Shown: positions 1 through 43,346 of the stretch, piece by piece
How the letters are laid out: the number at the start of each line of letters is the position of its first letter
Numbering within the stretch: position 1 is the first letter of the stretch
Assembly: GCA_007121535.1 (NCBI GenBank)
Contig: SKKK01000120.1
Coordinates: 1 to 43,346, forward strand
From: Planctomycetaceae bacterium
GTDB taxonomy: Bacteria > Planctomycetota > Planctomycetia > Pirellulales > Pirellulaceae
Direction of reading: 5' to 3'
Length of the DNA stretch: 43,346 nt
The notes under the pieces: generated by a model
The model's database searches: none
What the model saw: only the letters and a program-made list of their open reading frames with translations
What the model was told of the DNA's origin: nothing
Made by a program: the position numbers and the translations under genes

Positions 1-138
1 ATCTGTCCGCGCGTCGATCTCCTGCGCCATGGCCTCGACGAAGAACTGGTGATGCTTCAACCTCAGGCTGCTAGCGGGCCGTAGATCGCGCTTGCCTCGT
101 AGGAGAATGGGCAGCCAAAGCCGCACGGTCCCTGGCAT
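1..138 (-). other. Possible partial ORF running off the left edge
   Basis: On the minus strand an ATG at 138 opens a 46-codon frame that stays open to base 1 (begins MPGTVRLWLPILL, contains LKHHQFFVEAMAQEIDART). I recognise no family. The opposite strand also has a short open frame ending in TAG at 82-84, so direction is uncertain. It adjoins a region of decayed genes and may be a relic or chance. Confidence 0.2.
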
Positions 139-192
139 GTTAGAGCCGCAGCAGGAAACAACTCAATCCGGCAATTGTGTGTCACCCGAGAT

Positions 193-694
193 TCAACCAC
201 CTACTCCGAGAAGCCTGTGCAGCGTTCCGGCGCACTCGGTGTCGAGGATCAGGTGGTTGATCGTGCCGAGTTTGAGGCATTGGAGGACGATTTGGGCTCG
301 GACTTGACCTACGGCTAGGACGGTGACGCCGGGCAGGTTGTTTTCGCGGGCTCGGAGGGCACAGCGGCGGAAGTGGGGTTCCTTGATTCCGGTCCAGCGC
401 TTGTTGACGGCCTCGATGTACTCGCGGTCGGCTTGGTTGCTCAGACTCGTCTTTCTCGGAGTACAATCGTGGCTGTACTGGCGGAATCGCGACGGCCAAC
501 CGAAGTTTACTCGTCACTTGTCGGTTCAGGCGGGCGATCCCGTCCACAATAGCCTTCTGGCTCCAGTCTCGAACAGCGGTATCGGCCTGCTCCGTCGCAT
601 TCCACAGCGACCGGACCATTTCGAGCAAGGAATCCAAATCCTCGCCCGAGGGCTTTGCCGCGACCTTTCTAGTTCGAGTTTTCCGAGCCAACAA
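193..694 (-). pseudogene. Decayed SorC/DeoR-type sugar-binding transcriptional regulator
   Basis: The remnant probably began at a TTG near 694 preceded by AGGAG/AAGGA. The first part (frame ending at 182) contains WSQKAIVDGIARLNRQVTSK followed by IPPVQPRLYSEK, which resembles the helix-turn-helix of SorC-type regulators (pattern SQ.EIA...ISRQTVSKLLRLA). After about 420-470 the similarity continues in another frame, which stops at 193-195: IEAVNKRWTGIKEPHFRR, then GVTVLAVG and GTINHLILDTECAGTLHRLL, typical of the C-terminal end of the sugar-phosphate-binding domain. Intact SorC proteins are about 310-340 aa; here only about 165 codons remain, so the central effector domain is missing and the two ends are out of frame. 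Such proteins normally repress carbohydrate operons; this one cannot make a functional product. The assignment rests on pattern memory, not on an alignment. Confidence 0.55.
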
Positions 695-994
695 TTCCTT
701 TCTCCTACCCCCACATCTGACCGACCCACAAAGGAAAATCCCCCGTGGTAGGGTATTCCGGAGATTCACAGTAGAGTTCTGACTCGATTTTACCCGAATG
801 GCCCCACACAACAAGCGACCGACAGCGAATCCGTCTTTTTTGCGGCCACGAGAAGTCCTCAGACACCAAGTCTTTCGGACGGAATTCGGGCACCCAACGC
901 AAGTCTTATTCCAATCGACGTACGTTTATTCTGAAATGCAACGCCCAGCGTGGCGGATTGTTCGGCAGGGTCAGCTTACTTGAGCATAAGTGGT

Positions 995-1247
995 TTACTT
1001 TTTGTGAGCATCAACGCCAGGGGACTGTAGTCTCTTGCGATCGAGGGTCTGTTCGAAACCCTGTCCAACGAATCGCTGGCGAATGTTCTCGATGGTTTTC
1101 GTTCGGCAGGAGAATGCTTCCGCAATTCTCTGGTCGGTCCAGCACATCAGATGGAACCGAAAGATCTTCCGGCAACGGCGAATCCGGCCACGCCGTAGCC
1201 TGCCTCTGGCGAGCGAGTTATACTCGTCGGAAGCGTTTGGTAAATAG
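995..1247 (-). mobile_element. IS630-family transposase relic (N-terminal HTH only)
   Basis: Minus-strand codons from about 1247 to the TAA at 995-997 read YLPNASDEYNSLARG, then CWTDQRIAEAFSC and KTIENIRQRFVGQGFEQTL, ending in DRKR. This matches the N-terminal helix-turn-helix of IS630/Tc1-like transposases (W[ST]D..IAEAL.....T[VI]E.[IV]R.RF...G....L.RK). The DDE catalytic domain is absent: the frame stops directly after the HTH. I could not identify terminal inverted repeats or a TA duplication. A GGGTGGCACC repeat lies immediately upstream on this strand (1251-1267). Confidence 0.6.
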
Positions 1248-1250
1248 ATA

Positions 1251-1267
1251 GATGGGTGGCACCTTTT
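1251..1267 (+). repeat. Dispersed GATGGGTGGCACCTTTT repeat, copy 1
   Basis: A 17-bp sequence whose core GGGTGGCACCTTT recurs at 27879-27895 (reverse complement) and twice in tandem at 35709-35769. This copy abuts the IS630 relic. On the complementary strand the similarity to copy 2 continues weakly beyond the core (ATCTATT follows in both). Confidence 0.65.
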
Positions 1268-1385
1268 GTTCTTTCAAGTTGAACTGTGAAAAACACCGAA
1301 GAATCATGGCCGGAATCTGAAGCCATCGATTCCAGTCGATCGATGAACGGTCCCAATATGCACCCCCCCTATTAGGAGTTTCGGT

Positions 1386-1646
1386 ATGCCTCAGCGGTCG
1401 CGCTATCAGCAACGCGTCATCAAGAACTACTACGACAACCGCGAATCGATCGCATTGCAACGAGTGCAGGAGTTGGTCACGGAGCTATACCTGGCGGAAG
1501 GAAAGGCTCGCGAAAAACACTGGAAAAGTCTTGCGGGACACTTGGAAGCATTGGGTGTCGCCCCCGCCACCATCGACCACCTGATCCAACAGCAACAGCC
1601 CGAATTAGTCGCAAACCTGGTGACCAAGTTGGCTGCTAAAGAGTAG
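1386..1646 (+). CDS. Small hypothetical protein, 86 aa
   Basis: The ATG is preceded by AGGAG about nine bases upstream (TTAGGAGTTTCGGT), a good ribosome binding site. The product is soluble, charged and probably all-helical: it begins MPQRSRYQQRVIKNYYDNRE, continues with QRVQELVTELYLAEGKAREKHWKSL and ends in an amphipathic stretch with QQQQPELVANLV. There is no signal peptide, cysteine pair or catalytic motif. Codon use and the ribosome binding site suggest a real gene; I believe similar short proteins with an N-terminal RYQ.R.I.NYY segment are common in planctomycetes, but I cannot confirm it. It converges with the large surface-protein gene, with a 74-bp inverted-repeat element between the two 3' ends. 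Function unknown. Confidence 0.75.
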   Translation: MPQRSRYQQRVIKNYYDNRESIALQRVQELVTELYLAEGKAREKHWKSLAGHLEALGVAPATIDHLIQQQQPELVANLVTKLAAKE

Positions 1647-1662
1647 AGGAATCGGCAGAAGC

Positions 1663-1736
1663 GGGGCGGGAGTCGCTTTCGGGAAAGCTCGTTTCCATGT
1701 GGATGGTCGTTGCCCGAATACGACTCCCGCCCCCCC
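1663..1736. repeat. 74-bp inverted-repeat element, copy A
   Basis: The element starts GGGGCGGGAGTCGCTTTCGG and ends CGAATACGACTCCCGCCCCC; the arms pair over about 20 bp. Its reverse complement aligns with 31392-31465, with the same length and a shared interior (GGGCAACGA, then CAT.TGGAA). It lies between the convergent ends of two genes (1646 and 1766), so the transcript from either side would form a strong stem-loop. There is no T-tract, so intrinsic termination is not certain. Confidence 0.8.
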
Positions 1737-1765
1737 GTGGATCACGCGGGCCGAGCGGGACCTGA

Positions 1766-4700
1766 CTAATCGTACGCTGCGAACAGCGCGTCGACAGCCT
1801 GCGCGTACTGGTCGGCTTCTCCTTCCCCAGAGAACAAACCGCCCGAACCGCCTCCGTTGCTGCTGGTGTCGGGAGGATCATAACTGGGAAGATCAAACAG
1901 ATCCGGACTACCGATGATGTGGTGAATCGTGTTTCCGTTGGCCGACAACTGCCGCATGCGACCGCTCGACAGGTCGACCGACAGCCAACGCTCGACGTCC
2001 GCGTTTCGATCTGTCACCCACATCGAGCCTTGATTGATCTGAACCCGATAGTGTTGTGAATCGGCATCTACTGACTGACCGGGCACGTAGTACTGCCAGC
2101 CACCGATATTGATATGCCATTGCAGATTCCCCGCTGCATCCGTGGCGAACAACCAGCCCGACGCCAACACGGGATCCGTGCCGTTGATTTCGGACCACAA
2201 CAGCGACCGGTAGGGATTGATCGAGGTGAACTCGGCCGCCAGTCCCAGTTCCCCGAAATTATTGTTGTCCGTGATGCTGTTGTTGGGGTCGGCGCCGAAT
2301 CCGATCAGGGGCACGTGCACGCCGATTTCGTTCGGATTGCTGACCGTCGCACCGTTGCCGGGTGAGGCCGAACCGTCCTTCATGCCGGCGGGTTGCTGCG
2401 GTTGCGAGATCGTGTAGGACGTTCCTGCTTGGCTGGGCAGCACACCTGTGAACTTGTAACGGCCATGGTCATCCGTCACCGTCTCGTGTACAAACGGCGT
2501 GTCCATCAAGTCGGTACCACTCAATTGGATCCTGACCCCGGCGATTCCGGGTTCGCCTTCATCTTTCTGGCCGTCTCCATCCAGATCGATGTAAACGTAG
2601 CCGGCGACGGAGCTGAGCACCACGTCGCGAACCGTGACGGTCGCCGTGTCGGTCTTGAAGTCCGGCTCGCCACGCGTGGTCCCGTCATCTTGGACCGTGT
2701 ACTCGAACGTATCGACGTGATCGAATCCCTCGGGCACCGTGTAGACGACTTCATCGCCGTCCAGAACGACCGAGGCACCTTTGGCCGACGTCGTTACGCT
2801 GATGATCGTCAACGTCTGGTCGCTTTCGTTCGGCGGCCCTGGCAGATCGTTGGCCAACAACTCCGACACGTCGAAGCGGAACTGCTGCCCAACCGCCGGT
2901 TGAGGATCGATCAGCACGAGATCGTCGTTAGCGATAGGTGGATCGTTGACCTCCCAGACCGTAATCGTCACCACGGCCGAATCCGTCTTAAAGTCGTCCA
3001 CGATCACGCCATCGATCATCGATTGGCCATCGTCCTGGATCGTATAGGAGAACGTCGTCTGGCCGTTGAAGTGCGGATCGGGAGGCGTGTAACGGAAGAC
3101 ACCCGTTTCCGCATTCAACAACTCGACCGTGCCCTGCGTGCTTGCCGTGTCGAAACTGATCACCCGGATCGACTGGAATGCATCCTCGTTGGGTCCAGCC
3201 GAATCGTTGTCCAAGACATTGAACTCAGCCACCCCACCCTCGGGCATTTCAACTTGATCGTCCCGGGCGATCGGCGGACGGTTCATCGGGGCGACAGAGA
3301 TGATCAACGTGCTGGAGGTCTCCAGCGGCTGATCGTCGGGCGGATCGCCGAAGGTACCCCCATCATTGGTCGTGATCGTCAAAACCGCTTCGCCGATGAA
3401 ACCTGCATCGGGACGGAAAATCAAAGTGCCCAACGCCTGATTGACTCCGGCCAGCGTCAGCGTACTCAACTGTTTCGTCGCCGCGGGATCGTCGCCTTCG
3501 CCCAGCAGCAGCAAGCCATCGGTGACGGACAAGTCAACCGTAAACGTAGCGAACGTGTCATCATTGTCGGCGATATCCGGGTCGGTCACGGTCAGTCGGG
3601 CGCTGTTGGCGGCCGTGAATGCCAGATCGAAATCGTTGCTGGTGAAGACCACGTCGCCCGCTTCGATCGGATCGCCGTTCAATCGGTTCACGGGCGGATC
3701 GTTGACCGCCGTGACGTTAATGGTGATCGTTTTCGGCGCCGAGATATCGATCCCGCCTCGTTCGGTACCTCCATCGTCCTGGACCGCAACGGTAAACTGG
3801 GAAGTTCCCCCGACGTTCATTGCTGATTGGAACGTCAGCGTTCCATCGACGGAGACGCTGGGCGGAACTTCAAACAGGTTGGGATTGGTGATATCGTTGA
3901 CAATGTAACGCAGCACCTGTTGATCCGATTCGTTCGGCGGCCCCGGTATGAACTCGGTGACCCAGCCGTCCATGGTCTGCAGCCCTTCGTTTTCTCGAAC
4001 GGTGATCTCTGTTTGAGCCACCTGGAACGACGGCGGATCGTTCACCGGCAGAACGGTAATCGCAAAGGTCTGGGGCGCCGACGTATCGTCGCCCCCGCGA
4101 TCGGTACCGCCGTCGTCGCGGGCAACGACGGTAAACGTCGAATTCCCAAACGCATCATCGGCCGGAGTGTACGTCAGCGTTCCGTCCAGATCTACCGACG
4201 GCAGCACCGCAAACAAATCCGGATTGCCAACATTGACGACCAGATACTCTTCCAACTGCTGATCCGATTCATTGGGCGGACCGGGAACGAAGTCGTGCGC
4301 CCAGTTTTCAATGACCTGAGGCCCCGAATCCTCGTTGACCTCGGGTGGATCGCTGGCGCTGAACGACGGCGGATCGTTCACCGGCAAAACGGTGATCGTG
4401 AAAGTCTGCCATTCCGAAGTATCGATGCCGTCGTTCTCGGTACCTCCGTCGTCCTGCACGCGCGCCCGGAACGTGGCTTCGCCGAACGCATCGTCCGCCG
4501 GCGTATACCTCAACGTTCCGGCGGTATCCACGTTGGGATTAACGGCGAACAGATTATCGGGATTCGCCAACACTTGGACGTCGTACTGTTTGACCGATTG
4601 GACTGCGTTTTCCTGCGGAGTCCCCGCGTCGAAGGTCGCCCAATCGGTCACGGTCTGCGGCCCGGCATCCTCGTTGATCGTTGGAGGATCGACAGCCGTG

Positions 4701-7153
4701 AATGTCGGCTGGTCGTTGACCAGGATCACGTTCACCGTCACCGTGGCCGTGCTGGGACCGTCTCCTTCATTGACCGTGTCCACGATGGTGTAGGTAAACG
4801 TATCGGTCCCGAAGAAATTGGCAACGGGCGTATAAGTCACGGTGGTCTGGTTGCCCGTGATCTGGACGGTACCATTCGCGGGATCGCTAACTTCCGTGAT
4901 CTGAAGGTTCGCTCCGCCTGTTTCGCTGTCGAAATTGAAATCGTTCAGCAGCACTTCGAACTCATGGTTCGCCGTGTCTTCCAGGATCTGGAAGGAATCG
5001 GGGACCGCGAACGGTCGTTGCGGCGGCACGATGGTGACCAGGAATTCGTCTTGGACTTCGAGTGCGACGTCCTCTTGCGATTGCCGATAGTCCACATTGC
5101 CCAGATCGTTCATCGTGGCGGTGATGATGTAGGAACCCACCGGCGCCGTGAACTGGACGTTTGCGACCGCCGCATTGATTTCCGCAGTCAGGCCGCGAAT
5201 CACCACGTTGTCGCTGTTGTTGCCCGTGACCACCAGACCCTGCAGTGCGGCCACCGCCAACGTTCCGCCGCTGCTGGCCAAGGTCAATCGTCCCTCGACA
5301 TCTCCTCCCGGGGCAAACTGTGCGTCGACTTCATCCCCGACCTCGATACCCGCAATCGAGACCGTCAGATCCGGGCCCACTGCGTCGTGAACTGCCACGA
5401 TATCGCTGGGCACCTCCAGCGTCGGCGGATCGTTGATCGGCCGGACCGCGATCGTTACCGTGTGGTGCACCTCGGTTTGGCTGACTCCATTGGCCAAATC
5501 CTCCGCCGTGATTTTCAGCGTCGACGAAGCGCCGTCCGCATGATAGAAATCCTGCTGGGCCTTGTACGTCAACCCCGCCATCGCCGCGTTGACCTGGTTC
5601 TGCGAGCCGACGAGCACCAAGCGGCCATCCGCACCCTTTCCATCATCGACATCCAGTCCGTCCACTGCCGGGACCTGAATCGGCGCATCGGTCACTAGCG
5701 TCACTCTCAACGGTTCGTCATCCGCATCGGTGATCGATACCGCCCCGGGGCCGAACAAAAGCTTGCCCGGCTCGTTCTCATTCCGCTCGTCAATCGCCAC
5801 CTCGTCCGGAGCCGCGATCACAGGCGGTTGATTCTCCGGCATGATCGTCACGGTCACCGTCGCCGTTTGCGTTACTGAAACCCCGTCAAAAAGCACGTAG
5901 GTGAACGTATCGGTCAGCGGCCCTTCTGCCTTCGTGGGGATTTGGATCGGTGTATACCGGAACTCGCCGTCTCCCAAGTGCTCTACCGTCCCCTTTTGCC
6001 CATCGTGTTGGAACGATTGCACCTGCAAGACCCGGTCGCCGAGCGGGATGTGGACCACGGGATTGATGACATCAATGTGGGACCAGGGAACAATCGAGCC
6101 CGTTTGACCGGGTTGCGCTCCCGAACCGAATCCCGTGTCCCCGAAAACCAGAACTTCGATTCCCGTATCAGGGAATTGTTCGTTAGGATCGCCGATCGAA
6201 AAGGTGCGCTGTCCCTGTACAAGTGTGTCGTTCGCGAGGACATCGACACTTTGCGACCCACCACCCTGGATCACCAATTCATCGTCGAAGGCAACGATGG
6301 ACTCTACCTGAAACAAGACATCGTAAATGAAGGCCTCGGCCTTCCCCGGCGCCCCGAATCCCTCCCGAAACCCCCCTGTATTATTCACCAGACCGGGCGC
6401 ACTTGTGATGTCGCCCCTAGGCCCATTTTGGTAGGGATACGAAAAGATCAGCAAGGGCCCATCCAACTGTACATTGGGATCTTGGAAAGATACCGGAAAT
6501 GGCATAACGGGCTTGCCGGGCCAGTTGTTGGACTGACCGGGCGGAATCGTAAACGCAACATCGTCGAACATTGTGTCGGCGTAAAAAGCAAATACACCAA
6601 AGTTGTTGCCGCCTTGCCCATCAAAAGTGCGGATGTCTTGGGCGTACACCTCCAATCGAAATGTCTCACCCGGATTGACGGCAGTCAACGTTTCTCGGCC
6701 GGCAGGCCCTTGGGGTGGGTCTGGAGCAATATCCTCCGCGATGCGACCTCGCACCTGCACCATCGGGGCCGGTGATTCACCTTCCGCATTCAAATAGTTG
6801 ATGATCTGCAGCACGTCCATCGGCGTCAAATAGCCGTCGTTGTTCACGTCGAACATCAACGGCGCCGGCGCCCAAGCCTCGGCCTCGCCGCCTAGCGGCA
6901 TCCCCATCTGCTCGGCCCCATCGCCGTTCAACGCGTTGATCACGTGCAGCGCATCCATCGGCGTGACCACGAAATCCCCGTTCACATCTGGCGGCAAGGC
7001 ATAGTTGTGCCAAGGATTGAAATCCGCTGCCAACAGCACTCGATCTTCCAATCGCTCGATGTTGCCCAGCCGGTTGCGCGACCGCAAGGCAGCAGCTTTC
7101 CGTGTTTTTTGGCGACGAGCACGTCCAAGAACCGTGCGGCGTTTGTGACTCAT
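1766..7153 (-). CDS. Giant exported LEPRxLL/dockerin/cadherin-like repeat protein, 1795 aa
   Basis: The chosen start is the ATG at 7153 (MSHKRR), with AGGGA about ten bases upstream; an in-frame GTG at 7174 is the alternative. Residues 1-30 are very basic, followed by LEDRVLLAAD (35-44), the planctomycetal LEPRxLL-type export/anchoring motif. Two dockerin-like EF-hand repeats follow: DVNGDFVVTPMDALHVINAL from residue 56 and DVNNDGYLTPMDVLQIINYL near 105-125. Most of the rest is a string of Ig/cadherin-like beta domains with VNDPP linkers and FTYT.DDG strands. Three units of about 110 aa (DNA about 4720-3705) are close tandem copies sharing GPPNESDQ or its variants, YTPADDAFG and QDDGGT. Near the C-terminus is an SdrD-B-like unit (GYVYIDLDGDGQKDEGEPGI), then an aromatic-rich region and an acidic Gly/Ser tail. 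It is probably a calcium-binding surface or matrix protein; no catalytic domain is visible. Confidence 0.9.
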   Translation of the reverse strand: MSHKRRTVLGRARRQKTRKAAALRSRNRLGNIERLEDRVLLAADFNPWHNYALPPDVNGDFVVTPMDALHVINALNGDGAEQMGMPLGGEAEAWAPAPLMFDVNNDGYLTPMDVLQIINYLNAEGESPAPMVQVRGRIAEDIAPDPPQGPAGRETLTAVNPGETFRLEVYAQDIRTFDGQGGNNFGVFAFYADTMFDDVAFTIPPGQSNNWPGKPVMPFPVSFQDPNVQLDGPLLIFSYPYQNGPRGDITSAPGLVNNTGGFREGFGAPGKAEAFIYDVLFQVESIVAFDDELVIQGGGSQSVDVLANDTLVQGQRTFSIGDPNEQFPDTGIEVLVFGDTGFGSGAQPGQTGSIVPWSHIDVINPVVHIPLGDRVLQVQSFQHDGQKGTVEHLGDGEFRYTPIQIPTKAEGPLTDTFTYVLFDGVSVTQTATVTVTIMPENQPPVIAAPDEVAIDERNENEPGKLLFGPGAVSITDADDEPLRVTLVTDAPIQVPAVDGLDVDDGKGADGRLVLVGSQNQVNAAMAGLTYKAQQDFYHADGASSTLKITAEDLANGVSQTEVHHTVTIAVRPINDPPTLEVPSDIVAVHDAVGPDLTVSIAGIEVGDEVDAQFAPGGDVEGRLTLASSGGTLAVAALQGLVVTGNNSDNVVIRGLTAEINAAVANVQFTAPVGSYIITATMNDLGNVDYRQSQEDVALEVQDEFLVTIVPPQRPFAVPDSFQILEDTANHEFEVLLNDFNFDSETGGANLQITEVSDPANGTVQITGNQTTVTYTPVANFFGTDTFTYTIVDTVNEGDGPSTATVTVNVILVNDQPTFTAVDPPTINEDAGPQTVTDWATFDAGTPQENAVQSVKQYDVQVLANPDNLFAVNPNVDTAGTLRYTPADDAFGEATFRARVQDDGGTENDGIDTSEWQTFTITVLPVNDPPSFSASDPPEVNEDSGPQVIENWAHDFVPGPPNESDQQLEEYLVVNVGNPDLFAVLPSVDLDGTLTYTPADDAFGNSTFTVVARDDGGTDRGGDDTSAPQTFAITVLPVNDPPSFQVAQTEITVRENEGLQTMDGWVTEFIPGPPNESDQQVLRYIVNDITNPNLFEVPPSVSVDGTLTFQSAMNVGGTSQFTVAVQDDGGTERGGIDISAPKTITINVTAVNDPPVNRLNGDPIEAGDVVFTSNDFDLAFTAANSARLTVTDPDIADNDDTFATFTVDLSVTDGLLLLGEGDDPAATKQLSTLTLAGVNQALGTLIFRPDAGFIGEAVLTITTNDGGTFGDPPDDQPLETSSTLIISVAPMNRPPIARDDQVEMPEGGVAEFNVLDNDSAGPNEDAFQSIRVISFDTASTQGTVELLNAETGVFRYTPPDPHFNGQTTFSYTIQDDGQSMIDGVIVDDFKTDSAVVTITVWEVNDPPIANDDLVLIDPQPAVGQQFRFDVSELLANDLPGPPNESDQTLTIISVTTSAKGASVVLDGDEVVYTVPEGFDHVDTFEYTVQDDGTTRGEPDFKTDTATVTVRDVVLSSVAGYVYIDLDGDGQKDEGEPGIAGVRIQLSGTDLMDTPFVHETVTDDHGRYKFTGVLPSQAGTSYTISQPQQPAGMKDGSASPGNGATVSNPNEIGVHVPLIGFGADPNNSITDNNNFGELGLAAEFTSINPYRSLLWSEINGTDPVLASGWLFATDAAGNLQWHINIGGWQYYVPGQSVDADSQHYRVQINQGSMWVTDRNADVERWLSVDLSSGRMRQLSANGNTIHHIIGSPDLFDLPSYDPPDTSSNGGGSGGLFSGEGEADQYAQAVDALFAAYD

Positions 7154-8018
7154 TTTCTTTATTCCCTGATTCACCGACGACCTAAATGAAACTTCCGCTG
7201 CTGAACACCTTGGGACCTACGCGATCCTGACCGAAAGAATGTGAGGGCGATCCGATCGGAATGGACGTCCGGGACAGCCAATTGCAAATCGAGTTGCATG
7301 AATGCAGAACGATCCTTTGGTTATGGACGCCCCGAGCCGTAAGAAGTTCCGTTACGAACGGTACTTACGGCAAACCCATTCAATACACTACTCCACCATT
7401 CTACTTAAACCGCCTATGCGTCTCAAGTTCCTCATTTTAATCGGCCGGTGCCTCGCACTGGCCTATGTCATGGCACGGTTTTCCGACTGATCGTTGCATC
7501 AACGCCGTCATCAGCCTCATGACCGTCAACATCCGCACTTTTCTCCGAGAGTTGCCGACCAGCTTGATCGGCAAGTGAACCACGAAAATAAAACTTACGG
7601 AAGACAAGAGTCAGCCATAGGTACTGCTTTCATTGCCGATTGAGCTCTGCAGATATGGTTCGTGTATCGCTGCACTCGCCTGGGTGCGGCATCCCCACGG
7701 CTCGGCGACTTTGACTGCTCCGCAAATATGCAGATCTCACGCTTCGGGTTACGAAGTAATCCGGGTAAGGCGGCAAGAACTGCGAAGGCGCCCAAAGGGG
7801 GCATGGTGGGGGGGCTGTCGTTGCGCAAAGGAACTTGGAATCCCAGCCTTTCATTTTATTGGAAACCGCGTTATATTGGCACGCTTGTCGAACGGGATTC
7901 TTCGCGAAGGAATGTTGTGCGAGTCAGGCGTCGCTTCCCGGCACGTGAATGAGCTGATTATCGAAACAGGAACGCGGTGGCCCGCCCGCGCACCGCTTTT
8001 TCGGTGAGATCGAAGTCT
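7154..8018. other. Long intergenic region between divergent genes
   Basis: About 0.86 kb without a credible gene. The open frames here are short, lack ribosome binding sites and overlap one another on both strands. It must hold the promoters of the surface-protein gene (-) and the dehydrogenase/KAS III fusion gene (+), but I found no convincing -35/-10 pair, riboswitch or terminator. Confidence 0.6.
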
Positions 8019-11000
8019 ATGGATCGGAATCATCAACAGGCTCTCTATCGTGCTATGTTTACGGCACGGCGGATCGACGAGCTTGAGCACGAGATCACCA
8101 ATCGCGGCGAGGCCTTCTTCCACGTGCCGTGTAGCGGCCACGAGTCGATGGCGGCTTTGGCATTGCATTTGACTCCGGACGATTGGCTGCATTGCCATTA
8201 CCGCGACAAGGCCTTGTTGATCGCCAGGGGGATACCGCCTCGATCCCTGTTCGACAATCTTTACTGCAAGGACAGTTCCAGTTCACGCGGGCGGCAGATG
8301 AGTGGGTTTTGCAGCGACCCGCCGTTGCATGTCTTGAGCATGGTCACACCGGTCGCCAACAACGCCTTGCAGGCGGTCGGCGTCGCAGCAGCGATCCGCA
8401 ACCAGCCGTCGCGCCCTTTGGTGTACTGTGGCGTGGGGGACGGCACTACGCAACAAGGTGAATTCCTGGAAGGTTGCGGCGAAGCGGTACGCAGTCGATT
8501 GCCGGTGCTGTTGGTCGTCCAGAACAACCATTACGCGATCTCGACGACCACCGAAGGCCGTACGTTCTACTCGCTGACCGAAGGTCGGGCAGACTGTTTT
8601 TGGGGGATGCCGATTCGCTACGTCGACGGCCGCGACCCGTTGGCTCTGTATGATGCCTTTGGGCAAGCGGTCAGCGACATCCGTCAGACGCGCGGGCCGG
8701 CCCTGATGGTGGTCGATTTCGAGCGGCTGTCCAGCCACACCAACGCGGACGATCAGACGATTTATCGGCAAGCGGAAGAGTTGGAAATCGGCCGCTGCAA
8801 GGGCGATCCCCTGGCTAGGTTGAGAATTTGGCTGTTGAGCCATGGATGGACGGAGGATCAACTGGCGGAGATCGAGAACCAGGTCCAGATGCAATTGGAG
8901 GAAGCTGAGGAAGCGTCGGCTTTGGGTGCTGACCCGGAACCTGTTTTCGATGCAAAGAAACCCCTCCGAGTCGAATTGACTCATCCCTCTCGCGAGCAGC
9001 GGGGTTCGGAGCAGGGCCTGCAATTAATCATGCGGGACGCGATGCGGGCTGTGCTGCGGGATAAGCTGACGACCGATCCGCGAGTCGTGCTGTTGGGCGA
9101 GGACATCGAGGATCCCAAGGGCGACGTCTTTGGCGTCACCAAGGGTTTGAGCACGGAGTTTCCCGGGCGGGTGATGAATTCCGCGTTGTCCGAGGCGACC
9201 ATCTTGGGCTCGGCGATCGGACGGGCGGTGGCCGGTCAGCGGCCCGTTGCGTTCATTCAGTTCGCCGATTTCATGCCGCCTGGCTACAACCAGTTGACGA
9301 CGGAATTAGCCACGCTTTTCTGGCGCACCGGCGGCCAGGTCAACGTACCGGTGATCGTCATGATCGCGTGCGGTGGATATCGTCCCGGTTTGGGACCCTA
9401 TCACGCTCAGACGCTCGAGTCGGTCATCGCTCATGCGCCGGGCTTGGACGTGTTCATGCCCGCGACGGCCTGCGACGCTGCCGGTCTGTTGAACGCCGCT
9501 TTCCAGTCGGAACGACCGACGGTGATGTTGTATCCGAAAAGCCTGCTGAACAATCAGGAAGCGACCACGTCGGCCGACGTCGACCGCCAGTTCATCCCCA
9601 TCGGCACGGCGCGCAAAGTTCGCGGCGGCCGCGATCTGACTCTGGTCGGTTGGGGGAACACGGTCGGACTCTGCGGGCGAGTGGCCCTGGCCCTGGAATC
9701 GGCCGGGGTGGAAGCCGAAGTGATCGATCTGCGGTGCATTTCGCCATGGGACCAGCAAACCATCGTGGCTTCGGCCGAAAAGACTGCGCGGCTGATCGTC
9801 GTCCAGGAGGACAATCACACGTGTGGACTGGCCGCCGAAATCCTGGCCACCGTCGCCCAGCAGACTCGCGTCCCCGTAGCGATGCGTCGCGTCACTCGGC
9901 CGGATACCCACATCCCCTGCAATTTCGTCTGTCAAATGCAGGTCATGCCTTCGTTTCAGCGCGTGCTTGCCACGGCGGCCGAGTTGATGAACCTGGACCT
10001 GTCCTGGATCCCGGCGCCGCAGGTTGACGACGGAATGCATCTGGTCGAAGCCATCGGATCAGGCCCGTCCGACGACACCGTCGTGGTGGTGGAACTTCGA
10101 GCCGAGGTGGGCAGTCACATTCAGCGTGGCGAAGTGTTGGCTTCCTTGGAGGCGACCAAGAGTGTTTTCGAGATCACCTCGCCCGTTTCCGGAGTCCTGG
10201 AGGAGATCTTGGTCGCCGAAGGCGACGTGGTCGACGTGGGCACGCCCCTGCTGCGAATCAACACGGGCCAGACCAGCCGTCGTCCCAAGCCCATCACCCA
10301 GGAAACGTGCGGCACCCCCGTGCTCAGCCGACGCGCCACTTCGGGCACCTTGCACCTGCCCGCCCAATACCAGCAGCGGCGGCCGTTCTTCGTCGGCATG
10401 TCGCCGGTGGCCACGGTCACCGGCAGCCGCCTGGTGACCAACAGCGAACTGCTGACGGCGGATCGCATGAAGAACCTGAACGGCATGTCCGCCGAAGACA
10501 TCATTCGGCGAACCGGCATCGAGAGCCGCATGTGGGCCGGTTCCGGCGAAGACGCCGTCAACATGGCCGTCCAAGCCTGTTGGCAACTGATGGACCAACA
10601 GCAATTGATCGTCGACGATCTGGATCTGGTCATCTGCAGCACAACCAGTCCGACCACCGTCACCCCTTCGATGGCGTGCCAGATCCTCAATTCTCTGTGC
10701 CGTGGCAAGAGCGAGGTCATGACACAGGCCTACGATATCAACGCCGCTTGTTCGGGATACTTGTATGCCCTGCAGTCCGGCTTTGACTACCTGCAAAGCA
10801 CCCCGCACGGACGCGTCTTGATCGTCACGGCCGAAGTCCTTTCGCCCTTGCTGAATCCTGAAGATTTCGACACGGCCATCTTGTTCGGCGACGCCTCGTC
10901 GGCCACCATCCTGTACGGCGAAGCACACTTGGAACGAGCCCGAGCACGTTTGTATCGGCCCGATCTGGCAGCCAAGGGAGAAGACGGCAGCACGTTGACC

Positions 11001-11354
11001 GTGCCGTTGCTGCACGACGGCTATATCCAGATGAAAGGGCGACGGGTCTTCAGCGAAGCCGTGCGTTCGATGGTCGCCAGCCTGAACCGCGTCTGCGACC
11101 GCGAGCACATTCAGGTCAGCGACTTGAAGATGGTCATCCCGCACCAGGCCAACCAACGGATTATCGATGCCATCCAGGAACGGATTGGCGTCGACGTGTT
11201 CAGCAACATCCGCCGCTACGGCAATACTTCCTCGTCCAGCATCCCCTTGTGCTTGAACGATGTCTTACCGGGTGCCGTCACGGGAGACCGAATCGGGCTC
11301 TGCGCCTTCGGCGGCGGCTTCACGTTCGGCGCCAGCATTCTGGAAGCCAGTTAG
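8019..11354 (+). CDS. Fusion: 2-oxoacid dehydrogenase E1alpha-E1beta + lipoyl domain + 3-oxoacyl-ACP synthase III, 1111 aa
   Basis: The ATG at 8019 (MDRNHQQALYRAMFTARRID) matches the usual E1alpha N-terminus; an upstream in-frame GTG at 7977 adds only atypical residues. Residues about 5-320 are E1alpha with the thiamine-diphosphate motif GVGDGTTQQGEF...NNHYAIS near 138-165. About 333-665 is E1beta (MRDAMRAVLRDKL, GEDIEDPKGDVFG). About 685-755 is a biotinyl/lipoyl domain with candidate lipoyl-lysine K714 in LEATKSVFEI. About 785-1111 is a complete KAS III (FabH-like) with catalytic C911 (AACSGY), H1042 (PHQANQR) and N1069 (YGNTSSSS), spaced much as in FabH. An E2 acyltransferase core and E3 are absent. 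Family knowledge: E1 decarboxylates branched 2-oxoacids and acylates lipoate; KAS III condenses acyl thioesters with malonyl-ACP. Inference: the chain makes and elongates a branched starter for lipid or polyketide-like synthesis. deoC lies 85 bp downstream. Confidence 0.9.
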   Translation: MDRNHQQALYRAMFTARRIDELEHEITNRGEAFFHVPCSGHESMAALALHLTPDDWLHCHYRDKALLIARGIPPRSLFDNLYCKDSSSSRGRQMSGFCSDPPLHVLSMVTPVANNALQAVGVAAAIRNQPSRPLVYCGVGDGTTQQGEFLEGCGEAVRSRLPVLLVVQNNHYAISTTTEGRTFYSLTEGRADCFWGMPIRYVDGRDPLALYDAFGQAVSDIRQTRGPALMVVDFERLSSHTNADDQTIYRQAEELEIGRCKGDPLARLRIWLLSHGWTEDQLAEIENQVQMQLEEAEEASALGADPEPVFDAKKPLRVELTHPSREQRGSEQGLQLIMRDAMRAVLRDKLTTDPRVVLLGEDIEDPKGDVFGVTKGLSTEFPGRVMNSALSEATILGSAIGRAVAGQRPVAFIQFADFMPPGYNQLTTELATLFWRTGGQVNVPVIVMIACGGYRPGLGPYHAQTLESVIAHAPGLDVFMPATACDAAGLLNAAFQSERPTVMLYPKSLLNNQEATTSADVDRQFIPIGTARKVRGGRDLTLVGWGNTVGLCGRVALALESAGVEAEVIDLRCISPWDQQTIVASAEKTARLIVVQEDNHTCGLAAEILATVAQQTRVPVAMRRVTRPDTHIPCNFVCQMQVMPSFQRVLATAAELMNLDLSWIPAPQVDDGMHLVEAIGSGPSDDTVVVVELRAEVGSHIQRGEVLASLEATKSVFEITSPVSGVLEEILVAEGDVVDVGTPLLRINTGQTSRRPKPITQETCGTPVLSRRATSGTLHLPAQYQQRRPFFVGMSPVATVTGSRLVTNSELLTADRMKNLNGMSAEDIIRRTGIESRMWAGSGEDAVNMAVQACWQLMDQQQLIVDDLDLVICSTTSPTTVTPSMACQILNSLCRGKSEVMTQAYDINAACSGYLYALQSGFDYLQSTPHGRVLIVTAEVLSPLLNPEDFDTAILFGDASSATILYGEAHLERARARLYRPDLAAKGEDGSTLTVPLLHDGYIQMKGRRVFSEAVRSMVASLNRVCDREHIQVSDLKMVIPHQANQRIIDAIQERIGVDVFSNIRRYGNTSSSSIPLCLNDVLPGAVTGDRIGLCAFGGGFTFGASILEAS

Positions 11355-11439
11355 GACCGGCTGCGTGCTGAAGTGAATCGAGTCGTGGCAATTCGTGAAA
11401 CCACGAGGAAAGAATAAGCTTTTTTTCGGCGGAGCAAAC

Positions 11440-12144
11440 ATGATGGACTATACCTATCTGGATATCGCCAAAATGATCGACCATTCGCTGCTGAATCCGT
11501 CGTTGACCGAGGCGGATCTGGAGGCCGGAATCCAACTGGCGCTGGATTACGACGTCGCCAGCGTCTGCATTTTTCCGTACTACATGGCTCGCTGTGCCGA
11601 ACGACTGCGAGGCAGCACGGTCAAGGCCAGCACGACGATCGGCTTTCCCCACGGAGGCCATACGACGGCGATCAAGCAGATCGAGGCGCAGCGAGCGTTG
11701 GTCGATGGCTGCCAGGAATTGGACATGGTCGTGAATATCAGCAAAGTGCTCAGCGGCGACTGGGACTACGTGGCGGCCGATATCCGAGCCGTGATCAAGG
11801 TGGCTCACACGGCGCGCCAGAAGGTCAAGGTGATCTTCGAGAACTGCTATTTGCAGGACTCGCACAAGATCCGGCTCTGCCAAATCTGTTCCGAACTGAA
11901 AGCCGACTGGGTGAAAACGTCGACCGGATACGGCACCGGCGGCGCGACGCCGGACGACCTGAAGCTGATGGTCGACAACACGCCGGACCACGTCCAGGTC
12001 AAAGCGGCCGGTGGAATCCGCGACTTGGACAATTTGCTCGAAGTCCGCCAACTGGGCGTCACCCGAGTCGGCGCCAGCCGCACCCAAGAAATGCTCGACG
12101 AATGCCGCCGCCGACTGGAGCCAAGTTCTGCGGGTAACTCTTGA
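11440..12144 (+). CDS. deoC: Deoxyribose-phosphate aldolase, 234 aa
   Basis: DeoC splits 2-deoxyribose-5-phosphate into glyceraldehyde-3-phosphate and acetaldehyde in deoxynucleoside breakdown. The start is the ATG at 11440 (MMDYTYLDIAKMIDHSLL), with GGAG five bases upstream; the longer GTG frame from 11395 has no support. The active-site pattern is intact: D95 in ELDMVVNISK, Schiff-base K159 in DWVKTSTGYGTGGAT, and K188 in VQVKAAGGIRD. Length and order match the class I TIM-barrel family. It follows the dehydrogenase/KAS III gene by 85 bp. A weak hairpin (CGTGG/CCACG at 11384-11405) and a T-run at 11420-11426 lie in that gap, so co-transcription is possible but uncertain. No other deo genes are nearby. 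Confidence 0.93.
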   Translation: MMDYTYLDIAKMIDHSLLNPSLTEADLEAGIQLALDYDVASVCIFPYYMARCAERLRGSTVKASTTIGFPHGGHTTAIKQIEAQRALVDGCQELDMVVNISKVLSGDWDYVAADIRAVIKVAHTARQKVKVIFENCYLQDSHKIRLCQICSELKADWVKTSTGYGTGGATPDDLKLMVDNTPDHVQVKAAGGIRDLDNLLEVRQLGVTRVGASRTQEMLDECRRRLEPSSAGNS

Positions 12145-12259
12145 CTGGGGCCTGCACGATGAAAGAGCCCCCGTCCCGTTTTCGAAGATGTGGAGGCCAA
12201 CGACGACTTCGCGATGCCTTCGCAATCAAGCCTCGCGGAGCGTAGGTTGGAAGCCTGCA

Positions 12260-12497
12260 TAACTTGGCTCGCCGACCATTTGCAGCCCCATCGGTGGCAT
12301 ATTCGGCCTGATCGATGACCCAATAAAATTTCAACCTGCGGAACCAGGGGGGACTGCTTCAGCAGCGGATTGACCAAGTTGGCCCAGTGATTGAGTTGTC
12401 CATGCCAGCGGACTTGCTGAGTTGGGAGAAAAAATTTCGCATTTCGAGCAGATTTTTGAGCAAGAACGGCTGCGAACAGCGAGTATGATGTTGGCAT
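12260..12497 (-). pseudogene. Frameshifted relic of unknown family
   Basis: An ATG at 12497 opens a frame containing LAQKSARNAKFFLPTQQ and then WHGQLNHWANLVNPLLKQSP. After a one-base shift near 12350 the sense continues as LKFYWVIDQAEYATDGA. Together these read like one protein broken by a frameshift, and downstream of the second segment the coding character disappears. I have a faint memory of a transposase-associated or regulator-like family with a YWV.DQAEYATD segment, but cannot name it. It fills most of the gap between deoC and the sigma factor. Confidence 0.35.
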
Positions 12498-12802
12498 CGG
12501 AGGGTGCTCTCTCGACGGCGCTTGGTCGCCGACGGCGGAACAGGGAAATTCGGGCCTTCCGAACGCTACCAGTGGACTCGATTGTTGAGCAAGCGAGGTG
12601 ATTTCAAGTGCACGGCTTGTTTGGGCGAAACGCGCCCCCCCGGTATGCAGGGCGGACTGACCCGTGGTCCGCCCACTGCCTCGTGGAAACTGCCGACAAG
12701 GCCGCCGCGTGCGTCCTCGAACCGGTGGGCGCTGCCTTGCGACCGTGGCGCCATTTGCCGACGAGCGGGCTCTCTCCCCGTTGCTTTCAGCCTTTTGCTT
12801 GC

Positions 12803-12808
12803 GGGAGG
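12803..12808 (+). promoter_or_regulatory. Shine-Dalgarno site that fixes a GTG start
   Basis: GGGAGG lies six bases before the GTG at 12815. It decides the sigma-factor start over an ATG at 12608 in the same frame, whose extra 69 residues have no sigma-like character. Confidence 0.65.
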
Positions 12809-12814
12809 TACCAA

Positions 12815-13408
12815 GTGGGCTGTACGGATCCCCTCCGCGTCGATCAGGCGATTCGCGAATTGTTGCAAGGCGAACCCTGCGAAGTCGAGAAAGGAATGCA
12901 ACTGCTGATCCGGAATCACCGGAAATGGCTGATGCGTTGGACCGCCCAGCACTTCCCCAGCTTGCAGTCTCAGGCCGAAGATATTTGCCAAGAGACGATG
13001 CTTGCGGTCTGGAAGATGGGGCAGTCCCGGAAATTGAGCGAGGGTGAATCGTTACGCTCGTTGTTAGAAACGATCGCGAACCGCCGTGGGGTCGACCTGC
13101 TGCGGTCGAAGCTGGACCTCGCGACGATCGAGGATCCCTCCCGGTTGGTCGATCTGCGGAGCGATTCGGATCAGCGGGATCGCGAGGAGATCATGCAGAT
13201 CATCGTCCAGGAGATACAACGATGGCCAAAGAATCGCCGCTTGGTCTGGAAAGTGTATCTGAGGTACTTCGGGGAGCTGCGATCCTTTCAAGAGATTCGG
13301 CAGGCCGTGTTTTGCCACACGGGTAGATCGTTGGCACTGAGCACGGTGATCCGCAAAATCAAGGAAGGCCGTCAGAGGATTCGCGACGTATTGTCGCGAC
13401 TGGACTGA
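12815..13408 (+). CDS. ECF-like RNA polymerase sigma factor, 197 aa
   Basis: A sigma-70-superfamily protein of extracytoplasmic-function size. The GTG start (MGCTDPLRVDQAIRELL) follows GGGAGG. Residues about 30-95 form region 2: HRKWLMRWTAQHFPSL, SQAEDICQETMLAVWK (the conserved D-[IL]-.-Q-E-[TV] helix) and a helix ending ANRRGVDLLR. The C-terminal half corresponds to region 4 but is divergent: WPKNRRLVWKVYLRYFGELR, then an HTH-like SFQEIRQAVFCHTGRSLALS followed by TVIRKIKEGRQRIRDVL. No anti-sigma factor is adjacent; instead a Ser/Thr kinase starts 75 bp downstream on the same strand. In planctomycetes many ECF groups are genomically linked to such kinases, so phosphorylation-dependent control is a reasonable inference. 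Regulon unknown. Confidence 0.8.
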   Translation: MGCTDPLRVDQAIRELLQGEPCEVEKGMQLLIRNHRKWLMRWTAQHFPSLQSQAEDICQETMLAVWKMGQSRKLSEGESLRSLLETIANRRGVDLLRSKLDLATIEDPSRLVDLRSDSDQRDREEIMQIIVQEIQRWPKNRRLVWKVYLRYFGELRSFQEIRQAVFCHTGRSLALSTVIRKIKEGRQRIRDVLSRLD

Positions 13409-13483
13409 TTCATTCGAGCGATCCCCGGGACGTCCGCACGGTGCGGGCGTGTAAGGGCAGGCTTTCACAGGAACCACGTTGAA

Positions 13484-14848
13484 ATGAATGCACAACAGCC
13501 GCAGGACCGAGAATCCGCCATCGAGCCGTTCCGTGATCCGTTGGACGAATTGATTGCCGCCGCCTGGCGCGACCGTGCTTGGCGGCTGAAGGCGAAGCAC
13601 CGCAGCGCCGCTTCCCCTTTCAGTCCGGATGCTTGGATGCAGTCGGCGGACATCCGGATCCGCAGCTATGGCTGGGAAGACTCGAATTCGCAGAAGGTGG
13701 AGATGAGCGAGACGATTCGGGCGGCGCAGAGCGAGACCGTCGTCGCGAAACGCGACGACGCCGGAAGCGCCCAAAGAAAATTGTCCACCGTCGCCGGATC
13801 GATACTGCGAAAACGTCATCTCGGCTGGCACAGGAACTACGAACTCAAGGAAATCTTGGGCTACGGTGGCCAGGGAGTGGTGTTCCTGACCGAATGTTGC
13901 GGGGCCGACGGTTTTTCGTTCCCGCTGGCGATGAAGGTCTTCTTCCCCTGGAACTACGCCAATCCGGGCGAATACGAGCGGGCGATGCATCGCGTCGCCC
14001 GGGCTGCATCAGCGATGGCGAGGATCAACCAACCGCACTTGGTGGACGTCTATTTGTTCGAGCAGCGCAAAGGCGTCCGTGTCATGTTGATGGAATTGGT
14101 CGACGGGTACGATTTGCGGCGGCTGTTGGTGCTGGACATGCTGCGCTGGCTGCAACAGCGGTTGGACAAAGAACGCTGGCAGACGCTGAACGACGTGACG
14201 GTTACGGCCGGGCCTCAACGTGCCCGCGTGCTTCCGGGGCCGGCGGTGACGATCATCCGGGCCTGTCTGTGGGCTCTGGCCGCGCTGCACCGGAAAGAGA
14301 TCGTGCATGGCGACATCAAGCCGGCCAACATCATGTTGGACATCCACGGCTTGCCGAAAATCATCGACATCGGCTCGGCGTTCGAATACCACGAGACGCC
14401 GGAGGATCTCTATACGTTGACTTGGCAATACGCAGCGCCGGAAATCCATCGCGGCGCCCCTTGTTCGCCTCAGAGCGACGTGACCAGTCTGGGGTACGTG
14501 TTGATCGAAATGTTGTCGGGCAGATCATTGTTCGGGAACTGCCGGACGCGTGAGTCGATGTTGGAAGCCAAAACGTCGCTGCCTCGGCGGCTGAAAGAAT
14601 TCCTGCCACGACCGGTCTGCAACAGTCGCCGGTTGATGGAACTGTGCCGGCGGATGATCGAGCCCGATCTGCGCAGCCGGTTTGCTTCGGCCGAGGAAGC
14701 GGACTTGGAAGCCAAGATCGGGGCTCACGCTTTTCTGCTTGAGTTGTATCGCGGGCAACTGGGCGCGGCCTGGAGCCATGACATCCAATTGTGGATCGAA
14801 GGCATGAGGCAGCAACCTTGGCAAGGCCAGGGCGTAAACGGCGTTTGA
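13484..14848 (+). CDS. Hanks-type Ser/Thr protein kinase, 454 aa, soluble
   Basis: The start ATG at 13484 gives MNAQQPQDRESAIEPF. Residues 1-115 are a variable charged region; the kinase domain runs from about 123 to 425. The glycine loop is LGYGGQGVVFL, the ATP lysine K151 lies in LAMKVFFPW, and the catalytic loop is VHGDIKPANIML (D277; HGD replaces the usual HRD). The metal-binding motif is IDIGSAF (DIG for DFG), followed by YAAPEIHRG and DVTSLGYVLIEMLSG. All residues needed for catalysis are present, but the two substitutions mark a distinct subgroup. No transmembrane helix or sensor domain is visible. It follows the sigma factor, which is a likely partner by position. The last 324 bp overlap the antisense tail of the convergent lipoprotein frame. 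Confidence 0.88.
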   Translation: MNAQQPQDRESAIEPFRDPLDELIAAAWRDRAWRLKAKHRSAASPFSPDAWMQSADIRIRSYGWEDSNSQKVEMSETIRAAQSETVVAKRDDAGSAQRKLSTVAGSILRKRHLGWHRNYELKEILGYGGQGVVFLTECCGADGFSFPLAMKVFFPWNYANPGEYERAMHRVARAASAMARINQPHLVDVYLFEQRKGVRVMLMELVDGYDLRRLLVLDMLRWLQQRLDKERWQTLNDVTVTAGPQRARVLPGPAVTIIRACLWALAALHRKEIVHGDIKPANIMLDIHGLPKIIDIGSAFEYHETPEDLYTLTWQYAAPEIHRGAPCSPQSDVTSLGYVLIEMLSGRSLFGNCRTRESMLEAKTSLPRRLKEFLPRPVCNSRRLMELCRRMIEPDLRSRFASAEEADLEAKIGAHAFLLELYRGQLGAAWSHDIQLWIEGMRQQPWQGQGVNGV

Positions 14849-15739
14849 ACGGGTCGAGGCATTTGACACGCTCGGAAGCCTCAAGACGCCCATCGATGTC
14901 CTTGTGTCGGCCGTGGCCGTGCGTGTGACCATGCGTTGAATGGCGGGATCGGCGTCTTCCAGATCGATCAACTGGTACAGGTGACTGGCGGGAAACTCGC
15001 CGACTTGTGACGGTTCGCAACGACAGATCAAGGTCGAGATGTGGCGATCCGGGTAATCGAGGTACACAAAGGGCCCCATCGGCAACGGGCCATCGTCCAG
15101 GACGCGAGCTACAACCAAGTCCCCGTGCGTTGTCGCGCAAGGTTCGACCGCGAAGCGTCGTTCGGCCAGAGGCGGCCCGTATTGGCGCAGCGCCGCTTGT
15201 TCGGTGGGATCGGATACGTAGAGTACCCGCAACGGGGCTTCGCTGGATAATTCCTCCCAAACGATGGTAAAGCCACGTTCATCCGATATCGTGCGAAAAC
15301 CACGCCAATACGGGAACTCGTCCGCATCGGTGGCAGCATAAAACCAAAGAAAGGTGGACTGCTGCCTGGTTGTGCCATCGATTTCCACCTCTTGCTGCCA
15401 ATGGTAAACCGTGGGCTGATCCTCATTCAGAATCAAACGACCTTCCGGTTCGATATCCAATCGTCCGAATCGCCCTAAACGGGATGGTTCGAGTTGGAGT
15501 GGGTCGAGTTCTTCGACGATCAGCGGAGCCATATAACGCAATGTTTCCGACGTCGTTTCGGGGTCCGGCGAAAAGAACTCGGCTTGCTCGAAATGCCGTG
15601 TTGTCTGGTCGTAGATCAGATCGCGCATCTCACGAAAGAACGCATTCTCGACGACCGGTGTGGGTGTTTCCGGCTCGATCGCGGGACCGCAGCCGATCAA
15701 CACAATCATGACGACTGGAAAATAATGGTGCGGCTGCAT
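14525..15739 (-). CDS. Putative lipoprotein of unknown function, up to 404 aa
   Basis: The N-terminus MQPHHYFPVVMIVLIGCGPA is a lipoprotein signal peptide with lipobox LIGC (C17). The mature part is soluble and acidic, with features such as EFFSPDPETTSETLRYMAPL, YRFRTISDERG-like strands and VYLDYPDRHISTLICRC; I recognise no domain. Coding character is good down to about 14930. From there the frame runs antisense through the last 324 bp of the kinase gene and becomes Arg/Pro/Gln-rich (RPAAQIGLDHPPAQFHQPA), which looks like non-native sequence. A lost stop or a one-base shift near 14890, where another frame stops, would give about 285 aa. The true C-terminus is therefore doubtful. It sits between two kinases and is transcribed against both. 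Confidence 0.65.
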   Translation of the reverse strand: MQPHHYFPVVMIVLIGCGPAIEPETPTPVVENAFFREMRDLIYDQTTRHFEQAEFFSPDPETTSETLRYMAPLIVEELDPLQLEPSRLGRFGRLDIEPEGRLILNEDQPTVYHWQQEVEIDGTTRQQSTFLWFYAATDADEFPYWRGFRTISDERGFTIVWEELSSEAPLRVLYVSDPTEQAALRQYGPPLAERRFAVEPCATTHGDLVVARVLDDGPLPMGPFVYLDYPDRHISTLICRCEPSQVGEFPASHLYQLIDLEDADPAIQRMVTRTATADTRTSMGVLRLPSVSNASTRSNAVYALALPRLLPHAFDPQLDVMAPGRAQLPAIQLKQKSVSPDLGFQVRFLGRSKPAAQIGLDHPPAQFHQPATVADRSWQEFFQPPRQRRFGFQHRLTRPAVPEQ

Positions 15740-15931
15740 GCTATAACGCTTTCAAGACGAAGGCTTTGCTGACCACCCAAGAATCCATTCGACAAACCGA
15801 CCTGCCATCAAAACCACTCGTTTGGCCGGGCCGGAAAGGGCATCCTCTTGGCGAATGGTCGACTCCGATTATACTAAATGGTTGTCCGGCTATCAGTCCC
15901 TGAGCCTTTTCCACGTTCGAGTGTTCCGATC

Positions 15932-17305
15932 ATGGCCAAGACAGCGAAACGATCCCTGTTCCGCGAAACCGCGTTGATCAGCGGGCTGGTCGGCAAAGAC
16001 CAGATCGACCGGGCCATCGCGGCGCTGCAAACGCGTCCCGATGATCTGCCGACGCCGCTGGAGCAGGTGAGTGACGACGAATTGGCGGCTCGGCTGGTCG
16101 AAATGGAGGTCATTACCCAGTATCAAGCGGACCAGCTACGCGCCGGGCGAACCAAGTTGAATCTGGGCCCCTACACCATTACGGACTGGATCGGCCAGGG
16201 TGGAATGGGCCAGGTCTTTAAAGCCGTCCACACAGTCATGGGGCGTCAATGTGCCATCAAGGTGCTGCCGCTGAACAAGTCCACCCCCGAAGCAATCGAG
16301 AATTTTCGACGCGAGATCCGCACGCAGGCCCAGTTGGATCACCCTCATCTCGTACGAGCTTACGATGCAGGGCACGATGGGAACGTCCATTATCTGGTGA
16401 CGGAATACATCCCCGGCACCGATCTGCGGCAGTTTGTCCGAAGGCAGGGACCGCTGAGCATGCAGCAGGCGGCGAATGTCATCGTCCAAGCGGCGCAGGG
16501 GCTCGAACATGCTCACCAACGCGGCCTGATCCATCGGGACGTCAAACCGGGAAACATCCTGGTGACGCCTGATGGGATCGCCAAGGTGTCGGATTTGGGG
16601 TTGTCCGGCTTTATCGACGAAGCCGAACAGGATCCTCGCGCCGGCCGGATCGTGGGCACCGCCGACTATCTTTCGCCCGAACAGATCCATTCGCCGTCCG
16701 AGGTCAGCTCGGTCAGCGACATCTACTCGTTGGGATGTACGCTGTACTACTCGATCAGCGGCAAAGTCCCGTTTCCTGGTGGGACGACGAAGGATAAAGC
16801 TCGGCGACACCTGGAGGAAACCCCTTGGCATCCGCGACGTTTCAATCCGAATGTCAGCGAAGAATTCGTCGAGGTGATCGCGGACATGATGGAGAAGGAC
16901 CCCAAGAATCGCATCCAGAAGGCAGGCGAGGTGGTGGCTCGTCTGGAACCGTGGTCTCGCGATTCTTCGCCGTTGCGTTCGCAACAATTAACCAAGTCCC
17001 CCTGGATGCCGCCCCCGCTGCCGATGGGTGACGAGGGCCTGGAGGAGACCCATCCCAACAGCGATGCCTACGAGGACTTGGACAGTCGTGCGGGCAGTGC
17101 TAGCCAGGTTTCGCAATCCACCGGGGCGTTGGTTTCCAATAAGCAGGAGACCAATCCGATCCGTCGTGTGATCCCTCCTCCGCTGGTTCGGCATCGTCGA
17201 TCCCGGCATGCGACCTTTCGGGCGGTTGCCATTGCTTTGGCGATTTCGATTCCGCTGTCGATGCTTTTCGGGCTCTTCTTGGCCTTGTTGCTGCTAGGCC
17301 GGTAG
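15932..17305 (+). CDS. Membrane-anchored Ser/Thr protein kinase, 457 aa
   Basis: The ATG at 15932 (MAKTAKRSLFRETAL) is preferred to an in-frame start at 15878. Residues about 10-70 form a small helical N-terminal region (LISGLVGKDQIDRAIAAL and VEMEVITQYQADQLRAG), common in planctomycetal kinases. The kinase domain spans about 78-345: loop IGQGGMGQVFKA, K110 in CAIKVLP, catalytic IHRDVKPGNILV with D203, DLGLSG in place of DFG, then GTADYLSPEQ and DIYSLGCTLYYSISGKVPF. A proline/serine-rich linker leads to one C-terminal membrane helix (AIALAISIPLSMLFGLFLAL). There is almost nothing beyond the membrane, so it is not a PASTA-type sensor. The HtrA-like protease begins 167 bp downstream, hinting at a shared envelope role. 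Confidence 0.92.
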   Translation: MAKTAKRSLFRETALISGLVGKDQIDRAIAALQTRPDDLPTPLEQVSDDELAARLVEMEVITQYQADQLRAGRTKLNLGPYTITDWIGQGGMGQVFKAVHTVMGRQCAIKVLPLNKSTPEAIENFRREIRTQAQLDHPHLVRAYDAGHDGNVHYLVTEYIPGTDLRQFVRRQGPLSMQQAANVIVQAAQGLEHAHQRGLIHRDVKPGNILVTPDGIAKVSDLGLSGFIDEAEQDPRAGRIVGTADYLSPEQIHSPSEVSSVSDIYSLGCTLYYSISGKVPFPGGTTKDKARRHLEETPWHPRRFNPNVSEEFVEVIADMMEKDPKNRIQKAGEVVARLEPWSRDSSPLRSQQLTKSPWMPPPLPMGDEGLEETHPNSDAYEDLDSRAGSASQVSQSTGALVSNKQETNPIRRVIPPPLVRHRRSRHATFRAVAIALAISIPLSMLFGLFLALLLLGR

Positions 17306-17472
17306 TTTGCGCGTTAAGCTGGGGACTCTATTCCGGCGACTTCCTCCCCAGTCAAGCGGCTCGAAGCGCAGTACCGATCTAAGTGTTTCGTACCCGATCG
17401 CTCCGAAGGACCGACTGGCAAGGACCAGGTGGCGAGTTGACAGAATCTTCCCTCCACTAGCACGGATCGCTC

Positions 17473-18867
17473 ATGCTTCGACCACTTGATCGCCACGTGA
17501 CCGAATCGCTCCGCGCCTTGGCGCTGACACTGCTGCTAGCGTGCGGGGCGTTAGGCCTCACAAGTCATGTGGCGAACGCGTCTTCTTTGCGTCACAGTCC
17601 AGTGGTCAAGGCAGTGCAAAAGGCACGCCCCTCGGTCGTGAACATCCAGGGCAGGAAGACGGTTCGTGCGGAGCAGGTCGATGCGATCGGCGGAGACCCG
17701 TTTCGGCAGGTCAATGGGATGGGGACCGGGATCATTATCGATTCCCGCGGCTATATTCTGACGAACTACCACGTTGTCGAGAACGTCGAGGTCATCCACG
17801 TCACGCTGGAAGACAAACGGGAATACGTCGGCCATTTCATCTCCCATGATCCCGTGTCCGATCTGGCGATCATCCGCATCGATGCGGGCGATCCATTGAC
17901 AGTCATCGACATGGGGACCTCCAGCGACTTGATGCCGGGGGAATCGGTGATTGCGGTAGGCAATGCGTTTGGTTACGAACACACGGTGACCTGTGGCATC
18001 ATCAGCGCCTTGCATCGCGAGGTCCAGGTGAGTGCAACGCAACGATATCGCGACTTGATTCAAACCGATGCCAGCATCAATCCGGGGAACTCCGGCGGGC
18101 CGCTATTGAACATCGATGGCCAGATGATCGGTGTCAACGTAGCGGTTCGCGTGGGAGCCCAAGGAATCGGATTCGCCATTCCGGTGGACGAGGCGCTGGA
18201 CATCACCGCTCGGCTGCTCAATTCCGAACGCATCGATCAGCGGACGCATGGCGTGATCGGTCGAAGCCACTGGCGCGATGGGAACCCGGCGCTGCTGGTC
18301 ACCACGTTGAAGCCGGCGAGTCCGGCTTCACAAGCGGGGCTGCAACCCGGGGATGTCATCCTAAAGGTCGACGAACAGACGATCCGCCGTCCTCTGGATT
18401 TCGAGCGAGCCGTGCTGGGAATGACGGATGATCGTCCTGTGGTGTTGAAGATCGAGCGGGACGGCCAGGAGCAGATCGTCACACTGCGGATGTCCCAGAT
18501 GCAGTCTGGGGATCTGTTCGACCAGATGGCCTGGCAGATCTTGGGCTTTCGGATGACACCGATCCCGTCCGCCGAATTCCGCAAATTGAATACGCGGTAT
18601 CGCGGAGGCCTGCGCATCACTACGGTTCGCGCTGACAGTGCGGCAGCCGCCCAAGGCATCCGCAGTGGCGACGTGCTGGTCGGGATGCACGTCTGGGAGA
18701 CCATCTCGCGGGAAAACGTGCGTTACATCCTGAACCACCAGGATCTGGAACGCTTCCAGCCGGTGAAGTTCTACATTGTTCGAGGCGAGGAAACCCTGTA
18801 CGGGCACCTGAAATTAGATCGACCTCAGGCGCCGCAGGTTGCCCGACAGACACCGGGACGGGGTTAG
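17473..18867 (+). CDS. Periplasmic HtrA/DegP-like serine protease with two PDZ domains, 464 aa
   Basis: The N-terminus has a signal peptide with hydrophobic core LALTLLLACGALGL, cut near VANASS. The trypsin-like domain covers about 45-240, with the triad H100 (NYHVVEN), D130 (VSDLAIIRID) and S207 (NPGNSGGPL); the spacing is close to that of E. coli DegP. PDZ1 covers about 265-350 (AGLQPGDVILKVDEQTI) and a weaker PDZ2 about 370-450 (AQGIRSGDVLVGMHVW). The PDZ2 carboxylate loop is less canonical. The usual role is protein quality control in the envelope. thiL begins 26 bp downstream, so the two are probably co-transcribed, perhaps with the upstream kinase. No strong Shine-Dalgarno is visible before the ATG. 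Confidence 0.93.
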   Translation: MLRPLDRHVTESLRALALTLLLACGALGLTSHVANASSLRHSPVVKAVQKARPSVVNIQGRKTVRAEQVDAIGGDPFRQVNGMGTGIIIDSRGYILTNYHVVENVEVIHVTLEDKREYVGHFISHDPVSDLAIIRIDAGDPLTVIDMGTSSDLMPGESVIAVGNAFGYEHTVTCGIISALHREVQVSATQRYRDLIQTDASINPGNSGGPLLNIDGQMIGVNVAVRVGAQGIGFAIPVDEALDITARLLNSERIDQRTHGVIGRSHWRDGNPALLVTTLKPASPASQAGLQPGDVILKVDEQTIRRPLDFERAVLGMTDDRPVVLKIERDGQEQIVTLRMSQMQSGDLFDQMAWQILGFRMTPIPSAEFRKLNTRYRGGLRITTVRADSAAAAQGIRSGDVLVGMHVWETISRENVRYILNHQDLERFQPVKFYIVRGEETLYGHLKLDRPQAPQVARQTPGRG

Positions 18868-18893
18868 GGCCCCACGGTCACAATGGGTCCGTC

Positions 18894-19785
18894 ATGGAAT
18901 CCGAATTCCTCCGCTGGCTTGATCGTCATCTTCCCGAGCACCCGCGTTTCCTGCTGGGCCCCGGGGATGATGCCGCCGTGCTGCGATGGTCGGGCGAAGA
19001 CTGTGTCGTCACCAGCGACATGCTGCACGACGGCACCGACTTCGTTTCGGGGCAATCCGATTGGCGACTGGTGGGGCGCAAGGCGTTGGCTGTCAATCTG
19101 AGCGATCTGGCGGCGATGGCGGCACGACCGGTCGCGGCGGTCGTCTCACTGCTCTTGCCTCGACAGGGCGGACTGCAAATCGCCAAGTCGCTGTACGAGG
19201 GCCTGCTGGCATTGGCCGACCAGTTTGATCTGCCCATCGCCGGTGGCGATACCAACTCGTGGGACGGCCCGGTTGTGATCAGTGTCACGGCGATCGGGAA
19301 GACGACCGAGCACGGCTTTTGGCGACGCCGTGGCGCCGTGGCAGGAGATCAGATCCTGGTGACCGGCAGTTTCGGCGGAAGTATTCTGGGACGGCAGTTC
19401 GAATTCACGCCGCGAGTCCACGAGGCGCTGGAATTGGCCACCCGGTACCGCATCCACGCGGCGACGGATGTCAGCGACGGCCTTTCGCTGGATCTGGCGC
19501 ACGTATGTCAAGCCAGTGGTTGCGGCGCGGAGTTGCATCTGGACCAGATCCCGATCTCGGCCGACGCGCATCGATTGGCGGCCCTGCCTACCACTCCGCA
19601 GCAAGCCGCTCTGGACCACGCACTGGGCGACGGCGAGGACTTCGAGTTGATTTTGGCGGTGCCTGCCGAGCAGGCGAAGCGTTTGCTGGACGATCAACCG
19701 CTGGAAGTAGCCCTGACGTACATCGGCCATTTCATAGACCAGCCCGGCTTGTGGGCGGTCGATCGATCGGGGCAACGTCGGCCGC

Positions 19786-19811
<26 letters not shown>
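18894..19811 (+). CDS. thiL: Thiamine-monophosphate kinase, 305 aa
   Basis: ThiL phosphorylates thiamine monophosphate to the diphosphate cofactor using ATP. It has the family's N-terminal start (MESEFLRWLDRHLPEHPRFL), the ATP/Mg motif GPGDDAAVLRW, TSDMLHDGTDF, the glycine-rich IAGGDTNSWDGPVVISVTAIG, and DVSDGLSLDLAHV with a late GDGEDFELIL. Length is close to the E. coli enzyme (325 aa), so it looks complete. It follows the HtrA gene closely and converges on the UvrA gene; the last 26 bp of each overlap. The product cofactor is what the E1 part of the dehydrogenase/KAS III fusion needs, but the two genes are 7.5 kb apart, so this is only a loose link. Confidence 0.92.
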
Positions 19812-26808
<6,997 letters not shown>

Positions 26809-27010
26809 GGGTTCCTGAAGCGAGTCGTCGGGATGGTCGGCGGCTGAAACGCGATATTGTAGCCTGCCGACCAGCGATTCAGAAAGCCGCCGCAGAACCG
26901 ATTGGCGAATCTCGCTACGGCGGATACGATCAAGGGTCACATGGTCGTACCTTGATGGACCTCGATGCGGTCAGGAGTGACACATGGTTCCCGAGAAAGT
27001 TTAGCAGATC

Positions 27011-27776
27011 GTGCGGCAGTTCAGCGAGAACGGTCTAAAGCTGCTGTTGGAGAATCCGCTGAACGTCGTCGATCTGCTGAGACTGAACTCGCCGGACGTC
27101 GTCCAGATGATCGAGCCCGGTCAGTTGCACACTGTGCAAACGACGTTTGTCGCCAGCGACTATCGGCACTCGGCGATGGGAATCGCCGGGCCGGCTGATC
27201 GATTTGGTGGATCTTGGCGAGCACTTCGAGAGTATGATTCCCGCTTTCGAGCCCCTGTTCATCAACTTGCCGGAGATCCCCGCCGAGACGCTTCAGACGC
27301 ACGGCGGCTATTTCGGCTCGGTTTTGCGTCTGGTTCAACAGCGGAACGCCCGCCCCGACGAGTTCCAGGAATTATTGGACCAAGTGATCCAGAACCTGGA
27401 GACGATGCCGGACGCCGAACGCTTGCGCTGGCTGGAACTGCTTTCCTACATCATGGCCCTCGTATATCATGCAAGAGACGCTACCGAGCGGCCAAAACTG
27501 CAGAACACCATCGAATCCTCGGTCCGCACGGACGTACATCGCCAGGAGATTTTCGAGATGCGAAGAACGATTGCCGACGAATTGGAAGAAAAAGGGGCAC
27601 TGAAGAATCGGCGCCAAGTGCTGCTGCGCCAGTTGAATCGGCGATTCGGAAACGTGCCCGCCGCGGTCAGCTCAACCATCCGAGCCACCCACGATCCGGA
27701 GCAACTGGACGAGTGGCTGGACCGCTTTGCAACCGCCGAAACCTTGGACGAAGTGGGCATCGGCACACCCGTCTGA
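27011..27776 (+). pseudogene. Decayed Rpn/PD-(D/E)XK nuclease family (transposase-like) protein
   Basis: A GTG at 27011 opens RQFSENGLKLLLENPLNVVD, then a segment ending VQTTFVASDYRH, the usual N-terminus of planctomycetal Rpn-like proteins. Near 27180 the sense jumps to another frame: LIDLVDLGEHFESMIPAFEP, then FGSVLRLVQQRNA, RRQVLLRQLNRRFGNVP and LDEWLDRFATAETLDEVGIG to the stop at 27774-27776, which is the family's C-terminal half. The core PD-(D/E)XK nuclease segment between these parts (with its catalytic D and E-x-K) is missing, about 60-120 residues by my estimate. So this is an internally deleted, frameshifted copy. Intact members promote RecA-independent recombination in E. coli (RpnA). 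It lies directly upstream of a RAYT relic. Confidence 0.6.
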
Positions 27777-27878
27777 CCTCGCTATCCACTTTCATCCAAT
27801 TCGACCGTACGGCGCCTGTCGCGAACCCGAGTCGTCTCGCCGAAATCTGGCCGGAACGGATTCCGGGAGGGTGCCGGC

Positions 27879-27895
27879 AAAAGGTGCCACCCACC
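27879..27895 (-). repeat. Dispersed GGGTGGCACCTTTT repeat, copy 2
   Basis: AAAAGGTGCCACCCACC on the plus strand; the reverse complement shares GGGTGGCACCTTTT with copy 1 and GGGTGGCACCTTT with copies 3 and 4. It lies about 60 bp before the RAYT relic's ATG, the position expected for a REP-type repeat beside its transposase. Confidence 0.6.
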
Positions 27896-27953
27896 AATCT
27901 ATTGATAGCGGTGATTCTTCGACTACAATACAGGGAAATAGGGGGGGCCAATC

Positions 27954-28292
27954 ATGGGACGACCGATTCGAAGTGAACAGTGTGTGTGTATCGTACATGC
28001 GAGCAAAAGGTGTGTACGCATGACGTTTTTGGCGTGATAGGACGATCGAACGGGTATCGATTACTCGTTTCGCCGCGAGTGGATTCGGCGTCGGATGGAA
28101 GCGTTGGCCTCGGCCTTCGGTATCGATGCTTCGATGTGTCGTGACTTGGTCTGGAATTACAAACGCTACTTTGGCCGCAGTGCGTCTGACGGTTCGCCGC
28201 ACGCGATGTCTGCTGATGCACAACACAGCGGCAAGCGTCATCGCTCGGGTCAACGTCTGGTCCGCGAATGTTTTTCCGTCACAGCCGGATAG
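27954..28292 (+). pseudogene. RAYT/IS200-like Y1 transposase relic
   Basis: From the ATG at 27954 one frame reads MGRPIRSEQC, then KRCVRMTFLA, two consecutive stops (TGA 28035, TAG 28038), and in the same frame DDRTGIDYSFRREWIRRRME and ALASAFGIDASM. This matches the first 60-80 residues of planctomycetal REP-associated tyrosine transposases (R.CVRR.FLCG.D..TG..Y.HRR.WIR.R.E.LA..FGID). The HUH histidine pair and catalytic tyrosine that should follow are not visible; the rest to the TAG/TGA at 28290 is unlike the family. The element is dead. A GGGTGGCACC repeat lies just upstream. Confidence 0.55.
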
Positions 28293-28352
28293 ATGCCGTG
28301 CCGGGCACGGAGTCATGGCCTATGCTCGTTTGCAATTTGACACTTTTCTTGC

Positions 28353-29414
28353 TCAGGGCGAGGGGCCGTAGGCGTTATCCCCGATCGTGGTTCGCAAGCC
28401 GGCTCGCACGGCCTGTTCCGGTCGGGGATGCATGGGGAACCAATTGCGATACACCTTACACATTTCCTCGGGTGCGCCGCGAATCACCACGGGGGTCTGC
28501 GGAGCGCGGAAGGTGTTGTTGTAGATCTCGATCCTGGTACCCGCGATGTCGGTGCCGTCTTTTCGGTCGCGTCCCCCGTGCATGTCAAAGCAATGGCTCA
28601 GCGACGTGCCCAATTCCACATTGTGCCGGGCGATGTAGCTACAGCCGATTCGCCCGGTTCCGGCGATCGAATGACGGTTCCAATCGAACTGATTGAACTC
28701 GATGACCGCCGAAGCCACATTCAAGCTGACACCATAGCCCAAGCCGTTGTATTGACAATGATGGATGAAATTATGGTGGACACGGTGGCCCTCGCCTCGG
28801 TTCAACGAGACGGCACAATGGCCGAATCCGGACACTTCGCAGTTGTCGACCTGCAATCGGTCATGCGAGGTCACGATGCCGCGCTGAGTCGGGAAACGGT
28901 AGTAGTAGGCATGCCCCTCGCCGCCCGGCCCGAAGGCTCGACGGTGATGTTCCAGATGGCGTTTGGGGTTCGGACCCTGAAGACGCAAACCGGTGATCCG
29001 CACGTCGGGTCCGGTCGCCTGGATCATGATCGGCGTGTTCTGAGTGTCGCTGATCAGCAAAGCTCCGGGCGAACGGTTGTGGCCGCGGTCGCTGGCCAGC
29101 GTGACCCCGGTGGGAACTTCCAATACCAGTTGTTCGATATACACCCGCGTCGTCAAATCGATTTCCACCGTACCCGGGATGAAGACCACTTGGCCCGGTT
29201 CCGCTTCCGACAAGGCTTGCAGCAAGCTGTCCAGATCGTCCACCGTCACATCGCCCCGGGTGACCACGGGGACGTACCCTTCGCCGCCACCGATCGGTCC
29301 CCGCTCGTCGGGTTTGGCGCCATAAACCTGGCCCTCGATTTCGATCCACGTGGACTCGGCCGCCGCGCACGGCAGCGTGCACAGAGCGATCAACCAGCCG
29401 TAGGTAATCTTCAT
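28353..29414 (-). CDS. Exported right-handed beta-helix (pectate-lyase-like) protein, 353 aa
   Basis: The ATG at 29414 follows GGAGA with six bases spacing and gives a signal peptide (MKITYGWLIALCTLPCAAAES); a longer in-frame start at 29468 overlaps the upstream gene and lacks a signal. The mature protein has the features of a PL1-like parallel beta-helix: GGEGYVPVVTRGDVTVDDLD near the N-terminus, VFIPGTVEIDL, GVTLASDRG, then rung repeats such as IRITGLRLQGPN, VDNCEVSGFGHCAVSL, VHHNFIHHCQYNGLG and IEIYNNTFRAP. The Asp/Arg set of a true pectate lyase is not clear, so substrate and activity are unknown; binding or cleavage of an acidic polysaccharide is plausible. It is the last gene of a three-gene minus-strand unit after two amidohydrolases (50 bp gap). 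Confidence 0.82.
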   Translation of the reverse strand: MKITYGWLIALCTLPCAAAESTWIEIEGQVYGAKPDERGPIGGGEGYVPVVTRGDVTVDDLDSLLQALSEAEPGQVVFIPGTVEIDLTTRVYIEQLVLEVPTGVTLASDRGHNRSPGALLISDTQNTPIMIQATGPDVRITGLRLQGPNPKRHLEHHRRAFGPGGEGHAYYYRFPTQRGIVTSHDRLQVDNCEVSGFGHCAVSLNRGEGHRVHHNFIHHCQYNGLGYGVSLNVASAVIEFNQFDWNRHSIAGTGRIGCSYIARHNVELGTSLSHCFDMHGGRDRKDGTDIAGTRIEIYNNTFRAPQTPVVIRGAPEEMCKVYRNWFPMHPRPEQAVRAGLRTTIGDNAYGPSP

Positions 29415-29464
29415 CGATGGTCTCCTTCGATTCAAACGAGGCAGCGAAGAAAAACGTCTTACCG

Positions 29465-30241
29465 TCAACTGCCCAGCAGTTCGGCGGCGTTGCGTCCACG
29501 AATCCGATCTTTGAACTCGCCGGGCGCATCCAGCACTTCCAGCTTCAGTAAAGGTGGATCGGGATACTTGAACGGCATGCCGGTGCCGAAGACCAGCCGG
29601 TCTGGTCCCAGGTTGGTCAACAACTGTCCCAGTTCGTTATTCAACAGCGCGCTGATGCGCGAGATCTCGATCCAATAATTGGCCGGCAACCGTTCGCTGT
29701 CTCGTCCCAAGGGTGACCTGCTGTAGCCCATGCCGTTGACCAGCAAAAACCTTGCCTTCGGATGCGACTTGACCAGTTCGGCGATTTCGGCCAGCGGGAT
29801 ATCAGGGACATCGACCAGCCAGCTTCGCTGCCGATAATCTTCGACGCGGATCGGAATCGAGACCAGTAGATGCAGTTCGGTCGCCGCTGCGATCAATTGC
29901 TGGGCACGGGCATCGGTCAATTCGTAGTGGTGCCATTTGGGATAGAGCCTCAATCCTCGTATGCCGAACTGGTCGCAACAAATTTTCAGATCATCCTCCC
30001 AGCCCGCGTAGGCCGGATTGATCACGGCCAGCGGGATCAACCGATCGCGATGTCCGCGCACGGCTTCCTCCAGCTCCTCGTTGCCCGATTGGGCGTTGCG
30101 GTACGTGATCGCGCTGGCACTGGACACCAGCGCCCGCTCGATTCCCTTGGCATCCATCTGCCGCAGTAGACCGTCGGCCGTATTGTGCCGCAACTGCCGA
30201 AAGGCAAAGTGACCCAGGTAAGCATTCACGTCGAACAGCAT
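29465..30241 (-). CDS. Amidohydrolase-related TIM-barrel protein, 258 aa
   Basis: It starts at ATG 30241, four bases after the previous gene's stop, so translation is probably coupled. The N-terminus MLFDVNAYLGHFAFRQL corresponds to the D.[NH]..[IL]G strand of the amidohydrolase_2 family, but the first metal-binding HxH is replaced by NAYLGH. Later strands include IRGLRLYPKWHHYEL, LHLLVSIPIRVED, ARFLLVNGMGYSRS and DRLVFGTGMPFKYPDPPLL. The final aspartate of the metal site is replaced too (GTGMPF for GSDYPH). The missing ligands suggest low or altered catalysis, or a non-catalytic partner of the adjacent homologue. No signal peptide. Confidence 0.82.
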   Translation of the reverse strand: MLFDVNAYLGHFAFRQLRHNTADGLLRQMDAKGIERALVSSASAITYRNAQSGNEELEEAVRGHRDRLIPLAVINPAYAGWEDDLKICCDQFGIRGLRLYPKWHHYELTDARAQQLIAAATELHLLVSIPIRVEDYRQRSWLVDVPDIPLAEIAELVKSHPKARFLLVNGMGYSRSPLGRDSERLPANYWIEISRISALLNNELGQLLTNLGPDRLVFGTGMPFKYPDPPLLKLEVLDAPGEFKDRIRGRNAAELLGS

Positions 30242-30245
30242 TTTG

Positions 30246-31127
30246 TCAGCTCCGCATGGCCAGTAATTGCAACATGTTTTCGCCTAAAATCTTGCGTTTC
30301 TCTTCCGCCGAAAGATCGGCTGACACCATCTTTCCCACCCCTGCCGTCATGGACATGTCACAGCCGAACAACAGACGATCGACTCCGACGGTTCGGGCCG
30401 CCAGCTCGATCATGCCTTCGTCGGTTACGCTGCCGCTGGTATCCAGATAGACGTTCCGGGCATGCCGCAGCGCTTTGATCGTCCATTCCCAATCTCCACC
30501 GCCCCCGATATGGGCGCAGATCAATCGAGCTTCCGGGTAGCGTTGGCCCAATTCCGCCAGATCGCCGCCATCGGAGATGTTGGGCTGTTGGGGAAACGGA
30601 TGATGGATGCGACCGGCGTGATGGAGAATGGGTACCCGCAACTCGATCGCCGCTTCGATCACCGGGGCCACGATCGGATCGGTGCAGACATGTTCGTTAT
30701 ACAGCTTCACCCCGATGAATCCGTGATCCAGGACACATCGCCGAATCTCCTGCACCGCCTCGCGAGAAAACCCCGGGTTGACGTAACTGTAGCCCAAGAT
30801 CCGGTCGGGATAACGCTCGATCGCCGCGACCAAAGCACGATTGCACTCGCGGAACCCTTCGACCGTCGCCGGTCGCTTGGGCGTCAGGATCGAGCAGCAC
30901 AGGCGGTCGATGCCCAACTTGTCCGCTGCTTCGATCAATCGCCGATCCATCTCCAGATGATCCGCCCGCGATGGATGAAACAGATGGGCATGGCAGTCGA
31001 TCACCGGCACCCGTTCGTCCTTCGTCTGGTCCGCTTGGCTCACTGCCAAGCCGCGAACCATGACCCCCGTGGCTGCGGCCGAACCGATCAGTAAACCGCG
31101 ACGCGAAATCTGCAGGCCTGATGGCAT
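30246..31127 (-). CDS. Tat-exported amidohydrolase, 293 aa
   Basis: The ATG at 31127 (MPSGLQISRRGLLIGSAAAT) gives a twin-arginine signal peptide (SRRGLL, then a hydrophobic stretch); an upstream in-frame start at 31259 lies outside any signal context. AGGAA lies about ten bases upstream. The mature enzyme is an amidohydrolase_2 barrel with intact-looking ligands: HxH in VIDCHAHLFHPS, VPILHHAGRIHHP, LICAHIGGGGDWEW and the terminal aspartate in LLFGCDMSMTAG. Such enzymes hydrolyse or decarboxylate varied substrates; none can be named here. It precedes a degenerate homologue and a secreted beta-helix protein in one transcription unit, which suggests breakdown of an extracellular compound. Confidence 0.86.
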   Translation of the reverse strand: MPSGLQISRRGLLIGSAAATGVMVRGLAVSQADQTKDERVPVIDCHAHLFHPSRADHLEMDRRLIEAADKLGIDRLCCSILTPKRPATVEGFRECNRALVAAIERYPDRILGYSYVNPGFSREAVQEIRRCVLDHGFIGVKLYNEHVCTDPIVAPVIEAAIELRVPILHHAGRIHHPFPQQPNISDGGDLAELGQRYPEARLICAHIGGGGDWEWTIKALRHARNVYLDTSGSVTDEGMIELAARTVGVDRLLFGCDMSMTAGVGKMVSADLSAEEKRKILGENMLQLLAMRS

Positions 31128-31391
31128 CTCATGGTTCCTTTCACGACGTTTTGTATCGTATTGTCGACACCGCCGTCGGTTTGTCAAGCAGACGCCTCGC
31201 GCAACTTTGGTGCGGGTCTCACCGCCGACCCCGCGTCGGCGGAATTGTCCACGGGACACCTTGCACCCTCATCTTGAGTGCTCGGGAGGCATCTTGACGA
31301 CTAGCGCTATGCGATATATCATTACCGGATGATTTAGAGCTTCGTCAGGGGTTTCTTGTCAATTAAGGTAGCCTTGCATTGGGGCCGCAAC

Positions 31392-31465
31392 GGGGTCGGG
31401 AGTCGTTTTCGGGCAACGATTCATCATATGGAAGGCGGGGTCTTTGAAAACGACTCCCGCCCCCC
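31392..31465. repeat. 74-bp inverted-repeat element, copy B
   Basis: It starts GGGGTCGGGAGTCGTTTTCG and ends AAAACGACTCCCGCCCCC, with arms of about 18-20 bp, the same length as copy A (1663-1736) and in the opposite orientation. It lies downstream of the oxidase subunit I gene and about 265 bp upstream of the amidohydrolase start. The rest of the gap (31128-31391) shows nothing coding. Confidence 0.8.
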
Positions 31466-31527
31466 TTTCGCCCCGTCGGCCGCGCGTAAGCCGCCACGTT
31501 CCGACTGGGAGCTATGGCCCTTCGAGT

Positions 31528-33201
31528 TCATGAATCCACCGTCTTGTTCGGAACATAACCTCTGATGCGTCGATCGTAGTGCATCTGGCTGTAGTCATAC
31601 GGGTCGCCGGCCGTCGGTGGATTCTCAAAGTTACGCGGTGACGGCGGCGATGTCGTCTGCCATTCCAGCGAAGCGCTGCCCCAAGGATTGGAAGGTGCTC
31701 GTCTTCCCGCGATCAGCGAGTGCAGCAATACCAGCCCCACCAGCAACAAGCCCCCACCCAGGATCAAGGCTCCGACCGTCGACAATTGGTGCAGGCCCTG
31801 AAATTCGAGCTCGTAGCGAGCGTAGCGGCGCGGCATCCCTCGGGTGCCCAACACGAACTGTGGCAGGAACGTGGCGTTAAACCCGACGAAAGTAATCAAG
31901 CAGCCCAAACGGCCCCACGCATCGTTGTACATCCGCCCGAACATCTTGGGCCACCAGTAGTGCAGTCCGCCCAAGAACGCAATCAACGTACCGCCCACCG
32001 TCACGTAATGGAGGTGGGCCACCACGAAGTAAGTGTCGTGCAAATGGATGTTCGTCGCCAAAGCTCCCAGAAACAATCCGCTCAAACCTCCGATGCCGAA
32101 AAGCAGTAAGAAGCACAAGGCGTAGCACATGGGAGTCTGCAGCCGGATCGAGCCCTTGTACATCGTGGCCAACCAATTGAAAACTTTGATTCCCGAGGGG
32201 ATCGATACGCTGAACGTCAACGCGCTGAAGATGAAAGAGGCCAGGGCGGATTGGCCGCTGACGAACATGTGATGGCCCCAGACCAAAAAGCCCAGCAGAG
32301 CGATCGCGATACTGCTGTACGCGATGAACCGGTACCCGAAAACGGGCTTGCGGCTGAAGACCGACATCAATTCGCTGATGATCCCCATCGCGGGCAGGAT
32401 CATAATATAAACCGCCGGATGCGAATAGAACCAGAAAAAATGCTGGAACAAGATCGGGTCGCCGCCCAAATTCGGATCGAAAATCCCGACTCCGAACACC
32501 AGTTCGGCCGTCAGCAGCAGCACGGTGATGCCCAGCACGGGCGTGGCCAACAATTGGATGATCGCCGTCGCGTACAACGACCACATGAACAGCGGCATCT
32601 TGAACCAGGTCATCCCCGGCGGGCGCATCGTGTTGATGGTCACGACGAAATTCAGCCCTGTGAATATCGAACTGAACCCGAGAATGAATATGGCCACCAT
32701 GGCGGCCAACACCACATAGCTCGTCTGCGTGCTGTACGGCGTGTAAAAAGTCCAACCGGTATCCAGTCCGCCGACAACCAAAGCGAGCAGGAAGAAGAAA
32801 GCCCCCGCCATCCACAAGTACCAACTGAACAAAGTCATACGCGGGAAGGCAAGATTCTTCGCACCCAGCATCAATGGCAACACGAAATTACCCAATGCCG
32901 CTGGAATGCCGGGGATGATGAACAAAAAGATCATCACCGCCCCATGTACCGTGAAGAACTCGTTGTACTGGTTTTCCGTCAAGAACATCTGGTGGGGCGT
33001 GAACAATTCCGCTCGCATCAACATCGCCATGATCCCACCCAACAGGAAGGACGACAGGATGCCGATCAGATACATGACCCCGATCCGTTTGTGGTCCAGG
33101 GTCGTCAGCCATGACATGATGCCGCAATCGTGCGTCAAGTAGTCCACGGCGAGCGCTTCGCCGTGTCCGGCCCCATGCGCCGAAAACGCGTCCGTAGCCA
33201 T
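31528..33201 (-). CDS. ctaD: Cytochrome c oxidase subunit I, A2-type, 557 aa
   Basis: The catalytic subunit of an aa3/caa3-type haem-copper oxidase, an integral membrane protein with about 12 helices. Haem a ligand: [10 protein letters not shown]. The CuB/tyrosine motif is [19 protein letters not shown], CuB histidines are in WGHHMFVSG, and haem ligands are in [13 protein letters not shown]. The motif YSHPxVY (alanine where A1 enzymes have the helix-VI glutamate of GHPEVY) places it in the A2 class by the Pereira scheme, so the D-channel endpoint differs. The K-channel region [14 protein letters not shown] is present. The start ATG lies 13 bp after the stop of the SCO-CoxII-cytochrome c gene, so they form one operon. 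I see no subunit III or IV in the window; subunit III would be encoded elsewhere. Confidence 0.95.
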
Positions 33202-33214
33202 AAAGGTGTCTCGT

Positions 33215-35131
33215 TCACTTCAAGGTCTTGATGAATGCAATCAACGCGTCGATCTCTTCCTCGCGAATCTGACTTGCATACGTAGGCATCACCGGTCGGT
33301 AACCGGCGCGGATATCCGCCATGGGTTCCAAGATCGACCTGCGGATGTAGTTTTCGTCCACCAGGATACGCCTGCCGTCGGCCATCTCGTGCTTCGCGCC
33401 GAAGATTCCTTTTAAGGTGGGGCCGCTACGAGCCGACCCGTCGATCGAGTGACATTGAGCGCATCCCTTTCGCTGGTACACAATCCGACCACCTTCTTCG
33501 GGCGACACTCCCTCCAGGAAGCTCGCCGCGTCGGTCAACCATCGTTCGAAGTCGCCGGAGGGATGCACGACCACTCGAGCCAACATGGTCGAATGCTGCT
33601 CGCCGCAGTACTCCGCGCACAGCAGGGTGTACTCGCCGACTCGATTCGGTTGGAACCAGGTCGTGGTGTACCGGTCGGGCAATACGTCCATCTTCACGCG
33701 AAACGCGGGGATGAACAGGCTGTGGATCACATCCTGCGACGACATGATCAGCCGGACCGGACGATTCACGGGAAGGTGCAGATCCGGGTCGCGGTGCCCG
33801 TTGGCATAGACGAATTCCCACGTCCACTTTCGAGCCAAGACGCGGATTTCGTAGGCGTTGGCGGGCGGTTGCCTCATATCGAAATAGGCGCCAAAGCCCC
33901 ACAAGAAGATCACGGCGACGATGATCGTCGGGATGACCGACCAGAGGATCTCCAGAAAGGTGTTGTGCGTTGGAGATTCCTGCGCTTCATGGCCCTCCCG
34001 GTGCCGGTACTTGATCACAAACAGCATCATTACGCCGACGACGATGGCAAAGAAGATCGTCGACACCCACAGGATGAAGAAGAACAGTCCATCGACGGGT
34101 CCCGCAAGATCCGAGGCTGCTTCCGGAAAAAAGAAGTTGTTTCCGTACGCAGTTTGTGCCAGGGGCAACGGTACCACAGGCATCATCGATGATGATGAAT
34201 CCAACGACGGTTTCTCGTCGCCGGCTTCCTCGAGCAAACTCTCCTTATCCTGGTGCTGTGCAAATGACGCAGCTACGGTGGTGGACGGTCCGTGATGGGC
34301 GACACTTCCCGGAGCCTTCCGCCACAACCAAACGGGCACCAGCGTGATGATCAGCACCAGCAGCGTCAGTGCACCGCCGAAACGCATGAGTCTTACGGCC
34401 ACCGGTCCGTACTGCCCCGTCGTAGCGTCCCAGCCGAAACAAAACAGCAGGATGCGATCCATGCTCGATCCGATTTTGCCCTCGCCCGCTTCCACCAACG
34501 AAAGCTGCAACGTGATAGGTTCAAAGTAAACACCGTCCAGATACCGCGAGATCACCCCGTCAGGCGTGCAAAAGACAAACGTGGCTGCGTGAGCATACTC
34601 GCCTTGTTCCGGGACAAACGTGTAACGATAACCGATGGCATCGGCCAACGCCTTGATATTCGCTTGTCTACCCACCCAAAAATGCCAGCCCGACGCCGCT
34701 TCCGGCTTTCCGTAAGCCTGGACGTACTGCTGCTTGGTCAAACGGGCTCGTTCGGGCGTCTCCGTCGGGTCGATGCTGACACTTAGAATCTCGAAGTCTT
34801 TCCCGGGCATCAACGAAACATCCTGAAGACCGTCAACCAAACCGTTCAACTGCAGCATGCACAGCATCGGACAATCCGAGTAGGTCATGGTCAGGATCAC
34901 AGGACGGTCCTGATGAAACAACCGGCTCAACGTCACATCCTCGCCCCGCTCGTTGCGGAACGCCAGATCCAGAGGCAAGCGGTCTCCCAGTTTCTCATCG
35001 ATTCCCACCTCGGAGACTTCCTCCGGCGCGCGGTCGATCCGTTGAGCCGAAATCGGCGTCGCGGGTAGTACGAACAAAACGGCAAGAGTGACGAACAATC
35101 GTCCACCCGATTCGATTTTTCCCGCAATCAT
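33215..35131 (-). CDS. SCO + cytochrome c oxidase subunit II + cytochrome c triple fusion, 638 aa
   Basis: AGGAG seven bases before the ATG at 35131 fixes the start ([20 protein letters not shown], a signal peptide). Residues about 35-225 are a SCO1/SenC copper chaperone: YSDCPMLC with C87 and C91, and metal histidine H181 in [11 protein letters not shown] membrane helix near 250 ([17 protein letters not shown]) and a low-complexity linker lead to CoxII: two helices (about 325-400), [12 protein letters not shown], and a CuA site with [11 protein letters not shown] and [12 protein letters not shown] (near 500). The C-terminus is a class I cytochrome c with CAQCH near 553 and a distal methionine candidate in [12 protein letters not shown]. 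Known: SCO metallates CuA; cytochrome c fused to CoxII defines caa3 oxidases. A SCO domain in the same chain is unusual: chaperone and client are covalently joined. No stop or shift separates the parts. Confidence 0.9.
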
Positions 35132-35135
35132 GTCT

Positions 35136-35318
35136 TCACTCCTGATCGGCCAGGCTCTGCGTTTCTTCGACGACCTGTTCCATAGCCCGATCGATGGGGA
35201 CCGGCAACACGAAGGCGGAATTCTCCACGAATTGGTCACCCGCTACGATCTGGATCAACGCGCACCCCGTCTCGTCTGCCAGAGCGAACGAGGTATCTCT
35301 TCCCGGTAAACGGTTCGA
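35136..35318 (-). pseudogene. Possible gene remnant upstream of the oxidase operon
   Basis: A 60-codon frame ends at TGA 35136-35138, seven bases before the SCO fusion start and overlapping its Shine-Dalgarno. It reads LPGRDTSFALADETGCALIQ, then VAGDQFVENSAFVLPVPIDR and AMEQVVEETQSLADQE. It has protein-like composition but no ATG/GTG start: it is closed by TGA at 35319. It may be the 3' end of a broken oxidase-operon gene, or chance. Family unknown. Confidence 0.3.
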
Positions 35319-35708
35319 TCATAGGTGACTCGTGGGACAATTCGTGGAAGTTTCGATATATCCCCCTCCGGATATCAGCAACCCTAGAGTCACCCCCCCG
35401 GATGCGATTCGACCAACCCGGAAAAGTGAATCTCTCCATCAGAGCCTTACAGCAACGCGCGTGGCCCACGAGGTCAACGCGTTCGACATGCGCCCAACGA
35501 TCACCGATCTACTCTGGGATAACCGAAAGATGACGGCAAATGTATCAACGGCCGCGAACAAACGCAATACGCCACCCGAAATAGTGAGCACCGTCCTCCA
35601 ACACACAATGCGAGGCATGAAGAACGTCCAATAGAGGCGCAGCCGACAAGCAAATGCCACCCAGCCACTATTTTTTTGATTGGGAAGTATATCTTTCTTG
35701 ATTAGTGC

Positions 35709-35769
35709 ATTAGATGGGTGGCACCTTTCTTGCACCTCCATTAGATGGGTGGCACCTTTCTTGCACCTC
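35709..35769 (+). repeat. Tandem pair of 30-bp repeats carrying the GGGTGGCACC motif (copies 3 and 4)
   Basis: Two identical 30-bp units (35709-35738 and 35740-35769) with a 31-bp period, each starting ATTAGATGGGTGGCACCTTT and ending CTTGCACCTC. The core matches copies at 1251 and 27879. They lie just after the stop of the 1707-aa gene. The remaining gap, 35319-35708, shows nothing I can support. Confidence 0.8.
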
Positions 35770-35776
35770 TTGGGGT

Positions 35777-38700
35777 TTATCGCTTGCGTTTCTCGGGCAC
35801 CTGGGCTTCTTCATAGCGGGGCGGATCGCCCCGGGTGACTCGCTGCCACGCGGTCTGATAAAGGTGGCCCAGCGTGTCGCTGCAACAAATCAATTCCGCG
35901 TAGTAACCGCGGAATGCCTCGATCGATTCGTAACCGTACAGCGGCAGCTTCCAGCTTTCGATCGGCAGGTTGGGCAGCGATAAAGCTTCCCAACCACCCG
36001 GCAAAAACAGGTCGCGACCGGCTCGCGATCGTTTGGCTTGCACCACCAATTCCCGTTCCAGCAGTTCCTGACTCGCCTGATTCAACTGCTTGGCGGACCA
36101 CTCGTTCCAACGGCGGACGTTCTTGGTCGTCGGATCGGGCAGCGTAAGCAACTGCAAGTACAGGGCTGCTGCTTCGGGACTGAGCGAGTGCTGCCGGGCG
36201 ACTGCGGTGACGGTCTCCGGTGATGAAAGTCGCGGATCCTGGTCCCATTTGCCGTCCGGCACGGGCGATCGTTCGTTCCAGTCGTGGATTCGCTGGAACG
36301 CCTGGCTGCGAAAACTCCGGACGCCGACGGCGGCATCCAATTGCGATTCGCCGGAAACCTGGTAATCGTACGTCACCGCAGCTACCGCCCGGATACGTTG
36401 AAAATCGGCTTCGGTCTTCAAGCCCGAGGTGCGAAACAGGCAGACAACGTGCGGCGGCACCAATCCCACCACGATCAATCCATCGTCGGCTTGGTGGAGG
36501 CCCTGCGAGTTCTTTTCCAAGCGACCGACCAGTTGGCCGAAGTTGGACAGGGCAGTTTCGGTATCGACGGTTGCGTAGCTGTCCAACTGGGAATACTCGC
36601 CACCAAAAGGCAGCATCGTATCGGGGTGATCCAACAGCTCCCGGACGGTTCGAATCAGATCCGGAATCCGACGCCGCCATTCATGTCCGGCCGGTAACAC
36701 GTAGGCCGTCATCGCGATCGATCGTTCCAGGCGACTCAAGAAAGTCGCCCCCTCCAAGTTCCAAGGCGGGTCGTACCGCACCTTCAGCGGTTGGTAGTCA
36801 CGCTTGCCATCGCTCAACGTGATCTTGGCTTTTCGTGGACGCAGATCGCCCGCTTGGGCCGGCGCCGCAATCAGTTCCGTAAACCGTTGCGTGGAAAAAG
36901 TGCGGTCTCCTTTGTTGACCTTTTCCAACACGACGGCCAGTTCCGGCGGGACGGGTGTGGCAACTGTCGCCGAGACCTGCCGTTTCGCTTGCCAAGCCGT
37001 CATCATCCGCCGCACCGCCATACTCAGCTTTTCGCCAAAGGGATTCGACGGATTGGCGCGGGCAAACGCGCAGCCGACATTCGGGGGCGCTGGCTGGGCA
37101 TCCAATTGCGCCAGCGCAACCTGAATGTCTTTGACCTTCCAGCGGTAATGGTCTCGAATCTCTTTCGTCAGTTTCTCTTGGCCGTAGTGTGTCGTCCGCA
37201 GGTTGCTCATGAAGGTGATGGCCACGGCGATGGGATGCATGCCCAGTTCTTCGGCAGCTTGCTCCAAGTCCTGCGGATCGGGCAGTGGAATCGCCTCGAT
37301 CTTTTCCACTGCTTTCACAAACGCTTTCAGACTCGCGGCGCTCCACGAACGCTTGATCGGGATCGTCTGCTCGACGACCATGCCTTTGGGCGGCTTGGGT
37401 TTGTTCTTCACCGACCGCTCCAAGACCACCAGGAAGTCTGACATAAAATTATCGAAACGATAAACCACATAGCGGCTATCGCCGGCAACCAATCCGATCG
37501 GTTTGCCTGCTTTGACTTGGTCGCTCAAGCCGGCTTTGGATTGTTTCCCGGCGGACTCGGAACTGGCCGCGGGGCCGACGTACAGACATAGCCCCTCCGT
37601 AAAACTCAGCAGTCCACAATCGGCGAACATCCTGAGAGCATCCAGCCATGGTGTACGCAAGCGTTCCGGGACGGTGCTGCCCAGTTCTTCGTTGCTCACC
37701 GTCTCCCAAAAGCATCGGTAGGCAACAGCCACCGTATCGGTCAGCAAAGCATACCAATTGAGATTGATGGGCGGCAACTCGTCCAAGTCTGCCCCCCCGA
37801 GAAACCTACCCACCGCATGCAGGTGTTCCACGGCATTCGAGCTTTCTTCGTGATAGCCGTGGACGTAGATCGTATCGCTCAGATCGAAATCCAAGTGCGG
37901 CTTCAACTGGGATAGTCCCTCGTTGGCTCGTTCCCGAATCGCCTGCTGCTGTGCGGCATCGGCGGCGGCTTGCTGGTCGCTGCTGCTGGCTTGTTGACAA
38001 AACGTGACCAGTTTCCTGAGCGTCAGTCGTTCGTCGGCAGCGACTCGCAGCAACGAAGATAGCCCTTGAACCAATCGTGGGGGTGCCCCCTGCAGCCATG
38101 CCGCGACAGCGGTGGCTCCCGCCATCCGATTCGGGTCGGGAGCGTTCGGGTCTTCCTTCTGCTTCTTCGCTTCCAACTCGATCGACCCCGCCTCCAACAA
38201 ACCTTCTGCCTGTTTTCGCGTGACCGTCCGCAACTTTTCCGAGCTGGCAGGATGTCGCAATCGCATGAAATGAAAGTACAGCGGTTCCAATTCGAAGGAC
38301 TGCCCCGCTTGATAGTTCTTCAGCGAAACGCCGGAGATCAAGATTTTGGTTGCCTGATCGATCACTTCGCCATGGTTGTTCACCATCCAATAGCCGTCAG
38401 CGGCCGGTTTATCCATCAGGGCGACGGGAGCCACGAAACCACCGCCCGCGTGTTCCGAGGCGTCCATCGTCACCGAGCGCCCGTCCACACCCGTCGCCTC
38501 GATCGTGCCATCGCGACGGCGGACGACGCGCCAGCCGATCAGCCCGTCGTGCGTCCCTAAAGGCGACTTTCCGCTCATGGGCGGACAAGGCAGCAGCGTC
38601 GACCACGAGTACACGATCCGAGCGCCCGCCGGAAGCTGTTGTTCGAAAAACGGGGGGATGCTGTCGCGAATCGGCTTACCCGAATGCGGGTCCAGCTCGC

Positions 38701-40900
38701 GGCAGCGCTGATCCGCCAACTGCTTTTCCAGCGGTTCGTCGCTCCACATGGCAAACGATTCCTCGAACTTCCAGACTCGGGTGCCATCGCAAAACCAATT
38801 GGCGTCGAACGTCACGAGTTTTTCGTCACCCGGCATGATCGTCCGCACCCCGGTGAACCAACTGCCATCGGACATTCGGGCCATGGGCAGGACGGAGTTG
38901 TAACCGAAGTAGACTTCCGTCTGTTTGGCCGCTTCCTGCTTCTGGCTCAGCCAGCGCCAGTAGGTCTTCCAGTGATCATCGTGAAAGACGACAATCACGT
39001 CGTCGCCGACCGGCAACAAATGTTGGAGCGTATGGCCTTTTTTCAACACCAGGGATCGCCCCGGGTGCGCCGATTCCGGGCCCACCACGTGTACTTCTCC
39101 TTGGTTGTAGTAGGCCAGCCAGGGAAAGACCAAGTCGTACCTTCGCTCGTAACGGTTACGGGTCCGAAGCATCGGGGATTCGTCCGCCCGCCGATCCAAC
39201 GCTTCCCAGCCGTATTCGTCAAACACGCCCGCCAGCAAGGAACGCTGGAGGTTATCCACCACGTCGATCTTTTCCAGGCGGGCCGTCAGTTCCGGAAATT
39301 GGAGCACGGTCCCCGTACCAACGCATTTGCGTAGTTGTTTCAATGCAGTTTCCAGCTCGAACAAGCCCCCGGATTCCAGTTCCCCCAAGCGCTGTTCCAA
39401 AAACCGCCACCAATACCGCTTGACTGCAGGATGATCCACCACAGCGGCCTCGAAGGATCGCCGCTGAGCCACGTTCCGCCCGTAACTCTGAGCAGTTGCC
39501 GCTTCGCCTTTGAAGGTGACCAATTCCTCCATCGCTTTGGTCAGGGCATCCGTGAAACGGGAGTCGGCCGCCAGGGCTTCCAGTTGGGAATTGCGCCGTG
39601 AATGGTCGGGGAATTCACGCAGCCAACCGGAGAAGTCCAGGTCGCATTGGGCCGTTTCGTCGCTCACCGGGATTCCCAGTTGCAGGCAGGCTTCCAAAAC
39701 GTCGACGTCCACCCACTTTTGCCATCGCGATGCCGGTTTCAGGTTGACCGGAAGGCCTTCGGCGACAAGCACGTCGGCCATCGCTTCCAGCAGTTCGAAC
39801 ACACGTTTGGCCGGGGATTGTTCCACGGTGGCCAGGCGCGAAATCCAGCCCGCGCGGCCTCCGGGGATTTCCACGTCACGGGGTAATTGGTCGGCCGGTT
39901 TCCACAGCCAAGGCAGCACGTCCCACGCTTCCAGCAAATCCAGCCAAGCCCATACCAAACTTTCATCGGTATAACGAGCTTGCGGATTGGTATGCGCCAA
40001 CAACCAGACGGCGAACGAATCGCTGCGCCGGGCGACGGCTCCCGCTTGCTTTTGGACCGACTTCCAGAATTGCAACGGAGCCCGAACCATCGCGGGCGAA
40101 CGGATGATCGCTTCCAGAAACGATTCCACTTCGGTGTCGACATCCAATCCCGCCGCTTTGGCCAAACGGATCAGATCGTTCCCCGCATTGCCCGTCGGCG
40201 CCATGCCGCCCATCGTCCGCCGGACGAGCAGATCGCGATAGGTCTCGTAGGCTTCCTGAGGCGGAAACTGGACGGCCAAGTCTTTCGAGTAATCCGAAAG
40301 CGCTTTTCCCGAAAGGCAACCGCCCAGGGAGAACTCCAGCACGGCGTCGCGACGGTGTTCGCGGTCGAGTTCCAACGCGTGAACCCGTTCGGCTTCCAAC
40401 GCTTTATTGAGCGCTCGACCGGCATAGGTCAGATTGCCCAACGATTTGAACGAACGGGCGACTTGTTCCCAGTACGGAGGAAGAAAATGGCGTACCGACT
40501 TGTTCAATTCATCCGCCATCGCCGCGTACAGATCCCAAGCGTGTCCGGGTTTGGCGGCCGCTCGCCGCTGGGCACTCTTCATGCGTTTGACCAGGTCCAG
40601 CGCGTAACGAGCCTGCTGGGGCTGGTGGATCAACGCCCAGTGAGCGAAATCCAACGCCGTCCGGTGCTGTTGAGCGATCGGTGGGCTGGTCCCTTGGGGC
40701 TGGAAGCCCAAGTATTCCATGGCCAGATCCTCGGCCGCGACCAGGCGATCGGAGCTGAGCTTGACCACCACCCGCGGCCCCAGAGCGGCTGCCGAGTAGC
40801 TGCGCGCCACGATGGTTTCCGTCGTCGCCGCATCGCACTTTGCTTTGGCCGGCGCGAAACCACCGGCGTCCAATTGACGCTGCCATTGTTGCTTCTTCAT
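35777..40900 (-). CDS. Very large protein of unknown function, 1707 aa, partner of DUF4132
   Basis: The ATG at 40900 overlaps the upstream stop by four bases (ATGA), so translation is coupled; the open frame continues to 41704 but only as a shadow of the upstream gene. There is no signal peptide or membrane helix. Residues about 60-330 are helical and TPR-like (HWALIHQPQQARYALDLVKR, YAGRALNKALEAERVHAL). About 580-830 holds short beta repeats with YNQGEVHVVGPESAHPG, VIVVFHDDHWKTYW and a GWRVVRRRDGTIEATGVDGR-like turn, suggesting a beta-propeller. The C-terminal third is charged, with AEKIEAIPLPDPQDLEQAAE-type helices and VNKGDRTFSTQRFTEL. I see no P-loop, nuclease or protease motif. I recall large proteins of this kind paired with DUF4132 in actinobacteria and myxobacteria, sometimes beside MoxR/VWA genes; none of those genes is in this window. 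Function unknown. Confidence 0.85.
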   Translation of the reverse strand: MKKQQWQRQLDAGGFAPAKAKCDAATTETIVARSYSAAALGPRVVVKLSSDRLVAAEDLAMEYLGFQPQGTSPPIAQQHRTALDFAHWALIHQPQQARYALDLVKRMKSAQRRAAAKPGHAWDLYAAMADELNKSVRHFLPPYWEQVARSFKSLGNLTYAGRALNKALEAERVHALELDREHRRDAVLEFSLGGCLSGKALSDYSKDLAVQFPPQEAYETYRDLLVRRTMGGMAPTGNAGNDLIRLAKAAGLDVDTEVESFLEAIIRSPAMVRAPLQFWKSVQKQAGAVARRSDSFAVWLLAHTNPQARYTDESLVWAWLDLLEAWDVLPWLWKPADQLPRDVEIPGGRAGWISRLATVEQSPAKRVFELLEAMADVLVAEGLPVNLKPASRWQKWVDVDVLEACLQLGIPVSDETAQCDLDFSGWLREFPDHSRRNSQLEALAADSRFTDALTKAMEELVTFKGEAATAQSYGRNVAQRRSFEAAVVDHPAVKRYWWRFLEQRLGELESGGLFELETALKQLRKCVGTGTVLQFPELTARLEKIDVVDNLQRSLLAGVFDEYGWEALDRRADESPMLRTRNRYERRYDLVFPWLAYYNQGEVHVVGPESAHPGRSLVLKKGHTLQHLLPVGDDVIVVFHDDHWKTYWRWLSQKQEAAKQTEVYFGYNSVLPMARMSDGSWFTGVRTIMPGDEKLVTFDANWFCDGTRVWKFEESFAMWSDEPLEKQLADQRCRELDPHSGKPIRDSIPPFFEQQLPAGARIVYSWSTLLPCPPMSGKSPLGTHDGLIGWRVVRRRDGTIEATGVDGRSVTMDASEHAGGGFVAPVALMDKPAADGYWMVNNHGEVIDQATKILISGVSLKNYQAGQSFELEPLYFHFMRLRHPASSEKLRTVTRKQAEGLLEAGSIELEAKKQKEDPNAPDPNRMAGATAVAAWLQGAPPRLVQGLSSLLRVAADERLTLRKLVTFCQQASSSDQQAAADAAQQQAIRERANEGLSQLKPHLDFDLSDTIYVHGYHEESSNAVEHLHAVGRFLGGADLDELPPINLNWYALLTDTVAVAYRCFWETVSNEELGSTVPERLRTPWLDALRMFADCGLLSFTEGLCLYVGPAASSESAGKQSKAGLSDQVKAGKPIGLVAGDSRYVVYRFDNFMSDFLVVLERSVKNKPKPPKGMVVEQTIPIKRSWSAASLKAFVKAVEKIEAIPLPDPQDLEQAAEELGMHPIAVAITFMSNLRTTHYGQEKLTKEIRDHYRWKVKDIQVALAQLDAQPAPPNVGCAFARANPSNPFGEKLSMAVRRMMTAWQAKRQVSATVATPVPPELAVVLEKVNKGDRTFSTQRFTELIAAPAQAGDLRPRKAKITLSDGKRDYQPLKVRYDPPWNLEGATFLSRLERSIAMTAYVLPAGHEWRRRIPDLIRTVRELLDHPDTMLPFGGEYSQLDSYATVDTETALSNFGQLVGRLEKNSQGLHQADDGLIVVGLVPPHVVCLFRTSGLKTEADFQRIRAVAAVTYDYQVSGESQLDAAVGVRSFRSQAFQRIHDWNERSPVPDGKWDQDPRLSSPETVTAVARQHSLSPEAAALYLQLLTLPDPTTKNVRRWNEWSAKQLNQASQELLERELVVQAKRSRAGRDLFLPGGWEALSLPNLPIESWKLPLYGYESIEAFRGYYAELICCSDTLGHLYQTAWQRVTRGDPPRYEEAQVPEKRKR

Positions 40901-41820
40901 TCCGCTTGCTCCTCGACCTTGCGTTTGGCATAGATGGCCGCTGCCATTCGCACGCCTTCGCTGAACGTGACGGGGCCGACTTCCTTGATGGGAGCCGCTT
41001 GTTGGTCGGCGCCCACAAACAACAGTTCCCCGGTTTCGGTCTCTGCTTCGGGATACTCGCCACCGACGTAATATCGTGCTTCCAACGGCTGCTGGCCCTC
41101 CCAGACGCGACACGTCGCATAGCCTCCACGGACGGGATACCTCAAGCGACGGCAGACACCCAAGGCAAAATTCAGTTGCTCGAATCGGCCCCCTTCGTAA
41201 TCCCGGATCGCCCGCAACTCGAGCAACTCGTCTCGCACTTGATACACCGGTCGGTAAAGCTGCTCGATCGCCTGCTGGACGTTCAGATCGCTGGCCAGTT
41301 CGCGAAGATCGTCCAAATCGTCGATCAGAATCGGATGGGGAATCGACACCAGCGGCTGCTTCAACCACTGGCTTTCTCCATCGACGTCGACGATGCCCAA
41401 TCCTCGTTGGGGATGGATGTCCTTCAGCAATCCCTTTTTTTCGGAGTCCGTATCTCCTTGGGCATCGGCGGGCGCGATCACGACGTTTTCCAGTGCAGCT
41501 CGCCAAGCGGGATCGGGCCAAACTTCGCAAACCACCTCGCGGGGCACCAGCAGCGACCGCAACATCCATCGTTCCACCGTGTGGCGGCATTCCAACTCGT
41601 GTTCGTCCAGCCAGGCGGCCAGCGCCGACAATTGTTGTACCGCTTCGGACTCCTTCAGCCACGCGGGCAGGGACGCCAAGCGTTTGCCTTTGGGATTCCT
41701 GCACACCAGCTTTCCGTTGTCCAGTCCGATCGAGTACTCCCTTTCGGCCGGCTGCCAGAAAACGTCTTCGGTATCACCCGTTTCGTGCTTCGCCTTCGTA
41801 CCTTTGGAACGTTTCGCCAT
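40897..41820 (-). CDS. DUF4132 domain protein, 307 aa
   Basis: The ATG at 41820 (MAKRSKGTKAKHETGD) has GGGGAG about ten bases upstream. After a charged N-terminus, the protein shows the sequence expected of DUF4132 (the family of E. coli YehI/MolR): KLVCRNPKGKRLASLP, ALAAWLDEHELECRHTVERW, VCEVWPDPAWRAALENVVI, RGLGIVDVDGESQW, IPHPILIDDLDDLREL and GGYATCRVWEGQQPLEARY, ending PVTFSEGVRMAAAIYAKRK. The family has no established biochemistry. It is translationally coupled to the 1707-aa gene, so the products probably act together. Intergenic sequence upstream (41821-41912) is short. Confidence 0.85.
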   Translation of the reverse strand: MAKRSKGTKAKHETGDTEDVFWQPAEREYSIGLDNGKLVCRNPKGKRLASLPAWLKESEAVQQLSALAAWLDEHELECRHTVERWMLRSLLVPREVVCEVWPDPAWRAALENVVIAPADAQGDTDSEKKGLLKDIHPQRGLGIVDVDGESQWLKQPLVSIPHPILIDDLDDLRELASDLNVQQAIEQLYRPVYQVRDELLELRAIRDYEGGRFEQLNFALGVCRRLRYPVRGGYATCRVWEGQQPLEARYYVGGEYPEAETETGELLFVGADQQAAPIKEVGPVTFSEGVRMAAAIYAKRKVEEQAE

Positions 41821-41912
41821 TACCCAACTCCCCTGAAAAGCCGCTGATAGGAATCGTGAATCCGAGCCGGCCCAATCGAACAACGACCGGCAAAGGAGTC
41901 GCTGTCAGGTCT

Positions 41913-42152
41913 TCATGCGAGCGGCACGGCCCTAGCCGCCGTTGTTCGGTGGCTTCGGAAACGGTGGCAAGGGCCATTCCGCTCAGTTGTTCGTTTGCCG
42001 GTCCTGATCGGCATTTCTAGCTTCCCGCGCAGTGCTTCCGGCAATTCCAGATCACCGTTGAATCCCGTGTCAATGATTGCTGGCCAGTCCTGTCCCTCGA
42101 GTTCCAACGTGATGATGGGCACGCCGTCCTCAGAAACACGCCCAGCAATCAC
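41913..42152 (-). pseudogene. Truncated retropepsin-like (clan AA) aspartic protease, 79 aa
   Basis: A GTG at 42152 overlaps the previous stop by four bases (GTGA). The first 50 residues fit the start of small bacterial clan AA proteases: GRVSEDGVPIITLELEGQ, then DWPAIIDTGFNGDLELPEAL with the DTG catalytic motif. Family members continue for about 120-130 aa with a flap and a second conserved segment. Here the sequence changes after KLEMP to RTGKRTTERNGPCHRF and ends, so about half the fold is missing. It is probably a 3' deletion; the stretch down to the DUF4132 start does not restore the domain in another frame. Confidence 0.55.
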
Positions 42153-42400
42153 CGCCGCCCCCCTTTGCGATAATAGGTTCGTGAACCGACGCGTTCGAAG
42201 AACAGCAACGAGTCTATACCGTCGGCGTCCCTTTGCGACAGAACATCGTGAATTGAATCGCCTATCCAAACCCGGCCCGTGTGAGGGTCAATTCCGGCTG
42301 TCTTGCCAGTACACGCCGACAGATCGTGATCTCTCTGGTAATTCGCCCAGATTTTTTCCGCCGCCGCACTGTCCGATTCGGTCCATGTTGAGGCTGTCAT
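42149..42400 (-). CDS. Small hypothetical protein, 83 aa
   Basis: Three ATGs in a row (42406, 42403, 42400) follow GGAG; the last has the best spacing (six bases). The product reads MTASTWTESDSAAAEKIWAN, then YQRDHDLSACTGKTAGIDPH, TGRVWIGDSIHDVL and FFERVGSRTYYRKGGRR. I recall short proteins with AEKIWA.YQ..HD, G.TAGIDP.SGRVWFG and a YY.RKGGRR end beside small aspartic proteases in planctomycetes and cyanobacteria, but no function. The GTGA overlap with the truncated protease shows a coupled pair. A toxin-antitoxin role is conceivable but has no direct support. Confidence 0.7.
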   Translation of the reverse strand: MTASTWTESDSAAAEKIWANYQRDHDLSACTGKTAGIDPHTGRVWIGDSIHDVLSQRDADGIDSLLFFERVGSRTYYRKGGRR

Positions 42401-42547
42401 CATCATCTCCGAAGCACCCGAGATTTTTCCATTATTGTCGTGCCCGGAATTGGGTGTCAATCCCTGACGAAAGGATGGCGAGGGGTTTACTCCAATAACA
42501 AATCGACCGGGGGCACTTGATAAAGCAAAGACTGTTCACGCTGCCGG

Positions 42548-43069
42548 TCATTCGAGCCGGATTTTCAAATCGTACTGGTCTTTGATTTGCAGCATCGCTT
42601 CCGCGTTGCCCCGAGCATCGTCCACCGGGTGATGGGTGTGCTTCGTCTTGCGCAGACGCTTGAAGCTGGCGGACATGTTCCTGACCACGCCTTTGTACAG
42701 CGAGCCGAGATTGGTGGAACTGTGCCCGAACGGGTTCTGCCCGAGGAAGTGGTGGAAGTACCAGTTGATGAACTGCCAGTCGAAACCGTTGTTGTCTGAG
42801 ACGAACATGGGCTGACCGTTGCGAATCCGGGCGATCCAATCGGCAAATTGCTGCATGACAGCGGCGGGTTCGTCGAAGCCCAGCGTTTGCTCCCTGGTGA
42901 ATCCGCTCACTTGCAGGGCCTCGGCGATCCACTGGTCCGAGATCGGCTTCAGTCGTCCGTAGAACGTCCGATCGAGTGACGGCTCGACCACGATCGCCCC
43001 GAAGCAGACCATCGAGTAGTCTCCGGGGATCGGGCCATCCGCTTCGATGTCCACCATGATGTAGGTCAT
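42548..43069 (-). CDS. DEDD-family 3'-5' exonuclease, 173 aa
   Basis: AGGAGA lies seven bases before the ATG at 43069. The fold's motifs are present: Exo I VDIEADGPIPGDYSM (D7, E9), Exo II VSDNNGFDWQFINWYFHHF, and Exo III HHPVDDARGNAEAM (DEDDh type, with H and D). It is close in style to the small RNase T/oligoribonuclease-like exonucleases, sometimes listed as 3'-5' exoribonuclease Rv2179c-like. The substrate, RNA or DNA, cannot be told. It starts 22 bp after the ClpS stop, so the two probably share a transcript. A gap of about 150 bp separates it from the small gene downstream. Confidence 0.85.
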   Translation of the reverse strand: MTYIMVDIEADGPIPGDYSMVCFGAIVVEPSLDRTFYGRLKPISDQWIAEALQVSGFTREQTLGFDEPAAVMQQFADWIARIRNGQPMFVSDNNGFDWQFINWYFHHFLGQNPFGHSSTNLGSLYKGVVRNMSASFKRLRKTKHTHHPVDDARGNAEAMLQIKDQYDLKIRLE

Positions 43070-43091
43070 GTTCGTCTCCTCTCACAGCCGG

Positions 43092-43346
43092 TCATCCCGG
43101 CAACGGTTCGATGGTCACGCCCAGCGGGCTATCGACCTTTTTCGTCGCATAGAAATCCGGGCCGACCGAGCGAAGTTGGTCGCGTTTCAGTTCGGCCACT
43201 TCGAGCGAGCCAGACCAGACGATGCCCCGGCCGGCGGAGTGGATCTGCAGTGCCAGCGCCAGGCTCTTTTCTTGCGGGTACCCGAAGACCTTCATAAAGG
43301 CCTCGACCACGTAGTCGAACGTATGCACGTCGTCGTTGAACACCAC
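43092..43346 (-). CDS. clpS: ATP-dependent Clp protease adaptor ClpS (5' part beyond window)
   Basis: ClpS delivers N-degron substrates to ClpAP. The visible C-terminal 84 residues have the signature VVFNDDVHTFDYVVEAFMKV (loop with NDD.HT..YV), then FGYPQEKSLALALQIHSAGRG with the H of the ClpA-contact helix (.A..L...VH..G) and a C-terminal EVAELKRDQL. The N-terminus lies past the right edge. The tail continues about 15 residues beyond the usual end (KKVDSPLGVTIEPLPG), which is common in planctomycetal ClpS. The exonuclease gene follows 22 bp downstream. Confidence 0.9.
   Translation of the reverse strand: MVFNDDVHTFDYVVEAFMKVFGYPQEKSLALALQIHSAGRGIVWSGSLEVAELKRDQLRSVGPDFYATKKVDSPLGVTIEPLPG

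Follow-up and report, generated by a model that had tools for sequence, protein, structure and literature searches.

An E1-lipoyl-KAS III fusion family that may prime 3-oxoacyl-ACP synthesis without free acyl-CoA

Normally FabH starts fatty-acid synthesis from an acyl-CoA primer. The window analysed here, the whole 43,346 nucleotides of contig SKKK01000120.1 from a Planctomycetaceae bacterium, carries a gene in which both halves of a TPP-dependent E1, a lipoyl domain and a FabH-type ketosynthase (KAS III) are joined in a single chain, and the question raised by this locus is whether such a ketosynthase could receive its acyl group directly from the lipoyl arm. A sequence-only reading had proposed precisely this, namely a transfer from lipoyl to the condensing cysteine C911 that bypasses free acyl-CoA and yields a dedicated branched starter. 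A route that would lead from a 2-oxo acid through acyl-lipoyl and C911 to a 3-oxoacyl-ACP is the best reading of the comparisons reported below, supported though not proven.

A four-domain chain in one open frame

The reading frame is open end to end from 7977 to 11354 on the plus strand, and the features of the encoded protein are collected in Table 1. A GTG at 7977, upstream and in frame, is a possible alternative start; alignments of 22 orthologues to the protein begin at residue 1 or 9. The claim that all four parts lie in one uninterrupted frame was borne out by the ORF, by Pfam and by NCBIfam. Pfam matched E1_dh (residues 10-299, 1e-42), Transket_pyr (338-511) and Transketolase_C (529-632) in the E1 part, followed by Biotin_lipoyl (688-747, 2.9e-14), ACP_syn_III (905-968) and ACP_syn_III_C (1026-1109), and gave no match to the E2 core 2-oxoacid_dh (PF00198) in the chain at E 0.01, in agreement with the absence of this core asserted earlier. 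NCBIfam PRK09352, 'beta-ketoacyl-ACP synthase 3', reached 251.4 against a cut-off of 249 over residues 800-1109; the remaining NCBIfam matches listed for the fusion fell under their own cut-offs, fabH TIGR00747 scoring 217 bits against 292.1.

Table 1. Features of the fusion gene and protein, in window coordinates
Feature	Position	Strand	Basis
Whole gene, E1alpha-E1beta-lipoyl-KAS III fusion, 1111 aa	8019..11354	+	ATG at 8019; Pfam, NCBIfam
E1alpha domain (TPP-binding), residues 8-300	8040..8918	+	Pfam E1_dh; closest solved chain 1um9_A
E1beta domain, residues 335-655	9021..9983	+	Pfam Transket_pyr, Transketolase_C; structure match 1um9_B
Lipoyl domain, residues 674-748	10038..10262	+	Pfam Biotin_lipoyl; beta strands in AF2 model
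K714, predicted lipoylation site in E-A-T-K-S	10158..10160	+	K in 87/87 non-redundant members
Lipoyl-KAS linker, residues 749-795	10263..10403	+	Family range 42-80 aa, median 47
KAS III (FabH-type) domain, residues 796-1111	10404..11351	+	Pfam, NCBIfam, E. coli FabH structure match
D827, at E. coli FabH Trp32 place (CoA adenine stacking)	10497..10499	+	Family alignment
C911, condensing cysteine	10749..10751	+	87/87
S1012, at E. coli FabH Lys214 place	11052..11054	+	Family alignment
H1042, KAS III triad	11142..11144	+	87/87
N1069, KAS III triad	11223..11225	+	87/87

Domain search and structure prediction, the check suggested with the sequence-only reading, returned a four-domain chain, with a mean pLDDT of 89.2 for the AF2 model and the lowest confidence at residues 775-787, in the linker. 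The KAS III part of the model superimposed on E. coli FabH 1hn9 with Z 42.1 and rmsd 1.8 over 305 aligned residues; by fold, profile and Cys-His-Asn triad, the C-terminal domain is a KAS III of the FabH type. Across the family the lipoyl domain has a constant length of 74-75 residues and is flanked by stretches of 24-29 and 42-80 residues, and in an alignment of 19 rows 4% of the positions of the lipoyl-KAS linker were invariant, as compared to 25% of those of the KAS domain.

Residue conservation was counted on 102 proteins, reduced to 87 by dropping copies with identical last 400 residues; this input includes three contig-edge proteins lacking E1alpha and the lipoyl-KAS frame of a split locus, L102, whereas L094, which lacks the lipoyl part, and L052 are not in it, and counts at E1 positions omit the proteins that do not reach them (7/87). 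The residue numbers previously given for K714 and the C911/H1042/N1069 triad are correct, each residue being identical in all 87 proteins. The TPP motif G140-D-G142...N170 likewise stood up, with G140, G142 and N170 present in 80/80 proteins reaching the motif and D141 in 75/80. The chain combines the features of a 2-oxo acid dehydrogenase, E1alpha and E1beta with a TPP motif and a lipoyl domain with a conserved lysine.

Spread and integrity of the family

A survey for the same fusion detected it in 21 of 60 relatives, the present genome included, one copy being split and one cut by a contig end. A wider scan of genomes yielded 502 related stretches, of which the best 80 were kept; ordinary KAS IIIs may be among the remaining 422. 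In named genomes, these best 80 belong to planctomycetes, spirochaetes, Verrucomicrobia, Lentisphaerae and Sumerlaeota, and also to a cyanobacterium and to Alpha- and Gammaproteobacteria. All four domains, at least in part, lie in one open frame at 75 of these 80 loci, a few of them lacking some of the N-terminus where the contig ends; of the remaining five, four start at a contig edge, and in the last, L102, whose locus is identical with that of L052, a frame change divides the gene. Since 76 of the 80 scan records are titled MAG, an isolated outlying taxon, the cyanobacterium for instance, could stem from a binning error; the four records not so titled are a Planctomycetales isolate, Devosia insulae, Devosia sp. 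Root413D1 and Rhizobium cauense. The distribution is patchy, with the fusion in 9/296 Spirochaetota and 1/150 in the order of Devosia, this one being the centre genome of the sample. One planctomycete copy continues in frame into KR and ACP.

Two broken copies were seen, one in G017, interrupted by frame changes, and one in the spirochaete G809, which lies in three frames.

We conclude that the fusion is a real protein family and that chance or misassembly is excluded as its origin. A chance juxtaposition, an assembly artefact or a decayed gene, which the frame changes in these two relatives might recall, has a practically negligible probability in view of the uninterrupted frame at most of the best loci, the catalytic residues common to all 87 proteins and the confidence of the model, and was refuted by the survey of relatives together with the genome scan.

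The E1 half and its closest known systems

The E1beta part of the model matched the Thermus branched-chain E1beta 1um9_B with Z 44.5 and rmsd 1.4 over 319 aligned residues, and a pyruvate dehydrogenase E1beta tied with this BCKDH score, at Z 44.4. In sequence, both halves have their closest solved E1 in 1um9, the branched-chain enzyme of Thermus. In a tree of E1 sequences the fusion E1s group into a single clade (100/100, 17 rows), next to which stand a group of E1-E2 pairs with Streptomyces E1s and a group of Bkd, Pdh and other E1s; this tree is unrooted, does not say which two of the three groups are sisters and was used for monophyly only, and it retains otherE1_L190 (wrong reading frame, huge branch) and the long-branched ownE1_L194. 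We consider the transferred acyl group most likely to be short and branched, for example isobutyryl, a view for and against which the chances are about equally balanced; in that case a branched primer would be formed with no free acyl-CoA involved. Against this, Devosia and Rhizobium, both carriers of the fusion gene, are not known for branched membrane lipids.

The nearest kin of the fusion are met in antibiotic assembly lines, whose lipoyl-based loading systems retain an E2 domain. According to the excerpted text of PMC6335953, QncN/QncL/QncM of quinocarcin and SclQ1-4 of scleric acid synthesis load a carrier protein by means of TPP-dependent E1 halves and a lipoyl domain; they employ an E2-type acyltransferase, end on an ACP and have a ketose phosphate as proposed substrate. 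The fusion shares with QncN/SclQ the E1 halves and the lipoyl domain, whereas its chain has neither E2 nor ACP and the lipoyl domain is directly followed by KAS III, so that the likeness, which for QncN was drawn from descriptions only, is partial. Nearest in sequence to the fusion E1 are E1alphabeta proteins 35-38% identical to it. Among them, the fused E1alphabeta proteins of the Streptomyces loci L156 and L157 (about 37% identical) adjoin lipoyl-E2-ACP-KS loading modules; there the lipoyl domain heads a PKS/NRPS protein, but the E1 is a separate gene, and the lipoyl domain is parted from the ketosynthase by an E2-like domain and an ACP. The genes beside L156 look like what we take to be streptogramin B precursor genes. 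According to the excerpted part of a review (PMC6963833), pristinamycin II is started from isobutyryl-CoA.

The Bkd E1/E2/E3 system combined with FabH has the same E1 folds, a lipoyl domain, the KAS III fold and the same overall chemistry; it releases acyl-CoA via the E2 core, whereas the fusion lacks this core and its KAS III lacks the usual CoA contacts. In the planctomycete E1alphabeta-E2 pairs L027-L035, whose E1alphabeta is 35-38% identical to that of the fusion, a lipoyl-E2 gene comes next where the fusion has lipoyl-KAS III. Such E1alphabeta relatives with an adjacent E2 (9/60) and the fusion (21/60) never occurred in the same genome among the 60 at matches of E 1e-60, an exclusion with P 0.014 in a test that ignores kinship and concerns a class chosen after the list was seen. 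Eight of the 21 fusion genomes also encode another E1alphabeta, less closely related at 27-30% identity, which an E2 core adjoins in seven cases.

An E2 core encoded nearby, which would bear on the proposed bypass, was looked for: the fusion contig, like the chain, holds none, and the four E2-core (PF00198) matches of the genome all lie on other contigs. LipA and three E3 (TIGR01350) matches exceeded their cut-offs in the same genome, none of the E3s being on the fusion contig. As other E2s and E1alphabetas exist in fusion genomes, acyl-CoA is probably available there and the fusion is no stand-in for all E2s.

CoA contacts of KAS III, the proposed route and its rivals

In E. coli FabH, Trp32 stacks on the CoA adenine and Arg151 lies on the opposite face (PMC4606726, excerpt). 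At the Trp32 place the 87 fusions carry Asp (74), Glu (10), Ser (2) or Gln (1) and never Trp; Lys214 is found in one of them, Arg151 in none and Arg249 in all. Other residues that could contact CoA are kept, Arg36 in 62/87 and Asn247 in 87/87, and 14 fusions, 13 of them from spirochaetes, have a Trp at the Thr28 place that might stack on adenine instead of Trp32. The acyl-CoA primer site hence differs from that of the housekeeping FabHs, in which Trp32, Lys214 and Arg249 are each present in 30/30 and Arg151 in merely 3/30, albeit in a set made up of the 30 best matches to the genome's own FabH among relatives, own included, and so biased toward its residues. Lys214 of FabH may serve ACP docking besides CoA. 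Secondary unfused KAS IIIs, one per genome from 19 genomes (L213, misaligned at the triad, still counted), carry Trp32 in 3/19, Lys214 in 1/19, Arg151 in 17/19 and Trp at the Thr28 place in 11/19. Since these unfused proteins mostly lack Trp32 and Lys214 as well, the loss in the fusion is suggestive and not proof, and this control lowered our confidence in a direct hand-over.

The hand-over from lipoyl to C911 postulated in the sequence-only reading therefore stands in part: the missing E2 core, the loss of all three contacts with a single exception, the retention of triad and Arg249 and the copy extended by KR and ACP speak for it, and the secondary KAS IIIs weaken the argument drawn from Trp32 and Lys214. 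In the proposed route, the E1 half would decarboxylate a 2-oxo acid and reductively acylate lipoyl-K714; the lipoyl domain would swing on its flexible linkers to KAS III and deliver the acyl group to C911, taking over the part that acyl-CoA plays in a normal FabH. The KAS III part would condense it with malonyl-ACP to a 3-oxoacyl-ACP entering ordinary fatty-acid synthesis, and a lipoamide dehydrogenase (E3) whose gene lies elsewhere would re-oxidise the dihydrolipoyl group. On balance we lean modestly towards regarding the fusion as a self-contained, 2-oxo-acid-primed beta-ketoacyl-ACP synthase with CoA-free hand-over and perhaps a branched primer. It is with a still slighter inclination that we would speak of a ketosynthase family of several phyla, apparently undescribed, loaded directly by a lipoyl arm and not by CoA or ACP; no published account of the architecture or its product occurred among the matches listed from open-licence PubMed Central papers, which does not prove it undescribed. 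If true, one polypeptide would hold a complete CoA-free route from 2-oxo acid to 3-oxoacyl-ACP primer, which would open a new way into fatty-acid or polyketide synthesis and give lipoate a chemical role that is new. The protein could then serve as a compact part for making lipids, branched or unusual in other ways, that draw on no acyl-CoA pool, and the lasting fusion of a lipoyl domain with a CoA-contact-poor KAS III across several phyla would be explained.

Three other explanations have to be weighed against this route. The fusion might only raise local concentrations, acyl-CoA being made by a separate E2 or by direct chemistry. The four E2-core genes of the genome and the retained Arg36, Asn247 and Arg249 would suit such channelling, and the unfused KAS IIIs indicate that Trp32 and Lys214 can be missing for reasons other than lipoyl transfer; with no E2 core in chain or contig, however, and with Arg151, mostly kept by those same secondary KAS IIIs, missing from every fusion along with the Trp32 and, with one exception, the Lys214 of housekeeping FabHs, we judge it distinctly improbable. 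Only slightly less improbable is a direct transfer of a non-branched group, from pyruvate (giving an acetyl primer), from some other non-branched 2-oxo acid or, following the QncN/QncL example, from a ketose phosphate. The pyruvate dehydrogenase E1beta fits the model as well as BCKDH does, and E1-lipoyl systems thought to use ketose phosphates exist (PMC6335953, in excerpt). The closest solved E1 of both halves is nevertheless a branched-chain enzyme, and the separate FabH of the genome could already supply an acetyl primer. Phe87 of E. coli FabH is presumably the acyl-pocket gate. Its place is taken by Thr in 82/87 fusions, which would also fit a non-branched substrate, but likewise in 12/30 housekeeping FabHs.

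The product might instead be handed to a dedicated carrier in a specialised polyketide or lipid pathway and not to fatty-acid synthesis, which we consider rather unlikely, less so than the two preceding explanations. The KR-ACP extension of one copy and the patchy spread agree with it; the gene neighbourhood, in which no biosynthetic cluster was seen, does not. Among 20 close loci no neighbour was common to at least three, a few being common to two close relatives, and at 39 distant loci neighbours recurred within lineages only, at most at nine loci (aconitase, spirochaetes). Neighbours conserved only within lineages suggest that the fusion, in the preferred CoA-free route, probably feeds general fatty-acid synthesis. 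Of 20 chosen neighbours, six had no Pfam match; the 14 matched ones included no polyketide or fatty-acid synthesis gene. The families met were CreD, aconitase, NeuB, peptidase M23, NAD kinase, kinases and TIR, together with helicase-like and uncharacterised families and Ig-like domains, and the neighbour at locus L126 carries an apolipoprotein N-acyltransferase N-terminal domain.

Domain architecture and genomic setting of the fusion

An uninterrupted frame of 1111 residues and the Pfam domains along it (see table) confirm that E1alpha, E1beta, a lipoyl domain and KAS III are joined in one chain, as the sequence-only reading had claimed; its statement that the E2 core is lacking is likewise borne out, as the Pfam search returned no match to the E2 catalytic family within the chain. 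NCBIfam matches were domain-level only, one of them (beta-ketoacyl-ACP synthase 3) barely above the cut-off. In an AlphaFold2 model built from 48 family members (mean pLDDT 89.2), the weakest stretch, residues 775-787, falls inside the lipoyl-KAS linker. For the E1beta portion of the model, comparison with Thermus branched-chain E1beta gives Z 44.5 at rmsd 1.4 over 319 residues; for the KAS portion, comparison with E. coli FabH gives Z 42.1 at rmsd 1.8 over 305 residues. Throughout the family the lipoyl domain keeps a constant length of 74-75 residues between flanking stretches of 24-29 and 42-80 residues, which fits the needs of a swinging arm.

The fusion gene's neighbours in the window are a cadherin/dockerin frame of 1802 residues, which runs on the opposite strand, and a DeoC-like aldolase gene. 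No neighbour was common to at least three of 20 close loci, neighbours recurring at 39 distant loci were confined to single lineages, and a Pfam search of 20 distant-locus neighbours from six lineages returned unrelated genes or no match. A lone gene kept without partners would fit an enzyme that feeds into fatty-acid synthesis at large and relies on ACP, reductases and lipoamide dehydrogenase (E3) provided in trans. In the source bacterium's genome lipoyl synthase is present and three matches to E3 pass the cut-off, so that lipoylation and re-oxidation are possible.

Features of the fusion, of related loci and of the window
Feature	Location	Strand	Remark
Open frame of the fusion	window 7977-11354	+	ATG at 8019, 1111 residues
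E1_dh	fusion residues 10-299	+	Pfam
Two transketolase-type domains of E1beta	fusion residues 338-632	+	Pfam
Biotin/lipoyl domain	fusion residues 688-747	+	Pfam
KAS III, both halves	fusion residues 905-1109	+	Pfam
Fusion copy, planctomycete G017	L052:8861-12320		broken by frame changes, two frames
Fusion copy, spirochaete G809	L198:5826-9300		broken by frame changes, three frames
E1alpha-like piece	L125:5137-5763		upstream of fusion
KAS III-like piece	L110:8792-9130		downstream of fusion
Ketoreductase and ACP extension, planctomycete MAG	L109:9327-11855		
Streptomyces plasmid E1alphabeta gene	L156:7929-18196		beside PKS/NRPS protein starting lipoyl-E2-ACP-KS
Streptomyces plasmid E1alphabeta gene	L157:7908-17917		beside PKS/NRPS protein starting lipoyl-E2-ACP-KS
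Two UvrA units in one chain	window 19786-26940	-	2384 aa, further C-terminal stretch
Cytochrome oxidase pair	window 31531-35239	-	
Open frame	window 35780-41704	-	1975 aa, no Pfam match at 1e-6

Distribution of the fusion

The same fusion, for which a survey of planctomycete genomes had been proposed, was found in 21 of 60 genomes (the source genome counted in both figures), one copy being broken into two overlapping frames and another truncated by a contig end, and in 5 of 392 genomes of an even phylum sample at E 1e-50, the source genome among them. When 84,980 species genomes were scanned with a pair of conserved KAS III peptides, 502 stretches proved to be related to the lipoyl-KAS query. 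By a hand tally of record titles, 76 of which name a MAG, the best 80 of these 502 comprise 48 planctomycetes, 13 spirochaetes, nine Alphaproteobacteria (including Devosia and Rhizobium cauense), three Gammaproteobacteria, two each of Sumerlaeota, Lentisphaerae and Verrucomicrobia, and one cyanobacterium. One frame holds parts of all four domains in 75 of the 80; the exceptions are one split gene and four loci whose start coincides with a contig edge. Beyond planctomycetes the occurrence is patchy (9/296 genomes of Spirochaetota and 1/150 of the order of Devosia, search centres counted). In the tree, 17 diverse fusions group by their E1 halves into a single, fully supported clade, and the fusion is a family rather than an accident.

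The frame changes in the planctomycete and spirochaete copies listed in the table may reflect either sequencing error or decay, and the extra pieces at L125 and L110 are possible duplication remnants.

CoA contacts and the proposed route of acyl transfer

If the acyl group passed directly from lipoyl to ketosynthase, the CoA-binding part of FabH would be free to decay, with the triad and the ACP contact retained. Lys214 and Arg249 of FabH can contact ACP or CoA. The CoA adenine is sandwiched between Trp32 and Arg151, according to PMC4606726. Among 87 non-redundant fusion proteins aligned to E. coli FabH, the Trp32 place is occupied by Asp (74), Glu (10), Ser (2) or Gln (1), Arg151 is never found and Lys214 is found once. 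Cys112, His244, Asn274 and Arg249 are each retained in 87/87, as is lipoyl lysine K714, so that the lysine and triad picked out from the single sequence prove invariant. Housekeeping FabHs (the 30 best matches to the source bacterium's FabH among relatives, its own counted) have Trp32, Lys214 and Arg249 in 30/30 and Arg151 in 3/30. The fusion is not alone in having lost Trp32 and Lys214, since the secondary KAS IIIs that stand unfused in these planctomycetes (G000 contig C576 (L004) and L199-L217) mostly lack both, with Trp32 in 3/19 and Lys214 in 1/19; they retain Arg151 in 17/19 and Arg249 in 3/19 (mostly replaced by Lys, 13/19), and carry Trp at the Thr28 place in 11/19. What distinguishes the fusion is the combination: Trp32, Arg151 and Lys214 (save one) are jointly gone and Arg249 is fixed. 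Such a pattern marks a KAS III that is unlikely to bind CoA the way FabH does. In 14 of the 87 fusion proteins, 13 of them from spirochaetes, a Trp at the Thr28 place might stack on the CoA adenine instead. The proposed CoA bypass by direct transfer from lipoyl to C911 is supported by the sequence evidence, although such loss of CoA contacts is not in itself proof of lipoyl transfer.

At L109 the frame runs on past KAS III into a ketoreductase and then an acyl carrier protein, followed by some 260 residues for which Pfam gave no match at 0.1; the extended sequence contains the carrier motif GIDSM. In this single case the predicted additions would correspond to the expected step after condensation. 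Nine of the 60 genomes carry an E1alphabeta gene 35-38% identical to the fusion E1 with an E2 core adjoining, and none of these nine has the fusion (P 0.014, assuming independent genomes, which these are not, for a class chosen after the list was seen). That the fusion and such pairs never share a genome hints that lipoyl-KAS III replaced E2; further, more distant E1alphabeta genes (27-30% identical) in 8 of the 21 fusion genomes, seven with an adjoining E2 core, count against such a replacement.

Substrate, related systems and other features

The best sequence match of both E1 halves is a Thermus enzyme, a branched-chain 2-oxo acid dehydrogenase according to the structure library, with which PDH ties in structure comparison. 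Streptomyces proteins score best among the E1s of plasmid records; a pair of them, each about 37% identical to the fusion E1, was looked at more closely. Both adjoin lipoyl-E2-ACP-KS loading modules, and the genes beside one of them are presumably streptogramin B precursor genes; a literature search combining three terms for these plasmid genes yielded no paper. Phe87 of E. coli FabH, the acyl-pocket gate, is replaced by Thr in 82/87 fusion proteins and also in 12/30 housekeeping FabHs. The pristinamycin II starter is isobutyryl-CoA according to a review (PMC6963833). A branched acyl group is our first choice for the fusion, at roughly an even chance.

Lipoyl-mediated loading of carrier proteins is known for QncN/QncL and, by homology, SclQ1-4 (PMC6335953), which retain an acyltransferase domain and deliver the group to ACP. 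Unlike in QncN/QncL, E2 is absent from the fusion, and a ketosynthase that lacks the usual CoA contacts follows the lipoyl arm directly; this appears to be new, and no report of the architecture was found in the open-licence literature among the matches listed. The fusion is of interest as a widespread and conserved architecture that lends itself to direct testing.

Elsewhere in the window, the 1975-aa frame may encode a large secreted protein or be no gene. SCO1/SenC and cytochrome c domains lie also in the subunit II frame of the cytochrome oxidase pair, and UvrA_inter and UvrA_DNA-bind each match two stretches of the 2384-aa frame.
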